Source of the DNA: Pontibacillus chungwhensis
GTDB lineage: Bacteria; Bacillota; Bacilli; Bacillales; BH030062
Assembly: GCF_030166655.1 (NCBI RefSeq)
Contig: NZ_CP126446.1
Span: 682,001 to 746,000, forward strand
DNA length: 64,000 nt
Reading direction: 5' to 3'
Shown here: positions 1 through 64,000 of the stretch, piece by piece
Position numbering within the stretch: position 1 is the first letter of the stretch
How the letters are laid out: the number at the start of each line of letters is the position of its first letter
The notes under the pieces: generated by a model
Told to the model about the DNA's origin: nothing
Seen by the model: the letters and a program-made list of their open reading frames with translations, nothing else
The model's database searches: none
Position numbers and translations under genes: made by a program

Positions 1-289
1 TGCTGTTGTCTCTTACGACATCGATGTAACTTATTGGATACACAGTAATGAGTCAGGTAAGGCAAGTTTCATCCAGGAGGAAGTTGATCAGTCCGTTCAG
101 GAGTATCAACTTTGGCAAAAAGAGAAGCTTGGAAGAGATATTGACCCAACAGAACTTATAGCAAACATGAAAAAAAGCGGAGCTAAAAGAGTGATAGTAG
201 CTTCTCCCATTTACCAATCCTTAAATAGGGGAGAAGTTGCTAGTGAATCTAATGTGAATGTTGTGTTCGGAGGTTTTGAAGATGATTGA
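1..289 (+). CDS. Baseplate J-like phage protein, C-terminal part
   Basis: The open frame enters from the left edge (first full codon at base 2) and ends with TGA at 287-289. The visible ~95 residues have the layout of the C-terminal domain of baseplate J/gp47 proteins: a beta-rich start, a helix with VDQSVQEYQLW, the phrase KLGRDIDPTELIANMKKSGA, and a final RVIVASP strand. These proteins form the wedge of a contractile-tail baseplate in P2/Mu/PBSX-like phages. The gene overlaps the next one (tail protein I) by 8 bases, the usual order J then I. The N-terminal part is outside the window. Confidence 0.75.
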   Translation, partial: AVVSYDIDVTYWIHSNESGKASFIQEEVDQSVQEYQLWQKEKLGRDIDPTELIANMKKSGAKRVIVASPIYQSLNRGEVASESNVNVVFGGFEDD

Positions 290-1040
290 TTTACAAACTT
301 TTACGTTAGCAGGATTATTACCTTCAAGCCTTAAAGATGAAGATACAGCTAGTTTAGCTAGCGCATTCGATAAAGAACTAAGACGAGTAATCACTCGAAT
401 TCCGAAAACAATTATAGAGAACAATTTAATGGACTTAGAAGAACCTTTGCTAGATGTACTAGCCTGGGAGAAGCATGTGGACTTTTATGAACCAGAGCTG
501 TCCATTGAAACAAAAAGACAGTTAATTAAAGACTCTGAGATGCTTCACAAATATAAAGGAACTCCTTGGGCTGTAGAGAGACTGGTGTCTACAGTATTTG
601 AAAAGGGGGCAGTAAAAGAGTGGTTTGAATACGGGGGAGATCCATATCATTTTAAAGTGGAAATTGAGGGAGCCTTTTCAGCTGAAAAAGATATAGATCG
701 CTTAGGAAAGCTGATACAAAAAGCTAAGAATATTAGATCTAAATTTGAAGGCTTTTCTATTAATATGCCTAAATCAATCATTACTTTGAAAGAAGCCTCG
801 CACTTCTTTAAAGTTCCTTATAAAATAACAAACCGTTTCCACACAGATGACCGCCAAGGAACCGGGATAAGTAGTCCTCTTAATTTTGAGAATAAACCGT
901 ACTATTTTCCAGTTAATTATCCTGTTTGCGGAACCTTCAAAACAGCATCTGTTAAAGAAAAGAGCACTTCGTTCTTGAGTACAGGTCAAGTACTAAGTGT
1001 TTATGAGGAGGTAAACCAATGGCCCTACAACCCTTATTAA
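282..1040 (+). CDS. Phage tail protein I (baseplate wedge)
   Basis: The product is 252 residues. ATG 282 is chosen over an upstream in-frame codon at 258 because GGAGG lies 9 bases before it. The central part (LLDVLAWEKHVDFYEPEL, then KRQLIKDSEMLHKYKGTPWA, then a tryptophan-rich stretch before DPYHFKVEI) is typical of the P2 gpI / tail protein I family, which joins the baseplate to the fibre proteins. The last ~50 residues after the helix-rich region are less conserved and may contact the next, phage-specific protein. It overlaps the upstream J-like gene by 8 bases and the downstream gene by 22, indicating a translationally coupled late operon. Confidence 0.8.
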   Translation: MIDLQTFTLAGLLPSSLKDEDTASLASAFDKELRRVITRIPKTIIENNLMDLEEPLLDVLAWEKHVDFYEPELSIETKRQLIKDSEMLHKYKGTPWAVERLVSTVFEKGAVKEWFEYGGDPYHFKVEIEGAFSAEKDIDRLGKLIQKAKNIRSKFEGFSINMPKSIITLKEASHFFKVPYKITNRFHTDDRQGTGISSPLNFENKPYYFPVNYPVCGTFKTASVKEKSTSFLSTGQVLSVYEEVNQWPYNPY

Positions 1041-1318
1041 TTAATCAGACTGTAACTTACATTAACAATCTTATAGATAAAGCTAAGATTACTATAGACG
1101 ATGTTACTGAAGATTATCCAATTTACAATTCCTTGGTTGAAGGAAATTCAATTAAGAAGTACGTCTACTTAGATAACGCGACTGGATATATATCGGAAGC
1201 TAAACTTGTAGACTCTTTAGGACGTGATTTAAGCGTGAAACCATTAAAAATATCTAAAGGACAAGACGGATTTATGATGGTCTTCCTAATTGAGTTAAAT
1301 GTGAAGGAGGTAGAGTAA
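1019..1318 (+). CDS. Small phage baseplate/tail protein, unknown function
   Basis: A 99-residue acidic protein starting at ATG 1019 behind GAGGAGGT, inside the end of tail protein I. I do not recognise a named family. The sequence is predicted to be mostly beta strand after an N-terminal helix (INNLIDKAKITIDDV), and contains a VDSLGRDLSVKPLKI strand pair. Its place between tail protein I and the fibre genes suggests an adaptor linking baseplate to fibre, which is inference from order only. The next start codon follows its stop directly. Confidence 0.6.
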   Translation: MALQPLLINQTVTYINNLIDKAKITIDDVTEDYPIYNSLVEGNSIKKYVYLDNATGYISEAKLVDSLGRDLSVKPLKISKGQDGFMMVFLIELNVKEVE

Positions 1319-1951
1319 ATGCCAACCACTACAATAATTCCGTATGTGAAATCGATATGGGTGGATCACATAGTGGATCCCACTGAATTCGAGCGCGACT
1401 CTAATGGAGATGTAATAACTGATCCTGTTACAAATCAACCAAAGTTAAAGGTCATTCAAGAAGGTACCAGGTTTAACGCCCAGCGAGCTATGAATATAGA
1501 AAACGGCATCTACAATGCCTACGTTCGAATATTGGAAGCCGAGCAAGAAATGCAACGATTACGAGTCCAGGCGGAAATTGATGGTCGATCTCCTCAAAAT
1601 AGCGGTACTTTCTTTGATGCTTTGGATGGATCGGCGCCAAATAAAATGGTTCGCCAATCTACAGAAAGCTATGCAACTGCTGCAGTTACAGCAGGAGCTA
1701 CGACTATTTCTGTATATGATGAGAGCGGGTTTACGGTAGACACAGAGATAACGATTTACGACGATACAGCGAGTGAAAACGTAATGATTACGTCAGTAGC
1801 ACCAGGAGAATTGACGGTTTCCACTCTTACGAATAATTATAAAAAAGGCTCGAAAGTAGCGCGTACCAATGCTTTGATTAAAGGCGAAGAAAAAGAAATG
1901 ACATATTCTGCGTGGGGTACGTATTCCGTAACAGTTAGCGAGGTGGTGTAG
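1319..1951 (+). CDS. Phage tail protein with C-terminal beta domain
   Basis: A 210-residue protein with an AAGGAGGT site ending 8 bases before ATG. The first ~90 residues include a helical segment (QRAMNIENGIYNAYVRILEA, then EQEMQRLRVQAEID) that could trimerise. Residues ~120-190 form a compact alanine/threonine-rich beta domain (AAVTAGATTISVYDESGF), a pattern common in phage virion proteins where small beta domains are appended to structural cores. Position between baseplate and fibre suggests a connector or fibre-base protein. No enzymatic motif is visible. Confidence 0.6.
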   Translation: MPTTTIIPYVKSIWVDHIVDPTEFERDSNGDVITDPVTNQPKLKVIQEGTRFNAQRAMNIENGIYNAYVRILEAEQEMQRLRVQAEIDGRSPQNSGTFFDALDGSAPNKMVRQSTESYATAAVTAGATTISVYDESGFTVDTEITIYDDTASENVMITSVAPGELTVSTLTNNYKKGSKVARTNALIKGEEKEMTYSAWGTYSVTVSEVV

Positions 1952-1952
1952 T

Positions 1953-3668
1953 ATGGCAGGCTATTACAAGTATTATTGGAAACGGTATGAAGTTGAAAAC
2001 TACTACCCTCAACCTTCTTGGTATCAATACACTAATAGAGATTATGATTTTGAGGGGCTGTCGAAAGGATTGTACTGGGATGAAACTAACGGTAGGTATT
2101 TCACAACCGGCGGAACCTGGTCTTACAATGAGTCGATAAGTGCAGGTGATGCAGCATATATAGGTAACGGAGATGGAAATAAGTATATTGCTTTGGAAAG
2201 CGGTAAGGCGGGGTCACCGGTTTACGTTGAACAATACGGTTCGGATGCAGAGGCTTCGGTTCTCGAAGAGCGAAAAGGTAGCTATGTTACGGAAAATTCA
2301 TCTACGAACCGAAATGCGTACCCCGATGACGGAAAATATAACGGTTATTGGTATCGGTATGACCGCCAAGAGTACGTGCAAACAAATTCCGCGCCAAGCA
2401 CGCCGGGGGCTTTCACAAAACCATCTTCATCAACAAAACTCAGAGGTGGAGATTATGCGGTTCTTGAGTTCGGACCTTCTAGCGATCCTGATGGCGATAC
2501 CGTAACATATGAGGTTCAGTGGTCTTACAACGATGGACCATGGTTAAAAGGAGCGAACGATGATAGCAATCAAACGCGGCGAACAGTATCGATACAGCAA
2601 GAACCTGATTACACACAAGTACAATTCCGCGCGGCAGCTTACGATAATTCGGGCGCGAAATCGAGTTACCGTTATTCGCCGGTGTATGACGTAATACAAA
2701 ACGCTGATCCACAAATCACGCTCTCAACGTCAAATGGCACGACCTTGTACGAAGGTGACGTGCTCACCCTAAGCGGTCAAGCTACGGACAATGACAATGG
2801 CAACGTGGTAAGCGTAAAATATCAGATTAATAACGGAACAGCGCGCGCCATTACATCCGGCATTTCCGACGGCAGCACGCCGATCTCGTACAACAAGCAG
2901 CTTTCGATGAGCCTAGCAAAATTGTACGACGGACAAACGGCGGTAAGTGGCGAATTGGCCGAAGGGACAGCGCACACGCTTAAAGTGTGGTCGGAGGATG
3001 ACCAAGGCGGAAAATCTACTGTTGAAACACGGACATTTTATGTGGTTCCTAATAGAGCGCCTTCAGTTTCTCTAAACCAATTTAGCGAGAAATCTGAATT
3101 GTTAAATCATGAAAAGATTACTATTAGTGGAACAACATCAGATGCTGAAGGTAATAATGTCTCTGTTGAATACGTGTTAAATGATGATAGTGCAGTCGGA
3201 GTGCATGAAGGTGCTGCAGGAGCATTTGAATTTGATATTCCACTCGTTAACTTAGAAGAGGGAACTAATACGCTTACCGTTAAAGTGACCGATTCTTACG
3301 GTTTCACATCTTCTAAGACAGTAAATGTAAATAAAAACTTAAATGAAACACCAGTTAATTCAGGAGTAATAAGGTATGAGGTTCTCCCTCCTGAAGGACA
3401 AGCTCAGAGTCTGGTTTTATGGCTCCAAAAAGAGCTAGGTGACCTTAATGTGAATGCTCATATCTCCATGGTGAATGACGGAGAGGTCGAGAATTACCAA
3501 CCTATGAACTTATCGAATTCGGCTAATATCAATGAGGTCTTAACAGAAGATGAATTTGTTTATGATGCAGGATCCGTGAAGAGCTCAATTATGTTAAAAG
3601 TCGAGTTTAGGCGTGACGATCCAGCAGCTGATAAAGCTATTAAACTAATTTCGGGGGTGCTTGATTAA
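1953..3668 (+). CDS. Large phage tail fibre protein with Fn3/Ig-like domains
   Basis: 571 residues. The N-terminus (~1-140) is exceptionally rich in Tyr and Trp, as in carbohydrate-contacting surfaces. Residues ~145-255 resemble a fibronectin type III domain (SAPSTPGAFTKPSS, then DPDGDTVTYEVQWSYND). Residues ~255-365 and ~370-465 are two Ig/cadherin-like beta sandwiches, each starting with an N(A/R)xP linker and containing a DNDNGNVV or DAEGNNVSV calcium-loop-like phrase. The C-terminal ~100 residues are a different, non-repeated domain. The DNA from about 2200 to 3040 is visibly richer in GC (runs of gcgcgcgcc, ccgacggc) than the two ends, suggesting that the middle domains were exchanged. 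Likely function: host-surface binding. Confidence 0.65.
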   Translation: MAGYYKYYWKRYEVENYYPQPSWYQYTNRDYDFEGLSKGLYWDETNGRYFTTGGTWSYNESISAGDAAYIGNGDGNKYIALESGKAGSPVYVEQYGSDAEASVLEERKGSYVTENSSTNRNAYPDDGKYNGYWYRYDRQEYVQTNSAPSTPGAFTKPSSSTKLRGGDYAVLEFGPSSDPDGDTVTYEVQWSYNDGPWLKGANDDSNQTRRTVSIQQEPDYTQVQFRAAAYDNSGAKSSYRYSPVYDVIQNADPQITLSTSNGTTLYEGDVLTLSGQATDNDNGNVVSVKYQINNGTARAITSGISDGSTPISYNKQLSMSLAKLYDGQTAVSGELAEGTAHTLKVWSEDDQGGKSTVETRTFYVVPNRAPSVSLNQFSEKSELLNHEKITISGTTSDAEGNNVSVEYVLNDDSAVGVHEGAAGAFEFDIPLVNLEEGTNTLTVKVTDSYGFTSSKTVNVNKNLNETPVNSGVIRYEVLPPEGQAQSLVLWLQKELGDLNVNAHISMVNDGEVENYQPMNLSNSANINEVLTEDEFVYDAGSVKSSIMLKVEFRRDDPAADKAIKLISGVLD

Positions 3669-3892
3669 TGGGAAATGGGATTGTTGTAAAGCCTAGATTG
3701 CCTGATGGCACTTTTGGAGGTGCTAAGGTAGTATCGGGCAAGTCTAACGAGCAAATTGTAGATGAGCTCTTGAAAAGCGATGCTCAGAAAGCGTATGAAA
3801 ACATGTTATTAAAAAATCAGGTAGAAGATCAGAGCAAAGAGTTATCTTCACTTGCATTTGAAGTAATGAACTTAAAGGGGGGTGCTTCCTGA
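3668..3892 (+). CDS. Small phage tail-module protein (coiled-coil end)
   Basis: 74 residues; its ATG shares a base with the stop of the fibre gene, and its own TGA overlaps the start of the next gene. The C-terminal half is a predicted helix ending in LSSLAFEVMNLKGG. This ending resembles LVFDLMNKGVL at the end of the protein at 6744-6917, and both genes are followed directly by an XkdX-like gene. The pair is therefore a repeated module. The function is unknown; in PBSX-like phages small proteins at this place accompany the fibre. Confidence 0.6.
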   Translation: MGNGIVVKPRLPDGTFGGAKVVSGKSNEQIVDELLKSDAQKAYENMLLKNQVEDQSKELSSLAFEVMNLKGGAS

Positions 3893-4044
3893 TGGATTGG
3901 TTTGCTAGCATTAATCGCTTTTACAATACATTTGTACAGGGAGAAAGATTATGGTCGTTAGATCAAGTCAAGCAAGCAGTTAAGTTAAACGTCATTACTG
4001 AGTCGCAGTTTGCGGAAATTACGGACCAGGAGTATGTTGCTTAA
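3892..4044 (+). CDS. XkdX-like small phage protein
   Basis: 50 residues, ATG behind AGGGGGG at 3876-3883. The sequence starts MDWFASINRFYNTF and has the layout of the XkdX family (an aromatic N-terminus, a helix containing VKQAVKLNVIT, then a short helix ending in a loop where the ruler-like phrase ITxxQFAEIT occurs). XkdX proteins are encoded next to the tail fibre genes of PBSX and related elements; their role is not established. A second XkdX-like gene lies at 6918-7061. Confidence 0.65.
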   Translation: MDWFASINRFYNTFVQGERLWSLDQVKQAVKLNVITESQFAEITDQEYVA

Positions 4045-4068
4045 GTCTTTTATAAGGAGGGTTAAAAT

Positions 4069-4479
4069 ATGGCGATTGATTTAACAAAATATCAAAACAG
4101 TGAATTGATTGAAGATGTTCGCAATCGACCCGGTCCTCAACAGTGGAATAATTATTCGAAGAAATTTGAACCGTCTAGCGGTAGTGACGGAGCCAGGCAT
4201 GCAAAAATCACGGATAAATTCGGGGCCCCTATTGATCCAAGGGAAGTTAATGTAGAGAAATTAGAAGCGAAGCTAGATGCATTGAACCAAAAAGTAGATG
4301 GTATTTTAGATGGAAGTAGCCCGGCTAATACTCAACTAACGGGGAGTTTTGTTGAGTACCGTATCCTATCGACTGAACCATACCCAAGCGCTGTGCCGGA
4401 AGAAAAAGGAGCGACATTGGTAATTATGGATACTGGCGAGGTATTTATGAATCACGGAAGCTCTTGGGGGGTGTGGTAA
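4069..4479 (+). CDS. Phage tail-associated protein, unknown function
   Basis: 136 residues, with a clean AAGGAGGG site 9 bases before ATG. The N-terminal part (residues ~15-55: NRPGPQQWNNYSKKFEPSSG) is glycine/proline-rich, followed by a short predicted coiled coil (VEKLEAKLDALNQKVDGIL) and a beta domain ending in DTGEVFMNHGSSWGVW. Such a coiled coil plus C-terminal beta tip is usual for small fibre or base proteins that trimerise. Its stop is directly followed by the start of the large receptor-binding candidate. No family assigned. Confidence 0.55.
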   Translation: MAIDLTKYQNSELIEDVRNRPGPQQWNNYSKKFEPSSGSDGARHAKITDKFGAPIDPREVNVEKLEAKLDALNQKVDGILDGSSPANTQLTGSFVEYRILSTEPYPSAVPEEKGATLVIMDTGEVFMNHGSSWGVW

Positions 4480-6741
4480 ATGCCATTTGATCCTATAATG
4501 GATAAACGTTCTAAAAAATATGCGCAAGTCGTGCAAGATCAGTTAGATCAAGCAGTTGCAGGTGGGGACCAGTTAGCGGAAACACAACAAGCGCGTGTTG
4601 GAGAGGATGGAACTACGTACGACACCCTTAAAGCTCGTTTGGATGCAGAACATTCCACGCTAGAGAGTAGTCAAAACGTATTATCCGGCAAGCTGCAGAA
4701 CGTCGCAGCGGAATTCTCTCAACAAGCACGAAAGAAATCCGTCCTCACCCACGGCACAAATGTAATCAAGAGTGATCAGCCCTCCTCATTGAAAGTTGAA
4801 TTTTATGGGAATACGTTGGTTAATAATGTAGTCAATTTTAACCATAGCGATTGGAGTTTACATTCAAATGTAACGATTAGTAATGACAAAAAGATAATTC
4901 ACGAAAATACAAGTGGCTCAAAAGAAATTAACAGTATATTTATTAATGTTAAAGAAAACCAAAATTACCTCTTGCGACTTGTTCATAACGGAAAATTATC
5001 TATTATATTTAGAGATAGTGGTGGGGCAGAAGTTGGAACTAGACCTGAAAGTTACAGTACAGCAGAACAATCTAAATTTACCACACCGTCTGGTGCAGTT
5101 AGTATGCAAATTTTATTGTCTTGTACCACAACTGGCACACACACTTTCGAGGAATTAAGAGCTTACACTATCACCCAAGAAGTTTCAGATAAAATAGGCG
5201 TTTCTTTGAGTGATGCAGACGTTGAGCGCATGTTTCCTGATGTGGATGGGATGCAGAGTGTTGAGAATCCTTATGTGCGTGTGAGCGGAAGTCAGTTAAT
5301 TCCTACAAATGTAAGTGAATGGGAACAAGGGCATTTAAATGCTGTCGGTGCTAAAGGATCTGATCCAAGTCGTATTTTAACAACCGATTACCACAGTATA
5401 GCACCTAATCAAACTTATACTGTATCAGTCAATAGTGGTTATAGGGTTTATTTGATCTATTATTACAACGAAAATAAAAGTTTTATCAGCTCAGACCTCT
5501 ATCGCTCAGGAGGTGCTACTTTTACGACACCGACTAACGCTGTATTTTATAAAATATCCATTGAAGACAGCAACGACAATGCAATAACGCCAGAAGACTT
5601 AGAAGAAATTAAACCCATGCTCACACTAGGCACAGAACCAAAACCATTCGTACCGAAAAACGACAGCTACCTCTACGCACAATGCACGCTTGCAGGCTTA
5701 CCGTTAAGCGATAAAAGAGATAATTTATTCCGCAATGAAGCGAAGAATCGGTGGGAGATTCGGAAGTGGGTTGAGCGTGTAACGTTGGATGGTTCGTTTT
5801 CGTGGAGCTTTCAATCCGAATATAGTGGGTTTAAACGAGTAAAAATTAACATGATTGGTTATAGTCGCCAATCACAAAAATTAGAGAAATATGACGGTGA
5901 AATATTAAATCAATTCACTTCATCATTAGATAAAGGAGATTTGTTTGACCTCCACTCAACCGACAACTATCTTTGGATTACCGTTTCAGACAATGATAGC
6001 GGTTGGACAGAAGCAATGACACCAACATCCGACATGATTAAAGGCTACTTCAACGGATGGAAATACACGGGCGATGGCACGACTCACTCATGGGTATCTA
6101 TTGTAGACGGTACAACAATACCTGCAACGCAAACGGCTGCTTTCGTAGCTAATCCGGCTAATATGGCAAGCGGGTATACCCCGTATAAATTATCCTACGA
6201 ATTAGCCGAGCCTGAAACGCTTGTAGAGGGCATTGATTTCCCTTATGTGGAAGGTGATTTGAGTATTCAAGATAGCGCACAAGTTGAGATTGGTGAAGGT
6301 TTGATTGTGCGGGAGGAAGCTAATCCTATTCAATATTCAGATGGGCGATGGTTTATAAATAGAAACTTTTCCAATTTAGCCCCTTCCAAGCTAGAGAGAA
6401 AAGCTAATAGGATAATCGCCATTTATAAAAACGTCGATGGGGATACTAAGTGGAAGGCGTACACTAATGACGGCGTTTCTAATTCATATGGCGCTTATGC
6501 AGAAATTCCTGCATCAGATTACGACCCTAACGCAACCTACACCGTCACCTACGAAGTCCTAGACAAACACGACTTTACCGCAAATGTGTTAGAGGTGCCC
6601 GTTTGGTATAATCAGTCGTTAAAATCGTCAATTCAAAGTGCTTATAGCAAATTATCTGACCACGGTACAGAGATTTCGATTTTAAAGCCCCAGGTTTATA
6701 AATTACTTCTAGCAGCCAAAGTTAATGGGTGGGAGGTATAG
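4480..6741 (+). CDS. Large phage tail/receptor-binding protein
   Basis: 753 residues. Residues 1-90 form a long helical region rich in Gln, Ala and Leu (DTLKARLDAEHSTLESSQ), a form seen at the N-terminus of trimeric fibres that attach to the baseplate. Residues ~105-235, ~250-390 and ~400-590 are successive beta-sandwich segments with repeated features: a solvent-exposed Trp (HSDWSL, NVSEWEQG), a Tyr-rich strand (VYLIYYYNEN) and an FTTPSGAVSMQILL / FTTPTNAVFYKISI phrase that recurs in the first two. These look like duplicated carbohydrate-binding modules. The C-terminus returns to helix. The likely role is binding of cell-wall glycopolymers, inferred from form and place. Confidence 0.6.
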   Translation: MPFDPIMDKRSKKYAQVVQDQLDQAVAGGDQLAETQQARVGEDGTTYDTLKARLDAEHSTLESSQNVLSGKLQNVAAEFSQQARKKSVLTHGTNVIKSDQPSSLKVEFYGNTLVNNVVNFNHSDWSLHSNVTISNDKKIIHENTSGSKEINSIFINVKENQNYLLRLVHNGKLSIIFRDSGGAEVGTRPESYSTAEQSKFTTPSGAVSMQILLSCTTTGTHTFEELRAYTITQEVSDKIGVSLSDADVERMFPDVDGMQSVENPYVRVSGSQLIPTNVSEWEQGHLNAVGAKGSDPSRILTTDYHSIAPNQTYTVSVNSGYRVYLIYYYNENKSFISSDLYRSGGATFTTPTNAVFYKISIEDSNDNAITPEDLEEIKPMLTLGTEPKPFVPKNDSYLYAQCTLAGLPLSDKRDNLFRNEAKNRWEIRKWVERVTLDGSFSWSFQSEYSGFKRVKINMIGYSRQSQKLEKYDGEILNQFTSSLDKGDLFDLHSTDNYLWITVSDNDSGWTEAMTPTSDMIKGYFNGWKYTGDGTTHSWVSIVDGTTIPATQTAAFVANPANMASGYTPYKLSYELAEPETLVEGIDFPYVEGDLSIQDSAQVEIGEGLIVREEANPIQYSDGRWFINRNFSNLAPSKLERKANRIIAIYKNVDGDTKWKAYTNDGVSNSYGAYAEIPASDYDPNATYTVTYEVLDKHDFTANVLEVPVWYNQSLKSSIQSAYSKLSDHGTEISILKPQVYKLLLAAKVNGWEV

Positions 6742-6743
6742 AC

Positions 6744-6917
6744 ATGAACAATCCTAACTTAGACACGATTATAGAGTGGTACCGTAAAGAGTTGAATATA
6801 TCAGAAGAGGAGCAACAAGCATTATTAACTCATCTACAAGAAACCTCTAAACAATCAAAACTTCAAAAACAACAATCGGACTTGGTATTCGATTTAATGA
6901 ACAAGGGGGTTTTATAG
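6744..6917 (+). CDS. Small phage tail-module protein, second copy
   Basis: 57 residues. ATG 6744 is preferred to the earlier in-frame codon at 6729 because GGGAGG at 6731-6736 sits 7 bases before it. The protein is almost wholly helical (DTIIEWYRKELNISEEEQQ) with a Gln/Lys-rich second half and a C-terminal LVFDLMNKGVL that mirrors the end of the protein at 3668-3892. The stop codon is immediately followed by an XkdX-like gene, again as in the first module. No function can be given. Confidence 0.6.
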   Translation: MNNPNLDTIIEWYRKELNISEEEQQALLTHLQETSKQSKLQKQQSDLVFDLMNKGVL

Positions 6918-7061
6918 GTGGATTGGTTTGCTTTTGCGACGCAAGATTATGAAGTATACAATAATGAGGATCGTATTAAACAATTTGTAATCAATGGCAA
7001 GATTTCTTCAGAGGAATACAAGATAATTACAGGTAATATATACGAAGCATCCACTAACTAG
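6918..7061 (+). CDS. XkdX-like small phage protein, second copy
   Basis: 47 residues starting at GTG 6918, directly after the upstream stop, with AAGGGGG 9 bases ahead. It begins VDWFAFATQDYEVYNNEDR and continues IKQFVINGKISSEEYKIIT, matching in layout the first XkdX-like protein (MDWFA start, helix, ITxxxF/Y ending) although few residues are identical. Its last codons and stop lie inside a perfect palindrome that acts as the terminator of the tail operon. Confidence 0.6.
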   Translation: MDWFAFATQDYEVYNNEDRIKQFVINGKISSEEYKIITGNIYEASTN

Positions 7062-7079
7062 TTAGTGGATGCTTTATTA
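7045..7079 (+). terminator. Terminator overlapping the end of the tail operon
   Basis: GCATCCACTAAC and GTTAGTGGATGC form a perfect inverted repeat (7047-7072 including the centre), flanked by AA and followed by TTTATT. The stop codon TAG of the XkdX-like gene is at the centre of the hairpin, so a terminating ribosome would compete with hairpin formation. Confidence 0.75.
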
Positions 7080-7100
7080 AAAGGTAAAAGGAGAGAAATT

Positions 7101-8069
7101 ATGCGTAGCATCGTAGATCCTCAATAATATAGAAATTTAGTTTCAGAGGAAAACAAGCATACAATTGACGATTTTTTAGTTGAGAAAAAGTCTGAAGGAA
7201 AATCTAAAAATACAATTGAACAATATTGGTATGACCTAAGAATACACGCTTATATACTGATGAAAGAGCATGATAACAAGTCTTTTATAGAACTAACAAG
7301 AAAAGAAATTCGTAATTTGTCTATGTATTTTCAAGAAAGAGGTATGTCTCACTCTAGGGTGAACCGTATCATGAGTAGCCTAAGATCATTGCTTGAGTTT
7401 TGTTCATTTGATGATGACTATAATTATGAATATAATGTCGGCTCCAGAGTTAAAGGATTGCCAAAAAATCCAACACGAGAAATAGTTTTTTTAAGCGATA
7501 ATCAGATTCAATGGCTAAAAGCTGAACTTATTCGAAAAAATGACTGGATGCGTGCTACATACTTGATGCTTAGTTACATTAGCGCTGCAAGAAAAGCTGA
7601 AGTGCATCAAGTCAGAAAAGAAGGTCTTACAACAAATTTTTATACGAATTCAGTTACAGGGAAACGTAAAAAGAAATTCCGTCTTTATTATACTCCAGAA
7701 GTACAAGAATTAATAACAAATTACCTTCAAGATCGAGGCGAAGATGATATATCAGAACTATTTGTGAAAGTTCATAAGAACGGAAAACGTCAAGTGGTAA
7801 CTAAGGGTGCGTTTAATGGTTGGTGTACCTATTTTGAGGAACTTCTAATAAAAAAAGAAAAAAGAAGAATTCCCATTAACCCCCATTGTCTACGCCATAG
7901 TAGGTTAGAGAATTTATCTAGAAGTGGTGTTCCACTAGAGAAACTCAAATCATTGGCTCACCATGAGGATGTTTCAACTACAGCCAATTATCTCGCAGAT
8001 CGTCAAGAGGATGATATTGCGGAGATTTATGGTATGGAAAAAGAGGAGTTTGCTATCTTAAGTAATTAG
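7101..8069 (+). pseudogene. Tyrosine recombinase interrupted by an early in-frame stop
   Basis: An AAGGAGAG site precedes ATG 7101, but codon 9 of that frame is TAA (7125-7127). The same frame then continues without a stop to TAG 8067-8069 and encodes a normal phage-integrase N-terminal SAM-like core-binding segment (IDDFLVEKKSEGKSKNTIEQ, then YWYDLRIH) and the catalytic domain. The catalytic set is present: Arg in SAARKAEV, Lys in the beta turn GKRKKKFRLYY, HCLRHSRLENL, the second His in LAHHEDVS and Tyr in TTANYL. The only plausible restart is CTG/ATG at 7257/7260, which would lose most of the core-binding domain. The gene is thus either inactivated, expressed by readthrough, or making a short product. 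It lies between tail and lysis genes, not at a prophage end, so it may not be the integrase of this prophage. Confidence 0.75.
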
Positions 8070-8144
8070 CAGATAGTAGCAACAAAACTATATGCAGAGC
8101 TTTCAGGGGAATGGGGAGGCAATTGCTTGAAAATATTTTTAATA

Positions 8145-8194
8145 GGAAATATCTCCCTTGTGTCGAAATAATACGAAAGAAGGGAGGTGTTTCC
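8145..8194 (+). promoter_or_regulatory. Hairpin that buries a ribosome binding site
   Basis: GGAAATATCTCCC (8145-8157) can pair with GGGAGGTGTTTCC (8182-8194) over 13 base pairs, two of them G-U. The right arm contains the GGGAGG ribosome binding site of the next gene and its GTG codon. In mRNA starting upstream, the site would be hidden; a later start or a helper factor would be needed to open it. Confidence 0.55.
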
Positions 8195-8510
8195 GATTAA
8201 TGATATTCAGAAACAGTTAGCAAGCATACAGAAAGAAATTCAAGAAGTGTTAAAAGGCGAGCATAAATTCAGAGAGATATTTACAAATGACTTTATGCAG
8301 AGCTACACTCAGTACAATACAATAGAGGAGTTTTTTGATTCTAGCCCTGTGAGTATTCATACACAAGAAGATTTAGACTCAACAGACAGCTCAGAATTAG
8401 ATGAACACGTTAAGAAAACCACTCAGTTCCAGGATTGGGAGGAATTTTCAACGTCAGCTGCTAATTTATACGCAAGAAAACGATTAAAAGAAAAAGGCAT
8501 CGATGTATAG
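8187..8510 (+). CDS. Phage hypothetical protein between recombinase and lysis genes
   Basis: About 107 residues, acidic, with an N-terminal helix (IQKQLASIQKEIQEVLKGEH) and a C-terminal helix (EFSTSAANLYARKRLKEK). The start is uncertain. The in-frame GTG 8187 overlaps the only good ribosome binding site (GGGAGG, 8182-8187) and so has no spacing; ATT 8196 would have an ideal spacing of 8 but is a rare start; the nearby ATG 8200 is in another frame and opens only six codons. The site is also inside a 13-bp hairpin. A terminator follows. No family recognised; late phage genes of this size before the holin are usually virion or lysis accessories. Confidence 0.5.
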   Translation: MFPINDIQKQLASIQKEIQEVLKGEHKFREIFTNDFMQSYTQYNTIEEFFDSSPVSIHTQEDLDSTDSSELDEHVKKTTQFQDWEEFSTSAANLYARKRLKEKGIDV

Positions 8511-8519
8511 CCGAGTATT

Positions 8520-8549
8520 AAAGCATCCCGTTTCAGGGGTGCTTTTTTT
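8520..8549 (+). terminator. Rho-independent terminator
   Basis: AAAGCATCCC, a six-base loop, GGGGTGCTTT and a run of T. It closes the transcription unit of the small gene ending at 8510 and separates it from the lysis cassette. Confidence 0.75.
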
Positions 8550-8586
8550 AGGAGGTGATTTCCTTAGTTTTTTAAACTTTTAGTAC

Positions 8587-8616
8587 TTGTCCTGCAAATA
8601 ATGGTGGTTTTATAAT
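8587..8616 (+). promoter_or_regulatory. Possible promoter of the lysis cassette
   Basis: TTGTCC (8587-8592) and TATAAT (8611-8616) with an 18-base spacer, right after a terminator and 34 bases before the XhlA-like gene. The -10 is perfect and the -35 matches three or four positions, so housekeeping sigma factor use is plausible. Confidence 0.4.
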
Positions 8617-8649
8617 TGTAAGATTTAATTAGGTGTTAGGGGGTCAGTC

Positions 8650-9018
8650 ATGCCGGAGCAGAAGGAAGTGGAGGACATGGAGAAGTTCATGACGTTACTC
8701 ATGGATGTAAAAGTGTCAGTGGCGGAGCAAAGTCAGAAATTAGATAATGTACTGGATGTGAAAGAAAAAGTTGAAAAGACACAAGAAACGGCTAACGAAG
8801 CAAATCGAAGATCTAAGCGAAATGAAGAAGATATTGAAGAAGTAGAGAAAGAACTTAAAAACAAGGCAAGCAAAGAATTATTACAGGGGAAAGCGGATAA
8901 AAGTGAAGTGGAACGCATTGTACAAGAGAAAGATAATTGGAAACGAAATATGCCAGCCTGGGTCGCGGTAGCTATATCAGCTATCGCTTTTTTGTGGCCA
9001 TATTTAACTAATCTGTAA
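8650..9018 (+). CDS. xhlA: XhlA-like membrane-associated lysis protein
   Basis: 122 residues: a long charged coiled coil (residues ~10-95, heptad-rich, KVEKTQETANEANRRSKRN) followed by one C-terminal membrane segment (MPAWVAVAISAIAFLWPYL). This is the form of XhlA/hemolysin-like proteins that, with the holin, mediate lysis in PBSX and related phages. AGGGGG precedes ATG 8650; a second in-frame ATG at 8680 also has a GGAGG close by, so the start could be ten codons later. The holin gene follows after 13 bases and the endolysin after that, making a three-gene lysis cassette. Confidence 0.7.
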   Translation: MPEQKEVEDMEKFMTLLMDVKVSVAEQSQKLDNVLDVKEKVEKTQETANEANRRSKRNEEDIEEVEKELKNKASKELLQGKADKSEVERIVQEKDNWKRNMPAWVAVAISAIAFLWPYLTNL

Positions 9019-9031
9019 GGAGGAAATGTTC

Positions 9032-9277
9032 ATGAAGGAAAAAGCAAAAGAGTTCAGTATACTGGTTGTCGGTTTTTTAAGTGCAATTATGGGTTTCTTG
9101 GCTACCCTGAATATCAAATTCCAATGGCTAACAGAAGCGAGCATTGATGCATTTGGCGCTGTAATAGTGGCTGCAGTCATGCTTATTAGTGGTGCATACG
9201 CAGTTTGGAAAAATACTTTTGTAAGTAAAAAGGGGTTAGAACAGAAAAATGCCCTTAAAGAAAAGGGGTTGAAATAG
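9032..9277 (+). CDS. Phage holin (SPP1-like)
   Basis: 81 residues from ATG 9032, chosen because AAGGAGG (9017-9023) is 8 bases before it; the earlier ATG 9026 would be only 2 bases away. Two hydrophobic segments (FSILVVGFLSAIMGFLATL and IDAFGAVIVAAVMLISGAY) are separated by a short loop, with a lysine-rich C-terminus (KKGLEQKNALKEKGLK), as in small class II holins of Gram-positive phages. It forms the membrane lesion that releases the endolysin. Its stop is immediately followed by the endolysin start. Confidence 0.75.
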   Translation: MKEKAKEFSILVVGFLSAIMGFLATLNIKFQWLTEASIDAFGAVIVAAVMLISGAYAVWKNTFVSKKGLEQKNALKEKGLK

Positions 9278-10132
9278 ATGAGGGTGTCTTTAAAAACTTT
9301 AATCGATCGTTCTATCAAGAACATGGGAGCTGTACATTCCGTTGTATTAAACAAAGCATTAGAATTAGTGCGTCAAGCGTATGCCGAAGGGATTAACGTT
9401 CAGATCAGTTCTGGTTTCCGAAGTTTTGAAGATCAGGCTTATCAGTACGGTAAAGGAAGATCTAACTATAGATATAATGGTGTTGATTATAGCAAGCCCG
9501 GGATGTCTATTGTTAGTCACGCAAAACCTGGTCAATCTGTTCACAACTATGGTTTGGCTATTGACTACTTCTTAACTACTTGGGATGGATCTGAAGCAAC
9601 TTGGTCAGTCAATGATAACTGGTGCAGGGTAGCAGAAATTGGTAAGTCAATGGGATTCTCCTGGGGCGGGGACTGGTCATCTTTTAAAGATTATCCTCAT
9701 CTCGAATTAACAGGCGGGCTTACCTGGTATGACCTATCCCAGGGGGAAAGGCCTACTCACTTGTTAGCTGATTATCTCGAAGAAGGAATGAGTGGTTCGA
9801 AGGTAAAACAGCTGCAAAATAGATTAATCGATATTGGATATGATCTAGGTAAATATGGTGCAGACGGTGATTATGGTCCTACTACTAAACGAGCAGTGAT
9901 GGCTTTTCAAAAAGATTATGGTTTAGCGGTGGATGGTATTTATGGTGATCGAACTGAATCCAAATTAGTGGAGGTGGAGAACATGCGTGAATTCGAAGAA
10001 GCCCCTAAGTCAATTGCGGAAGAATGGAAGAGAGCCTATGAACTTGGTTTGACGGACGGAGCAGAACCAAATGAGTCACCAACACGCGCCCAAGTGGCAG
10101 CAATGATTGTGAGAGCATTGGACAAGAAGTAA
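9278..10132 (+). CDS. Endolysin: M15 peptidase with peptidoglycan-binding domain
   Basis: 284 residues. Residues ~1-150 are a VanY/CwlK-type M15 metallopeptidase (L-Ala-D-Glu or D-Ala-D-Ala cleaving). Zinc-site motifs are SVHNYGLAIDY (HxxxxxxD) and YPHLEL (HxE), and SGFRSFEDQAYQYGKGR is the usual substrate-side loop. Residues ~170-230 are a PG_binding_1 domain (GSKVKQLQNRLIDIGYD, then DGDYGPTTKRAVMAFQKDYG). The final ~40 residues (EEWKRAYELGLTDGAEPNES, then PTRAQVAAMIVRAL) resemble a single SLH-like repeat, giving a second wall anchor. It follows the holin without a gap. A hairpin follows. Confidence 0.85.
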   Translation: MRVSLKTLIDRSIKNMGAVHSVVLNKALELVRQAYAEGINVQISSGFRSFEDQAYQYGKGRSNYRYNGVDYSKPGMSIVSHAKPGQSVHNYGLAIDYFLTTWDGSEATWSVNDNWCRVAEIGKSMGFSWGGDWSSFKDYPHLELTGGLTWYDLSQGERPTHLLADYLEEGMSGSKVKQLQNRLIDIGYDLGKYGADGDYGPTTKRAVMAFQKDYGLAVDGIYGDRTESKLVEVENMREFEEAPKSIAEEWKRAYELGLTDGAEPNESPTRAQVAAMIVRALDKK

Positions 10133-10138
10133 ATAAAA

Positions 10139-10166
10139 TCCCCTCAGCTTTTTGGCTGAGGGGGGA
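10139..10166. terminator. Hairpin between endolysin and a minus-strand gene
   Basis: CCCCTCAGC, a short T-rich loop, GCTGAGGGG. A U-run is better on the minus side (ATTTTATT) than on the plus side, so it may end transcription of both the endolysin and the convergent small gene. Confidence 0.6.
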
Positions 10167-10171
10167 TAAAA

Positions 10172-10378
10172 CTATCGAGTAAAGAAAGCCCTTTCCATTA
10201 AGTATTCGAGATCTGTATGCTTATGTTCTTCGGTATAATCAGGGTCGTAAGATAGTCTTTTTGCTATTTCTTTCATACCAGCTCTTAACGTTGGGTTACC
10301 ATCTGACTTGTCAAAAAACTTTTCGTTAGCTCTCACAAATTCGATGTATTCTTTTACAGAAACTTGAGTTAGGTACAT
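10172..10378 (-). CDS. Small hypothetical protein
   Basis: 68 residues from ATG 10378, with AAAGGAGGTGG 11 bases upstream; the longer GTG start at 10390 would lie inside that site. The protein is charged and helical (SVKEYIEFVRANEKFF, then MKEIAKRLSYDPDYTEEHKH) with no membrane segment and no known domain. It stands on the opposite strand to the lysis genes, as lysogenic-conversion or immunity genes (morons) often do in prophages, but no function can be deduced. Confidence 0.55.
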   Translation of the reverse strand: MYLTQVSVKEYIEFVRANEKFFDKSDGNPTLRAGMKEIAKRLSYDPDYTEEHKHTDLEYLMERAFFTR

Positions 10379-10486
10379 ATGAAGTTCCACCTCCTTTTAT
10401 AATTACTTACATTCTTCTCAAAAGTAAAGTATCCCTCCAATATTTTGAAATCGTGCAGAAATTCAATTTTAGTAAGTATTATTTAA

Positions 10487-10518
10487 AAAACAGCCCCTCC
10501 TTCAGGAGAGAGCTGTTT
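10487..10518 (-). terminator. Terminator of the DUF898-like gene
   Basis: Read on the minus strand: AAACAGC-ctCTCC, loop, GGAGGGGCTGTTT followed by TTTAAA. It lies just after the stop of the gene at 10526-10864. Confidence 0.65.
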
Positions 10519-10525
10519 ATGTAAA

Positions 10526-10864
10526 TCAATCAAAGTGAGTATGGTTCACTTTCCATTTTCGTACCTTAGAAGCCGCGAACCAAAAATAAATAGTTAATGT
10601 AATAATGCCTAAAAACCAAATTTTAAACCAAAGTCCATACATGCCTGCTACGGTTCCTGTAAAACGTAATCGTTTCCCATCGATTACAGTATGCTTAGTT
10701 TCCCAGTTTTCTTTCCAGACTACAGCTACTGGATATAAAAGCCCTAATGAGAGAGAAGTAAGAAGGGATGCAAAGAACTTAATAATTGCTCCTTCTACAG
10801 TAAGACCGTCAAAACGGCTTTCTTTTGGTGATTCATGCTCAACTACATGGTGTGCATTTTCCAA
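10526..10864 (-). CDS. DUF898-like small membrane protein
   Basis: About 112 residues. The open frame begins at GTG 10873, but this overlaps the AAGGAG site; TTG 10864 sits 8 bases after it and is the better start. Residues ~20-45 (FDGLTVEGAIIKFFASLLTS then LSLGLLYPVAVVWKENWETK) match the DUF898/YjgN pattern of F-G, a membrane helix, then an LxLGLxYP turn and a charged W-K-x-x-W stretch. A second membrane helix (FKIWFLGIITLTIYFWF) is near the C-terminus. The family is membrane-bound with unknown role. It has its own terminator and diverges from the SOS-boxed genes, so it is probably a prophage moron. Confidence 0.6.
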   Translation of the reverse strand: MENAHHVVEHESPKESRFDGLTVEGAIIKFFASLLTSLSLGLLYPVAVVWKENWETKHTVIDGKRLRFTGTVAGMYGLWFKIWFLGIITLTIYFWFAASKVRKWKVNHTHFD

Positions 10865-10959
10865 ATTTACCACTCCTTAGTATCAGTCTAATGTAACTAT
10901 TCAATAATTATACAGCATCTTCCTTTCAAATTATGATAAAAATTGTAAGCGAGATTTTG

Positions 10960-11003
10960 TTTACTTGGTAAAATGAATTGGGTATAATAAGAACAAATGT
11001 TCG
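10960..11003 (+). promoter_or_regulatory. Promoter with LexA (SOS) box
   Basis: TTTACT (10960-10965) and TATAAT (10983-10988) are separated by 17 bases. Just downstream, at 10991-11002, GAACAAATGTTC is a perfect palindromic core of the Gram-positive LexA/DinR box (CGAAC-4N-GTTCG; here A and G flank it). LexA bound there would block the promoter of the following two genes, so they should be induced by DNA damage. Confidence 0.75.
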
Positions 11004-11029
11004 TTTAATGAAACGAGGAGGGAAGTCGA

Positions 11030-11242
11030 ATGAAAGGTATGCTGGCTAATGCAAAGAAAAACCAAGAAGTACTCGAGATGATTTATTTATCGAAAGATGG
11101 CCAACTCTCTCAAAGGAATATTAAAGTCTTAGATATAGATGATTCTTTTATTCTTGGGTATTGTTTAAACCGAAATAAGCTAAGGAAGTTTAAAAGAGGC
11201 AATATACTTTCCATTGGCCCCCTCCGAAAGAAGGTGGGATAA
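11030..11242 (+). CDS. Small WYL-like protein in SOS operon
   Basis: 70 residues, ATG behind GAGGAGGG, first gene after the LexA box. The sequence (LEMIYLSKDGQLSQRNIKVL, then SFILGYCLNRNKLRKFKRGN then ILSIGP) resembles the small beta-barrel half of WYL domains: a strand ending in IY-S-K-G, a second strand with RxIKVL, an aromatic residue before CxxRxxxRxFKxxNI, and an IxSIGP end. WYL domains usually sense ligands or nucleic acid in regulators. Stand-alone versions next to yolD are common in Bacillus prophages. Function unknown. The yolD-like gene follows two bases later. Confidence 0.55.
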   Translation: MKGMLANAKKNQEVLEMIYLSKDGQLSQRNIKVLDIDDSFILGYCLNRNKLRKFKRGNILSIGPLRKKVG

Positions 11243-11244
11243 GG

Positions 11245-11589
11245 ATGAATGATGATCGATTAAGGGACAGAGGAAAAATAAAGTGGACATCGTTGATGCT
11301 ACCAGAACATGTAGAGATGGTGAAGGAAGTTTGGAAAGAAGATGAGCGTGTAGAAAAGGGGATGCTTGCAGATGATCAGGCTGTGGAGATTGATTTTAAG
11401 CTTCAGAGAGCATTAACAGATCATCTCACGGTACGGATCAAGCACCATAATGGCTTTGATTATAGTTTTTCTGATGTGAAGATCTCGGTGATCAATCGTA
11501 TGGATAAGAAACTTACCGGAATTGATCAGAGGTCTAAAGAACGTTGTCATATACATCTGAATGGGATTACAGAAGTGGATATCATATAA
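11245..11589 (+). CDS. YolD-like protein
   Basis: 114 residues. The N-terminal phrase DRLRDRGKIKWTSLMLPEHV is the hallmark of the YolD family (DRG-x-IKW-x-xMLPEH), and the C-terminal part is a beta barrel resembling the WYL/Sm-like fold. YolD proteins are usually encoded beside a Y-family polymerase (UvrX/YqjW) in SOS-induced operons and are thought to influence it. Here the gene is SOS-boxed but no polymerase gene follows; a terminator and a minus-strand regulator come next. It is therefore an orphan YolD. Confidence 0.75.
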   Translation: MNDDRLRDRGKIKWTSLMLPEHVEMVKEVWKEDERVEKGMLADDQAVEIDFKLQRALTDHLTVRIKHHNGFDYSFSDVKISVINRMDKKLTGIDQRSKERCHIHLNGITEVDII

Positions 11590-11594
11590 AGGTC

Positions 11595-11625
11595 GCCCCT
11601 CCATTATTTCGGAGGGGCTTTTTTT
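11595..11625. terminator. Bidirectional terminator
   Basis: GCCCCTCC, seven-base loop, GGAGGGGC and a T-run on the plus strand. The hairpin overlaps the 3' end of the convergent repressor gene, so it ends the yolD operon and possibly the repressor transcript. Confidence 0.8.
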
Positions 11626-11813
11626 GTGCGAACATACAGATCATCAACATTACATTCTAGAAGGTCTGCCAGTTCAAAAGCCTTCTCAAGCGAAGGTTTC
11701 CCACCATCATTTACCCACCTGGAAAAAACGTTTTGGCTTACCCCTAATTGAGCAGCGACCCACTTCTTTTTATACCCTCTCTTCTCGATCCAATAATTAA
11801 TATTACTTTTCAT
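11604..11813 (-). CDS. XRE/Cro-CI family transcriptional regulator
   Basis: 69 residues from ATG 11813, behind TAGGTGAT; the open frame reaches 11861 but without a site. It is nearly all helix-turn-helix: NINYWIEKRGYKKKWVAAQL, then GVSQNVFSRWVNDGGKPSLEKA, then FELADLLECNVDDLY, the usual HTH_3 order. Size and composition fit Cro or the small repressors of phages and conjugative elements. It is divergent from the gene at 11947 and faces two copies of AAATTAGT in the intergenic space, which are candidate operators. It most likely controls the early-type operon 11947-14292 and itself. Confidence 0.75.
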   Translation of the reverse strand: MKSNINYWIEKRGYKKKWVAAQLGVSQNVFSRWVNDGGKPSLEKAFELADLLECNVDDLYVRTKKAPPK

Positions 11814-11859
11814 ATCATCACCTACATAGGGTATTCCACACATTACTTTTATGTCCTTC

Positions 11860-11897
11860 ACTAAATTAGTTCAATTTTTTTCATCAAATTAGTAAAG
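11860..11897. promoter_or_regulatory. Candidate operator pair of the XRE regulator
   Basis: AAATTAGT occurs at 11863-11870 and 11886-11893, 23 bases apart (about two helical turns); the first lies in the near-palindrome ACTAAATTAGT. On the minus strand TTGAAC (11872-11867) with a TAAAAG 17 bases further on could be the promoter of the repressor, overlapped by the first copy. Confidence 0.4.
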
Positions 11898-11946
11898 AAG
11901 CAAGCTATAAGCCCATATAGATATATCAGACACCAGGAAGGGAGAG

Positions 11947-12264
11947 ATGAAGATGGATATGAATATGCATAAGGTTGCCTTTGCACTAGACAAATTGAAG
12001 GAAGAAAAGAATGGTTTAATTGAACTAACGGAAGAGGCGAAAGCATTCTATCGGAATACAGCCTACTATGAACTTAAGAACATTGCCGAAGAATGGAACT
12101 TGGAATGGTATAGCCAAGACGTTTCCAAAGAACAATCCAATCCTGTTAAATCAACAAAAGAAGAGCGTCCTAAAGGTTATTTTTCTTATTTGCTACAAGC
12201 GCTAAAAAAGCGAAAAGGGAAGGAGAGGGCAAAGGGAAGACCGCGAAGACGAGCGAGATCGTGA
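11947..12264 (+). CDS. Hypothetical protein, first gene of the operon under the XRE regulator
   Basis: 105 residues (or 103 from the second ATG 11953, which is better spaced from AAGGGAGAG). The first ~60 residues are helical and charged (AFALDKLKEEKNGLIELTEE, AKAFYRNTAYYELKNIAEEW); the last 20 are strongly basic (KKRKGKERAKGRPRRRARS), suggesting binding to nucleic acid. No family is recognised. It starts a four-gene operon with a small membrane protein, an FtsK-like ATPase and a replication-relaxation protein, a set found in Bacillus prophages and plasmid-like elements. Confidence 0.5.
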   Translation: MKMDMNMHKVAFALDKLKEEKNGLIELTEEAKAFYRNTAYYELKNIAEEWNLEWYSQDVSKEQSNPVKSTKEERPKGYFSYLLQALKKRKGKERAKGRPRRRARS

Positions 12265-12312
12265 AAAAGGAATAGCTTGTTTGCTGAATTAAAAATGGAG
12301 GTTTCGGGTCCT

Positions 12313-12579
12313 ATGGAAACTATAAAATTTAACGATTTCTTGAATAAACCAACACTCGGTGGAAGCTTTAATTTTAACTTGGATAACAACATTATCAACC
12401 TTGATGAAGCGTATATTTTGATGGGTGGTTTAGGCGTTGTTCTAATCGGAGTGTACTGGATGGAGGGGCAAGGTTGGATTAAAGTAAATAACAAAGCAGT
12501 GAAGCTTGGAATGATTGGGATATATGCTTACCTAATCGGAAAATGGGTGATCAAAGGTTCCTGGAGGTTTTTAATGTGA
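12313..12579 (+). CDS. Small two-helix membrane protein before the FtsK-like gene
   Basis: 88 residues from ATG 12313, 12 bases after GGAGG; a longer reading from 12277 has no ribosome site. The N-terminal ~35 residues are polar (NDFLNKPTLGGSFNFNLDNN), followed by two membrane segments (AYILMGGLGVVLIGVYWM and LGMIGIYAYLIGKWVIKG). The stop overlaps the GTG of the next gene, so the two are translated together. A small membrane partner before an FtsK/HerA-type ATPase could anchor it, which is inference. Confidence 0.55.
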   Translation: METIKFNDFLNKPTLGGSFNFNLDNNIINLDEAYILMGGLGVVLIGVYWMEGQGWIKVNNKAVKLGMIGIYAYLIGKWVIKGSWRFLM

Positions 12580-13727
12580 TTGAATACATTGGACCTTTAG
12601 CGTTGGCGGGATTAGCTTTTCTACCTAAAGTACAAGGGAAAATGAGCGAACGAAAGATCATTGAGCTTTATTTTAAAAACACGGGTTTTAATCTGAAGCG
12701 AAATAAAGAAGTGTTGTGGCCGGAATTTTGGAAGAAACACATGTCCCCTATGTTCACACGGTATGACTACAATTTGCCTGTTGGCTTAGAAGTGGAAGAG
12801 GGCATGGCGGATGCCCTTTCTAAAGCTTTAGGATATCCAGTGGAGGTGTCTGGCGAGAAAGTGATGTCTATATGGATATTCAAAAAACGTCTGCCGAAAC
12901 AATGGAACTATAAAGACTTGTTACCTTCTGAGGGATGGAAAATACCAATAGGCTTGTCCTACAAAGGAATGATATGGCATGACTTTGATGAGATACCTCA
13001 TATGACGGTCGCCGGAGCTACTAGGTGGGGGAAAACGATCTTCCTTAAAGTACTACTAACGTATCTAATCGAACAACATGGCGATGATGTTGAATTTTAT
13101 ATTTTTGATCTTAAGGGTGGGTTAGCATTCAATAAGTTTAAATCATTGAAACAAGTGAGGGGGGTTGCTGGGGACTATAAAGAATCCAGCGATTTAATGG
13201 ACCTAATCACCTCTGATATCAAACGTGATATGTCAGATTTCAAGCTAAATGATATTGAAAATATAACTGATACAGATTTACCAAAGCGTAAGTTTGTCAT
13301 TATTGATGAAGCTGGGGAGCTTATGAAAAACAAGAGCATGACAGACCAAGAGAAGAAATGGGTGGAAAACTGTCAACGAACAATGAGTTATATCGCTCGT
13401 GTCTCAGGGGGTATTGGTTTGAGACAGATATTCTGCACCCAGTATCCAACAGGAGACGTTTTGGATAGGCAGATAAAGGCCAATTCATCAGCTAAAATTT
13501 CATTCAGATTGGAAAATGGAACCATGTCTAAGGTTGCTTTAGATGAATTAGGTGCAGAAGAAATTGATACAAAAGGAAGAGCTATATATCGCACTGTAGA
13601 TCGGCACCTTGTTCAAGTGCCTTATATCTCCAGAGAAGAGATGTGGAGCAGATTGGAGGAACACGTAGATGTTAAAGCACCTGCAGAGAATGGAAAGGGA
13701 AGAGAAAATCCTATCAAATTTAGATAA
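12576..13727 (+). CDS. FtsK/SpoIIIE-like DNA translocase
   Basis: 383 residues from GTG 12576, placed 8 bases after GGAGG and overlapping the upstream stop. One N-terminal membrane segment (VIEYIGPLALAGLAFLP) is followed by a linker and the ATPase: Walker A GATRWGKT (a variant with Arg-Trp), FYIFDLKGGLAFNKF (the FtsK/HerA DxKGG motif), and Walker B KFVIIDEAGEL. The C-terminal QIFCTQYPTGDVLDRQIKAN, then SSAKISFRL segment is the family's arginine-finger region. No gamma (KOPS-reading) domain is present. Such short translocases are typical of plasmids and of Bacillus prophages such as Wbeta/gamma relatives, where they follow the endolysin. Role: moving element DNA, precise task unknown. Confidence 0.75.
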   Translation: MIEYIGPLALAGLAFLPKVQGKMSERKIIELYFKNTGFNLKRNKEVLWPEFWKKHMSPMFTRYDYNLPVGLEVEEGMADALSKALGYPVEVSGEKVMSIWIFKKRLPKQWNYKDLLPSEGWKIPIGLSYKGMIWHDFDEIPHMTVAGATRWGKTIFLKVLLTYLIEQHGDDVEFYIFDLKGGLAFNKFKSLKQVRGVAGDYKESSDLMDLITSDIKRDMSDFKLNDIENITDTDLPKRKFVIIDEAGELMKNKSMTDQEKKWVENCQRTMSYIARVSGGIGLRQIFCTQYPTGDVLDRQIKANSSAKISFRLENGTMSKVALDELGAEEIDTKGRAIYRTVDRHLVQVPYISREEMWSRLEEHVDVKAPAENGKGRENPIKFR

Positions 13728-14292
13728 GCTTGGGATCGCCACACGGAAACAGCTGCAAGTTATAAATAACTTAGGGGGGGATCGTAATGCGAATCGCATA
13801 CTGGCGAATATGGAGGATGACGGATCCATCAAATCCCTTCGAATGGATCAGAAGATTTATTATGTCGCCCATAAAGGGAAAGAGAAAATAGGCAGTGGGA
13901 AAGCTCTAAAAGACAAAGCACATTTAGCGCATACATTAATGAGAAATGACCTGTATATTTACTTAGGTACACCAAAGGGATGGAAAAACGAAGCATCTGT
14001 GGACTTTCCATATAACGGAGAAGAAACCACGCTAGTATCAGATGCCTCTTTCATCAAAAACCATAATCATCACTTTATAGAAATTGATAATACACAGACC
14101 ATGAAAACCAACCGAGAAAAAATAGATCGTTATCGTGTACTTTTCAATCTCATTAAGGAAAATTATGATTCCATTCCTGTACTGATTTGGTATACCGTTT
14201 CTTCCAGAAGGCAAAATGCATTGGAGGATTATTGTAACCAATTAAAGATAAACTCGAAGGTGTTATCTCTTAAAGACTTGTGTTACTCTTAA
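13669..14292 (+). CDS. Replication-relaxation family protein
   Basis: 207 residues starting at ATG 13669, 9 bases after GGAGG and 59 bases inside the end of the translocase gene. The start is a winged-helix domain (EEKILSNLDKLGIATRKQLQ, NRILANMEDDGSIKSLRM), followed by the Replic_Relax core in which LAHTLMRNDLYIYLG, then DASFI, then HHFIEIDNTQTMKTNREKID and VLIWYTVS recall a restriction-endonuclease-like fold (HFIEIDxxQ). Members are needed for relaxation or replication of plasmids such as pXO2-type ones. Last gene of the prophage; prkA sequence begins about 40 bases after its stop. Confidence 0.7.
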   Translation: MLKHLQRMEREEKILSNLDKLGIATRKQLQVINNLGGDRNANRILANMEDDGSIKSLRMDQKIYYVAHKGKEKIGSGKALKDKAHLAHTLMRNDLYIYLGTPKGWKNEASVDFPYNGEETTLVSDASFIKNHNHHFIEIDNTQTMKTNREKIDRYRVLFNLIKENYDSIPVLIWYTVSSRRQNALEDYCNQLKINSKVLSLKDLCYS

Positions 14293-14350
14293 ACAAGAAA
14301 GCCCGTCATATCAACGATTATAGTGGGTGTCTAAAGGGATGCACGGGGAC
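14293..14350. other. Prophage/chromosome junction (candidate attR) within prkA
   Basis: The stop of the last phage gene is at 14290-14292. From about 14333 the frame reads KGMHGDPLHLIPQHL, which fits the PrkA phrase KGCPMHEDPLHLIPHHL except that Cys-Pro is missing and Glu is Gly. The in-frame TAG at 14321 is non-prkA sequence. The junction therefore lies within roughly 14321-14350; the small mismatch near it is what one expects where a phage-derived core abuts the host copy. The exact core cannot be defined without the left end. Confidence 0.6.
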
Positions 14351-15823
14351 CCGCTGCACTTGATTCCGCAACACCTAAGGGAAGATTTCTCTGAGGAATT
14401 TGGGGTTCGTATTGAAGGGAATTTATCGCCTCTTAATTTAATGCGCCTTGAGCAGGAATATGGAGGTCGAATTGAGGATATGCCTGTTGAGCGTATATTC
14501 TTCTCAGAGGATAAGCGTACAGGTATTGGAACCTTTAGTCCATCAGATCCGAAGTCTCAGGATATCGCCGATTTAACGGGCTCCATTGACTTCTCCACGA
14601 TTGCGGAGTATGGTTCTGAGTCTGATCCGCGAGCGTATCGTTTTGACGGGGAACTGAATAAAGCAAACCGGGGGATTATGGAGTTCCAGGAAATGCTGAA
14701 GTGTGATGAGAAGTTCTTATGGCACTTGCTTTCTTTGACGCAGGAAGGAAACTTTAAGGCAGGAAGGTTTGCGCTGATCTCAGCTGATGAAATGATCATT
14801 GCCCATACGAATGAATCGGAGTACCGCTCGTTTATTTCGAACAAGAAGAACGAGGCCCTTCATTCTCGTATGATTGTTATGCCAGTCCCATATAATTTAA
14901 AAGTCACGCAGGAAGAACGCATCTATGAAAAGATGATTAACCAGAGTGACATTCGAGATGTTCATATTGCTCCTCACACATTAAAAGTGGCTGCGATGTT
15001 TACCATTATGACGCGTCTCAAAGATTCTAATAAGAATAACGTAGATTTATTGAAGAAAATGCGTTTATATGATGGTGAGACCGTAGAGGGCTTTAGTGAT
15101 GTAGACGTAGAGGAACTGCGCCATGAACATCATGATGAGGGAATGAGTGGTATTGACCCTCGTTATGTGATTAACCGAATCTCTTCAACAATTATTAAGA
15201 AGGAAATGACGTCTATTAACGCACTCGATGTGTTGCGCTCGCTAAAAGAAGGTCTATCAAGTCATGCGTCGATCTCTAAAGACGACCGTGAGCGTTACTT
15301 GAACTTTATTTCGGTGGCTCGTAAAGAGTACGACGAAATTGCAAAGAAAGAAGTGCAGAAAGCCTTTGTGTACTCGTATGAAGAATCTGCGAAAACACTT
15401 ATGGACAATTATCTGGATAACGTTGAAGCGTATTGCAACAAGTCGAAGCTTCGTGATCCGTTAACAGGGGAAGAGCTGAATCCAGACGAGAAGCTAATGC
15501 GCTCGATTGAAGAACAAATCGGCATATCAGAGAACGCGAAGAAAGCATTCCGTGAGGAGATTTTGATTCGGATCTCAGCCTATGCTAGAAAAGGGAAGAA
15601 GTTCGATTACTCGTCTCACGAACGTTTACGAGAAGCGATTCAGAAGAAGTTGTTTGCTGACCTGAAAGATGTCGTCAAGATTACGACATCGACGAAAACA
15701 CCAGATGAGCAACAATTGAAGAAAGTGAATGAAGTAGTAGCCACACTTGTAGAAGGATATGGGTACAACTCAAGTTCTGCAAATGAACTGCTGCGCTATG
15801 TAGGTAGTTTGCTAAACAGGTAA
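14327..15823 (+). pseudogene. prkA: prkA 3' part, 5' end displaced by the prophage
   Basis: PrkA is a ~631-residue AAA+ protein (called a serine kinase; reported also as a protease) needed for normal sporulation in Bacillus subtilis. This reading frame covers only the C-terminal ~494 residues: the Walker A phosphate-binding loop and the N-terminal ~135 residues are absent. What remains is very well conserved: RIEGNLSPLNLMRLEQEYGG, FFSEDKRTGIGTFSPSDPKS, QDIADLTGSIDFSTIAEYGS, and the C-terminal PrkA domain ending LLRYVGSLLNR. A GTG at 14327 could open the frame but no GGAGG precedes it. Because the body shows no decay at all, the gene is probably rebuilt by prophage excision rather than dead. 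The frame ends at a clear terminator. In B. subtilis prkA and yhbH are linked; here yhbH lies 10 kb downstream. Confidence 0.85.
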
Positions 15824-15835
15824 TGAATAGGGAAG

Positions 15836-15862
15836 CCGGGGCATCTAGATGCTCCGGTTTTT
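15836..15862 (+). terminator. prkA terminator
   Basis: CCGGGGCAT, short loop, ATGCTCCGG with a following T-run, 13 bases after the prkA stop. Confidence 0.8.
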
Positions 15863-15963
15863 GTTTTGGCTTCACTAGGGAAAAGGGAGACATAGGAGAG
15901 GGGAAGAGTTATAGAGTAAACATCAAAGATTGGACATTCAGTAAAGGATAAAGATAGTTCTTA

Positions 15964-15972
15964 TGCTATAAT
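15964..15972 (+). promoter_or_regulatory. Extended -10 promoter of ppx
   Basis: TGCTATAAT (15964-15972) is a perfect extended -10 (TG-n-TATAAT), 37 bases before the ppx start. No good -35 is present at 17 bases, as is common for extended -10 promoters. It lies after the prkA terminator, so ppx is a separate unit. Confidence 0.55.
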
Positions 15973-16008
15973 GGTGGAAATTTCATTGTTAGAAAAGGGT
16001 GTCTTCCG

Positions 16009-17541
16009 GTGAGTGAGCAGCATTATGGGATTATAGATATAGGTTCGAACACAGTAAGATTAGTCATCTATGAGCGGAGTGAGAGCGGTCGCTTTAAAGA
16101 AATCGAAAATATTAAAGCAGTGGCACGTCTTCGGAATTATCTTGGTGAGGACTTAAACTTAAGAGAAGAAGGGATTGATCATCTACTATCGATCTTAAGA
16201 AGTTTTAAGAAAGTGACGGACACGTATGACTTAGAACAGCTGCTGGCTGTGGCTACAGCAACAATCCGCCAGTCTCTAAACCAGGATACGATTATTAAGA
16301 GAGTGAAAGATGAGATTGGTCACGAAATACGAATCCTTTCTGAAGAAGAGGAAGCGTATTATGGTTATCTCGCTGTAGTGAATTCCACCGCTCTTTCGGA
16401 GGGCATTACGGTCGATATCGGTGGAGGAAGTACGGAGGTTACGTATTATAAGAATAAGGAGATCCAGCATTCTCACAGCTTTGCCTTCGGTGCATTGACG
16501 TTGAAACAAATGTTTGTGAAAGATGATGTACCAACGCCGAAAGAAATGGAAGATGTTAAAGAATACTTAATGGATCAGTTCAAATCCTTGTCGTGGCTCG
16601 AGGGTAAACGTGTACCTGTTATCGGGATTGGCGGAAGTGCTCGTAACATGGTGCAGATTGACCAGTCGCTTAAGAGCTACCCCTTAGCAGGCCTTCACCA
16701 GTATAGAATGTTTGAACATGACATGAGCTTTATTAAGAGTTATTTACTTACGTTGTCATTTAAGAAGTTACAGAAGGTTGAAGGGTTATCAAAGGACCGG
16801 GCAGACATTATCCTTCCAACTATTGAAGTCTTTCATTCCTTATATGAAGTCACCGATGCCACTTCGTTTATATTAAGTCGCAAAGGACTGAGAGATGGAG
16901 TCTTTTATGAACAGCTTATGGAAGACTTTAATATTTCCGTGTTCCCTGATGTGTTAGAAGAGAGCTTCAATGAATTGGCGATCGACTATAACATTGATTA
17001 CAAGCACGTTCATCAGGTAACTCATTTAGCACAGATTCTGTTTGATGAATTGCAAGAAGCGGAAGTGAGTCATTTAACAAGAGAAGATGTCACGTTGTTG
17101 AAACGCGGCGCATTTGTATTTAACTTAGGGGAGTACATTGATTCCGAATCAAGTTCCCAGCATACTTTCTATCTACTTGCTAATCGAACCATAGATGGAC
17201 TTATGCATAAAGAACGATTGATGTTAGCTCTTGTAGGTTCCTATAAGAGTAAACCTATTTTTAAGCAGTACCTTCATCCTTATAAACATTGGTTCTTAAA
17301 AGAAGAGAAGAAAAAAATTAAAACGCTCGGCGCATTGACGAAGTTTGCCTATAGCTTCGACTCCACAAGGAGAAGTGTTGTAGAAGATCTACATGTAGAA
17401 GTAAAAGGAGAAGATCTCAATATCGTCGCCTTCTGTAATCAAGACCCAATGGCTGAAGAATACCAGGTCGAAAAGCAGAAGAAACACCTCGAGAAAGCAA
17501 TTAAAATGCGTGTTAACATTACATTCACACAAAAAGGGTAG
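16009..17541 (+). CDS. ppx: Exopolyphosphatase (Ppx/GppA family)
   Basis: 510 residues from GTG 16009 (AAAAGGG 10 bases upstream). It hydrolyses terminal phosphates of polyphosphate or pppGpp. The ASKHA-fold ATPase core is seen at residues ~1-300: IDIGSNTVRLVIYE (phosphate loop 1), the ATATIRQS stretch, TVDIGGGSTEVTYY (phosphate loop 2) and VIGIGGSARN. The C-terminal ~200 residues are an HD-like helical domain. The length matches Bacillus-type Ppx. A terminator follows, and ppk has its own promoter region, so degradation and synthesis of polyphosphate can be controlled separately although the genes are adjacent. Confidence 0.9.
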   Translation: MSEQHYGIIDIGSNTVRLVIYERSESGRFKEIENIKAVARLRNYLGEDLNLREEGIDHLLSILRSFKKVTDTYDLEQLLAVATATIRQSLNQDTIIKRVKDEIGHEIRILSEEEEAYYGYLAVVNSTALSEGITVDIGGGSTEVTYYKNKEIQHSHSFAFGALTLKQMFVKDDVPTPKEMEDVKEYLMDQFKSLSWLEGKRVPVIGIGGSARNMVQIDQSLKSYPLAGLHQYRMFEHDMSFIKSYLLTLSFKKLQKVEGLSKDRADIILPTIEVFHSLYEVTDATSFILSRKGLRDGVFYEQLMEDFNISVFPDVLEESFNELAIDYNIDYKHVHQVTHLAQILFDELQEAEVSHLTREDVTLLKRGAFVFNLGEYIDSESSSQHTFYLLANRTIDGLMHKERLMLALVGSYKSKPIFKQYLHPYKHWFLKEEKKKIKTLGALTKFAYSFDSTRRSVVEDLHVEVKGEDLNIVAFCNQDPMAEEYQVEKQKKHLEKAIKMRVNITFTQKG

Positions 17542-17562
17542 CCGCCAACGCTACCCCTTTTT
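17531..17562 (+). terminator. ppx terminator
   Basis: GGGTAGC (17536-17542), 7-base loop, GCTACCC (17550-17556), with flanking A- and T-runs, overlapping the ppx stop. Confidence 0.8.
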
Positions 17563-17599
17563 CATACCCTCACAACCCCAATGATGCTGTGGTTGTTCA

Positions 17600-17637
17600 C
17601 CGTGATGAAGGGTGTCTGACACGATGTAGTACTTTAC
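17600..17637. repeat. Dispersed GTGTCTGACAC repeat, copy 1
   Basis: GGTGTCTGACAC (17611-17622) followed by AGTACTTTAC. Read in reverse it gives GTAAAGTACTACATCG-TGTCAGACACCC, which matches the sequence at 62713-62740 (GTAAAGTAATGCACGG-TGTCTGGCACCC) at most positions. Elements of this kind are scattered in Bacillaceae intergenic regions. Confidence 0.5.
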
Positions 17638-17705
17638 CTCGATGAAGTGTATTAGGTTTTGGTGGATTGACATAGACTAGTGTGTGGTAAAGAGAAGTGA
17701 AAAGT

Positions 17706-17759
17706 TAACATGAGGTTCATATTTAGTTAATACTACGATTATAAACCTTTGATAAACTA
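17706..17759 (+). promoter_or_regulatory. PhoP-box array and -10 of ppk
   Basis: TTAACA (17706), TTCATA (17717), TTAATA (17728) and a weaker ATTATA (17739) follow each other at exact 11-base intervals, the layout of PhoP~P binding sites in the Bacillus Pho regulon (TT-A/C/T-ACA with 5-base spacers). A -10-like TAAACT is at 17754-17759. With a start near 17766 the array covers -60 to -22, the place of core PhoP boxes at activated promoters. It suggests that ppk is controlled by phosphate supply. Confidence 0.6.
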
Positions 17760-17804
17760 TGAGTGAATACATATGTCGACTTTGGATGAAAGGGTGAGGA
17801 GAAC

Positions 17805-19904
17805 ATGGAACAAATGGAATTAGATCATCCGCGTTATTATAATAATCGTGAATTAAGTTGGTTAGCCTTTAATGAACGGGTGCTGCAGGAATCATTAGAT
17901 AAACGGAATCCGTTAATGGAGCGATTTAAATTTTTAGCGATTTTTAGCTCGAATTTGGATGAGTTCTTTATGGTTCGTGTAGCCGGTTTAAAAGACCAGG
18001 TGAAAGCGGGTTTTAATAAGCCGGAGAATAAAGCAGGCCTTACCCCTAAAGAGCAGCTATCCAAAATTTCTGAGAAGAATCATAAGCTTGTTGATATGCA
18101 GTATTCGACGTATCAACATGTATTATTACCGATGTTAAAAGAACATCAAATTACCTTTGTAGCCATGGACGAGCTGTCTACTATGCAACTTGATGCCATG
18201 GAACAATATTTTGATGAACAAGTCTTTCCTGTTTTAACCCCAATGGCGGTTGATGCTTATCGACCATTTCCCATGCTGTTAAATAAAAGTATTAACATCG
18301 CAGTGGTTCTTGAAGATACGTTTGATGAAGAGGAGCCGGCAGAGAAGACGGCAATTGTGCAGGTACCCGCTGTACTAGACCGGTATATTGAGCTAGAAGT
18401 AGATGAAGAGGGCACGCGCAAGTTCATGATGCTTGAAGACATCATTAGTCATTTTATATATAAGATGTTTCAAGGGTACAAGGTGAAGTCTGTTACAGAA
18501 TTTCGCATTACCCGTAATGCAGATATGACGATTCATGAAGAAGGTGCCAGAGACCTATTAAAAGAAATTGAGAAAGAACTTAAGAAGAGAAAATGGGGAG
18601 CTGCAGTGCGTTTAGAGATCAAACGTGATGCGTATGATCCGAAGCTTCTTGAATTTCTATTAAATGTATTAGAAATTCATCGCAAGGATGTATATGAAAT
18701 CGACGGCCCACTTGACCTTACGTTCTTATTTAAATTTTATAAAGATATGGAAGAATACAATGACTCCCTTGTGTACGAAGCGTTAATTCCCCAACCACCG
18801 AAAGATGTAGGGTCTGATGAGGACTTATTTGAACTCGCTTCGGAACGAGATGTGTTCCTGCATCACCCTTACGAATCGTTTCAACCTGTTGTGGACTTCG
18901 TGGAGGATGCAGCGGATGATCCGGATGTCCTGGCGATTAAACAAACTCTCTACCGGGTCAGTGGCGGTTCCCCGATTATTGAAGGATTAAAGCGGGCGGC
19001 TGAGAATGGGAAGCAAGTAACGGTGCTTGTGGAGCTAAAGGCTCGATTTGATGAAGAGAATAACGTACAATGGGCCAAAGAACTTGAAAAAGCAGGTTGT
19101 CACGTCATATACGGTATGAACTACTTGAAAACTCATAGTAAAATTACCCTTGTTGTACGTAGGAAAAAGCACCAGATTGAACGATTCGTTCATCTTGGTA
19201 CGGGGAATTACAACGACCAAACCGCCAAGCTTTATACCGATATGGGGTTGATTACATCCAACCGTAAGTTTGGTATAGATGCTACGAACTTCTTTAATTA
19301 CTTAAGTGGATATACGGAGAAGCCAGCTTATCATCATATTTCGATGGCACCCTTTGATATTCGTCGCGACCTTGTTCACCACATTGATGAGGAAATTGAG
19401 GCCCATCAGAAATATGGGAATGGTCGTATTATTGCTAAAATGAATTCCCTGACAGATAAAGTCATTATCAAAAAGTTGTATGAAGCTTCGAATAGAGGAG
19501 TGCAAATTGATTTAATTGTACGAGGAATTTGTTGTCTTCGCCCAGGAATTAAAGGTATTAGTGAAAACATTCGTGTCAGAAGCATTGTAGGTCGTTTTTT
19601 AGAGCATAGCAGGATTTATTACTTTCACAAAAATGGGGAAGGGAATATATATTTATCCTCAGCCGATTTAATGACACGGAATATGGAGAAGCGGGTCGAG
19701 CTGATGTTCCCGATTTATGATGCCCATATCGAATCCAGATTGCATCAAATTTTAGATCTTCATCTAAAAGATAATCTGAAAGCAAGGGTCCAGGATGAGC
19801 ATGGAAATTACCATTACGTAAAGCGTGCTCCAAGTGAAGAAGAGCTTGATAGTCAGCTTGAACTTTTTAATCGAGCTTACATGGTTGGAGAAGATGAAGA
19901 ATAA
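17805..19904 (+). CDS. ppk: Polyphosphate kinase 1
   Basis: 699 residues, the normal size of PPK1. It makes polyphosphate from ATP reversibly, on the inner membrane face. N-terminal signature RYYNNRELSWLAFNERVLQE; phospholipase-D-like folds carry the two catalytic histidines, His444 in YLKTHSKITLVVRR (the autophosphorylated residue in the family) and His608 in YYFHKNGEG, followed by IYLSSADLMTRNMEKRVEL. ATP-site arginines lie in KQTLYRVSGGSP. Start ATG 17805 is behind GGTGAGGAG. It forms a pair with ppx upstream, but has its own PhoP-box promoter and its own terminator. Confidence 0.95.
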   Translation: MEQMELDHPRYYNNRELSWLAFNERVLQESLDKRNPLMERFKFLAIFSSNLDEFFMVRVAGLKDQVKAGFNKPENKAGLTPKEQLSKISEKNHKLVDMQYSTYQHVLLPMLKEHQITFVAMDELSTMQLDAMEQYFDEQVFPVLTPMAVDAYRPFPMLLNKSINIAVVLEDTFDEEEPAEKTAIVQVPAVLDRYIELEVDEEGTRKFMMLEDIISHFIYKMFQGYKVKSVTEFRITRNADMTIHEEGARDLLKEIEKELKKRKWGAAVRLEIKRDAYDPKLLEFLLNVLEIHRKDVYEIDGPLDLTFLFKFYKDMEEYNDSLVYEALIPQPPKDVGSDEDLFELASERDVFLHHPYESFQPVVDFVEDAADDPDVLAIKQTLYRVSGGSPIIEGLKRAAENGKQVTVLVELKARFDEENNVQWAKELEKAGCHVIYGMNYLKTHSKITLVVRRKKHQIERFVHLGTGNYNDQTAKLYTDMGLITSNRKFGIDATNFFNYLSGYTEKPAYHHISMAPFDIRRDLVHHIDEEIEAHQKYGNGRIIAKMNSLTDKVIIKKLYEASNRGVQIDLIVRGICCLRPGIKGISENIRVRSIVGRFLEHSRIYYFHKNGEGNIYLSSADLMTRNMEKRVELMFPIYDAHIESRLHQILDLHLKDNLKARVQDEHGNYHYVKRAPSEEELDSQLELFNRAYMVGEDEE

Positions 19905-19920
19905 AACTTGAAAAATCAAG

Positions 19921-19961
19921 AGGTACAAGTGTACAATATTCCGTACATTTGTACTTTTTTT
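19921..19961 (+). terminator. ppk terminator
   Basis: GTACAAGTGTAC (19923-19934), 8-base loop, GTACATTTGTAC (19943-19954) and T-run; one G-U pair in a 12-bp stem. Confidence 0.8.
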
Positions 19962-20013
19962 AGAATCTTTTTCAAATTTTTTTGTTTTCTTAAAAAAAAC
20001 TAGGGTAAAGTAG

Positions 20014-20069
20014 TTGAAGAAGAAAACGGAAAAAAATTATAATAGAAGGTGAGTTTGCAAACGTTTACG
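20014..20069 (+). promoter_or_regulatory. odhAB promoter with cre-like site
   Basis: TTGAAG (20014-20019) and TATAAT (20038-20043), 18-base spacer. TTGCAAACGTTTACG at 20055-20069 fits the CcpA operator WTGNAANCGNWNNCW at 14 of 15 places and lies just downstream of the expected start of transcription, where CcpA binding represses. Glucose repression of 2-oxoglutarate dehydrogenase is known in B. subtilis. Confidence 0.6.
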
Positions 20070-20105
20070 TCACAGAACGCGAACTTCTAATGGGGGTAGT
20101 AAACA

Positions 20106-22958
20106 GTGTCGAACAAAGGGTCTAACGAAAACATTTGGGAACAGTTTCATGGCCCCAATATGGGGTACATCGAAGAGCAGTACGATTTATACTTAGAAGA
20201 TCCAGAGCGGGTCGATTCATCTCTTCGCGAGGTGTTTGAACAATATGGTGCTCCAGAGTGGATACAAGGCGGACAGGGCCAACAAGGTTCTGAAGGGCCA
20301 TCTGCTGGAGATATCCAGAAGGTGACCTCAGCATTGAAATTAGTTGAGGCTATTCGTCGTTCCGGTCATTTAGAGGCTGAAGTTTATGCCGTTGGTCGAG
20401 GACGCGAGCGCTATTCACCGCTTCTCGATCCGAAAACATATAATTTGTCGGAAAATGACTTGAAATCCATTCCAGCGAACTGGATTTGGCCTGAAGCGCC
20501 TAGTCAAGTATCAAACGGATTGGAAGCTATTCAAACATTGAAGCATCAATACGCTGGTCGTATTTCATTTGAAGTTGACCATGTTCACAATGAAGAAGAG
20601 CGCAAGTGGTTACAAGGCAAGATTGAAAACGGAACGTATCAAGTCGATTTTGATGAAGATCGTAAAAAGCAAGTGCTTAAGCTCCTTGCTCAGGTAGAAG
20701 GATTTGAGCAGTTCTTAGGGAAGACGTTCGTGGCTCAAAAGCGTTTCTCTATTGAGGGGCTCGATGTCATGGTACCGATGCTTGATCATATCGTGCAGGC
20801 AGCAACGGAAGAAAAAATGGAGCACGTTATGATGGGAATGGCTCACCGTGGCCGTTTAAATGTCTTAGCTCACGTTTTAGGTAAGCCGTATGATCGCATT
20901 TTCTCTGAATTCCACCATGCTCCTAATAAAGAGCTTGTCCCTTCTGAAGGATCAATGGGCATTAACTATGGTTGGACAGGGGACGTGAAGTACCACTTTG
21001 GTGCAAGTCGTGATGTTGAGAAAGAAGAGCGCACAACGCGTGTAACGCTCTCCCACAATCCGTCTCACCTTGAGTTCGTTGATCCGGTCGTGCAAGGGTT
21101 CTCACGTGCTGCACAAGATGATCGTGAAGAACGTGGCTGGTCTGAACAGGATACGGAGAAAGCTTTCTCTATTCTTATCCATGGTGATGCAGCATTCCCT
21201 GGTGAAGGGGTAGTAGCTGAAACGCTTAATATGAGTGACCTGCCAGGGTATCGGACAGGTGGAGCAGTTCATATTATTGCGAACAACCTGGTTGGATTTA
21301 CAACGATTCAAAAAGACGGGCGCTCTACTCGTTATGCAAGTGATCTTGCAAAAGGGTATGAGATTCCGATTATCCATGTAAATGCAGATGATCCGATTCA
21401 ATGTTTATCTGCGATGCAATTAGCCTATGAATACCGTAAGAAGTTCCATAAAGACTTCTTAATTGATCTAGTTGGTTATCGCCGTTATGGCCATAACGAA
21501 ATGGATGAGCCTCGCGCTACTCAGCCTGAACTGTATTCTGAAATTGATGACCATTCAACTGTAGCTGCAGTGTATGCTGAGCAATTACAAAATGATGGTG
21601 TCATTGAAGATGGTTACTTCGATCAGGTGAAAGAAGAGGTCGACCAGAATCTTCGACAAACGTATGAAAATATGAAAGAGAATGAAACTGGTGACCAAGA
21701 CGCAAAAGATGTTCCAGAAGAAATGGTTACTGGATTAAACGCGATTGATACAGCCGTATCATTAGACGTTTTAAAGAAATTGAATAAAGATTTACTAGAA
21801 CGTCCTGAAGGTTTCAACGGCTTTAAGAAGCTTGAGAAGATCCTGCAACGTCGTGAGAATGTACTAGAAGAAGGAAATAAAGTAGATTGGGCAACAGGAG
21901 AATCTCTTGCATTTGCTTCTATATTAAAAGATGGCAAACCTATCCGTTTAACTGGACAAGATAGCCAGCGAGGAACGTTTGCTCACCGTCATCTAGTTCT
22001 ACATGATGTGGAAGACGGGTCTACGTACTGCCCGATGCACGGGTTAGAAGAAGCCAATGCTTCCTTTGATATCTATAACAGTCCGTTAAATGAAGCGGGT
22101 GTGCTTGGATTTGAGTATGGGTATAGTGTGCAAGCTCCAGAAGCTCTTGTGCTTTGGGAAGCCCAGTACGGGGACTTCGCTAACGCAGGGCAAGTCATTA
22201 TTGATCAGTTTATTTCAGCAGGCCGTGCAAAATGGGGAGAGAAATCAAGTCTTGTCATGTTGTTACCTCATGGCTATGAAGGGCAAGGCCCTGAACACTC
22301 AAGCGCCCGTTTAGAGCGTTATTTAACCATGAGCGCAGAGTACAACTGGACGGTTGCTAATGTAACCTCTTCAGCTCAGTACTTCCACTTGCTTCGTCGC
22401 CAAGCTGCAATTGGTGGGAAAGACGCAGCACGTCCGCTCGTCCTTATGACACCGAAAAGCTTGATCCGTAACCAACGCGTTGCCTCAGAAGGCAAGGAGT
22501 TTAGTGAAGGTCAATTCCAGCCACTTAAACCTCAGCGTGGTTTAGGGGAAAACGAAGATAAAGTGACGCGCCTTGTTATTGGAAGCGGGAAGGTCATGAT
22601 TGACTTAGAAGACCGAATTGAAAATGAAGATCAAAACTGGGATTGGCTGCACATTGCTCGTGTAGAACAGATCTATCCGTTCCCAGAAAAGCAACTTCAG
22701 GAGATCTTAGAGCAGTATCCAAACATTGAAGAAGTCGTGTGGGTTCAAGAAGAACCTCGTAATATGGGTGGATGGGACTTTGTTAAAGAAACCCTCTACC
22801 AGCTTGTAAATGACACCCATGAAATTAAATATATTGGTCGTCCGAAACGTTCTTCACCAGCTGTAGGTGAACCAAACATTCACAAAACAGAGCAGAATAG
22901 AATCATCCAAGAAGCACTGAAGCTATCTAAAGGAGGAGATTCCAATGAAGGAAATTAA
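20106..22958 (+). CDS. odhA: 2-oxoglutarate dehydrogenase E1 component
   Basis: 950 residues from GTG 20106. The thiamine-diphosphate-dependent E1 subunit decarboxylates 2-oxoglutarate in the TCA cycle and passes the succinyl group to OdhB. Visible: N-terminal [20 protein letters not shown] (E1o signature), [20 protein letters not shown], the TPP/Mg site around [16 protein letters not shown], the [16 protein letters not shown] loop, and the second half with [13 protein letters not shown] and [14 protein letters not shown]. Its end overlaps the odhB start by 14 bases, so the two subunits are made together. Length is usual for Bacillaceae. Confidence 0.95.
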
Positions 22959-24270
22959 GGTACCAGAACTTGCAGAATCCATTACAGAAGGCACGGTCGC
23001 AGAGTGGCTTGTTAAAGAAGGCGACTCCGTTGAAAAAGGCGATGCGATCCTTGAACTTGAAACTGATAAAGTAAATGTTGAAGTAAACTCTGATTTCACA
23101 GGTGTCATCTCCGAACTTCTAGTAGAGGAAGGAGACGACGTTGAAGTAGGCGATACCGTTGCAAAAGTAGATGAGAACGGCGAAGGCGGCGGTTCGTCAG
23201 AATCTGAATCTTCGGACTCTGACGAAGAGAGTCAAGAAGAGTCTAAGCAAGAAGAAAAGTCGTCTGATAATGGTAAACAGGAATCTTCCGAAGACAGCAA
23301 AGAAAAAGCTTCAGAGAAAGAAGATAAGAAGGATGAAGAAAAGCAAGATCCAAATAAAGAGATTGTAGCTTCTCCGGCTGCCCGTAAAAAAGCACGCGAA
23401 CTAGGTATTGACCTTCGCGATATTAAACCGAATGATCCTCTTGGTCGCATTCGTCCAGAAGATGTAGAAGCAGCAGCCAATCAATCTAAAGAAGATAAAG
23501 GTTCTAAAAAAGACAGCAAGAAAGAGAAGAAATCAGAGCAGAAGTCTTCTGAGAAAACAGAATTCGATAAGCCGGTTGAACGCGTGAAGATGTCACGTCG
23601 TCGTCAAACGATTTCTAAGCGTCTTGTTGAAGCACAGCAAACAGCAGCTATGCTTACAACGTTCAACGAGGTAGACATGACAGCTGTTATGAACCTTCGT
23701 AAAGAGCGTAAGGACCAATTCCAACAGAAACATGATGTAAAGCTTGGGTTTATGTCCTTCTTCACAAAAGCAGTTGTTGGTGCTCTTAAAGAATTCCCTC
23801 TTCTTAACGCTGAGATCCAAGGCGATGAAATTGTTATGAAGAAATTCTATGACATTGGTATGGCGGTTTCGACGGATGAAGGTCTTGTTGTACCTGTTGT
23901 TCGTGATGCTGACCGTATTGGGTTTGCCGGAATCGAGAAAGAAATTGGTCGACTCGGCAAACGTGCGCGTGATAAGCAGCTATCTTTAGATGAGCTTCAA
24001 GGTGGTTCCTTCACGATTACAAACGGCGGAATCTTTGGATCTATGCTATCCACACCTATTATAAATGCTCCTCAAGTGGGTATTTTAGGAATGCATAACA
24101 TCCAAAAACGTGCAATGGTTATGCCGGATGATTCTATTGAAGTTCGTCCGATGATGTACATTGCTCTTTCCTACGACCACCGTATTGTCGATGGTAAAGA
24201 AGCTGTTCAGTTCCTTGTCCGAATTAAAGAAATGCTAGAAGACCCTTATAACCTTCTGCTAGAAGGTTAA
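22945..24270 (+). CDS. odhB: 2-oxoglutarate dehydrogenase E2 (succinyltransferase)
   Basis: 441 residues; AAAGGAGGAG precedes ATG 22945 inside the end of odhA. Residues 1-75 are the lipoyl domain with the modified lysine Lys42 in [12 protein letters not shown] long linker (~80-145) is almost wholly Ser, Glu, Asp and Lys, more charged than in non-halophilic relatives. Residues ~147-185 are the peripheral-subunit-binding domain ([20 protein letters not shown]). The catalytic domain ends with YDHRIVDG, giving His412 and Asp416 of the acyltransferase site. It forms the core of the complex. A strong terminator follows. Confidence 0.95.
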
Positions 24271-24284
24271 TAGACTTTAGATAT

Positions 24285-24322
24285 AAAGCCCGTTCTGCCC
24301 CCGAGCAGGACGGGCTTTTTTT
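24285..24322 (+). terminator. odhAB terminator
   Basis: AAGCCCGTTCTGC and GCAGGACGGGCTT pair with one mismatch-type wobble around a CCCCGA loop; T-run follows. Confidence 0.85.
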
Positions 24323-24437
24323 GAGGCTGGTTGTTTACAAATAAAAAAAGTAGTAGACTTAATAGTAAGAAAGATGAAACGAAATGATGTTTGGTCCGTA
24401 TCTAGGAGAGATTCAATTTTAGAAATGAGGCAGCTAC

Positions 24438-24743
24438 ATGAATATGGTCATCGAATATCTTATGGATATAGATTTAGTGAATGACCCTTTTCTTTATTCG
24501 TTTTACGTAAGCTTGTTCTTATCCCTTGCGTTCAACAGAGTGTGGGGTTCAATTGTTAGTGATACTGCCAACCTCTTCTCAAAAGATTGGTCTATTAAAC
24601 AAACGAATATTCACTTACCGTCTCATACCAATAGTGGCGTGAAGCCTAGTGATCATTTTATCCGCTGGTTTTGCAAAACAGTAGGGAGACAAGAAAGTTC
24701 GCCCGATGATGAAGATTACCTCAATACTCGATTGCTACCGTAA
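24438..24743 (+). CDS. Hypothetical protein with one N-terminal membrane segment
   Basis: 101 residues. ATG 24438 is preceded by only a weak GAGG. A hydrophobic segment (PFLYSFYVSLFLSLAF) near residues 17-32 is followed by a soluble tail with NRVWGSIVSDTANLFSKDWS and an HLPSHTNSGVKPSDHFIRW phrase. No known family. It lies 30 bases upstream of a YidC gene on the same strand without a terminator between, so both may be on one transcript. Confidence 0.5.
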   Translation: MNMVIEYLMDIDLVNDPFLYSFYVSLFLSLAFNRVWGSIVSDTANLFSKDWSIKQTNIHLPSHTNSGVKPSDHFIRWFCKTVGRQESSPDDEDYLNTRLLP

Positions 24744-24773
24744 TAATCGACTATTGAGGAGGATGAAATTAGA

Positions 24774-25544
24774 ATGAAAGCTTTATGGAAATCAAGTTTA
24801 CTTTTAATTGTGACAGCATTTGTCTTATCAGCATGTTCAAGTCAAGGTGATGGAGGAGATGGGTTCCTACACAATCTATTTGTCGAACCTTTCACCAAAG
24901 CTATTGAGTTAGCGGCTTCGATTACTGGAGGTAGCTATGGTATAGCTATTATTATCCTCACCGTAATCATTCGACTTGTACTGATGCCTCTTATGCTGAA
25001 TATGTATAAGAACCAACAGCAAATGAAAGTAAAAATGGCTGGAATGAAGCCTGAAATGGATGATATTCAAGCCCGAATGAAAGAAGCTTCTCCTGAAGAT
25101 CGCCAAAAGATGCAACAGGAAATGATGGCTCTGTACCAAAAGCATGGAGTGAACCCACTTAATATGGGGTGTCTTCCAATGCTTCTGCAAATGCCAATTC
25201 TAATGGGCTTTTATTTCGCGATCAGAAGTTCAGAGACGATAGCCACTCACACTTTTCTATGGTTTAACCTGGGTGAGCCTGATATCGCTATGGCGCTGAT
25301 TGCAGGTGCCTTGTACTTTGTTCAATATAGAGTGTCTTTAATAGGCGTACCGGAATCACAACAAAAGCAAATGAAGCTAATTGGTCTATTGTCACCGATA
25401 ATGATTTTAATTATTTCGCTGAACGCACCAGCTGCATTACCTGTTTACTGGGCAATCGGCGGCTTGTTCCTAGTTTTCCAAACGATTATAGGACGCAAGT
25501 TGTACCAGACAGAGTCAGAACCAGTCCCGCAAACCTCAAATTAA
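24774..25544 (+). CDS. yidC: Membrane protein insertase YidC/OxaA
   Basis: 256 residues; a lipoprotein signal (VTAFVLSACSSQ, lipid on Cys21) is followed by the five-helix YidC core. The first helix region is YGIAIIILTVIIRLVLMPLM, with the conserved Arg in the membrane groove; then the cytoplasmic hairpin (helical, Met/Gln-rich), then NPLNMGCLPMLLQMPILMGF and the last helices around VYWAIGGLFLVFQTIIGRKL. It inserts proteins into the membrane, with or without Sec. The usual spoIIIJ gene is beside rnpA; this copy is isolated between odhAB and yhbH, so it is probably the second paralogue (YqjG-like). Glycine/aspartate-rich linker after the lipid is unusual. A terminator follows. Confidence 0.85.
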   Translation: MKALWKSSLLLIVTAFVLSACSSQGDGGDGFLHNLFVEPFTKAIELAASITGGSYGIAIIILTVIIRLVLMPLMLNMYKNQQQMKVKMAGMKPEMDDIQARMKEASPEDRQKMQQEMMALYQKHGVNPLNMGCLPMLLQMPILMGFYFAIRSSETIATHTFLWFNLGEPDIAMALIAGALYFVQYRVSLIGVPESQQKQMKLIGLLSPIMILIISLNAPAALPVYWAIGGLFLVFQTIIGRKLYQTESEPVPQTSN

Positions 25545-25559
25545 TGAATGATATAAAGA

Positions 25560-25594
25560 AAGTCCAGGCTCCTAAATAGGATCCTGGACTTTTA
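25560..25594 (+). terminator. yidC terminator
   Basis: AGTCCAGG (25561-25568) and CCTGGACT (25583-25590), with inner TCCT/AGGA pairing, and T-run. Confidence 0.8.
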
Positions 25595-25773
25595 TTATTG
25601 GGGTTTGCGAGTGACTCATAATAGTTGACCCTAGTTCATAAGATGAAAGACATAAAACGTTAGGTGAGGGACGGTCAGCTTTCTGGTATTAAAATTTTTG
25701 TCATGGACAGAACGGTAGAGCTTAAACCGTCATATGCGGAAAGTGACAAGTTTTTAAAATAAGTTTTCAGAAT

Positions 25774-25805
25774 TTTTAATCAAAATGACAACTTCTGCAT
25801 ATGAT
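25774..25805 (+). promoter_or_regulatory. Possible sigma-E-like promoter of yhbH
   Basis: CATATGAT (25798-25805) resembles the sigma-E -10 (CATACA-T) and lies 30 bases before the yhbH start; an AT-rich TTTAATC lies about 15 bases upstream in the -35 place. The B. subtilis yhbH is in the sigma-E regulon. The match is partial. Confidence 0.3.
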
Positions 25806-25834
25806 AGAGTAAACAAAATGGAGGAGGGGTAAGG

Positions 25835-26995
25835 ATGAGTCGTTCGAAAAATTTTGTAATTTCTGAAGAGAACTGGTCCCTCCATAGAAAAGGGTATGAT
25901 GATCAGCAGCGCCACCAGGAAAAAGTTCAGGATGCGCTCAAGAATCAACTCCCGGACCTGATTTCTGAAGAAAATATTGTGATGTCAAATGGGAAAGATG
26001 TTGTGAAGATTCCGATTCGGTCGTTGGATGAATATAAGATTCGCTATAACCACGATAAGAACAAACATGTAGGCCAAGGAGAAGGCGACAGCCAAGTCGG
26101 AGATGTGATTGCGAGAGATGGCTCCCCGCAACAAGCGCAAGGAAAAGGGGAGAAGCCAGGAGATCAACCTGGAGAGGATTTCTATGAAGCTGAAATTTCA
26201 ATTGCCGAGTTAGAAGAAGCTTTATTCAATCAGTTGGCCTTACCGAACTTACAGGAAAAAGAGAAAGATAATATCATTACGACAGATATTAATTTTAATG
26301 ACATTAGGAAAACAGGACTTCAAGGAAATATCGACAAGAAGCGTACGATGCTAGAAGCCTTTAAGAGAAATGCGATGGGAGGAGACGCAACGTTCAATCC
26401 GATCTATCCAGAAGATATTCGATACAAAACATGGAATGAGGTAGTGAAACCTGAATCAAAAGCTGTTGTGTTAGCTATGATGGACACCTCAGGATCAATG
26501 GGAATGTGGGAGAAGTATATGGCCCGAAGTTTCTTCTTCTGGATGTCGCGCTTCTTGAAAACAAAATACGAAACAGTGGAAATTGAATTTATTGCTCACC
26601 ACACAGAAGCCAAAGTCGTCTCAGAAGATGACTTTTTTTCAAAAGGTGAAAGTGGAGGAACCATCTGTTCATCAGCTTATAAAAAGGCACTTGAATTAAT
26701 CGATTCTAAATATAGCCCAGAGCGTTACAATATCTATCCGTTCCACTTCTCAGATGGGGATAACTTAACCTCTGATAACAAGCGTTGCCTACAGCTCGTT
26801 GAACAATTGATGGATGTATCGAGTATGTTTGGATACGGGGAAGTAAACCAGTACAACAGGCACTCAACCCTTATGTCCGCCTATAAGAAAATTGAAGATG
26901 AACGTTTCAGGCACTTTGTTCTAAGAAGAAAAGCTGACGTGTTTTATGCGATGAAGCATTTCTTCAAAGAAGAAGACGAAGAAGTATTGGTCTAA
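25835..26995 (+). CDS. yhbH: Sporulation protein YhbH (UPF0229, VWA-like)
   Basis: 386 residues with AGGAGGGG before ATG. Residues 1-15 ([20 protein letters not shown]) and the [20 protein letters not shown] region are typical YhbH. The C-terminal half is a von Willebrand A-like domain: [20 protein letters not shown] is the metal-binding D-x-S-G-S motif, and [11 protein letters not shown] the second part. A glycine/glutamine-rich linker (residues ~80-110) is typical. YhbH works together with PrkA (and YeaG/YeaH/YcgB in E. coli are its relatives with SpoVR); it is expressed in the mother cell in B. subtilis. Here it is separated from prkA by ppx, ppk, odhAB and yidC, all on the same strand, and prkA itself is interrupted. 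Confidence 0.9.
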
Positions 26996-26997
26996 AG

Positions 26998-27042
26998 AAA
27001 CACCCGAGTTCCTTATAAAGGAGCTCGGGTGTTTTCTTTTTA
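26998..27042 (+). terminator. yhbH terminator
   Basis: CACCCGAGTTCCT (27001-27013) and AGGAGCTCGGGTG (27019-27031) with flanking AAA and TTTT, one mismatch. Confidence 0.85.
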
Positions 27043-27188
27043 ATTATAGGAACTGGATGGGGAGGGTATGTCTGATGATTACTTGAACTTGTGAGCCTAT
27101 GATCTAAAAATCTATACAAGGAATGTATAGGAAGGTGATGGTAGAAGACACTACATAAATAAACAACTCGTTTTAGAGGAGGGATGGC

Positions 27189-28721
27189 ATGCGAGTCAGA
27201 AACTGGCTGAGGCCTAAACGAGCTTCTGATCAGAATCAAAGCGGAGTGGTGAAAGAACAGGATAGTCCGACAAAAGAGAGCAGTCGTTCGCTTAAAGATA
27301 ATATTGATTATATTAGTGCAGAACTGCATCACTCTCATGATTTAAAAGTCACACACATGGATGACAACCGCCAAGCCCTCCTCTACTTTGAATCGTTGGT
27401 CGATCAGGAACAAATTCAAAATAAAATATTCATTCCATTATCTAATTATCCAGATCGAACAATAGGCCAGCTGCAAAACCAAAGAAAAACGACAGATTTA
27501 AACGATGCCATTTTTGCGCTTCTTAGTGGATGTGCGGTCTATATTCAAGAGGGTAATCAAGAAGTTTCCGTGTTTGTTGTAACGATGTCGAATAATAGAG
27601 ATATGTCTGAGCCTGATACAGAAAAAGTTCTCCGCGGCTCCCATGAGGGCTTAGTGGAGAGTGTGATGATCAATATTAATTTGATTCGAAAAAGAATTCA
27701 GCATCGGGATTTAACCGTTAAGTATTTTCGTGTTGGAAAAAAGACCAATACAAACTTAGCTATTATGTACATGGATGGATTAGTAAACCCTGATGTTGTA
27801 AAGAAAATTGAGGATCGAATCAAACACATATCTGCAGATACGATTATCAGTCCAGGTTACATTGAAGAAATGGTAGAAGATAATTCGCTATCACCATTCC
27901 CTCAAATGCTCAATACGGAACGTCCTGACAGGGGAGCGGCGAATGTCTTAGAAGGACGAGTTATTTTACTCTCGGAAGGTAGCTCTACTTGTCTTGTGTT
28001 CCCTGTTACGTTCTTTACGTTTTATCAAACCCCGGATGATTATAACAGTCGTTGGATTTCAGGGACATTTTTAAGACTCATAAGATTAATGAGTTTTTTA
28101 ATTGCGATTGGTTTACCGGCATTCTACATTGCCGTGGTAGGTTTTCACTTTGAGGTTATCCCAGATACGCTCGTCATCCCAATAAAAAGTGCAATTAACA
28201 ATATAGCTTATCCCCCTATTATTGAAGCGTTAGTTATGGTCGTCATTATCGAGCTTATACGTGAAGCTGGGATCAGATTACCAAGTCCCGTGGGCCAAAC
28301 GATTGGTATTGTAGGTGGTTTGGTCATTGGGGATGCCGTTGTAAAGGCTGGGCTCGTCTCAAATTTGATGGTAATTGTCGTAGCTCTTACAGCTATTGCT
28401 TCTTTCGTAGTGCCTTCGAACGAACTAAGTACAGCTTTACGCCTTTTAACGTTTCCATTGATTTTATTAGCCTCAACCTTTGGGTTCTTAGGTATTGTCT
28501 TTGGGTTCTTTGGTTTATTAATTCATTTATGCCGTCTTGAATCCTTCGGTAGCGCATATTTTGCACCTCTAGCTCCGTTGAGAGTAAAAGATTTAAAAGA
28601 TACATTCATACGGCTTCCGTTATTTATGATGAGCAACAGACCGAAGGATGCGCAGCCTGTTAAGAGTGACACAGGAGAAGCATCGAGGGAGTGGAAGAAG
28701 AATGGCCGCAGTAGAAAATGA
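27189..28721 (+). CDS. Spore germinant receptor A subunit (GerA family), operon 1
   Basis: 510 residues with GAGGAGGG before ATG. The N-terminal ~300 residues form the soluble domain (SLKDNIDYISAELHHSHDLK, MINGKVG-type segment ANVLEGRVILLSEGSSTCLV). After residue ~295 there are about five membrane helices, with the family signatures FPQMLNTERPDR, EALVMVVIIELIREAGIRLP and SPVGQTIGIVGGLVIGDAVV then KAGLVSN. The A subunit forms the oligomeric channel-like body of the receptor in the inner spore membrane. GerB and GerC subunits follow with small overlaps. Which germinant is sensed cannot be told. Confidence 0.9.
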   Translation: MRVRNWLRPKRASDQNQSGVVKEQDSPTKESSRSLKDNIDYISAELHHSHDLKVTHMDDNRQALLYFESLVDQEQIQNKIFIPLSNYPDRTIGQLQNQRKTTDLNDAIFALLSGCAVYIQEGNQEVSVFVVTMSNNRDMSEPDTEKVLRGSHEGLVESVMININLIRKRIQHRDLTVKYFRVGKKTNTNLAIMYMDGLVNPDVVKKIEDRIKHISADTIISPGYIEEMVEDNSLSPFPQMLNTERPDRGAANVLEGRVILLSEGSSTCLVFPVTFFTFYQTPDDYNSRWISGTFLRLIRLMSFLIAIGLPAFYIAVVGFHFEVIPDTLVIPIKSAINNIAYPPIIEALVMVVIIELIREAGIRLPSPVGQTIGIVGGLVIGDAVVKAGLVSNLMVIVVALTAIASFVVPSNELSTALRLLTFPLILLASTFGFLGIVFGFFGLLIHLCRLESFGSAYFAPLAPLRVKDLKDTFIRLPLFMMSNRPKDAQPVKSDTGEASREWKKNGRSRK

Positions 28722-29823
28722 AATGATTACAAGAAGACAGTACTTCTTCTTCATTATACAAACCTTAATCGGAGTCGGAGTCTTAACCCTTCCTTATAAC
28801 CTTCATCAGGTTGCAAAACAAGACGGTTGGATCTCTCTCTTAATCAGTGGTGTCATTATACAGCTTGTACTTATTTTAATGTGGGCGCTGGCTAGAAGGT
28901 TTCCACAACAACATCTATTTGAATATATCCCGTCTATTGTTGGGAAATTCTTTGGCGGGTTTCTAAATTTTCTCCTGATTCTTTATTCTCTAGCAGTAGC
29001 AGGGGTCATTCTTTTGTTATTTGACGAAATGATTCGGACGTGGCTCTTACCCAAAACCCCTTATTGGATTATTAGTCTTATGTTTATCGCATTAGGAATT
29101 TATCTTGTTTCCGGAAAGATAAAGGTGATGGCACGATTGTATGTATTTGTGTCATTGCTATTACCCATATTGGTTGTACTCCTTTTGTATGCGGCGAAAG
29201 ATGGCCAGTGGGTCTATATGTTACCAATAGGTGAATCTGGGCTTCCTTCTATTTTGAAGGGAGTGTATCAATCCTCGTTATCGATGCTTGGATACTTAAT
29301 TGTGCTTCTTTTGTTTCCGTATACGAAGGGGACACCGAAACAGAAACTGGGTACCATTTCCTTAGCGAATGGATTTGTCGTATTTTTTTATTTCCTTACC
29401 GTTTTTCTTTCTTTTATCTACTTTGGCACGGAGGAAATGAAGTATGTGAGTGAACCGGTTCTTTATATGCTGAAAGCTGTGGAGTTACCGATCATATCTA
29501 GAATTGATATGTTCTTTATATCCATTTGGATTGTGTCAGTGGCCACCACCTTATGTAGTTATTTGCTATTAGCAAGTAAAGGAGTCACGCAAGTTTTTTC
29601 GAAAATCTCCTACGAGCGTGCAGTCTTAGGTATCGGAGGAGTTTTATTTTGTATAACCTACTTTACTCCTAAAGACGAATCATGGTTGAACTCGCTAGAT
29701 GACTATGTTTCATTCGTCGGTATGTGGTTTGGGGTGGGGCTTCCGATATTTTTATTGATTATAAGTCTCCTTTTTAAAAAGAAAAGTAATGCAGGGGGGC
29801 AGGGTTATGAACAGAAGCCATAA
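28702..29823 (+). CDS. Spore germinant receptor B subunit, operon 1
   Basis: About 373 residues from ATG 28702, with GGGAG 12 bases upstream; the open frame extends to 28648 but that would overlap the A gene by 74 bases. The protein has ten predicted membrane helices of the amino-acid/polyamine transporter fold: QYFFFIIQTLIGVGVLTLPY (helix 1 with the GVG break typical of substrate site), then many aromatic helices, ending FFLLIISLLF-like FLLIISLLFKKK. B subunits bind the germinant. Ends 17 bases inside the C gene. Confidence 0.85.
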   Translation: MAAVENEMITRRQYFFFIIQTLIGVGVLTLPYNLHQVAKQDGWISLLISGVIIQLVLILMWALARRFPQQHLFEYIPSIVGKFFGGFLNFLLILYSLAVAGVILLLFDEMIRTWLLPKTPYWIISLMFIALGIYLVSGKIKVMARLYVFVSLLLPILVVLLLYAAKDGQWVYMLPIGESGLPSILKGVYQSSLSMLGYLIVLLLFPYTKGTPKQKLGTISLANGFVVFFYFLTVFLSFIYFGTEEMKYVSEPVLYMLKAVELPIISRIDMFFISIWIVSVATTLCSYLLLASKGVTQVFSKISYERAVLGIGGVLFCITYFTPKDESWLNSLDDYVSFVGMWFGVGLPIFLLIISLLFKKKSNAGGQGYEQKP

Positions 29824-30934
29824 AGGACTTATAATCCTTATTACTCTCTTTCTGTTAACAGGATGCTGGGACCAAAGGCAATTTAAAAATGTAAAGCTTG
29901 TGCTTGCGGCAGGGTTTGACGCCGGGCAAGAGAGGTTGATTCGTAATACAGTTGTTATCCCTACTGTTGAGAAAGGGTTAGAAGGTCCAGGACAAGAATT
30001 CATCCAGGTGATTACAAGTGAAGCCTATTCGACAAGGGATGGTAAAAAAAATGTAGACCATCGCATTTCAAGGTCTTTTGATGCTTCAAAGGCAAGGGTT
30101 TTCCTGTTAGGGGAGGAGCTGGCCAAACAAGACATCTTTCCCATTCTGGATGTATTGTATCGAGATCCCAAGAATAATTTGAATGCGAAACTGGCGATGG
30201 TAAAGGGAACAGCTGAAGATGCACTTCGCTTAAGGGTGAATCAGGAGCCCCGCATTAGTGGCTATATAAATGGAATTTTGGATAGTCAAATGATGAATAC
30301 AGAAGCCCCTAGTGAAAATTTGCAGCTTATTTGCGCAGAACTCTTAGAAGATGGTGAAGATTTCGCGCTCTCAGCGTTAGAAGTGGACCAGGATGCAGCG
30401 CTCATCAATTACGTTGGTATGGCCTTATTTAGTGGCCAGAAATATTCCGGAGTTACGCTTAATACAGATGAATCCCTTCTTCTTCTTCTATTAGATGATC
30501 AGTTAAGGCGATCAGCTACAATTAACCGAAAGGTAGCTGACTATAAGAATGAGCCTTTGAAAAACTATATGTCTATAGAAGTAGGAGGAGTTAAGAGGAA
30601 GGTTCAGATTACAGCAGATCATCCTGAACAAATAAAAGTAGATCTTTCTTTAAAGCTTAAGGCAACTATTGTAGAGAAAACATTGCCGATTATTTTAAAT
30701 GACCAGGAAGTAAAAAAGCTAGAGGGAAAGTTTAGTGAAATTCTCACGAAGGAGATGCAAGAGGTTCTTAAGAAAACTCAAGAGGCGAATAGTGACTACT
30801 TAGGAATAGGAAGGCGTGTTCATGCCTTTCACCATGATACATGGGAAGACCTAAAATGGAGTGAAGTATATCCGGAAATTGTTTTTAATGTGAACACAAA
30901 AGTAGATCTTTCTGGTCACGGTGTCATTAACTAA
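29807..30934 (+). CDS. Spore germinant receptor C subunit (lipoprotein), operon 1
   Basis: 375 residues from ATG 29807 (GGGGGGCAGGG ahead). Lipobox LFLLTGCWDQ with Cys20; the WDQR after the Cys is the family mark. The GerC domain follows in three parts: AAGFDAGQERLIRNTVVIPT, then SFDASKARVFLLGEELAKQD, and a C-terminal alpha/beta piece with KTQEANSDYLGIGRRVHAFH, WEDLKWSEVYPEI. Anchored by lipid to the inner spore membrane, it is needed for receptor stability. A terminator follows, shared with the convergent gene. Confidence 0.85.
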   Translation: MNRSHKGLIILITLFLLTGCWDQRQFKNVKLVLAAGFDAGQERLIRNTVVIPTVEKGLEGPGQEFIQVITSEAYSTRDGKKNVDHRISRSFDASKARVFLLGEELAKQDIFPILDVLYRDPKNNLNAKLAMVKGTAEDALRLRVNQEPRISGYINGILDSQMMNTEAPSENLQLICAELLEDGEDFALSALEVDQDAALINYVGMALFSGQKYSGVTLNTDESLLLLLLDDQLRRSATINRKVADYKNEPLKNYMSIEVGGVKRKVQITADHPEQIKVDLSLKLKATIVEKTLPIILNDQEVKKLEGKFSEILTKEMQEVLKKTQEANSDYLGIGRRVHAFHHDTWEDLKWSEVYPEIVFNVNTKVDLSGHGVIN

Positions 30935-30964
30935 AAAAGGCATAAACAACGTTTATGCCTTTTT
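30933..30964. terminator. Bidirectional terminator after germinant operon 1
   Basis: AAAAAAGGCATAAAC, AAC loop, GTTTATGCCTTTTT; a perfect stem of nine pairs plus A/T run, at the end of two convergent genes. Confidence 0.85.
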
Positions 30965-30965
30965 G

Positions 30966-31433
30966 TCATATGGAGGAAAGATCACCTAGAACGAGGTCAC
31001 GGTCTTTTTCATTTTGAATATCTTCACAAGCCTGAAGAGCCAGTTTTTTATACTCTTCATACTGAGTTTTAGAACCTGTTATTTTATACGCTCTTGCCAT
31101 CGCTTCATAGGCAAAAGCTAAATCGAAATCTCCAATCTGTTCTTCTAAACATACTTCTAAGCATTTCTTAGCATGGTATAGGGAAGGCTCACTACGCTCG
31201 CAAACGGCGTACACTCTCGAAATCTGCCAGTCCCCACGTACTCTATTAACAGGCTTTCCAATTTGTTCCCAATGATACCTTGAAGCATGAGCAGCATGAA
31301 TCATGGTTTGTTCTTGTTCGGAAGTTCTACTTTCGAGATCTAGAAAGGTCCAGACGTAATTAAATAGATCTACGGCCATTTTCTTATGAAAGTCTTCTGA
31401 ATTATGTAATTGTGTGGGTTCTTGTTTCATCAT
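30966..31433 (-). CDS. TPR-like hypothetical protein
   Basis: 155 residues, with GGAGGATAATG at the start (read on the minus strand). It is wholly helical with a repeat-like pattern of A and G residues: QTMIHAAHASRYHWEQIGKP, VNRVRGDWQISRVYAVCERS, ARAYKITGSKTQYEEYKKLA. This is a small, widespread TPR-like family in Actinobacteria and Bacilli with no known role. It stands alone between the germinant operon and the app operon, with no partner to hint at a job. Confidence 0.7.
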   Translation of the reverse strand: MMKQEPTQLHNSEDFHKKMAVDLFNYVWTFLDLESRTSEQEQTMIHAAHASRYHWEQIGKPVNRVRGDWQISRVYAVCERSEPSLYHAKKCLEVCLEEQIGDFDLAFAYEAMARAYKITGSKTQYEEYKKLALQACEDIQNEKDRDLVLGDLSSI

Positions 31434-31608
31434 TATCCTCCTTATGTTTGAGTGCTATTTCTTAAGTTTCGACATAAAATCATATGTTCCTTTTAGTTTA
31501 ATAGTTCGAAAAGATTATTTATTGTGATAATTTAGCGTCAATTATTTCAAAATCATTACAAATCTTTAAAAAATTTCGTACTTATTACAATAAATTGTTA
31601 ATAAACCA

Positions 31609-31657
31609 TTGACGATCTGCCAATAAATAGTTTACTATAGTAAAAAATCAGAAAATT
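31609..31657 (+). promoter_or_regulatory. app operon promoter with CodY-box-like site
   Basis: TTGACG (31609-31614) and TACTAT (31633-31638), 18-base spacer. Immediately downstream, 31643-31657 reads AAAAATCAGAAAATT, matching the CodY box AATTTTCWGAAAATT at 12 of 15 places, across the expected start of transcription. CodY bound there would repress in rich medium, as is common for peptide transporters of Bacillus. Confidence 0.55.
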
Positions 31658-31701
31658 ATTAATTCTAATACATTTGTAAATCTTAAATCTGAGGTGTCCT
31701 A

Positions 31702-32727
31702 ATGAATAACTCACAATCAAATGTAAACCACGAACCTTTACTACAAGTAAAGGGCTTAGAGACGGCCTTTAGTATTGAGGGTAAAGACCACAATGCGGTG
31801 GACGGTGTTTCTTTTAATGTCGAAAAAGGTAAAATCGTCGGTGTTGTAGGAGAGTCCGGTTGTGGAAAAAGTGTCATGTCATTATCCGTAATGAATTTGT
31901 TACCAAAAGGGATCGGAAAAATCCGAAATGGAGAGATTCTTTTTGAAGGTAGACATTTAGAAGGTTTAGATGATAAAGAAATGAATAAAATTCGGGGTAA
32001 AGATATTTCGATGATCTTCCAAGAGCCAATGACTTCCCTAAACCCGGTGTTTACGATTGGTTATCAGTTAGAGGAAGTACTGCATAACCATTTTAAATTG
32101 TCTAAAAAAGAAGCAAGAGAAAAAGTTGTGCAGCTCTTATCAGCTGTAGGGATCTCAAGAGCGGACCGAATCGTTGATGAATATCCTCACCAGCTATCAG
32201 GCGGGATGAGACAACGTGTCATGATCGCAATGGCTATTGCTTGTCAGCCAAAGTTACTTATTGCGGACGAGCCAACCACTGCACTTGACGTAACGGTACA
32301 AGCTCAAATTCTTGAACTTCTGCAAGACATTCAGAAGAAAAACGATATGGCGATTATATTTATCACGCATGATCTTGGCGTTGTATCCGAGACTTGTGAT
32401 GAGGTTATTGTTATGTATGCAGGTAGAATCGTAGAGCGTACAGATGTGCAGCGCCTATTTAATTCTCCGAAGCATCCGTATACGGAATTGCTAATGGGTG
32501 CGATCCCTCGGTTAGAGGAAGAACAAGATATGCTAGCTACGATTGATGGAATTGTACCTTCATTAACAAAGATGCCAGAAGTAGGGTGTCGATTTGCGAA
32601 CCGGTGTCCAAAAGCGATGAAAGAATGTTCAACCGTTACACCTAAATTAGCGAAAAACGAAGAGGGTCATGAAGTAGCATGCCTACTCTATGAAACAAGT
32701 AGACCTGAAGAAGAGGTGTTACGATGA
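31702..32727 (+). CDS. appD: Oligopeptide ABC transporter ATPase AppD
   Basis: 341 residues. Walker A GESGCGKS (residues ~52-59), Q-loop FQEPMTSLNPVF, signature LSGGMRQRVMIAMAI, Walker B LLIADEPTTALDV, H-loop FITHDLG, and the C-terminal oligopeptide-type cysteine cluster (CRFANRCPKAMKEC, then C), a 4Fe-4S site in relatives. It powers peptide uptake together with AppF. The gene order D-F-A-B-C is that of the B. subtilis app operon, which supports this name over opp or dpp. Ends in ATGA overlap with appF. Confidence 0.9.
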   Translation: MNNSQSNVNHEPLLQVKGLETAFSIEGKDHNAVDGVSFNVEKGKIVGVVGESGCGKSVMSLSVMNLLPKGIGKIRNGEILFEGRHLEGLDDKEMNKIRGKDISMIFQEPMTSLNPVFTIGYQLEEVLHNHFKLSKKEAREKVVQLLSAVGISRADRIVDEYPHQLSGGMRQRVMIAMAIACQPKLLIADEPTTALDVTVQAQILELLQDIQKKNDMAIIFITHDLGVVSETCDEVIVMYAGRIVERTDVQRLFNSPKHPYTELLMGAIPRLEEEQDMLATIDGIVPSLTKMPEVGCRFANRCPKAMKECSTVTPKLAKNEEGHEVACLLYETSRPEEEVLR

Positions 32728-33725
32728 GTATAACCGAATTAAACAAATCTCAAACCGAAAAATTGCTAGAGGTAAATGATTTGAAGATGCATTTCCCGGT
32801 AAAGGGGGGCTTCTTCAAACGAACAATCGGAGCTGTTAAAGCGGTAGATGGCGTTACTTTTGATATCAAAAAGGGAGAAACGCTAGGACTTGTAGGAGAA
32901 TCCGGTTGTGGGAAATCAACTACGGGTCGCTCCATCTTGAGATTACTAGATCCAACAAGTGGAGAAGTTCTATTTAATGGCGAAGATATTACAAAGCTAA
33001 CTGGAAAGCGTCTGCGTGATATTCGTCAGGATATTCAAATGGTGTTCCAGGACCCATACGCCTCTCTAAACCCTATGCAAATGGTCGGAGATATCATAAG
33101 CGAACCGATTAAGAACTACTACAATAAACGTAAAGGTTCAGAACTTAAAGCTGAAGTAATGGATCTCTTAACACGGGTAGGTTTACCAGAGGAGGCTTAT
33201 TACAAATACGCGCACGAGTTCTCAGGAGGACAGCGTCAGCGTATTGGTATTGCAAGGGCGCTTGCCCTTAAGCCGAAGCTTATTATAGCGGATGAACCTG
33301 TATCGGCCCTTGATGTGTCCGTACAGTCACAGGTGTTAAATCTATTAAATGAGCTGCAAGACGAATTTGATTTAACCTATCTGTTCATTGCACACGACTT
33401 AAGTGTTGTAAAACATATGAGTGATCGCATTGGTGTTATGTATCTAGGTAATATCATGGAAGTAGCGAATAAGAGTTCTATTTATGCAGATCCTTTACAT
33501 CCTTACACGCAAGCTCTGATCTCAGCGGTGCCAGATGCATCTAAAGTAGGGGAGAAGCGTGAACGCATTGTCCTTGAAGGGGACGTGCCTAGTCCGGAAA
33601 ATCCACCATCTGGATGTCCATTCCATACGAGATGTCCAAAAGCGATGGATGAATGTTCTAAGGTTAAACCTCAATTAAAGGAGGTGAAACCAGGCCAGCA
33701 CGTCGCATGTCTTCTTTATGAATAA
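32724..33725 (+). CDS. appF: Oligopeptide ABC transporter ATPase AppF
   Basis: 333 residues. Walker A GESGCGKST, Q-loop FQDPYASLNPMQM, signature FSGGQRQRIGIARALA, Walker B LIIADEPVSALDV, H-loop FIAHDLSV, and a cysteine cluster (CPFHTRCPKAMDEC) like that of AppD. It overlaps appD by four bases and forms the second ATPase of the heterodimer. The start is ATG 32724; the preceding ribosome site AAGAGGTG is within appD. Confidence 0.9.
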   Translation: MSITELNKSQTEKLLEVNDLKMHFPVKGGFFKRTIGAVKAVDGVTFDIKKGETLGLVGESGCGKSTTGRSILRLLDPTSGEVLFNGEDITKLTGKRLRDIRQDIQMVFQDPYASLNPMQMVGDIISEPIKNYYNKRKGSELKAEVMDLLTRVGLPEEAYYKYAHEFSGGQRQRIGIARALALKPKLIIADEPVSALDVSVQSQVLNLLNELQDEFDLTYLFIAHDLSVVKHMSDRIGVMYLGNIMEVANKSSIYADPLHPYTQALISAVPDASKVGEKRERIVLEGDVPSPENPPSGCPFHTRCPKAMDECSKVKPQLKEVKPGQHVACLLYE

Positions 33726-33760
33726 TCATTCAAAAAATATCAGGGGGGTTCATTTTTCTT

Positions 33761-35521
33761 ATGAAGAATAGAAGAAATTTTTATTGGCTAATGTCACTAA
33801 TGTTAATGCTGACATTATTCTTAGCAGCATGTAACAGTGACGCTAACGGTGACTCAGATGACAGTGGAGATGACACAGAAGATACTTCAGAAAACACAGA
33901 TTCTGAAGGGGATAGCGGAGAAGATGCAAGCGGTGAACCACAAGAAGGTGGAACACTTAATTATGCAATCGATAGTGAACCAGAAGGGATCTTAAGCCCG
34001 AACTTCTACGGAAGTGCTACCGACTTTGAAGTTATTCAATTTGGTATTGATCCACTATTTGAATACGATGAAAACTTACAGATCGAGCCTAACTTGGCTG
34101 ACTGGAGTACAGAAGATAACAAAGTGTTCACATTTACGTTTGAAGAAGGCGTTAAATGGCACAATGGCGATGAACTAACAGTTGAAGACTGGGTATTCGC
34201 TCTTGAAACACTTGCTGATCCTGATTACACAGGTCCTCGTTATGCAAACGTTCAAACGATCGAAGGTGCTGAAGCTTACCACAGTGGTGACGCTGATAGC
34301 ATTTCTGGTATCGAAGTGGTTAGTGATTATGAAGTTAAAGTTACATTCGACAAAGCTCGTGTAAACAACTTACTTAACGTTTGGTCTTACCCAATGAACC
34401 GCAGCTACTGGGAAGGCGTAGAAGTAGCTGACATGCAAGATAGCGATAAAATGCGTCAAGGCATGATGGGTACTGGACCATTTAAACTTACAAAAGTTGT
34501 TCCTGGTGAATCTTATCAATATGAAGCAAATGAAGATTATTGGAAAGGTGCTCCTAAACTAGACAAAGTTATCGTTAAAGTTATCGATAGTAAATCTGTA
34601 ATTGGTGCACTAGAAAATGGTGACGTGGACATGGTTCCTGTACACCCAACTCTTGGTAAACAAGTAGAAGAAATGGAAAACGTTGATCTTAGAACATATC
34701 CAGGTCTTTCTTATTACTACCTTGGATTCAAATTCGGTAAATTCGACAACGAAAAGAAAGAAGTTGTTGAGAAGAACGATAAGTATGCAGACTTAAAACT
34801 ACGTAAAGCTATGTATCATGCAATTAACCGTGACGAGTGGATTGAAGCATTCTTTAGTGGTTATGGTTCTAAAGTAAATGCTCCAGTACCAACAAACCAC
34901 TGGATTGCTGCTGATCAAAGCGAATTAAATGATTATGCTTATGATACTGAAAAAGCGAAGAGCCTTCTTGATGAAGCTGGCTACAAAGATGTAAATGATG
35001 ATGGATTCCGTGAAGATCCAAATGGTGATGAGTTTGTTATTAACCTAGCACACTATGCTTCTACAAACCCTACATTTGAGTCTCGTGCAAAAGCACTTAC
35101 TCAGTACTGGGAAGAAGTAGGATTAAAAGCTGAACTACAAATGATCGAATCAAGTCTTTACTATGACAAAGTTGAAAAAGATGCTGAGGGTATCGAAGTA
35201 TTCTTCGGTGGCTGGAGTACTGGTTCTGATCCAGACCCATCTGCACTTTGGAAATCTGACCAACTTTGGAACTACACTCGTTGGGTAAACGAAGAGAGTG
35301 ATCAACTTCTAGACGACGCTCTAGACATTGATAAAGTTGGTACAGACCAAGAGAAGCGTAAAGAGAAATATGTAGAATGGCAAAAACTTCTTAACGAGCA
35401 GCTACCTATGCTTTATATTGCTGAGCTAGAAGAAATTTACGGTGTTAACAAGCGTGTTGGCGGTGTTGAATTTGACGTTTCAGGTTCTAACAGCCCACAC
35501 CTATGGTACATCCAGAACTAA
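33761..35521 (+). CDS. appA: Oligopeptide-binding lipoprotein AppA
   Basis: 586 residues, longer than its usual ~545. Lipobox LTLFLAACNS with Cys24. A 40-residue linker of Asp, Glu, Ser and Gly (residues ~25-63) then separates the lipid from the binding domain, a mark of adaptation to salt. The SBP_bac_5 domain follows: ADWSTEDNKVFTFTFEEGVK, WHNGDELTVEDWVFALETL, GTGPFKLTKVVPGESYQYEA. Codon use is strongly biased (GCT, GGT, AAC, CTT) compared with neighbours, consistent with high expression. It captures peptides for AppBC/DF. Confidence 0.9.
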   Translation: MKNRRNFYWLMSLMLMLTLFLAACNSDANGDSDDSGDDTEDTSENTDSEGDSGEDASGEPQEGGTLNYAIDSEPEGILSPNFYGSATDFEVIQFGIDPLFEYDENLQIEPNLADWSTEDNKVFTFTFEEGVKWHNGDELTVEDWVFALETLADPDYTGPRYANVQTIEGAEAYHSGDADSISGIEVVSDYEVKVTFDKARVNNLLNVWSYPMNRSYWEGVEVADMQDSDKMRQGMMGTGPFKLTKVVPGESYQYEANEDYWKGAPKLDKVIVKVIDSKSVIGALENGDVDMVPVHPTLGKQVEEMENVDLRTYPGLSYYYLGFKFGKFDNEKKEVVEKNDKYADLKLRKAMYHAINRDEWIEAFFSGYGSKVNAPVPTNHWIAADQSELNDYAYDTEKAKSLLDEAGYKDVNDDGFREDPNGDEFVINLAHYASTNPTFESRAKALTQYWEEVGLKAELQMIESSLYYDKVEKDAEGIEVFFGGWSTGSDPDPSALWKSDQLWNYTRWVNEESDQLLDDALDIDKVGTDQEKRKEKYVEWQKLLNEQLPMLYIAELEEIYGVNKRVGGVEFDVSGSNSPHLWYIQN

Positions 35522-35561
35522 AATCAGCATGTAAGTTTTACTTCAGATAAGGGGAATGTCC

Positions 35562-36527
35562 ATGTTAAAGTACACGCTTCGCAGATTATTAGGCATGATA
35601 CCGATGTTGCTCCTTATCTCCATTGTAGTGTTCTTCCTGGCATTAGCTATGCCAGGAGATCCCTTCTCTGGAGAGATAGATCCGAATAACACTGATCCAG
35701 AATATATTGAAGAAATGCGTGAGAAATTGGGATACAATGACCCGATTCACGTTCAATATTGGAATTGGATCACAGGATTTGTTCAAGGTGACTTTGGTAA
35801 GTCTGTTAAGTACAAAATCCAAGTAAGTGACTTAATCGCTCAGCGATTACCTAATACGTTGTTCTTAGGAATCTTGTCACTTGTAATCACATACTTATTT
35901 GCTTTTGCAATGGGAATGACTGCAGGAAGAAAGCCTTACACGAAGTTAGACCATTTTATCGGTGGATTTAACTATATGATGTTGGCAATTCCAAGTTACA
36001 TCGCAGGTGTATTTGCGATTTACTTCTTCTCATTCCAATTAGATTGGTTCCCGTTTAACGGTTCCGTTAACATAGCCGTTGATGAAGGTACACTAGACTG
36101 GTGGTTAAGTAAGATCTATCACACGTTCTTACCGGCACTAGTATTAGGGGCTATGGGAACGGCGAGTTATACACAATTCTTGCGTAACGATATTATTGAT
36201 AACAGTAATAAAGACTTTGTTCGTACGGCACGTGCGAAAGGTACGCCAGAAGCAAGAATTTACAATCACCATATCTTAAGAAACTCCATCATTCCATTAA
36301 TTACGTTCTTAGGGTTTGATCTAGTTTCTCTTGTAAATGGTGCCCTTATTACAGAAACAATCTTTACGTATCCAGGTTTAGGACAATTATTCCTGACGTC
36401 AGTACAAGCTTCTGACTACCCAACACTCATGACGTTAACGCTTATGTTCTCGTTCATCGTTTTAGTTGGTAACTTGATTGCTGATATTCTCTACGGAATC
36501 GTTGACCCAAGGATCAGAATTGATTAG
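35562..36527 (+). CDS. appB: Oligopeptide ABC transporter permease AppB
   Basis: 321 residues from ATG 35562; AAGGGGA is 7 bases before it, against 1 base for ATG 35556. Six membrane segments. N-terminal TLRRLLGMIPMLLLISIVVF is typical of the OppB/DppB class; the EAA loop (FVRTARAKGTPEARIYNHHI then LRNSIIP) is the contact to the ATPases; the C-terminus ends ILYGIVDPRIRID. It makes the translocation path with AppC, which follows with a GGAGG overlapping its stop. Confidence 0.9.
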   Translation: MLKYTLRRLLGMIPMLLLISIVVFFLALAMPGDPFSGEIDPNNTDPEYIEEMREKLGYNDPIHVQYWNWITGFVQGDFGKSVKYKIQVSDLIAQRLPNTLFLGILSLVITYLFAFAMGMTAGRKPYTKLDHFIGGFNYMMLAIPSYIAGVFAIYFFSFQLDWFPFNGSVNIAVDEGTLDWWLSKIYHTFLPALVLGAMGTASYTQFLRNDIIDNSNKDFVRTARAKGTPEARIYNHHILRNSIIPLITFLGFDLVSLVNGALITETIFTYPGLGQLFLTSVQASDYPTLMTLTLMFSFIVLVGNLIADILYGIVDPRIRID

Positions 36528-36538
36528 GAGGTGTGGCT

Positions 36539-37450
36539 ATGGAAGTCGTTCATAATAAAGATTCACAGCTGCAGACATCAAAGCCACCCAAGAGTATGTC
36601 CCCTTGGGCAATGGCCCGTCGAAAATTTATGAAGAATAAGCTAGCTATGATTAGTTTGATTTACTTACTCATTCTAGCAGTCCTTTCGCTTTTAGCGCCT
36701 TACATTACAACGATTGATATTTCACGTGTAAATATTGGTGAAATGAAACTTCCTCCATCGGCTGACCACTGGTTCGGCACGGATACAAGTGGACGAGATG
36801 TCTTTGTCCGCTTGCTTTACGGAGGTAGAGTATCCTTATTTGTAGGGGTTAGTTGTACCATTATTATCTTAGCTTTAGGTGTCCTTGTCGGAGCTATAGC
36901 TGGTTTCTTTGGTGGTATTGTGGACAGTATGTTAATGCGTTTCACAGACTTTGTTCTAAACTTCCCATTCTTAGTATTCGTTATCGTTCTTAACGCAATC
37001 CTTTTTGGAAAAGTTGGCGGTGTCGGAGTACTTATCGGGGTTATTAGTTTACTCGGTTGGGGCGGGGTAGCTCGTCTAGTTCGGAGTAAAATTCTATCTG
37101 AAAAAGAGAATGAATATGTCCTCGCTGCTACATCTATTGGTGGCAGACCGAATAAAGTTATTATGAAGCACTTGCTTCCTAACGTTATGACAACGGTGAT
37201 CGTTCAAGCGACGATTACATTTGCTCAGATGATTGTAGCAGAATCCGCCCTTAGTTACTTAGGCTTTGGTGTACCGCAGGAAGTACCAAGTTGGGGGAAC
37301 ATGTTATCAGCCTCTCAACAACCGGAAGTTCTGCAGAGTATGCCTTGGATTTGGGTACCACCAGCGATTATCTTGGTGCTTACAATCTTAGCGATCAACT
37401 TTATTGGAGAAGGGGTTAAAGACGCCTTCAATCCTAAATCATTCCGTTAA
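36539..37450 (+). CDS. appC: Oligopeptide ABC transporter permease AppC
   Basis: 303 residues from ATG 36539, 7 bases after AGGAGG; the longer GTG 36533 reading is too near that site. The OppC-type N-terminus (SPWAMARRKFMKNKLAMISL) is followed by GTDTSGRDVFVRLLYGGRVS (the family signature) and the EAA loop VLAATSIGGRPNKVIMKHLL. Six membrane segments. A terminator closes the operon. Confidence 0.9.
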   Translation: MEVVHNKDSQLQTSKPPKSMSPWAMARRKFMKNKLAMISLIYLLILAVLSLLAPYITTIDISRVNIGEMKLPPSADHWFGTDTSGRDVFVRLLYGGRVSLFVGVSCTIIILALGVLVGAIAGFFGGIVDSMLMRFTDFVLNFPFLVFVIVLNAILFGKVGGVGVLIGVISLLGWGGVARLVRSKILSEKENEYVLAATSIGGRPNKVIMKHLLPNVMTTVIVQATITFAQMIVAESALSYLGFGVPQEVPSWGNMLSASQQPEVLQSMPWIWVPPAIILVLTILAINFIGEGVKDAFNPKSFR

Positions 37451-37453
37451 TCA

Positions 37454-37487
37454 AAATCTACCAAAGATTCTTTGGTAGATTTTTTTA
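37454..37487 (+). terminator. app operon terminator
   Basis: ATCTACCAAAGA (37456-37467), one-base centre, TCTTTGGTAGAT (37469-37480) and T-run: perfect 12-bp inverted repeat. Confidence 0.9.
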
Positions 37488-37544
37488 TTCTTTAAATGAG
37501 TTTATTTAAGGATAGGGGGGATGGTTGAACGCTCTAGTGTGAGA

Positions 37545-37850
37545 GAATGTTTCCGTTTGCTATAGTTGAGTGTAAGGAGGGTCTGGAAACCACTCGCTTT
37601 CCTGTGGGGAGCTGGTGAGCCTCCTCAACCGGCTTTGCCGGCCTCCGGGGTCTCACCTAGATTGAAATGTGCAAGCGTGGTGCCTAGGACCGTACGGATA
37701 AGGCAGCTTTTTGGAGAAGGCGTTTAGCCTTTGGAAAAAAGATGACTTATCGCGCTAGGTCCTCCACGCTGGCACTAGACTGGCTCTTCAGCCCACGGGA
37801 GTCTCGCAGTTTCCAAACCCTCCTCTTCAATGATAGAAGTAACGGAAACA
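37545..37850. repeat. 306-bp foldback repeat element
   Basis: The ends are perfect inverted repeats: TGTTTCCGTT (37548-37557) and AACGGAAACA (37841-37850). Inside, GGAGGGTCTGGAAAC (37576-37590) pairs with GTTTCCAAACCCTCC (37809-37823) with one wobble, and AGCGTGG (37674-37680) with CCACGCT (37764-37770); GATAAG and CTTATC pair nearer the centre. No open reading frame of any size is present. It fills most of the 583-base gap between appC and the LysM-CAP gene. A partial copy lies at 40235-40280. It could be a MITE-like element or a structured RNA. Confidence 0.7.
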
Positions 37851-38033
37851 TGCCATATATGCCATATTCTTTATGAGAGGTGACTGTTCCCCCAACCTCC
37901 CATAAATCGTAACGGTCAAGAACCATACCAAAATATCTTGTAAATATGAAAACAGTTTTATGGAAAAATCATGAGTAAATTTCCTTATTTTAGACAAACT
38001 ACTGTTGATTACAACATGAAGGAGAGATAGGAA

Positions 38034-38657
38034 ATGAAGAAAATGATCTTTTCGTTTTTATTCGCCATCGTGCTAGTCGCCCTCATTGTACCAGGTGCTG
38101 GCCATGCGCAAAGTACGGATACATATACCGTAAAGAGTGGCGATACCCTTTGGAAAATTTCACAGCGTTATAAAATTGGTTTATCGGAAATTATCAGTGC
38201 CAATCCACAGTTTAGCAATCCGGATTTAATCTACCCAGGTGATCGTGTGACGATCCCACTTAAGGGAGATATTAAGTCGGTTGAGCAGGAAGTTATTCGC
38301 TTAACGAACAAGGAACGCGCGAAGCAGGGATTACCAGCACTAAAGAGTGATTGGCAATTATCTCGTGTTGCTCGTTATAAATCTAGAGATATGAGGGATC
38401 AAGGCTACTTTGCTCACAACTCCCCAACCTATGGTTCTCCTTTTGAAATGATGAAGTCATTCAACATCTCTTATCGTAAGGCGGCTGAGAATATCGCCGC
38501 AGGCCAACGTACACCGCAAGAGGTTGTGCAGGCATGGATGGATAGTCCAGGGCACAGAAAGAATATTTTAGATAAAGATCTTACGTATATTGGGGTAGGA
38601 TATGCTGAAGGCGGTAGTTATGGTAACTATTGGACACAGCAGTTTATTACGAAATAA
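38034..38657 (+). CDS. Secreted LysM-CAP domain protein
   Basis: 207 residues: signal peptide (FSFLFAIVLVALIVPGAGHA then cleavage near residue 26), LysM domain at ~30-75 (YTVKSGDTLWKISQRYKIGL) that binds peptidoglycan, and a CAP/SCP domain at ~80-207 (RLTNKERAKQGLPAL, YFAHNSPTYGSPFEMM, AENIAAGQRTPQEVVQAWMD, SPGHRKNILD). The LysM-CAP architecture is that of YkwD/SafA-like wall and spore proteins. Cell-wall associated; the biochemical role of CAP domains in bacteria is unclear. Ribosome site GGAGAGATAGG. Confidence 0.85.
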   Translation: MKKMIFSFLFAIVLVALIVPGAGHAQSTDTYTVKSGDTLWKISQRYKIGLSEIISANPQFSNPDLIYPGDRVTIPLKGDIKSVEQEVIRLTNKERAKQGLPALKSDWQLSRVARYKSRDMRDQGYFAHNSPTYGSPFEMMKSFNISYRKAAENIAAGQRTPQEVVQAWMDSPGHRKNILDKDLTYIGVGYAEGGSYGNYWTQQFITK

Positions 38658-38663
38658 AGGGAA

Positions 38664-38696
38664 AAAGTCAGCCTTCTGGGTTGGCTTTTTTTTTAT
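38664..38696 (+). terminator. Terminator of the LysM-CAP gene
   Basis: AGTCAGCC, short loop, GGTTGGCT and nine T. The stem is short and imperfect, the T-run is good. Confidence 0.55.
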
Positions 38697-38810
38697 GAGA
38701 AATCCATCTTTCAGACATGATTCAAATGCAATAGGCCAATACTACGATAAGAAGTAAAAAAATTTTTTCAGAGAAAATAGCGAGAAATTAACGTTTTTCC
38801 CTTTGTAAGC

Positions 38811-38893
38811 GTTAATATGGAAATGTTTGCATTTGCAAGACGTCTGACAACTTGGTATGATTCTGTAGGAAGGTATAAATGAAAGCATTTTCA
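38811..38893 (+). promoter_or_regulatory. cre-like sites upstream of nupC
   Basis: TGAAAGCATTTTCA (38880-38893) is a perfect palindrome differing from the ideal CcpA operator TGAAAGCGNTTTCA at one position. A second, poorer match, TGTAAGCGTTAATA, starts at 38805. Repression of nucleoside uptake by good carbon sources would fit. No purine riboswitch fold was found here. Confidence 0.45.
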
Positions 38894-38952
38894 TTGCTGT
38901 CATATCAATTACTATTAAATTTATATAAAAGGGAAAGGGAGGCATTAGTGCC

Positions 38953-40155
38953 ATGGATATTCTACTTGGCTTACTTGCAATTGTAGTCGTTCTCGGTATC
39001 GGATTTTTAATGTCGAATAACCGAAGTAACATTAATTATAAAGGTATCGGAATTATGCTTGTTCTACAATTGTTTACGACTTGGTTTGTGTTCAACACTA
39101 AGATTGGTAAAATCATTATTACAGGAATCTCCGCTGCTTTTGATCAGCTTATTCAATCTGGACGAGCTGGGGTTATGTTTATCTTGCCGAACGTAGCAAA
39201 TGTTGGGGAAGATGGAAATCCGTTAAACGTATTCTTCTTAGACGTTCTTATGATTATTATTTTCTTCGCTGTTCTTCTATCTGTTTTAACGTATCTTAAG
39301 ATTTTGCCTACGATTATTAAATACTTGGGTGCTGCGATTTCTAAAGTCACAGGACTTCCAAAAGTAGAATCATTTAATGCAGTAAACAGTATGTTCTTTG
39401 GACAATCTGAAGCATTATTAGCGATTAAATCACAGTTTCACCACTTAGAAAACAACCGACTATACATCGTAAGTGCCTCCGCGATGGGCTCTGTATCTGC
39501 ATCCATTGTAGGTGCCTATCTTGAAATGCTACCTGAACAATTTGTCCTTGTAGCCATTCCGTTAAACATGTTTAGTGCTCTTATCCTTGGATCATTAATA
39601 GCACCAGTAAAAGTATCGAAAGAAGAAGACCATGTTGACATAAAAGAAGTGTCAAATGCAAATAGCTTCTTCGAGGCAATGGGGAACGGAGCTTTAGATG
39701 GGGGTAAGATTGCTCTAATCGTAGCAGCGATGTTAGTAGCCTTTACCGCATCCCTGGACTTTGCAAACTTCTTGATCTCAAGCGTCTTCTCAGGCGTAAC
39801 ATTAGAACAAATTCTTGGGTATATCCTTGCACCTATTGCCTTCTTAATGGGGATTCCATCAGATGAACTTATTACAGCAGGTAGCTTAATGGGTACAAAG
39901 ATTATCACAAACGAATTCGTAGCTATGCTTCAGCTGACAGATATGATTAAAGATCTTTCTGACAAAACGGTTGGTATCGTTTCTGTATTCTTAACAAGCT
40001 TTGCGAACTTTGCCTCAATCGGAATCATTGCTGGTACAGTTCAAGGAATTGACAGTAAGAAAGGTGCAGCCGTATCGAAGTTCGGTCTTAAATTGTTAGT
40101 CGGAGCAACGTTAGGTTCTGTACTATCCGCAACCATTGCAGGTTTGTTCCTATAA
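38953..40155 (+). CDS. nupC: Concentrative nucleoside transporter (NupC family)
   Basis: 400 residues, with GGGAAAGGGAGG ahead of ATG 38953. It takes up nucleosides with cations, using the CNT fold: GIGFLMSNNRSNINYKGIG (family start), GKIIITGISAAFDQLIQSGR, then GLPKVESFNAVNSMFFGQSE (the conserved substrate/ion loop with GQSE), SASAMGSVSASIVGAYLEML, and TSFANFASIGIIAGTVQGID (second half-helix pair). Length is usual. A single-gene unit between a cre-like site and a strong terminator. Confidence 0.9.
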   Translation: MDILLGLLAIVVVLGIGFLMSNNRSNINYKGIGIMLVLQLFTTWFVFNTKIGKIIITGISAAFDQLIQSGRAGVMFILPNVANVGEDGNPLNVFFLDVLMIIIFFAVLLSVLTYLKILPTIIKYLGAAISKVTGLPKVESFNAVNSMFFGQSEALLAIKSQFHHLENNRLYIVSASAMGSVSASIVGAYLEMLPEQFVLVAIPLNMFSALILGSLIAPVKVSKEEDHVDIKEVSNANSFFEAMGNGALDGGKIALIVAAMLVAFTASLDFANFLISSVFSGVTLEQILGYILAPIAFLMGIPSDELITAGSLMGTKIITNEFVAMLQLTDMIKDLSDKTVGIVSVFLTSFANFASIGIIAGTVQGIDSKKGAAVSKFGLKLLVGATLGSVLSATIAGLFL

Positions 40156-40178
40156 AATCATAGAAGTCTCTCTACACC

Positions 40179-40218
40179 AAAAACGCTTAGAACGCTATGT
40201 TCTAAGCGTTTTTTTTTG
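40179..40218 (+). terminator. nupC terminator
   Basis: AACGCTTAGAAC (40182-40193) and GTTCTAAGCGTT (40199-40210), perfect 12-bp stem, followed by eight T. Confidence 0.9.
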
Positions 40219-40234
40219 TGTCTCCACAATGTGG

Positions 40235-40280
40235 GAATGTTTCCGTTAGCTTCGTTTTGAGAGGAAGGAGGGCCTGGAAA
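40235..40280. repeat. Partial copy of the foldback repeat
   Basis: GAATGTTTCCGTT (40235-40247) and GGAGGGCCTGGAAA (40267-40280) repeat the left end of the 37545-37850 element, with the same spacing within one base. The right half is missing. Confidence 0.65.
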
Positions 40281-40409
40281 GCGAGTAGTCCACCTGCTAA
40301 CCCAAGCACTGTTCGGCAAGGGACCTTCAGTACTGATTAAAGTAGGTTTGCATTTTCCTAATAAAGGTAATATTCAAAGGAGGTAAATTAAAAAAGGAGT
40401 GCTTGTATC

Positions 40410-41834
40410 ATGGAACAATACGGACTTTTTATAAATGGCGAATGGACAAAGTCAAAAGAAACGGTAGAGGTGTACAATAAGTATACCCAACAAGTACATG
40501 CGGAGGTTTCGAAAGCTTCAGAGGATGAGGTGGACCAGGCCATTTCAAGTGCAGAGGCTGCTTATCGGAATACCGAATTCCCTCCTTACAAACGGTATGA
40601 AGTGCTTCATAAGGTAAGTGAATTGCTACAAGAGAATAAAGAAGAGATGGCGCAGATTATTACAGCAGAGGCAGGGAAGCCCATTAAACAAGCACGAACT
40701 GAAATTGACCGTGCTACCCAAACCATTGAATTATCAGCTGAGGAAGCGAAACGTATTCATGGGGAAGGGGTTCCTGTTGAGGCGGCACCGGGTTCTGAAA
40801 ACCGAATGGCATTTACCATTAAAGTGCCTGTCGGTGTAGTGGGAGCGATTAGCCCGTTTAACTTCCCTGTAAACCTGGTTTCACATAAGATAGCTCCAGC
40901 GATTGCGGCAGGAAATGCTGTTGTACTTAAGCCGGCTAAGAACACACCAATCTCTTCCCTTAAGTTGGCCCAACTCTTCCAAGAAGCAGGTCTCCCTGCA
41001 GGATTCTTAAATGTAGTGGTCGGATCCGGTTCTGACATTGGAAGCTATATGATGAAAGATAAGCGGATTAATCTTTATACATTTACCGGAAGTGCAGAAG
41101 TAGGCTTGAAGCTGAAGCAAAACACGGGATTGAATAAACTGATCTTAGAGCTTGGGAACAACTCCCCGGTTATTGTCGATCGGGCTGCAGATGTAAAAAC
41201 CGCTGCAGAAACATTAGCTCAAAAAAGCTTCGCATTCGCGGGTCAGGTTTGTATTTCGGTTCAGAGAATGTATGTCCATGAAGAAGTTGCGAGTGAATTC
41301 AAAGAGCACTTTATTAAAGCGACAAAGGAACTAAACGTAGGAGATCCAACAGATGATCAAACGGACGTTGGCCCGATGATTAGTCAGAGTGAAGCAGAGC
41401 GAGCGGAAGAGTGGATTCAGGAAGCGAAAGGCCAAGGAGCTGAAGTGATCCATGGCGGTCAGCGAAAAGGGGCAATGTTTGAGCCTACACTTCTTACAAA
41501 CGTTGATCATTCTATGAAAGTGGTTTGTGAAGAGATCTTTGCCCCCGTTGTGACTATGATGACCTTTAGTGATCTAGATGAGTGCATTGAAGAAGTAAAC
41601 AAATCCAACTATGGATTACAAGGTGGGATCTTTACCCAGGACGTGGACCGTGCTTTTAAAGCTGCTCGAAAAGTAGAAGTTGGCGGGTTTATGATTAACG
41701 ATGCTTCACAATACCGGGTAGATCTTATGCCATATGGTGGTGTGAAAGACAGCGGATGGGGCAAAGAAGGTCCTAAATATACGATTGAAGATATGACAGA
41801 GGAACGATTAGTGGTCATGAATCTTAAACAATAG
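40410..41834 (+). CDS. NAD(P)-dependent aldehyde dehydrogenase
   Basis: 474 residues. Catalytic Cys281 (FAGQVCISVQR) and general base Glu247 (LELGNNSPVIV), Rossmann loop FTGSAEVGLKLKQ, and the end signature PYGGVKDSGWGKEGPKYTIE are all intact. The 'GQVCISVQR' context resembles lactaldehyde/glyceraldehyde-3-phosphate dehydrogenases (non-phosphorylating) more than betaine aldehyde dehydrogenases, so it probably oxidises small aldehydes; the true substrate is unknown. AAGGAG lies before ATG 40410. Single gene with its own perfect terminator. Confidence 0.85.
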   Translation: MEQYGLFINGEWTKSKETVEVYNKYTQQVHAEVSKASEDEVDQAISSAEAAYRNTEFPPYKRYEVLHKVSELLQENKEEMAQIITAEAGKPIKQARTEIDRATQTIELSAEEAKRIHGEGVPVEAAPGSENRMAFTIKVPVGVVGAISPFNFPVNLVSHKIAPAIAAGNAVVLKPAKNTPISSLKLAQLFQEAGLPAGFLNVVVGSGSDIGSYMMKDKRINLYTFTGSAEVGLKLKQNTGLNKLILELGNNSPVIVDRAADVKTAAETLAQKSFAFAGQVCISVQRMYVHEEVASEFKEHFIKATKELNVGDPTDDQTDVGPMISQSEAERAEEWIQEAKGQGAEVIHGGQRKGAMFEPTLLTNVDHSMKVVCEEIFAPVVTMMTFSDLDECIEEVNKSNYGLQGGIFTQDVDRAFKAARKVEVGGFMINDASQYRVDLMPYGGVKDSGWGKEGPKYTIEDMTEERLVVMNLKQ

Positions 41835-41843
41835 TTGAAAGCA

Positions 41844-41882
41844 AAGCTCTCGTTTAGTTCATCTAAACGAGAGCTTTTTTTG
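41844..41882 (+). terminator. Aldehyde dehydrogenase gene terminator
   Basis: AAGCTCTCGTTTAG (41844-41857) and CTAAACGAGAGCTT (41863-41876): perfect 14-bp stem, then T-run. Confidence 0.9.
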
Positions 41883-41998
41883 ACGAAACGTGTTAGAAAT
41901 CGTTATTTCCTCGGAAATAGTGTAAGTTTTGGTCGTTGGCTTAATTAAATGTCATTATCCTCTTGTAAGAAGCCATATATTGAAATGAGGTTCGTTTA

Positions 41999-42172
41999 AT
42001 GGGCAAACATGAGAGTGTACAAGAATGGAAGAAAGAGTGTGAGCGAATGTTTATAGAGCTTAGAAATAGCCAGAATTATTCTCAGTTTATTCATGAGGCC
42101 TATCAAATGAGTAAATGGCTCGATCCTGGAAGGTTGATAGTAACGAGGCAAAGGTGTGGTTCAATACTGTGA
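41999..42172 (+). CDS. Small ORF of 57 residues, hypothetical
   Basis: ATG 41999 is 8 bases after GAGG, and the frame runs to TGA 42170-42172. The predicted protein is hydrophilic and helical (ESVQEWKKECERMFIELRNS then QNYSQFIHEAYQMSKWLD). It sits between the aldehyde dehydrogenase terminator and a second terminator (42183-42215), so it has its own unit, which favours a real gene. No relative is recognised. Confidence 0.4.
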   Translation: MGKHESVQEWKKECERMFIELRNSQNYSQFIHEAYQMSKWLDPGRLIVTRQRCGSIL

Positions 42173-42182
42173 TAAACAGTAG

Positions 42183-42215
42183 AAAAGCCAATGACTGATA
42201 ATGTCATTGGCTTTT
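42183..42215. terminator. Bidirectional terminator
   Basis: AAAAGCCAATGAC and GTCATTGGCTTTT, perfect 13-bp inverted repeat, at the 3' end of the convergent MATE gene (whose stop is inside the right arm) and the small ORF. Confidence 0.9.
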
Positions 42216-43568
42216 CGAAGTTTGAGAAGGGGCTTTTCTCTGTACATATAAAAGACGTGCAAATAGAGCGATGGCTCCAGCTGCGAGACCTATAATGAGC
42301 CCCATCCAATAGCCGGCAGGCCCAAAGAAGGTATACGTTGCCATAAGATAGCCGCTTGGAAGGCCAATGACCCAGTAGGAAACAAGAGCCATTATGAGCG
42401 TGATGTTGACATCTTTATAGCCTCTTAGGGCACCTTGAATCGGTGCTCCAAAGGCATCAGAAAGCTGGAAGAATATAGCGTAATAGAGAAAATGCTTCGT
42501 CATTTCAATGACTTCAGGGCGATCATTGTATAGTCGTGCCACCGGATCATCAAAGACATAGATCGCAATACCACATAAAATCGACAGCACTACTGCAATG
42601 CTTATCCCAAGATAGCTGTACTGTTTAGCGTGTTCCCGTCGATTACCTCCGGCTTCAAACCCCACTGCAATTGTAAGCGCCATGGCAATGCTAAGTGGGA
42701 TCATATATAAGAACGAAGCGAAGTTAATCGCTGCTTGGTGAGCTGCGATCGTATTCGTATTATAAGTGCTCATAAGGATTGTTACAGCCGAGAAGATACT
42801 TACTTCAAAAAAGATGGCAAATCCAATGGGCACTCCAATCTTAAGCTGATTCCACCAGGCCCGAAGTGAGGGCTTCTCTAAAATACTGAAAATCGAATAG
42901 GTCGAAAATGGGCGGACACGGACAAGGAGGAAAATGGTGAACAATAACGTTACCCAGTAGGTTAGAGATGTGGCAATGCCTGCACCTACTCCTCCATAAG
43001 CCGGGAGACCGAACTTCCCAAATATAAAGACATAATTGAAAATAATGTTGAATGGCAAAGACAAAAGGGTAATGACCATTGTTACCCTCGTTTGACCAAG
43101 CGCATCTATAAAGGAGCGAAGACCATTATAGATGAATAATGGAATAATGCCCGTACTTAGCGCAATCAGGTATTGCTTAGCGATGGTGCGCACCTCTGGT
43201 TCTAACTCCATCATGTTTAAAATTGGGTTCAAGATAAAGGAACCAATGATCAAAACGACCAGGGCCAGCAGGGTTGAAAGATAGACGCCTTGCCTTACGG
43301 CACTAGGTACGTCTTGTTTCTGATCTGCCCCGGTTAATTGTGCTACGATAGGGGAAAGGGCTAACATAATTCCGTTGATTCCTGTAAAGATCGGAACCCA
43401 TAGACTAGATCCTATGGCAACTCCGGCAAGATCTTCTGCCCCTGCATTTCCTGACATCACGGTGTCAAAGAAATTCATTGCATACATACCAAGCTGTGTT
43501 ACAAGAATAGGACCTAAAATAATAAGAAATAATTTAGTTTTTTCTTGCCATGTATCAGTTTTGTACAT
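42204..43568 (-). CDS. MATE family multidrug efflux transporter
   Basis: 454 residues; AAAAGGAAGAG precedes the ATG on the minus strand. Twelve membrane helices in two homologous MatE halves: LGMYAMNFFDTVMSGNAGAE and IGVPIGFAIFFEVSIFSAVT begin the two, and the usual AGVAIGSSLWVPIFTGINGI and LGISIAVVLSILCG stretches follow. It exports cationic drugs or dyes using Na+ or H+ gradients; Na+ is likely in a halophile, an inference. It is convergent with the small ORF and divergent from the murG-like gene. Confidence 0.85.
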   Translation of the reverse strand: MYKTDTWQEKTKLFLIILGPILVTQLGMYAMNFFDTVMSGNAGAEDLAGVAIGSSLWVPIFTGINGIMLALSPIVAQLTGADQKQDVPSAVRQGVYLSTLLALVVLIIGSFILNPILNMMELEPEVRTIAKQYLIALSTGIIPLFIYNGLRSFIDALGQTRVTMVITLLSLPFNIIFNYVFIFGKFGLPAYGGVGAGIATSLTYWVTLLFTIFLLVRVRPFSTYSIFSILEKPSLRAWWNQLKIGVPIGFAIFFEVSIFSAVTILMSTYNTNTIAAHQAAINFASFLYMIPLSIAMALTIAVGFEAGGNRREHAKQYSYLGISIAVVLSILCGIAIYVFDDPVARLYNDRPEVIEMTKHFLYYAIFFQLSDAFGAPIQGALRGYKDVNITLIMALVSYWVIGLPSGYLMATYTFFGPAGYWMGLIIGLAAGAIALFARLLYVQRKAPSQTSKSQ

Positions 43569-43681
43569 GAAACTCTTCCTTTTATCCGAAATTTCTTTTA
43601 CGATAAGGGGGATTATAGCATAGATTCAACCGTAACTGTGAAAATTTGAGAATGTTTCTATATAGAAAGGACGTCAAAGTT

Positions 43682-44758
43682 ATGAACACGAAGCGTATAC
43701 TCTTTACTGGAGGGGGAACGGCAGGGCATGTGATTGTGAATCTTGCTCTTATACCAGAATTTCAAAAAGAGGGATGGGAAGTTGATTATATCGGTTCTCA
43801 TGAAGGGATCGAACGCCAATTAATCGAGTCTCTTGGAGGGGTTACCTATTACCCTATTTCAACAGGGAAGCTGCGCCGTTATTTCTCGAAAGAAAACTTT
43901 AAAGATCCTTTCAAAGTTCTGAAGGGAACCGGTCAAGCTTATTCTATTATTCGTAAACGAAAGCCTAGAGTCATTTTCTCGAAAGGTGGATTCGTATCCG
44001 TTCCTGTACTATTAGCCGCACGTATGGCCGCGGTACCGTCTGTTATTCATGAATCCGATTATACACCAGGGCTTGCAAATAAATTAGCGATGCCTTTTGC
44101 GAAGAAAGTATTAGCCACTTTCCCTGAAACCATGAACCACATCTCTGATAAGAAAGCAGAGTGGGTCGGAGCTGTTGTTCGTGAAGAATTGTTCCAAGGG
44201 GATGCTGCAAGAGGTCGTGCTTTATGTGACTTCACTCGTAATAAGCCTGTTTTACTCGTTATGGGAGGAAGTATGGGCTCTAAGAAAATTAACGATGCCA
44301 TTCGAGATCAATTAGATGAACTGTTAAAAGAATTTCAGGTTGTTCATCTTTGTGGAAGAGGAAATCAGGATGAAAGTATAAATAGGCCTGGGTATGTACA
44401 GTTTGAGTATGTGAACAAAGAGTTAAATGATCTATTCGCCATGACCGACTTTGTGGTCTCTCGTGCCGGTTCAAACGCCATTTTTGAATTCCTAGCTCTG
44501 AAAAAACCAATGCTTCTTATTCCGTTGTCCAGGCATGCCAGTCGTGGGGATCAGATATTAAATGCAAACTCCTTTGAGAAGCAAGGATATGCGAGAGTCG
44601 TTGAAGAAGAAGAATTAGATGAGCAGCGATTTTTACAAGAAGTGAAGCAACTAAGAGATGAAAAAGAGACGATTCTTGAAGCGATGAGTCAGTATCAAAG
44701 CAAACGTGCTAAGGATCAGGTCATTCAAATGATTAAATCTCATGCAAAATCTAAATAA
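43682..44758 (+). CDS. murG: MurG-like UDP-GlcNAc transferase outside the dcw cluster
   Basis: 358 residues from ATG 43682 (AAAGGA ahead); the frame opens at 43646 without a site. GT28 fold: [18 protein letters not shown] (glycine-rich loop), [20 protein letters not shown], then the C-terminal half with [39 protein letters not shown] and [20 protein letters not shown], which bind UDP-GlcNAc. MurG converts lipid I to lipid II on the inner membrane face. The gene is not with other dcw genes; it is likely a second, stand-alone copy as in some alkaliphilic or halophilic bacilli. Confidence 0.8.
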
Positions 44759-44768
44759 CAATCGATAC

Positions 44769-44800
44769 TCCGTCCCGTGGATTTCTTGGGGCGGTTTTAT
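44769..44800 (+). terminator. Weak terminator after murG
   Basis: CCGTCCC and GGGGCGG pair with one wobble across an 11-base loop; TTTTAT follows. Confidence 0.5.
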
Positions 44801-44874
44801 TTGGAAAGAAACTTCTATATAAGTCACCTTGTATTCTTTATAATAGAAACAGAATGATGAGGAAGGTGAACGAT

Positions 44875-45192
44875 ATGAAAGATCTGATCTGTCGTTATTG
44901 TGGAAAGAAAATTGAGAAGGATCAGCTTCGGACAGCTATTCGGCGTATGAAGATGGTTCCTTTCCATAAAGAATGCTTTGAATTACAAGAAGAAGAAACG
45001 ATATCAATGAATGAGATGTGGAAGCCGGTTAATCAAACAGGATGGACCATTACCTCTGGTGCTATGCTACTTTTTGCGATCACCATGGCGATGACAGAGT
45101 GGTTAGGGAACATCGGAGATTTGTTAGGGGTCTTTGCGCTCTATCCTGTTATCATTCGCTTTATCTCTTTAGTGGTCTATGAAACAAGATAA
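44875..45192 (+). CDS. Zinc-ribbon membrane protein, unknown function
   Basis: 105 residues from ATG 44875 (GAGGAAGGTG ahead, TATAAT at 44839-44844). N-terminal ICRYCGKKIEKDQ then a downstream MVPFHKECFELQEEE gives a CxxC...HxxC zinc-binding motif, followed by two membrane helices (GWTITSGAMLLFAITMAM and LLGVFALYPVIIRFISLVVY). This order is found in small Bacillaceae proteins of unknown role. Single-gene unit. Confidence 0.65.
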   Translation: MKDLICRYCGKKIEKDQLRTAIRRMKMVPFHKECFELQEEETISMNEMWKPVNQTGWTITSGAMLLFAITMAMTEWLGNIGDLLGVFALYPVIIRFISLVVYETR

Positions 45193-45309
45193 GTATTTCT
45201 TTATTTTGGAAGGTCGATGTGCTAGAGTGGGTACGTTGCTTCAAATGTGTACGTGCTCTACCACGTTTGACTCGTCATTCACATCACACCTGTGAAAGGA
45301 GAATGGCTT

Positions 45310-47589
45310 ATGAAAGAACACCCTGATTATCAAGAGGAATTAGATCGTCTCACCTTTACGAAAGTGTACATGGATTCGGTTATTGCTGCCCAAGAGTCGG
45401 ATCAGGAGACGTTAAGGAAACGCCAAGAAAGTACGGTAGCAGCCCTTGATTTCAAGGACAGTAGTTTGAAATATCAAGACATGCTGACTCATGCGAATTT
45501 TATGAAGATGTCCAAAGATCAACTAGAAAACCTCAAGAAACTCCGAAAGAAACCGTATTTCGCCCGCATTGACTATCACCGAAAAGAAAAACCTGAACGC
45601 GAAACCTTTTATATAGGGAAAGTTTCCTTGTTTGACCGTGAAACCCAACAACCGATCATTCTTGATTGGCGCTCGCCTCTTGCGAACGTCTATTACGAGG
45701 GACGCGTTGGGGATGTGAGTTATGAAGCACATGGGGAGACGTATGAGGGGAATGTTTCTTTAAAGAGGCAGTATTCAATTGAAGAAGGAGAGCTGCAAGA
45801 CTTCAGGGATATCGATATCACCACAAAAGATGACTTACTACAAGACTCCTTATCTCAGAACGCAGATCACCGCTTAACGGAAATCGTGTCTACTATTCAG
45901 GAGGAACAAAACCGAGTGATTCGCGCCGACCTTCGTAAACCGATTGTGGTCCAGGGGGCTGCTGGGAGCGGAAAGACAACCATTGCCCTGCACAGGGTGT
46001 CCTATTTCTTATATACCTTACAAGATATCTTTAGTCCTGAGGAAATGCTTATACTTGCTCCCAATCGCTTATTTATAGACTATATGAAGGAAGTTCTGCC
46101 TGAGCTAGGTGTTGAGAAGTCGAGGTCGACTACATACGTCGATTATGTAAAGCTTGTCACGAATCACTCCTTTACTGTTCAAACTCAACACGAAACGCTT
46201 ATGAACATCTTAGAACACTCTGATGAAGAGGAATCGATCTTAAGAATGGCAGAATGGAAAGGTTCTAAAGAATTTCAGCCCGTTCTTGATCAATTCCTGC
46301 AGTATATGAAGAAGGAATTTTTAGTCGAGACCGATTTAAAAATTGCCGGATTTAGAGTGGTGAATGGGAAGAAGATCAGAAAGCTCTTTGTAGAGGATTA
46401 CTCCTATTTACCTTTTTACAAACGTAAAGAGAAAATTCGCCAGGTTCTAATGAGTGACGTAAGAAGAAAGAAGAAAGTCATGCTTCAGAAGATGACAAAG
46501 AAGTATGATGATGAGCTTGATCGTGCTTTATATGGGATTAAAGATCCTGACAAACGAAAGCGACGTGTTAGTTTCTTGTTGGATCAAAAGGATGCAAAAC
46601 TAAAACAGATTGAATCAGAATCGAAAAAAGCGGTACGAGAATACATGAAGCAGTATCCCAATGATCCTTTACCAACTTATTTTAGGCGTTTCTATGAAGA
46701 GGCTGATCGTTTTCATATGTTGATGAAAGACTTTGGAACCGATTCGGACCGTGAGTTTATGAGGTCCCATACATTACGTCAGATTAAGAAGAAAACAGTG
46801 GACGCAGAAGATTTGGCAACCCTCTTATATCTTCATGCTATCCTTTACGGACTTGACCCTGATTATAAGGCTAAAAAGGTCGTTATGGATGAAGCACAGG
46901 ATTATTCGTATATGGAGTTTGTAAGCTTGAAGAGAGCATTGAATACCGATTTGTTTACGATTGTAGGGGATCTCGCTCAAGGAATTTATCAGTATCGTGG
47001 ATTAAAAGAGTGGAAGCCGATCTTAGAAGATGTGTTCCGTGCTCCAAATTATTTAACCCTACAGAAAACATACCGAACGACGATTGAAATTATGGAAGTA
47101 GCAAACAGCATACTGACGTCTATGAATGCGAACCTGCCCCTTGCAGAACCAGTATTGAGGAGAGGGGATCAACCTTCCTTTCATTCTACAAGACAAAAGG
47201 GGTGGGAAGACAACTTATTCGAAGAATATAACCGTTTAAGAAAAGAGGGCTTTAAGAGTTTCGTTCTTATTGGAAAAACAGTGAAAGAGTGTCAGCTCAT
47301 TGTTCAATCCTTAGAACCCTATGTTCCGGAAGACTCTCTTCAGTTTGTTCAAGGAGAGGAAGAGATGATGAAAGATCGCATTATTATTCTTCCTGTATAT
47401 CTAGCAAAGGGGTTAGAGTTTGATTGTGTCTTTCTGGTCAATTTAAATGAGACGTATGCCCCTTCTCTGTTGGATAGGAAACTGTTATATGTGGCCATGA
47501 CGCGGCCTTTGCATCGTCTGCAGTTTTGGGGGAAGGAACCTCAGGCCTTTCTTCTGGATGAAGTGAACGGGGAATACTATAAATCATAA
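45310..47589 (+). CDS. helD: RNA polymerase recycling motor HelD
   Basis: 759 residues from ATG 45310 (GAAAGGAGAATGG ahead). UvrD-like SF1 ATPase that releases RNA polymerase from stalled complexes in Bacillus. The long N-terminal coiled-coil arm (residues ~1-100: MDSVIAAQESDQETLRKRQE) is followed by LDWRSPLANVYYEG, Walker A VVQGAAGSGKTTIALHRVSY, then a large inserted helical bundle (~290-480, rich in Lys/Arg), Walker B KVVMDEAQDYSYMEF, VGDLAQGIYQYRG, and motif V/VI near LAKGLEFDCVFLV and YVAMTRPLHRLQF. Length fits the Gram-positive class. A strong terminator follows. Confidence 0.9.
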   Translation: MKEHPDYQEELDRLTFTKVYMDSVIAAQESDQETLRKRQESTVAALDFKDSSLKYQDMLTHANFMKMSKDQLENLKKLRKKPYFARIDYHRKEKPERETFYIGKVSLFDRETQQPIILDWRSPLANVYYEGRVGDVSYEAHGETYEGNVSLKRQYSIEEGELQDFRDIDITTKDDLLQDSLSQNADHRLTEIVSTIQEEQNRVIRADLRKPIVVQGAAGSGKTTIALHRVSYFLYTLQDIFSPEEMLILAPNRLFIDYMKEVLPELGVEKSRSTTYVDYVKLVTNHSFTVQTQHETLMNILEHSDEEESILRMAEWKGSKEFQPVLDQFLQYMKKEFLVETDLKIAGFRVVNGKKIRKLFVEDYSYLPFYKRKEKIRQVLMSDVRRKKKVMLQKMTKKYDDELDRALYGIKDPDKRKRRVSFLLDQKDAKLKQIESESKKAVREYMKQYPNDPLPTYFRRFYEEADRFHMLMKDFGTDSDREFMRSHTLRQIKKKTVDAEDLATLLYLHAILYGLDPDYKAKKVVMDEAQDYSYMEFVSLKRALNTDLFTIVGDLAQGIYQYRGLKEWKPILEDVFRAPNYLTLQKTYRTTIEIMEVANSILTSMNANLPLAEPVLRRGDQPSFHSTRQKGWEDNLFEEYNRLRKEGFKSFVLIGKTVKECQLIVQSLEPYVPEDSLQFVQGEEEMMKDRIIILPVYLAKGLEFDCVFLVNLNETYAPSLLDRKLLYVAMTRPLHRLQFWGKEPQAFLLDEVNGEYYKS

Positions 47590-47596
47590 ATAGGTG

Positions 47597-47636
47597 AAAG
47601 ACTGTCAAACCCTAGTTTGACAGTCTTTTCTTTTTG
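47597..47636 (+). terminator. helD terminator
   Basis: AAGACTGTCAAAC and GTTTGACAGTCTT, perfect 13-bp stem with a four-base loop and T-rich tail. Confidence 0.9.
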
Positions 47637-47753
47637 GGTGGTGCTCATATTCTTGGTTTATGGAATAAAAATTATGGGAAAGAGAACTTTGTAGGTTTCT
47701 GTCTAATTTTTCTGCAAATATTGATTATTCTTGTGGAATAAGGAGGAAAGTAG

Positions 47754-47825
47754 ATGATTTATGTAAGAACTAAGGATAAATTCCCTCAGTGCTATTCTTT
47801 ACATGTTCTTTACATTATACGATAA
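47754..47825 (+). CDS. 23-codon leader ORF before the betaine transporter
   Basis: AAGGAGG (47740-47746) is 7 bases before ATG 47754, the ideal spacing, and the frame ends at TAA 47823-47825. The peptide starts MIYVRTKDKFPQC and is basic with a hydrophobic end. It stands in the long 538-base region between the helD terminator and the binding-protein gene. Downstream, TACAATTGTA (47861-47870) is a perfect ten-base palindrome. No transcription start could be fixed in this region and no other feature was recognised in it. Confidence 0.4.
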   Translation: MIYVRTKDKFPQCYSLHVLYIIR

Positions 47826-48127
47826 AATATCAGTTTTGATGGAAGTGCTTCCTTTTATGTACAATTGTAAATGTTGGCATAATTATTGGAGGCGATAGAA
47901 AATTAAGGAATAATGACAACTGAATGTAAGAGAGTAAACGGTTCAACCTCTTTATCTTCTTCGGAATCCCCTCTTTCGCCTTACTATAGGCTACTATCAA
48001 TAAGCTAAGAACTTGTTTGAACGATCCACATCATTCAAGCGATCAATTTAAAAGAGTCGATTAATAGAACGCAAAACATTCGTGGAAACATGTGAAATAC
48101 TTCACAAATAATCTTTGGGGGTCTATT

Positions 48128-49126
48128 ATGCAGAAAAAATTTACGTTACTAATGAGCACTGTACTCGTACTGATTCTAGCAGCATGTAGTGGAAGTACTG
48201 AGTCAGAAGGTGACTCTATCGAAACGATCACGTTTTCAGACGCTGGTTGGGATAGTCAGCGCATACACAATCAAATCGCAGGAACGATTATCGAAAATGG
48301 CTTTGATTACGAAACAGATGTTACAACAGGATCTTCACCTGCTGTTGTACAGGGGTTAAGACAAGGTGACATCCAGGTAATGATGGAGTTTTGGGTAGAT
48401 AATATGCAAGAAGAGTACGATGAGGCTATTGAAAAAGGTGAGATTAAAGAAGCCTCTGTGAACTTTGATGATAATAAGCAAGGGTACTGGGTGCCAACCT
48501 ACGTTATTGAAGGAGATGAAGAACGTGGGATTGAACCAATGGCTCCGGATCTTAAAACGGTAGCAGACTTAAAGAAATACCCTGAATTATTCCAAGACCC
48601 AGAAGACCCTGATAAGGGAAGAGTCTACGGATCACCGTCTGGTTTTGCTGCTGACAAGATGTTGGAACCAAAATTAGATGCTTATAACTTAGATAACTTT
48701 AACTATTTCCGACCAGGGTCTTCAGCGGGACTAGCTACATCATTGGCGGATGCGTACGAAGCTGGAGATGCATGGGTTGGATACTACTGGTCCCCAACAT
48801 GGGTAACGAGTGTGTTCGATATTACGCTTTTAGAAGAACCTGAATATAACGAAGAACAGTTTAAAGAAAACTATGGAACTGAGATTCCTCCAACAAGAGT
48901 AACAGTAGCAGTTCATTCTGATCTACCTGATCAAGCACCAGAAGTTTACGATTTCCTTCAAAACTATGAAACGAGTAATAAGCTAACTCAAAGTGCTTTA
49001 GGTTACATGAAGAAAAATGAAGCAACAGCAGAGGAAGCTGCTCATTGGTGGTTGAAGGAGCATGAAGACCTGTGGACGGAATGGGTATCAGAAGACGTCG
49101 TGAAAAAAGTAAAAGACGCGATTTAA
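48128..49126 (+). CDS. opuAC: Glycine betaine-binding lipoprotein 1 (OpuAC family)
   Basis: 332 residues from ATG 48128 (GGGGG ahead). Lipobox LVLILAACSG, Cys20. The OpuAC-type domain starts ETITFSDAGWDSQRIHNQIA; GLRQGDIQVMMEFWVDN, ADKMLEPKLDAYNLDNFNYF and WVGYYWSPTWVTSVF give the tryptophans and aromatic residues that cage the quaternary ammonium in this class. The gene is first in the cluster; a hairpin at 49136-49170 separates it from the permease gene, so it is probably expressed in excess. A close paralogue lies at 51389-52387. Confidence 0.85.
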   Translation: MQKKFTLLMSTVLVLILAACSGSTESEGDSIETITFSDAGWDSQRIHNQIAGTIIENGFDYETDVTTGSSPAVVQGLRQGDIQVMMEFWVDNMQEEYDEAIEKGEIKEASVNFDDNKQGYWVPTYVIEGDEERGIEPMAPDLKTVADLKKYPELFQDPEDPDKGRVYGSPSGFAADKMLEPKLDAYNLDNFNYFRPGSSAGLATSLADAYEAGDAWVGYYWSPTWVTSVFDITLLEEPEYNEEQFKENYGTEIPPTRVTVAVHSDLPDQAPEVYDFLQNYETSNKLTQSALGYMKKNEATAEEAAHWWLKEHEDLWTEWVSEDVVKKVKDAI

Positions 49127-49135
49127 TAAAGGATA

Positions 49136-49170
49136 GGTAGATGAAGAGATCGCTCTGCCATCTACCTTTT
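49136..49170 (+). terminator. Hairpin between binding protein 1 and permease
   Basis: GGTAGATG (49136-49143) and CATCTACC (49159-49166) with an inner AGAG/CTCT stem and TTTT after it. It may be a partial terminator or processing stop that makes more binding protein than permease. Confidence 0.6.
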
Positions 49171-49206
49171 CCATCTTTATAAATATGAATAAAGCGAGGG
49201 ACCTCA

Positions 49207-50067
49207 ATGGAAGGAAATTTTCCGGATATTAAGCTTGAGATCGGAAAGTATGTAGAGAATTTTGTTTTATGGCTTAACGATGTACTTGAGCCATTTTTTG
49301 ATTTTATCTTTTTAATTGCTTCAAGAGCTATTTTGTCTATTGAAGCAGGGTTAATGTTTTTACCTTGGTGGGTGTTTATCGCCATTATCTTCGTACTAGG
49401 GTGGCGTTTTAAATCTATTACTGCCGGAATTTTATACGCTGCTTTCATGTTCCTTGTCGGGACGTTTGGGTTATGGGATGTATTAATGACAACGATTGCG
49501 ATCGTCTTAACCTCAGTGATTACATCCCTATTGCTCGGAATTCCACTTGGCATATGGATGGCATTCAGTAAGAAATTCTCGTTTATTATGCGTCCTCTAT
49601 TGGATGCGATGCAAACGATGCCGAGCTTCGTTTATTTAATACCAGCCATTTTCTTCTTTGGATTAGGAAACGTAGCTGCAGTATTTGCAACCCTTATTTA
49701 TGCATTGCCTCCTGTTATTCGATTAACAGATCTTGCTATTCGTAATGTAGATTCAGAAGTCATCGAGTCTGCTGAATCCTTTGGATCTTCGAAATGGCAA
49801 ATGCTTAAGAAAGTTCAGTTACCACAAGCCTTACCTACGATTATGGCAGGTGTGAATCAGACAACGATGATGGCGCTAGCGATGGTCGTTATCGCTTCTA
49901 TGGTTGGAGCAGGTGGTTTAGGAGAACTCGTACTTGTTTCCATTAACCGTATTGATCTGGCACTCGGTTTTGAGGCTGGAATTAGTATTGTGTTCTTAGC
50001 GATTCTTATTGACCGTGTTACAGGCGGCGTGGCTGATCGATTCCAGAAACACAGGAGGGCTGATTAA
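49207..50067 (+). CDS. opuAB: Glycine betaine ABC transporter permease (OpuAB type)
   Basis: 286 residues. Seven or eight membrane segments: an N-terminal half with FVLWLNDVLEPFFDFIFLIA, then GLWDVLMTTIAIVLTSVITS and the EAA loop ESAESFGSSKWQMLKKVQLP (contact with the ATPase). The family phrase QTMPSFVYLIPAIFFFGLGN is intact. It forms the pore for betaine uptake under osmotic stress. Its stop overlaps the ATPase start by one base (TAATG). Confidence 0.9.
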   Translation: MEGNFPDIKLEIGKYVENFVLWLNDVLEPFFDFIFLIASRAILSIEAGLMFLPWWVFIAIIFVLGWRFKSITAGILYAAFMFLVGTFGLWDVLMTTIAIVLTSVITSLLLGIPLGIWMAFSKKFSFIMRPLLDAMQTMPSFVYLIPAIFFFGLGNVAAVFATLIYALPPVIRLTDLAIRNVDSEVIESAESFGSSKWQMLKKVQLPQALPTIMAGVNQTTMMALAMVVIASMVGAGGLGELVLVSINRIDLALGFEAGISIVFLAILIDRVTGGVADRFQKHRRAD

Positions 50068-51287
50068 TGACCGTTAAAATGAGAGTAGAGCATGTATCAA
50101 AAATATTTGGTTCGAAACCTAAATCGATTATTCCGATGGTTCGTGATGGAATGGAGAAGGATCAAATTTTGAAGGAAACAGGCCATACCGTTGGTGTGTA
50201 TGATGCCTCGATGGATATTAATCAAGGAGAGATCTTCGTTATTATGGGGCTTTCCGGAAGTGGGAAGTCAACCCTTATTCGTTGTCTGAATATGCTTAAC
50301 AACCCAACGGATGGAAAGATATATGTAGATGATGAGAATATCGTGGAGTACAATCCATCTCAGTTAAAAAAATATCGCCAGGATAAGATTGCGATGGTCT
50401 TTCAGCATTTTGGTTTATTTGATCACCGCACCGTATTAGGTAATGTAGAATACGGACTTGAAATTCGAGGTGTTGAAAAGGAAGAACGCCGAGAAATTTC
50501 GATGAAGAATATCGAAATTGTAGGCCTGAAGGGGTATGAAGATAAATATCCAGGAGAGCTCTCAGGAGGAATGCAACAGCGTGTTGGACTTGCTCGCGCA
50601 TTGGCTAATGACCCAGATATTCTATTAATGGATGAACCTTTCAGTGCCCTGGATCCGTTAATTCGCCGAGAAATGCAGCTAGAGTTGTTAGACATTCAAG
50701 AACGTCTTCAGAAAACGATCATCTTTATTACTCATGATGTGAACGAGGCATTTAAAATTGGAGATCGCGTAGCGGTTATGAAAAACGGTAAAGTTGAGCA
50801 AATCGGTACGCCTGAATCGATCTTAGAGAAACCTGCAAATGAGTATATTGAGAACTTTATTGCAGACATCGATCGTTCTAAGATCTTGCAGGCAGAGCAT
50901 GTGATGATCAAGCCGAATGCCCTTGTTTCCCTTAAAGATGGACTGAATGTCGCCGTCAGGGAAATGGAAGAGAACGGGATATCCAGTGTATTTGTCGTAG
51001 ACCGACAACGGCACGTGCAAGGGATTGTAACCATTGATGATGCGGTGAATGGAATTCGTGCTAAGAAGTCATTGTCGGATGTGTTAACAACAGATGTTCA
51101 CATGGTTAAGAAAGATGAATATGTAAATGATCTAATTCCAAAAGCATTGGATTCCAAGTATCCTCTGGCTGTGTTAGGGGAGGATGATCGCTTAGAAGGG
51201 TTTATCCTAAGAGTTCATGTATTAGCAGGACTTGTAGGAGATGACATTGAAGAGCATGAAGCGGTTAAACAGTCGGTAACCATCTAA
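50067..51287 (+). CDS. opuAA: Glycine betaine ABC transporter ATPase (OpuAA type)
   Basis: 406 residues. Walker A GLSGSGKST, Q-loop MVFQHFGLFDHRT, signature LSGGMQQRVGLARALA, Walker B ILLMDEPFSALDP, H-loop FITHDVNEAF. After residue ~270 come two CBS domains (IKPNALVSLKDGLNVAVREM and DVLTTDVHMVKKDEYVNDLI), which in OpuA sense ionic strength and gate transport. Length and order are those of OpuAA. It shares its start with the permease stop. A hairpin and a second binding-protein gene follow. Confidence 0.9.
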   Translation: MTVKMRVEHVSKIFGSKPKSIIPMVRDGMEKDQILKETGHTVGVYDASMDINQGEIFVIMGLSGSGKSTLIRCLNMLNNPTDGKIYVDDENIVEYNPSQLKKYRQDKIAMVFQHFGLFDHRTVLGNVEYGLEIRGVEKEERREISMKNIEIVGLKGYEDKYPGELSGGMQQRVGLARALANDPDILLMDEPFSALDPLIRREMQLELLDIQERLQKTIIFITHDVNEAFKIGDRVAVMKNGKVEQIGTPESILEKPANEYIENFIADIDRSKILQAEHVMIKPNALVSLKDGLNVAVREMEENGISSVFVVDRQRHVQGIVTIDDAVNGIRAKKSLSDVLTTDVHMVKKDEYVNDLIPKALDSKYPLAVLGEDDRLEGFILRVHVLAGLVGDDIEEHEAVKQSVTI

Positions 51288-51330
51288 GGGAACTTTCTTA
51301 GCTTGTTGCTTTAGGAATATTTTTCAAGAG

Positions 51331-51368
51331 GTCCATCCCTATTCCCAGAAGAAGAGGGATGGACAATT
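51331..51368 (+). terminator. Hairpin between ATPase and binding protein 2
   Basis: GTCCATCCCT (51331-51340) and AGGGATGGAC (51355-51364), a perfect 10-bp stem, with AATTTT after it. Either an attenuating terminator or a 5' stabiliser of the binding-protein 2 mRNA. Confidence 0.6.
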
Positions 51369-51388
51369 TTATAATAAGGAGAAGTGGT

Positions 51389-52387
51389 ATGAAGAAACTT
51401 ACACTCGTATTTATTTCACTTTTAGTGATTGTTTTAGCTGCCTGCAGCGGAACGGCTCAATCAGAAAATGATAAGAAAATCGAAACCATAACTTTTGCTG
51501 ACCCAGGTTGGGACAGTGTTCGTGTACATAATCAGATTGCTGCAACCATTATAGAGAATGGGTATGGCTATGATACAGAAGTTACAGCTGGCTCTACTCC
51601 TGCTACTGTACAGGGGTTACGTCAAGGGGATATTAATGCGTATATGGAATTATGGGTCGATAATATTGAAGAGCTATATAATGAAGCACTCGACCAAGGA
51701 GATATTGTAGAAACGTCAGTGAACTTTGATGATAATGAACAAGGTTATTATGTCCCGACTTATGTAATCAAAGGTGATAAAGAAAGAGGAATTGATCCTA
51801 TCGCACCAGATCTTAAGTCTGTAGAAGATCTAAAGAAATATCCAGAGGTATTTAAAGACCCTGAACATCCTGAGAAGGCACGTATCTATGGTGCACCTTC
51901 AGGGTGGGCAGTGGATGAAATACTAGCACAAAAAGTCGAAACATATGGACTGGATACGTATAATTACTTCCGTCCAGGCTCTGGAGCTGCATTGGCGACG
52001 TCCTTAGCGGATGCTTATGAGTCTGGTGAAGCATGGGTTGGGTATTATTGGTCTCCAACGTGGGTGACAAGTATTTATGATCTTACATTGCTAGAAGAAC
52101 CTGAATACAACAAAGAACAGTATCAAGAGAATTATGGGACAGAGATCCCGTCTATGCGCGTAACAACAGCGGTGCACAAAGATCTCCCAGACCAAGCACC
52201 TGAAGTGGTTACGTTCCTTAAGCAATATGAAACAAGTAATGCGTTGACGCAGAGTGCATTGGAATACATGAAGAAGAATGGCACGAATGCAGAAGAAACA
52301 GCACAGTGGTGGATGAAGGAACACGAAGATGTCTGGACAGAATGGGTTCCGGAAGAAGTCGTGTCGAAAGTAAAAGAGGCCTTGTAA
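51389..52387 (+). CDS. Glycine betaine-binding lipoprotein 2 (OpuAC family)
   Basis: 332 residues from ATG 51389 (AAGGAGAAG ahead). Lipobox LVIVLAACSG, Cys19. It is collinear with binding protein 1 over the whole length (for example WVGYYWSPTWVTSIYDLTLL here, WVGYYWSPTWVTSVFDITLL there, and the common GLRQGDI motif), so it arose by duplication. Differences cluster in loops, which could change substrate range (betaine, proline betaine, carnitine), an inference. It is the last gene of the cluster and has its own terminator. Both proteins presumably serve the one permease. Confidence 0.85.
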   Translation: MKKLTLVFISLLVIVLAACSGTAQSENDKKIETITFADPGWDSVRVHNQIAATIIENGYGYDTEVTAGSTPATVQGLRQGDINAYMELWVDNIEELYNEALDQGDIVETSVNFDDNEQGYYVPTYVIKGDKERGIDPIAPDLKSVEDLKKYPEVFKDPEHPEKARIYGAPSGWAVDEILAQKVETYGLDTYNYFRPGSGAALATSLADAYESGEAWVGYYWSPTWVTSIYDLTLLEEPEYNKEQYQENYGTEIPSMRVTTAVHKDLPDQAPEVVTFLKQYETSNALTQSALEYMKKNGTNAEETAQWWMKEHEDVWTEWVPEEVVSKVKEAL

Positions 52388-52392
52388 CTTTT

Positions 52393-52425
52393 AGAACCTG
52401 CTCTTTAACAAGAGTGGGTTCTTTT
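52393..52425 (+). terminator. Terminator of binding protein 2
   Basis: AGAACC-t-GCTCTT, TAACA loop, AAGAG-tg-GGTTCT and TTT. Confidence 0.75.
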
Positions 52426-52545
52426 GTCGTATAAGGCTATTCATCAACCTTCATAAGATTAGCTGCAGTGCGCATTCGTTGTCATGAAAACATGAAAGCG
52501 GTATGATCGAAGGAGAATGAGGTAAACAGAGAGGGGCAAGTGATA

Positions 52546-53376
52546 ATGAATTTGCAATCTACAACAACTTTACATAATGGCGTTAAAATGCCTAGAGTGG
52601 GTCTTGGCGTTTATAAAATGGAAGAAGGAAATGATGTGAAAGATGCGGTGCTTTCTGCAATTGATATTGGGTATCGCAGTATCGATACGGCTTCATTCTA
52701 TAAGAATGAAGAAGGGGTCGGACAGGCCCTTCAAGAAACGTCCGTTTCTCGTGAAGATCTGTTCGTAACAACGAAGGTGTGGAATGATGAGCAAGGGTAT
52801 GAAGAAACATTAGCGGCTTTCGATAGAAGTTTAGAGAAACTTGGTCTTGAGTATCTGGATCTTTATTTAATTCATTGGCCGGTCCCTGGAAAATATAAAG
52901 ATACATGGAGAGCATTAGAGAAATTATATAAAGAAGGTAAAGTAAAAGCGATCGGCGTGAGTAACTTTATGGAGCATCACCTTGAAGATCTCCTGAAAGA
53001 TGCTGAGGTGAAACCTGTAGTGAATCAGGTTGAACTTCATCCCCGTTTGGCTCAGCCTGAGCTGAGATCATTTTGTGAAGAGCGTGGAATTCAGATGGAA
53101 GCTTGGTCCCCGCTTGCTAGAGGAAAGTATTTTGATGCACCTATTTTAGAGGAGCTTGCTGAAAAGTATGAGAAAACACCAGCTCAGATTATCTTACGCT
53201 GGGATGTTCAGCACGGAATTATTACAATCCCTAAATCTACAAAGGCACACCGTCAAAAAGAAAACGCAGACCTATTTGATTTTGAATTAACAGCTGATGA
53301 GATGAAGCAAATCGATGACTTAAATACCGGAGAGCGTAATGGACCTCATCCGGATGAATTCGATTATAACGGATAA
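52546..53376 (+). CDS. Aldo/keto reductase (YvgN-like)
   Basis: 276 residues from ATG 52546 (GAGGGGCAAG ahead). The catalytic tetrad is visible: Asp in GYRSIDTASFY, Tyr in the same phrase, Lys in VTTKVWND, His in YLIHWPVPG. The NADPH-binding end has ITIPKSTKAHRQKENADLFD. It reduces aldehydes such as methylglyoxal with NADPH, and the sequence start (LHNGVKMPRVGLGVYKM) is that of the YvgN/YtbE group. Single gene; its terminator is shared with the convergent germinant operon 2. Confidence 0.9.
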   Translation: MNLQSTTTLHNGVKMPRVGLGVYKMEEGNDVKDAVLSAIDIGYRSIDTASFYKNEEGVGQALQETSVSREDLFVTTKVWNDEQGYEETLAAFDRSLEKLGLEYLDLYLIHWPVPGKYKDTWRALEKLYKEGKVKAIGVSNFMEHHLEDLLKDAEVKPVVNQVELHPRLAQPELRSFCEERGIQMEAWSPLARGKYFDAPILEELAEKYEKTPAQIILRWDVQHGIITIPKSTKAHRQKENADLFDFELTADEMKQIDDLNTGERNGPHPDEFDYNG

Positions 53377-53383
53377 TGGATGT

Positions 53384-53418
53384 AGAAAAGCCCCTTCTGA
53401 GAAAGAAAGGGCTTTTCT
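53384..53418. terminator. Bidirectional terminator
   Basis: AGAAAAGCCC and GGGCTTTTCT around a 15-base loop, between the aldo/keto reductase gene and the convergent gerC-type gene. Confidence 0.75.
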
Positions 53419-54542
53419 TATTTGATAATCCCATGACGGACGATTCGACTCTTCGCGCTTACCTCTACGTTAATATCAGGAATCATTTCTCTCCATTCCT
53501 CTTTACTCTTTAATGGACGCTGGGTATTGTAAATCTGACCAAATCCAATAGGGTCTACTTTTTTCTCTTTCGTCACTTCTACTACATTCTTAATTTCTTC
53601 CTCAATTAAATCGGCCAATTCTTCCTCTAGGAGTTTGACAACTTTAGGATCTTGAATTTTTAAATCATCTGATATCTCTAATATTCTTCCTTCAAGCATA
53701 ACCTCTAGTTTGAATTCTAAAGAATCAGGCGAAGTGAGTTTTAAATTACTTTTACTCCTTATTTCATCAAATGTGACATACATCTTATCTATTTCTTCGT
53801 GATTTCGATCTGACTTGAAGTATGGTTTAAAGATTTCCCTTGGTAAACCAACCTCCAGGTGCCCAGCTTCAAAGCGACTTTCTATTAACTTTAGGTAAAA
53901 TCCTTTTTTTACAGGGAGTTTCCCAACTAAACGATCGTCTTGCATTAAGGCTAAGTGTCTTAGCACAGGTTTGCCGTCTTCAAGGTTTAGCATAGGAAGA
54001 ATAGGGTCGCGTCCAATGTCATAATAGTCATGTTGAAATTGATGTAGTGTACTGTAAGGAAGAACTTCGTTTCGAATGTTCTTTCGAAGCATACTGTTTA
54101 AGTAATTTCCGATGTCAGCCGCATCCTCCATTTTGTTTGAGGAAAGGATAGATTTAGCGTCTTCTTCGGCAATCGTCATATAAAGTAAGTCCGACACAGC
54201 GGCATCCCTTGCGAGGGTATCGGTTACCCTCATAATTCCTTTCTCAGCTAGCTGCGAGCCAAACACAGCAAGTCGTAGCTGTCCGGAAACAAGTTGCTTA
54301 CTGGATTTTAAGTTTGCATCCTGTCGTATCCCTTTTGCTGAATTTGCTCGGCTTGTGATAATCTGAGACACACTATTGGCATTTGGATCGAACTGAAAGA
54401 AGATCAGCGTCCCTTCTAAGAAACCCTCTTCTAACAAGTCGTATCCTATGACAGTAATGATCCCGAGGCGTTCGATATATTTTTTCTCTACGCAACCGGT
54501 GAGAAGAACGAGGATACAAAGCGTACAAATCAGTTTCTTCAT
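53418..54542 (-). CDS. Spore germinant receptor C subunit (lipoprotein), operon 2
   Basis: 374 residues. Lipobox LVLLTGCVEK with Cys17, followed directly by KKYIERLGIITVIGYDL (family start). The three-part GerC domain follows, ending in VVEVTKEKKVDPIGFGQIYN and IPDINVEVSAKSRIVRHGII. It is the last gene of the minus-strand receptor operon and overlaps the B gene by four bases. Related to, but clearly diverged from, the C subunit of operon 1. Confidence 0.85.
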   Translation of the reverse strand: MKKLICTLCILVLLTGCVEKKYIERLGIITVIGYDLLEEGFLEGTLIFFQFDPNANSVSQIITSRANSAKGIRQDANLKSSKQLVSGQLRLAVFGSQLAEKGIMRVTDTLARDAAVSDLLYMTIAEEDAKSILSSNKMEDAADIGNYLNSMLRKNIRNEVLPYSTLHQFQHDYYDIGRDPILPMLNLEDGKPVLRHLALMQDDRLVGKLPVKKGFYLKLIESRFEAGHLEVGLPREIFKPYFKSDRNHEEIDKMYVTFDEIRSKSNLKLTSPDSLEFKLEVMLEGRILEISDDLKIQDPKVVKLLEEELADLIEEEIKNVVEVTKEKKVDPIGFGQIYNTQRPLKSKEEWREMIPDINVEVSAKSRIVRHGIIK

Positions 54543-55651
54543 TGTGAGCCTCCTCGCTTTCTACGAATGTAGTTCTTCCCTAATACAATCGGTAATAGGA
54601 CGAGAGGATAAACAAACGCAATATAAAAGCCAACCGTTGCTAGCTTATCCGTAAAATAATTGATTTGGAGACGATCTTGAAAGAGAATCGTTCCAAAGAA
54701 CAGAAGAACGGCACTAACATAGAGTACATGCTTTTGTTTCAGTCCGTAAATTCGTTTAAATGTATACGTACATAGCCACATCACAGTGATCATGTTCGGT
54801 AAGATGACGATCATCCATATTCCAACGGCGATAATATCGAATCGCTCTAAGAAGGAAAATTGAATGATTTTAAACATAGAAAGGGTCGGCCAAATTAAAC
54901 GCTCCAATTGTGGTCCGCTGAAATATCCGACCGTTACCGCAACGACTGCTAATGTAAGAAGAGTCGTGCTCCAAACACCTATTTGCACTGATCGATGTGC
55001 TTGTTGCTTATTTTGTATATAGGGGTAAATGAACATTAACGTTTCAAAGCCCACGAGGGAATAGGTTGCCTTAAATGTTCCTTGCAAGATATCCGAGTAG
55101 GGAGTGGTCATAATGGGAAAAAAGTGATTCCACTCCATAAGCGATACGGGTTTATACAGAACAATGACTAACCAAAAAGTCCCGATAAAGAATAAAAAGG
55201 AAACGCCTACAATAACCCTTACTCCCCCAAGAACTGCATAAACAACGAGTGATAGCAAGAACAAACACATGAGCCATGTGGGGATGGTTGGGAACAGAAA
55301 CACCTGCACAACTTCAATGTAATTGAGAAGTACTGAAATAAGCAGACTGAAGAAGTAAAGGGCTAAAAGGGTTCCCAAAATCTTTCCGATCCATTTACCA
55401 AATATGTCGACTTGAATGCCAGGTAAATCTGCGCTTTGGTATTGATTAAGAATTTTAGACATACAAAAGACGCTAATACTCACCCAAACCCCCGCTATAA
55501 TAACCGATATCCATGCATCTTGCTTCGCTTCAGCATAGATGTGGGTGGAGATCCCCATTATTCCTGTCCCTACTTGCGTTGTATGAATCAAGAAAATGAG
55601 GTAGAAAGCTTGAATTTGAATTCCTTCTGGTACTTGAAGTTGTATTTTCAT
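54539..55651 (-). CDS. Spore germinant receptor B subunit, operon 2
   Basis: 370 residues, ten predicted membrane helices. The start region IQAFYLIFLIHTTQVGTGIM carries the helix-1 break (VGTGIMG), and GIWMIVILPNMITVMWLCTY is a later conserved helix. B subunits bind the nutrient germinant. It overlaps the C gene (ATGA type) and begins 9 bases after the A gene stop. Sequence similarity to the B subunit of operon 1 is limited to helix positions, so a different germinant is likely. Confidence 0.85.
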   Translation of the reverse strand: MKIQLQVPEGIQIQAFYLIFLIHTTQVGTGIMGISTHIYAEAKQDAWISVIIAGVWVSISVFCMSKILNQYQSADLPGIQVDIFGKWIGKILGTLLALYFFSLLISVLLNYIEVVQVFLFPTIPTWLMCLFLLSLVVYAVLGGVRVIVGVSFLFFIGTFWLVIVLYKPVSLMEWNHFFPIMTTPYSDILQGTFKATYSLVGFETLMFIYPYIQNKQQAHRSVQIGVWSTTLLTLAVVAVTVGYFSGPQLERLIWPTLSMFKIIQFSFLERFDIIAVGIWMIVILPNMITVMWLCTYTFKRIYGLKQKHVLYVSAVLLFFGTILFQDRLQINYFTDKLATVGFYIAFVYPLVLLPIVLGKNYIRRKRGGSQ

Positions 55652-55660
55652 AATGCATCC

Positions 55661-57172
55661 CTACTCATCAATATCTCTTTTCTTTTTGGCTTCCTTTTCC
55701 GAGAATTTTATAGGTTTCTTTGTTTCATTTACGGTTGGGCGTTTGTTCGCACGAGACCATGGAAGTCTTATGATCGAGTTATCCAAATCAGCAAAGTGGA
55801 ACGGATACAATGGAGATAGGTATGGTGTGCCAAGAGACGTTACTTTCAGTAAATGGATAACTAGAAACGATAAACCAAGGAAGATTCCTATAAGCCCCCA
55901 TAAGCCAGATAGAATAATCATTGGAAATCGTATAACCCTTATGGCTCCTCCCATCATATAGCTAGGCGCTGTAAAGGAGGCTAAAGCACTGAGGGCTACG
56001 ACTATAATTAAGATATTACTCGTGAATCCGGCTTTAACGGCAGCTTGACCTAATACGATACCGCCTACAATACCCATTGTCTGACCCACTTTGGTCGGTA
56101 GCCGGGCGCCGGCCTCCCTGAGTAGTTCAATTAAGAGTTCTAGCAATAAGGCCTCAAACACAGGCGGGAATGGAACATTGGCTCTTGATTGTCCTAATGA
56201 GACCAAGAGAGAAGAAGGGATTACTTCTACATGGAAGGATAGACCAGCCACGTAAGCAGGTGTTAATAATATCGATAAGAACATCGCTGCTAATCGCATT
56301 AAGCGAAGAAACGTCCCAATGTTCCATCTGAAATAAATATCTTCTGTAGATTCTAAAAAGCTAAATAACGTCGACGGAGTCACCAGAACCGTCGGACTTT
56401 TATCCACCATAATCCCTACTTTGCCGTTAATTAAGGAGTTACAGAGTCTGTCTGGTAGCTCTGTGGTCAAAAGCTGTGGAAAAATACTTGATGAGCGATC
56501 CTCGATGTACTGTGCTAGCACGTTGCTATCCATCACATCGTTCACATCAAGGTCTTCAAGCCTTTGGCGTACTGTGTTAATTAAGTCATTATTTGCTATA
56601 TTCTTTAAGTAGACGATCCGAATTTCAGTTGGAATTTCGGATCCGATAATTAACTTTTCGGTTGTAAATTCAGGTGTGTCTAAACGCCATCTGATAATGT
56701 TTAAGTTTGTGACCATGGATTCTGTGAAAGCAATTTGAGGACCGAGAACGAGTGATTCATTTTCCGCTCGAGATACAGCGCGACGCGCTTGTTCTGGAAT
56801 GTAGTACGTAATCGGTTGGTCATCTTCTTCTACATAGATCCCTGCTCCGCCTTGGATGAGTTCTTTGGCCACGGATACAAGGGTGTCATGCAACGTACTC
56901 GAAGCAAGAGGCACTTCGTTTTGGATCATTTTTGCATCCCATGTTTTATTCTGAGAAGTGAGGAGTGTATCTAATAGGCTTCTGTGAAGCTGTTCTTTAT
57001 TAATTTGATAGGTGAAGTAGAAGATCAGGACGCGCTTTTGTCCGAGCGTGTACGTCGTGAAGTTAAGGTCTGGACTATCCTGAAGCATCGTTGAAAGCTG
57101 CTTCTTAAATTCTTCAATTGAACAAGGAAACGTATCACTTGGCTTCTTCTTCTTTTGTACAGAACGGCGCAT
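55661..57172 (-). CDS. Spore germinant receptor A subunit (GerA family), operon 2
   Basis: 503 residues from ATG 57172 (AAGGAGGATCG 7 bases before it); the open frame extends to 57271 without a site. Soluble N-terminal domain of ~290 residues, then membrane helices with PVFEALLLELLIELLREAGA, RLPTKVGQTMGIVGGIVLGQ and AAVKAGFTSNILIIVVALSA, the family hallmarks; FPQLLTTELPDRLCNSLING precedes. First gene of operon 2, divergent from the DUF389 gene. Lysine-rich C-terminus. Confidence 0.9.
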   Translation of the reverse strand: MRRSVQKKKKPSDTFPCSIEEFKKQLSTMLQDSPDLNFTTYTLGQKRVLIFYFTYQINKEQLHRSLLDTLLTSQNKTWDAKMIQNEVPLASSTLHDTLVSVAKELIQGGAGIYVEEDDQPITYYIPEQARRAVSRAENESLVLGPQIAFTESMVTNLNIIRWRLDTPEFTTEKLIIGSEIPTEIRIVYLKNIANNDLINTVRQRLEDLDVNDVMDSNVLAQYIEDRSSSIFPQLLTTELPDRLCNSLINGKVGIMVDKSPTVLVTPSTLFSFLESTEDIYFRWNIGTFLRLMRLAAMFLSILLTPAYVAGLSFHVEVIPSSLLVSLGQSRANVPFPPVFEALLLELLIELLREAGARLPTKVGQTMGIVGGIVLGQAAVKAGFTSNILIIVVALSALASFTAPSYMMGGAIRVIRFPMIILSGLWGLIGIFLGLSFLVIHLLKVTSLGTPYLSPLYPFHFADLDNSIIRLPWSRANKRPTVNETKKPIKFSEKEAKKKRDIDE

Positions 57173-57363
57173 TTCGATCCTCCTTTTCGTTGGTCGTTTT
57201 TTGTTAGTATGGTGAGAATTCCATTTTTTATAAGGAGCATCCAAAAAAGATTCTAGGAGGAAATGAGTCAAGAACGGTTTTTATACTTTAAATACATAGT
57301 CACGTTCATTTGTTCAGATACTACTAGAACAATTTGAATCCAGAAGAAAAGGGCGAGATTGAG

Positions 57364-58392
57364 ATGAGCCTGCAATTAATAGAAGCATATATTCCTGATA
57401 AACATTTTGAATCGGTCAATGAGAAGTTACAGGAACAGCCGCATACCTCCTATTGGGTTTCGAGTGAATCCGAAGAAAGAATGTTAGTAAGGATCCTTGT
57501 AGGCTCTGACCAGGTCGAAGAGATCCTGAACTATTTAGAGAGTGTCTCAAACGTTGTAGACGGATTTGAAACCATGTTAATTCCGGTGCGTACGTATTTA
57601 TCACGGGAAACGTTAAATAGTGAGAGTGAAGAAGAAACAAACCAAGAAGATGCAGATGAGGAAGAAAAGCAAATTCTCCTTCGGGCAAGTCGTCAGGAAC
57701 TAATTTCATTTGTGGAGAGTAACAGCGTAACGACATTAAATTACTCTCTTATGATCTTTTTTTCAGCTGTCGTGGGGTCAATGGGCTTTATTAAAGATAG
57801 CGATGCAGTTGTGATTGGCTCGATGGTGATTGCTCCTTTGATTGGTCCGGTTATTGCCACGGCTTTTGCTGCGATTCTTGGAGATTATCGGTTGCTTGGA
57901 AAGGCTGCTCTGACTTCCTTTATCGGTGTGGCTATTGTGGTCGTTATGGCTATTTTGTTTAATTTTATCTTTCATATGAGTGGGGAATCTTCTCAATATA
58001 CATCGAGGACAGGTGTCACGGGTTCTGACTTTTTCCTGGCTCTCGCCGCCGGGGGGGCAGGAGCGATTGCTACGCTGAATCGAAAGGCCGGAAACTTGGT
58101 AGGTGTTATGGTAGCTGTAGCTTTGCTGCCACCAAACGTTGCACTTGGGATGTCGATTGGGAAAGGGTTATGGGATGAAGCGTACGGATCGTTTCTCCTT
58201 GTCACGGTCAATATTATGTGCATTCTGTTATCTGCGGTCATTGTTTTCTCCCTTGCAGGTATTCGGCCTGTCAGGTGGAAGGAAGTACAACGGGCCAATG
58301 TGTCGAGGTCCTTGTCTATTGTATTTGTATTAATCATTGTAGCTTCTTTAGTAGGGGTTATCTTTCTGGGTGAGGGAATTTCAATGCAATAA
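57364..58392 (+). CDS. DUF389 membrane protein
   Basis: 342 residues from ATG 57364 (AAAAGGG ahead). N-terminal ~90 residues form a ferredoxin-like soluble domain (LQLIEAYIPDKHFESVNEKL), then an acidic linker, then the DUF389 membrane core (TIGR00341) with about six helices: SNSVTTLNYSLMIFFSAVVG, DAVVIGSMVIAPLIGPVIAT, and NRKAGNLVGVMVAVALLPPN. The family occurs in many bacteria; function is not known, and transport has been suggested. It is divergent from germinant operon 2. Confidence 0.85.
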   Translation: MSLQLIEAYIPDKHFESVNEKLQEQPHTSYWVSSESEERMLVRILVGSDQVEEILNYLESVSNVVDGFETMLIPVRTYLSRETLNSESEEETNQEDADEEEKQILLRASRQELISFVESNSVTTLNYSLMIFFSAVVGSMGFIKDSDAVVIGSMVIAPLIGPVIATAFAAILGDYRLLGKAALTSFIGVAIVVVMAILFNFIFHMSGESSQYTSRTGVTGSDFFLALAAGGAGAIATLNRKAGNLVGVMVAVALLPPNVALGMSIGKGLWDEAYGSFLLVTVNIMCILLSAVIVFSLAGIRPVRWKEVQRANVSRSLSIVFVLIIVASLVGVIFLGEGISMQ

Positions 58393-58451
58393 CAAGTGTC
58401 ATAACCCAAGCTTTCGTTTCATATTGTAAAAAAGAAAATGATGGAAAGTTA

Positions 58452-58480
58452 TTGACTTAAGATTTTGAAAATTATATACT
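58452..58480 (+). promoter_or_regulatory. Promoter of the ABC exporter leader
   Basis: TTGACT (58452-58457) and TATACT (58475-58480) with a 17-base spacer: a near-ideal sigma-A promoter. Transcription would start near 58487, about 380 bases before the first exporter gene. Confidence 0.75.
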
Positions 58481-58501
58481 TTAATCACTATTTATGAAAG
58501 G

Positions 58502-58666
58502 GAGGTCACATCAAAATGAACAAGCGTAGAATTGTAATTATGATTGCCATGAATATGAATAATTACGTGACCTCATCCTTCTCGTAAAAAGGTTCCAGTT
58601 GTCTGGTATCCTTTTGTTCATTTTGAGACGTTGAGGAGGTTACGACTAGATCGTAGCCTCTTTTTT
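58502..58666 (+). promoter_or_regulatory. Attenuator: antiterminator and terminator 1
   Basis: Three competing pairings can be drawn. (a) GAGGTCAC 58502-58509 with GTGACCTC 58567-58574 hides the leader ribosome site. (b) CGTGACCTC 58566-58574 with GAGGTTACG 58636-58644 (nine pairs, one G-U) is an antiterminator. (c) GAGGTTACGA 58636-58645 with TCGTAGCCTC 58651-58660, followed by six T, is a terminator. (b) and (c) exclude each other. A small hairpin AAAAGG-CCAG/CTGG-CCTTTT lies between at 58587-58615. A ribosome stalled early in the leader would leave (b) free to form; one reaching the stop would cover it and allow (c). Confidence 0.65.
58516..58587 (+). CDS. 23-residue leader peptide of the attenuator
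   Basis: ATG 58516 follows AAAGGGAGG (58497-58505), ending at TAA 58585-58587. The peptide begins MNKRRIVIMIAMNMNNYV; it is Met/Ile/Asn rich with a basic start and ends in TSSFS. GAGGTCAC (58502-58509), which includes the ribosome site, can pair with GTGACCTC (58567-58574) inside the reading frame. In B. subtilis the equivalent exporter genes bmrCD follow the leader gene bmrB, whose translation controls transcription. This ORF occupies the same place; similarity to BmrB was not testable. Confidence 0.65.
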   Translation: MNKRRIVIMIAMNMNNYVTSSFS

Positions 58667-58675
58667 GTGCCTTTA

Positions 58676-58713
58676 GCACATACGTTAAGAGTCTAACGTA
58701 TGTGCTTTTTTTT
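58676..58713 (+). terminator. Terminator 2 in the exporter leader
   Basis: GCACATACGTTA (58676-58687) and TAACGTATGTGC (58694-58705), a perfect 12-bp stem with a six-base loop and eight T. It stands upstream of the exporter genes, so transcription must pass it as well. TGTGC at 58666-58670 can pair with GCACA 58676-58680 and would compete with it. Confidence 0.85.
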
Positions 58714-58780
58714 GTCTTTTTTGAGGTTTGGCAGATTGTCTGCTTTATCTATATAAATCAAGTTTTGGGAGGCGTTAATT

Positions 58781-58834
58781 ATGTTGAGTTGTATTCGTAT
58801 GTATGGATCAAAGCAAGAGATGGAAGGCGGCTAA
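58781..58834 (+). CDS. Second short leader ORF (17 residues)
   Basis: TGGGAGG lies 7-8 bases before ATG 58781; the frame ends TAA 58832-58834. The peptide starts MLSCIRMYGSKQEM. It is between terminator 2 and the first exporter gene (start 58864). It may be a second control peptide or only a chance frame; the good ribosome site favours translation. Confidence 0.35.
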   Translation: MLSCIRMYGSKQEMEGG

Positions 58835-58863
58835 CAAACGAATAATGGAAAGTTGGTGACAGG

Positions 58864-60615
58864 ATGTTTTCGGTTCTAGGAAAATTAAATTGGTTTTTTA
58901 AAGAGTATTGGATCAGGTACTCAATCGCTATTATTTTATTAGTCTTTGTGAGTGCTATTGATATTTTGCCACCGAAGTTAATTGGGGCTGCTATTGATGG
59001 GATTCAATTTGAAACGTTGACGAGAGAGAGGCTAACAGAGCTTCTGTTCTGGTATTTGATGATTCTTATCGTCAGTTACGTGGTTTCGTATTATTGGGGA
59101 TATTTATTGTTTGGAGGGGCAATGATTTTAGAGAGGAAGAAACGTTCTAACCTAATGCAACACTTCCTTGCCATGACTCCAACGTTTTTTGGGAAATATC
59201 GAACGGGCGATTTGATGGCTCGTTCTACAAATGATTTAAAAGCCATTTCTATGACAGCTGGGTTTGGAATATTAACACTCGTGGATTCGACCTTTTTTAT
59301 GGTCATGATTGTAGGAGTCATGATCGTTACGATTAGCTGGAAGCTGACACTGGCGGCTTTAATTCCACTGCCGATTATGGCTTTAATGATGAAACGGTAT
59401 GGAAAGACCATTCATGAACGATTTACAAAAGCGCAAGATGCGTTTGGAGACATGAATGACAGCGTTCTGGAGTCTGTAAGAGGGGTGCGAGTCATTCGTG
59501 CTTTTGTTCAAGAGAAAGAGGACCAGGACCGATTTCATAACATGACAAATGATGTATATGAGAAAAACGTGGAGGTCGCCAAGATTGACGCCATGTTTGA
59601 GCCTACCATTAAAATTCTCGTCGGTCTTTCTTATACGATTGGACTCGGATATGGAGCTCACCTTGTATTCGTCAATGCCATTACACTAGGGCAGCTTGTT
59701 TCCTTTAACGTCTATCTTGGTATGTTAATCTGGCCGATGTTTGCTGTAGGAGAATTGATTAATGTGATGCAACGAGGCAATGCCTCCCTTGATCGTGTAA
59801 ACGACACGTTAGGGTATGAGGTAGACGTAAAAGACCCAGAGGACCCGAAGCATGTCCCTTTGCCAAGTGTGGTCAGCTTCGATCATGTAACGTTTCGTTA
59901 TCCAGATACGAACCGGGATCAGTTACAGGATATTAACCTCACCGTGAAGCGGGGTTCTACCATTGGTGTCGTTGGGAAAACGGGTGCTGGGAAGACGACG
60001 CTCTTCCGGCAGATGTTACGGGACTACTCTGGTATGAAGGGGAGTTTAACGATAGCAGGTACCTCACTCGAAGAAATCGCTCTTGATACGTCAAGAGGGT
60101 GGATTGGATATGTGCCTCAGGATCAAATTCTCTTCTCTAAAACGGTTCGCGAGAATATCCAATTTGGTCGTGAGGATGCGAGTGATGAAGAGATTGAGCG
60201 TATTCTCGAGTTGGCCTATTTAAAGAAAGATATTGATAACCTTCCTAAAGGGCTCGATACAAAAGTCGGAGAGAGCGGAGTGACGTTATCCGGTGGACAA
60301 AAACAGCGTGTTTCCTTAGCGAGAGCGCTTATTATGGATCCTGAGATTCTTCTCTTAGATGATTCGATGTCAGCAGTTGATGGGAAGACAGAAGCGAATA
60401 TTATCAGGCATCTAAAAGAAGAACGAAAAGACAAAACGACCTTTATAGCAGCTCACCGCCTTTCAGGTGTTCAGCACGCTGATGAGATTATCGTCCTTGA
60501 AGATGGAAAGATCGTAGAGCGTGGCACACATGAAGACTTGATGGAGCAAGATGGATGGTATAAGGATCAGTTTACGAAACAACAAATGGATCAAGAGGAG
60601 GTGGATGACCAGTGA
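58864..60615 (+). CDS. bmrC: Heterodimeric ABC multidrug exporter, subunit 1 (BmrC/YheI-like)
   Basis: 583 residues, close to BmrC (585). Six-helix transmembrane domain (residues ~1-310) then ATPase: Walker A GVVGKTGAGKTTLFRQM, Q-loop YVPQDQILFSKT, signature LSGGQKQRVSLARAL, and Walker B ILLLDDSMSAVDGKTEA, where the catalytic Glu is replaced by Asp in LLLDDS. This is the usual non-catalytic site of BmrC-type subunits. Partner of the next gene, with an ATPase overlap of four bases. Transcription is preceded by the attenuator leader. Confidence 0.85.
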   Translation: MFSVLGKLNWFFKEYWIRYSIAIILLVFVSAIDILPPKLIGAAIDGIQFETLTRERLTELLFWYLMILIVSYVVSYYWGYLLFGGAMILERKKRSNLMQHFLAMTPTFFGKYRTGDLMARSTNDLKAISMTAGFGILTLVDSTFFMVMIVGVMIVTISWKLTLAALIPLPIMALMMKRYGKTIHERFTKAQDAFGDMNDSVLESVRGVRVIRAFVQEKEDQDRFHNMTNDVYEKNVEVAKIDAMFEPTIKILVGLSYTIGLGYGAHLVFVNAITLGQLVSFNVYLGMLIWPMFAVGELINVMQRGNASLDRVNDTLGYEVDVKDPEDPKHVPLPSVVSFDHVTFRYPDTNRDQLQDINLTVKRGSTIGVVGKTGAGKTTLFRQMLRDYSGMKGSLTIAGTSLEEIALDTSRGWIGYVPQDQILFSKTVRENIQFGREDASDEEIERILELAYLKKDIDNLPKGLDTKVGESGVTLSGGQKQRVSLARALIMDPEILLLDDSMSAVDGKTEANIIRHLKEERKDKTTFIAAHRLSGVQHADEIIVLEDGKIVERGTHEDLMEQDGWYKDQFTKQQMDQEEVDDQ

Positions 60616-62645
60616 AGCCTTCTACGGAGAAACGATTGTTTCAATACGCGTTAACAAGTAAGAAGACGATTTTATTTGGATTGTTATGTTTGACGATTGC
60701 TGTGGCTCTTGAATTAACAGGTCCGTTTATTGCGAAGCGCCTTATTGATGAGCATATATTAGGCATTGAGGCAAACTGGATTAAAGTAGAAGAGAATAAC
60801 GATCACCATGTTGTCGCTTATAAGGATGAACTTTATAAGAGAGAAGATCGGTTAGAGCCGAGTGATCAGACGGGGAGTATAGCTACGATCCTGCAAGTGG
60901 GGACCTCTTATTATTTTGTTGAGGAAGACATTCCGACATCTGGAAAGAAGTCTGTTGAAAACGGGCGTATCACGGTCTCGAGCGGAGATGAAACGGCCAC
61001 CGCACCAGTAACAGAAATGAGCCGGAGTGAACTATATGCCTTTTTCAAACCGGAAACAAGAGCGATCACATGGCTGTTGGCTTTATATGTCGGTTTGCTA
61101 GTCATTGCAGCGTTCTTTCAATATGGGCAGACGTATTTACTCCAAATTTCATCCAATCAAATTATTAAACGGATGCGAAATGATATATTTGCTCATATTC
61201 AGCGTGTTCCAATTGATTACTTTATCAACCGTCCTGCTGGGAAGATTGTCGCTCGAGTCACAAATGACACGGAGGCTATTCGGGAGCTTTATGTAAAGGT
61301 TCTGGCTACGTTTGTAACGAGCGCCATTTACATGACTGGGATCTACATTGCTTTATTCTTATTGGATCCAAAACTTGCTTCCCTATGTTTACTGTTGATT
61401 CCGATTATGTTTATTTGGATGAAGTTGTATAAGGCTTATGCAGGTAAATACAACCAAGTAATCCGATCTACGATTAGTGATTTAAACGGAAATATTAATG
61501 AAGCCATTCAAGGTATGCCGATTATTCAGGCATTCCGACGCCAGAAGCAAGTGACAGAAGAATTCGAAGTAATGAATGAGAAACACTATACGTATCAGAA
61601 GAAGTTGTTGAAGTTAAATTCTTTAACCTCTTTTAATCTTGTAAACGTCCTCCGGAATCTCGCATTTGTAGGATTCATCTGGTATTTTGGCGGAGCGTCA
61701 TTAGGGGTTGGATCTATCGTAACAGCAGGTGTGCTCTATGCGTTCGTAGACTACCTGAATCGTCTGTTTCAGCCTGTGATCGATGTGGTCAATCAACTGG
61801 CGCAGTTGGAACAGGCCCGCGTGGCTGCTACGAGAGTATTTGAATTAATGGACCATGAGGGAGAGGTCGTAGAGTCGAGCCCGATCGAACGCTATAAAGG
61901 AAATATTGCGTTTAAGGATGTCTGCTTTGCCTATGAAGCGGATGACTACGTGCTGAAAGAGATCTCATTCCATGCAAATTCAGGTGAAACGGTTGCGTTC
62001 GTAGGTCATACAGGTTCAGGGAAGAGCTCGATTATGAATCTACTATTTCGTTTCTATGATCCGCAAAAAGGTAAGATTACCATTGATGAAATGGAAACAA
62101 GAGAACTCTCAAGGCAACAGGTGCGCAGCCATATGGGGATTGTCTTACAGGATCCTTTCTTGTTTACAGGCACCCTTCTGTCCAACGTAACGATGGGGGA
62201 TCCTTCTATTACAAGAGAGAAAGCTATTGAAGCTTTGAAAGCTGTAGGGGCAGATGCCTTCATTGAGAAGTTACCCCACCAATATGATGAGCCTGTCAAA
62301 GAGAAGGGAAGTACACTTTCTGCCGGAGAGCGTCAGCTGATTTCGTTTGCGAGAGCCCTCGCATTTGATCCGGCCATTCTTATTCTCGATGAGGCGACAG
62401 CCAATATTGATACGGAAACGGAGAGTATGATCCAACGTGCGCTTCAAGTATTAAAGAAAGGTCGAACAACACTCGTGATTGCTCATCGTTTGTCGACCAT
62501 TCAGCAAGCTGATCAGATTCTCGTTTTAGATCACGGACGAATTGTAGAACGAGGGAATCACGACTCTCTGCTACAACAAAACGGAATCTATCAACAAATG
62601 TATCAAATGCAACAGGGCAGACTGGAACAAGCGATCATTTCATAG
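60612..62645 (+). CDS. bmrD: Heterodimeric ABC multidrug exporter, subunit 2 (BmrD/YheH-like)
   Basis: 677 residues, close to BmrD (673). It has the typical ~100-residue insertion between the first two membrane helices (residues ~50-150: VEENNDHHVVAYKDELYKRE, then DETATAPVTEMSRSELYAFF), an extracellular domain seen in BmrCD-type exporters. ATPase: Walker A GHTGSGKSSIMNLLFRF, signature LSAGERQLISFARALA, Walker B AILILDEATANIDTETE with the catalytic Glu present. Together with subunit 1 it exports drugs; the B. subtilis pair is induced by ribosome-targeting antibiotics. Confidence 0.85.
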   Translation: MKPSTEKRLFQYALTSKKTILFGLLCLTIAVALELTGPFIAKRLIDEHILGIEANWIKVEENNDHHVVAYKDELYKREDRLEPSDQTGSIATILQVGTSYYFVEEDIPTSGKKSVENGRITVSSGDETATAPVTEMSRSELYAFFKPETRAITWLLALYVGLLVIAAFFQYGQTYLLQISSNQIIKRMRNDIFAHIQRVPIDYFINRPAGKIVARVTNDTEAIRELYVKVLATFVTSAIYMTGIYIALFLLDPKLASLCLLLIPIMFIWMKLYKAYAGKYNQVIRSTISDLNGNINEAIQGMPIIQAFRRQKQVTEEFEVMNEKHYTYQKKLLKLNSLTSFNLVNVLRNLAFVGFIWYFGGASLGVGSIVTAGVLYAFVDYLNRLFQPVIDVVNQLAQLEQARVAATRVFELMDHEGEVVESSPIERYKGNIAFKDVCFAYEADDYVLKEISFHANSGETVAFVGHTGSGKSSIMNLLFRFYDPQKGKITIDEMETRELSRQQVRSHMGIVLQDPFLFTGTLLSNVTMGDPSITREKAIEALKAVGADAFIEKLPHQYDEPVKEKGSTLSAGERQLISFARALAFDPAILILDEATANIDTETESMIQRALQVLKKGRTTLVIAHRLSTIQQADQILVLDHGRIVERGNHDSLLQQNGIYQQMYQMQQGRLEQAIIS

Positions 62646-62649
62646 CATA

Positions 62650-62688
62650 ATAAGAAGTAGGCGCCCTGATGCGCCTGCTTCTTTTTTT
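62650..62688 (+). terminator. Exporter operon terminator
   Basis: AAGAAGTAGGCGC (62652-62664) and GCGCCTGCTTCTT (62671-62683) with one wobble, followed by T-run. Confidence 0.85.
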
Positions 62689-62690
62689 AA

Positions 62691-62742
62691 GGGACAGACA
62701 CACTTTAATGCTGTAAAGTAATGCACGGTGTCTGGCACCCTT
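62691..62742. repeat. Dispersed GTGTCTGGCACC repeat, copy 2
   Basis: GGGACAGACAC (62692-62702) and GTAAAGTAATGCACGGTGTC then TGGCACC (62713-62739) match, in reverse orientation, the element at 17600-17637. It fills the space between the exporter terminator and the protease gene. Confidence 0.5.
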
Positions 62743-62762
62743 TAGTTTGCTAAAGGGGGACA

Positions 62763-63632
62763 ATGATGAGCGAGGATTATAAAGATAAAGAGTATTCAAA
62801 AGATATAATAGATCGTGATTTATATGAAGAGATTGATGATGAAGAAATGCGAGAGATCTTGGATGAGGAACGAGCGAAGCTAAGGGAGAAGAAGGAAGAA
62901 GAGGAAAAGCCGAAGCGTCCATTCCCAAAGTGGGCCTTCTGGCTGATCGCTGTTATGATGACCATTAATATTGTAGGCATCCTCCCTAAGACGTTTTCCC
63001 TCCCGGCTGTTGATTTCCTTATTAAATCAGCTGAACTGATGACAAACAAAGACATTGACGAGTATCAACAATCCGTTGTTGTAATTGAATCCGGGAATTC
63101 TAAAGGGACAGGTTTCTCCATTTCAGAAGATGGATATGTCATAACGAATGAACACGTCATTGATAATGAGATGCCAATTACCGTTGCATTTGAAGAGAGG
63201 GGCTTGTATGGCGGAGAAGTGGTTCATACATTCGAAGATATTGATCTAGCCTTATTGAAAGTGGAGCTAAAAAATCAGGAGGCCTTACCTTATCTCCCTC
63301 TTGCTGAAAAGACTACATTCACTGAACGGGAACACGTCTATTTCATAGGCAACCCCTTACGTTTTAATGGGATCGCAAATGAAGGAGAGGTCATTGGTTA
63401 CAGGGGGCTTAGTGATTGGGACAAGGAAGTATTAATGCTTGATGCTCCAATCTATCACGGCAATAGTGGAAGTCCTGTTATAACAGAAGAAGGACGCGTC
63501 ATTGCGGTCGTCTTTGCAACGATTAAAGATGAAGAACACGGAAAAGTAGGGTTATCTGTTCCCATTACGTATTTTCATGAAAAGATGAAGGGTCTCGAGC
63601 CTATGATTCAACTACCTTCTGAAGAAGACTAA
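62763..63632 (+). CDS. Membrane-anchored trypsin-like serine protease
   Basis: 289 residues (or 288 from the second ATG 62766). The first ~60 residues are an acidic cytoplasmic region (DRDLYEEIDDEEMREILDEE), then one membrane helix (AFWLIAVMMTINIVGILPKT), then a trypsin-fold domain. Catalytic triad: His131 in TNEHVID, Asp161 in DIDLALLKV, Ser235 in HGNSGSP. There is no PDZ domain, unlike HtrA/DegP of the same order, so it belongs to the shorter YyxA/S1C-like group. Likely role: cleaving or sensing misfolded wall-side proteins. AAAGGGGGAC ahead. Confidence 0.8.
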   Translation: MMSEDYKDKEYSKDIIDRDLYEEIDDEEMREILDEERAKLREKKEEEEKPKRPFPKWAFWLIAVMMTINIVGILPKTFSLPAVDFLIKSAELMTNKDIDEYQQSVVVIESGNSKGTGFSISEDGYVITNEHVIDNEMPITVAFEERGLYGGEVVHTFEDIDLALLKVELKNQEALPYLPLAEKTTFTEREHVYFIGNPLRFNGIANEGEVIGYRGLSDWDKEVLMLDAPIYHGNSGSPVITEEGRVIAVVFATIKDEEHGKVGLSVPITYFHEKMKGLEPMIQLPSEED

Positions 63633-63641
63633 TTCGTTTGA

Positions 63642-63693
63642 GTCACGTTCTCTAGTGGTACATATAAACTATCGATACGACTAGAGAGGTGAC
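63642..63693 (+). promoter_or_regulatory. Hairpin over the ribosome site of the PRC-barrel gene
   Basis: GTCAC (63642-63646) and CTCTAGT (63650-63656) can pair with GTGAC (63689-63693) and ACTAGAG (63680-63686), a 12-bp stem with a small internal loop. The right arm contains GAGAGGTGA, the ribosome site of the next gene. If transcription starts upstream, translation would be held back by this fold. Confidence 0.45.
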
Positions 63694-63698
63694 AAACG

Positions 63699-64000
63699 TT
63701 GTTATTAAAAGGAAATTTACTTGAGAAATTTCACTTAGATGCAAACGATGGGGAACTAGGAAAGGTTAAAGATCTATACTTCGACGATAAGAAATGGGCA
63801 CTTCGTTATATGGTTGTCGATACCCGTAAATGGCTACCTGGGAGAAAAGTCGTCTTATCTCCTTCAGGTATTAAAGAAATCAACGTAGAAGACCAACTCG
63901 TTCATATGAATAATGATAAAGAATCCATTCGTAATTCTCCTACCATTGAAGAGGAAGCACCGGTATCTGTTCAGAAAGAACAAGAAATGGCAAACTATTA
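63699..64000 (+). CDS. PRC-barrel domain protein, start only
   Basis: TTG 63699 is 5-8 bases after GAGAGGTGA and opens a frame to the right edge without a stop (100 codons seen). It begins LLLKGNLLEKFHLDANDGEL and continues VKDLYFDDKKWALRYMVVDT and RKWLPGRKVVLSPSGIKEIN, the two-strand PRC-barrel pattern. Such proteins are frequent stress proteins in Bacillaceae and bind RNA or partner proteins in other bacteria; the job here is unknown. The rest lies outside the window. Confidence 0.7.
   Translation, partial: MLLKGNLLEKFHLDANDGELGKVKDLYFDDKKWALRYMVVDTRKWLPGRKVVLSPSGIKEINVEDQLVHMNNDKESIRNSPTIEEEAPVSVQKEQEMANY

Follow-up and report, generated by a model that had tools for sequence, protein, structure and literature searches.

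A probable ribosome-mediated attenuator with tandem terminators and a second short open reading frame upstream of bmrCD orthologues

The leader that precedes a pair of ABC exporter genes in the window (the whole 64,000-nucleotide stretch of DNA that was analysed) probably controls transcription by ribosome-mediated attenuation, as described for the Bacillus subtilis bmrB-bmrCD operon; in the window, transcripts that pass a second terminator (T2) would carry a second short ORF (ORF2). Comparison of related loci suggests that one type of switch is common to the bacterial order that includes B. subtilis. All of the elements that a sequence-only reading had named (promoter, 23-codon ORF, SD stem, antiterminator, two terminators and second ORF) were recovered where that reading had placed them, and direct reading of the letters confirmed that the antiterminator arm at 58566–58574 lies inside the leader frame. 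That reading had not named the 13-nt complement of the ORF1 start region, the small hairpin at 58730–58744 or the promoter-like pair behind T2. The features are listed below.

58452–58480, forward strand: leader promoter TTGACT-17-TATACT, with −35 TTGACT at 58452–58457, −10 TATACT at 58475–58480 and a 17-nt spacer
58500–58505, forward strand: SD of ORF1, GGGAGG, by direct reading
58502–58509, forward strand: arm A, GAGGTCAC, which pairs with arm B at 58567–58574 in the SD-hiding stem
58516–58587, forward strand: ORF1, 23 codons, MNKRRIVIMIAMNMNNYVTSSFS, with ATG at 58516, TAA at 58585–58587 and the SD upstream
58541–58553, forward strand: motif TGATTGCCATGAA in ORF1, 13 nt, nearly invariant in seven Pontibacillus genomes
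58566–58574, forward strand: arm B, CGTGACCTC, within the ORF1 frame, with arm A or arm C as partner
58614–58626, forward strand: 13 nt perfectly complementary to 58511–58523 around the ORF1 start codon, clade-specific
58634–58662, to 58666 with the U-tract, forward strand: terminator T1, which contains arm C
58636–58644, forward strand: arm C, GAGGTTACG, nine pairs with arm B, one of them G-U
58675–58706, to 58713 with the U-tract, forward strand: terminator T2, 13 perfect pairs
58728–58757, forward strand: promoter-like pair TTGGCA-18-TATAAA, candidate basal promoter, z 4.4 versus shuffles
58730–58744: small hairpin overlapping this promoter-like pair
58781–58834, forward strand: ORF2, 17 codons, MLSCIRMYGSKQEMEGG, with SD GGGAGG at 58767–58772 and an acidic-small-Gly-stop tail
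58864–60615, forward strand: bmrC orthologue, ABC exporter half, best PDB match B. subtilis YheI/BmrC, PF00664 and PF00005
60612–62645, forward strand: bmrD orthologue, ABC exporter half, its start overlapping the end of bmrC

Judged by sequence, the downstream genes are orthologues of bmrC and bmrD. The BmrC of the window is 59% identical to the B. subtilis protein over its full length, and 93% identical to the BmrC proteins of Pontibacillus salipaludis and P. chungwhensis. The gene directly upstream of the leader (57334–58392) encodes a hydrophobic membrane protein of the TIGR00341 family. Folding of the leader in silico, one of the checks that the sequence-only reading had called for, gave the 234-nt leader an energy with a z of −5.7 versus dinucleotide shuffles, and none of 200 shuffles was as low. 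The window had no match to the Rfam 15 covariance models at the gathering score, the leader had none up to E=1, and nine related loci had no Rfam match either; searches of Rfam, Pfam and NCBIfam with the leader and its peptides likewise gave no match.

The arrangement of the arms suggests how the switch would work. When no ribosome is on the leader, arm A, which carries the SD, would pair with arm B, so that T1 forms and transcription stops. During normal translation, a ribosome at the ORF1 stop codon would cover arm B and T1 would form again. A ribosome-targeting antibiotic would slow or stall the ribosome no further than about codon 12, leaving arm B free, and the resulting B:C pairing would block T1. 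As a ribosome covers some 16 nt beyond its P site, arm B would be free with the P site at codon 12 or earlier. Those transcripts that also pass T2 would carry ORF2, where slow peptide release at its end would make the ribosome linger about 30 nt 5' of bmrC and so couple or gate bmrC translation. Three drugs, lincomycin, erythromycin and chloramphenicol, switch on bmrCD in B. subtilis; they act through the terminator of the leader, and the response depends on translation of the leader (Reilman et al., 2014; PMC4191407). In B. cereus, too, a bmrC homologue is drug-inducible, in this case by tetracycline, chloramphenicol and erythromycin (PMC5417439). The leader of the window would presumably sense drugs in this organism as well.

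We examined conservation at the level of the genus and of the order. The leader was found in seven of eight Pontibacillus genomes, and their alignment retains the promoter, SD, arm B, T1, T2 and ORF2. In all seven, the ATG of TGATTGCCATGAA sits 18 nt 5' of the GTGAC of arm B. Two of these genomes have a shifted ORF1 frame, so the sequence of the leader peptide is not conserved there. Pairing between 58511–58523 and 58614–58626 also occurs in the two closest species, P. salipaludis and P. chungwhensis, and is absent from the rest of the genus in the alignment. A 20-nt stretch over the promoter spacer and −10 element (58458–58477), AAGATTTTGAAAATTATATA, is invariant in the seven genomes and may be a regulator site. 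Similar stretches occur in other genera too. The corresponding B. subtilis promoter is under AbrB control (PMC4191407).

The order-wide comparison covered the upstream regions of 60 bmrC orthologues, plus 20 more from Bacillus. A recurring layout emerged, in the order SD/arm A, ORF1, arm B, T1, T2, ORF2 and bmrC, with an SD-like sequence repeated in the 5' arm of T1. Nearly all orthologous loci have an ORF with an SD at the place of ORF1, mostly of 20–35 codons, and arm B lies at ORF1 codons 13–20 in most of them. The sequences of the arms differ between genera while the pairing is retained through compensatory changes across the GTDB order, which supports the proposal of the sequence-only reading that a bmrB-type, ribosome-controlled attenuator precedes a bmrCD orthologue. 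That reading had also named unconserved pairing arms in relatives among the observations that would speak against such a switch; instead, both the A:B and the B:C pairing proved to be locus-specific in a permutation test on 26 loci (p = 2e-4 each, values that are rough because related loci share ancestry; where a locus offered several ORF1 candidates, they were ranked by A:B pairing and the top one was taken, which slightly favours A:B, and B:C played no part in the choice). The B:C pairing was also stronger than in shuffled controls (mean z −2.4), with 23 of 30 loci below −1.5. Since the A:B, B:C and C:D structures share strands, they are mutually exclusive and correspond to an anti-antiterminator, an antiterminator and a terminator. 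A promoter signal before ORF1 is conserved across the order as well (mean z 2.5 versus shuffles). Ribosome-mediated attenuation of the type demonstrated for B. subtilis bmrCD is thus well supported, because the arms are conserved with compensatory changes and pair in a locus-specific manner.

Three other accounts of the leader were weighed against these data. T1 and T2 might mainly insulate the operon, with bmrCD driven by its own promoter at 58728–58757 and the attenuator playing a minor role. The TTGGCA-18-TATAAA pair indeed lies just past T2 and stands out from shuffled sequence, and a similar pair is present in one other genome, but an order-wide signal for a promoter behind T2 is absent (mean z 0.16), whereas the one before ORF1 is conserved; moreover, an idle leader would not need the covariation that links arms A, B and C. 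We consider this account unlikely. It is also unlikely that the two terminators open in a two-step relay, in which B:C pairing frees the 3' strand of T1 and this strand, together with the linker, pairs with the 5' arm of T2. The energy would allow such pairing in the window (−10.8 kcal/mol, z −2.2), and 10 of 30 loci have a z below −1.5, but the mean z is only −0.76 and covariation is lacking, as the T2 of a locus was no better a partner than the T2 of other loci (p=0.56). The most serious of the three concerns what ORF1 does. The ORF might simply keep ribosomes on the leader, so that the general rate of translation, rather than a stall motif or a given drug, sets the use of T1. ORF1 peptides vary widely between genera, the frame shifts in the two Pontibacillus genomes point the same way, and codon optimisation in B. 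subtilis cut read-through while the drug response was kept (PMC4191407). Against this, the recurrence of N-F-I at codons 11–13 in several genera and the invariant ATG-to-arm spacing in Pontibacillus suggest a preferred place of stalling; we therefore regard a purely rate-dependent ORF1 as a substantial possibility, though not the favoured one. The N-F-I sequence stands just before arm B in ten loci, with Ile mostly encoded by ATA, and may be a shared stall motif. Attenuation by a ribosome on ORF1 remains the best explanation of the leader as a whole because of the covarying arms, the position of arm B in the leader frame, the B. subtilis data and the induction in B. cereus.

The sequence-only reading had described the arrangement as apparently more elaborate than that of B. 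subtilis. This holds for the terminators, of which the window has two, T1 with a U-tract, and B. subtilis bmrB-bmrCD one; it does not hold for the SD stem, the 23-codon leader or ORF2, all of which B. subtilis also has. At least two terminators were found in 39 of the 58 loci with a scored leader, and tandem terminators are thus a variation within an orthologous bmrB-type system and not a different system. T2 is strong and conserved, and it fits the proposed switch poorly, as arm B pairs with T1 only and makes no contact with T2. Equilibrium folding of states that represent successive ribosome positions gave a formed T2 in nearly all of them, but the method cannot decide the use of T1 and T2 because B. 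subtilis, for which regulation is proven, is also predicted to be unregulated. A GCATACG/CGTATGC-like core recurs in the T2 hairpin across genera, though pairing alone should matter for a terminator. Many loci also have a small hairpin between T2 and ORF2, and the A/T-rich sequence after it often reads TATATAAAT.

ORF2 is mostly 17–20 codons long with its own SD, and in most loci it ends about 31 nt 5' of bmrC (range 17–48). Its C-terminus reads [D/E][G/S/D]G-stop, and the N-terminal parts are highly variable. With one fixed procedure, the motif was detected at 65 of 82 bmrC loci and at none of 252 control genes from the genome that contains the window; about one fifth of the bmrC loci have no recognisable ORF2. 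Among further loci that were picked before inspection, 12 of 20 carried the motif and three more had near variants, compared with 1 of 2000 shuffles. The search for other ORF2-like leaders extended over the window and over 400 kb of genomic sequence. Distant bmrC homologues, from other orders or paralogous, mostly do not have the motif. In two loci (L029 and L030), an inserted gene for a small membrane protein lies between T2 and bmrC, with an EGG-stop ORF of its own in front; this arrangement suggests that the element serves individual genes.

The tail of ORF2 is encoded with all four Gly codons, both codons for each of the two acidic residues and all three stop codons, and because of this synonymous variation the peptide appears to be the target of selection. 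The tail might alternatively be conserved for its RNA, either as a purine-rich, SD-like GAAGGCGG that holds or re-loads the terminating 30S subunit or through pairing with the bmrC start. The common tail codons GAA-GGC-GGC do resemble an SD, and a penultimate Ser is encoded only by AGC or AGT; however, the Asp-Gly, Asp-Asp-Gly and Ser-Gly versions of the tail break the SD-like run, the codon variety just described is not what such a run would predict, and pairing of the ORF2 3' end with the bmrC start, a candidate we rejected, was no better for a locus's own partner than for swapped ones. Conservation for RNA is, on this evidence, rather unlikely. As a peptide-level element, ORF2 appears to combine what is expected of an arrest-peptide uORF, namely conserved C-terminal residues, selection on the peptide and a position directly upstream of a regulated gene. 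Release is reported to be inefficient for peptides with a C-terminal Gly (PMC7246954, citing Pierson et al., 2016), and we therefore propose a slow-termination checkpoint, in which the acidic-small-Gly-stop end of ORF2 would make release of the peptide slow. We found no description of such an ORF in the searched papers and family libraries, which is weak evidence given that many subscription papers fell outside the search.

The comparison also bears on the leader of B. subtilis, which we took from a genome whose BmrC matches the PDB sequence at 100%. This leader has an SD, GGAGG, followed by an ATG that opens a frame of 23 codons, MPRNLRVYQTVSYWRGKPFVLFS, and the SD is hidden by pairing of GGTTTGC with GCAAACC. 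Its ORF2 is GTG-initiated, MKTNTEARAVRAKLDEKSCKEKIEGG; the accessible sections of PMC4191407 make no mention of it. The published bmrB frame has 53 codons and a GTG start (PMC4191407). It differs from the conserved, SD-preceded ORF1, and its start has no SD. Among 11 B. subtilis-group genomes, every one has an open ORF1 (23–32 codons, with an SD, some 300 nt 5' of bmrC), while the annotated bmrB frame lacks a start codon in four of them and is truncated in six. Codon-position bias in Bacillus (9/9/8 and 7/7/7) was uninformative, and frame integrity and the SD were therefore used to choose between ORF1 and the bmrB frame. The published bmrB start mutant also carried changes in alternative starts and in candidate ribosome-binding sites within the 5' UTR, so that it fits either frame. 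Regulation was abolished by two point mutations, which, when positions are numbered from the bmrB start, fall in the 3' arm of the T2-like terminator. A plasmid-borne BmrB-GFP fusion in the annotated frame fluoresced, which argues against ORF1, and a chromosomal fusion did not (these mutants and fusions are from PMC4191407). Taken at the level of sequence, the comparison suggests, rather than proves, that ORF1 is the true leader of B. subtilis.

In 2014, bmrCD was reported as the first multidrug ABC transporter with ribosome-mediated attenuation, and bmrB-bmrCD is the system most like the window in its parts, with an orthologous exporter, an SD-hidden leader ORF, a terminator and an ORF2 before bmrC (Reilman et al., 2014; PMC4191407). 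The vmlR leader of B. subtilis (Takada et al., 2022; PMC9226507, accessible sections) is similar in having a uORF, an anti-antiterminator, an antiterminator, a terminator and induction by ribosome-targeting drugs. It differs from the window in its three-codon uORF within SL-1, in a hairpin that sequesters the SD of the main gene and in its product, an ABCF protein and not an exporter; one terminator and no second uORF are described in those sections. The streptococcal msrD leader peptide (PMC10314930, abstract) is likewise short and controls a resistance gene through macrolide-dependent action on the ribosome, but peptide and gene differ from those of the window, whose ORF2 conserves a C-terminal acidic-small-Gly-stop. 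By its title and abstract, Streptococcus pneumoniae patAB (PMC4319486) resembles the window in having a transcription attenuator before a heterodimeric ABC multidrug exporter.

Three findings are new within the searched literature and libraries: the order-wide layout with two uORFs, the tail of ORF2, and the evidence for conservation of a frame other than the annotated bmrB. We tentatively suggest that ORF2 could belong to an undescribed class of termination-arrest uORFs of about 18 codons with an acidic-small-Gly-stop end, which would place a translational checkpoint behind the transcriptional one and let ribosome state gate bmrCD twice across the order, and that the published BmrB frame could be wrong and ORF1 real; taken together, these form a possible rather than a probable proposal. 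The comparison indicates that the bmrCD switch is shared across the order, and a conserved leader frame in B. subtilis would change how existing mutants should be read. That the tail of ORF2 is conserved while the rest of the peptide drifts suggests a nascent-peptide effect on termination beside a drug-exporter gene.
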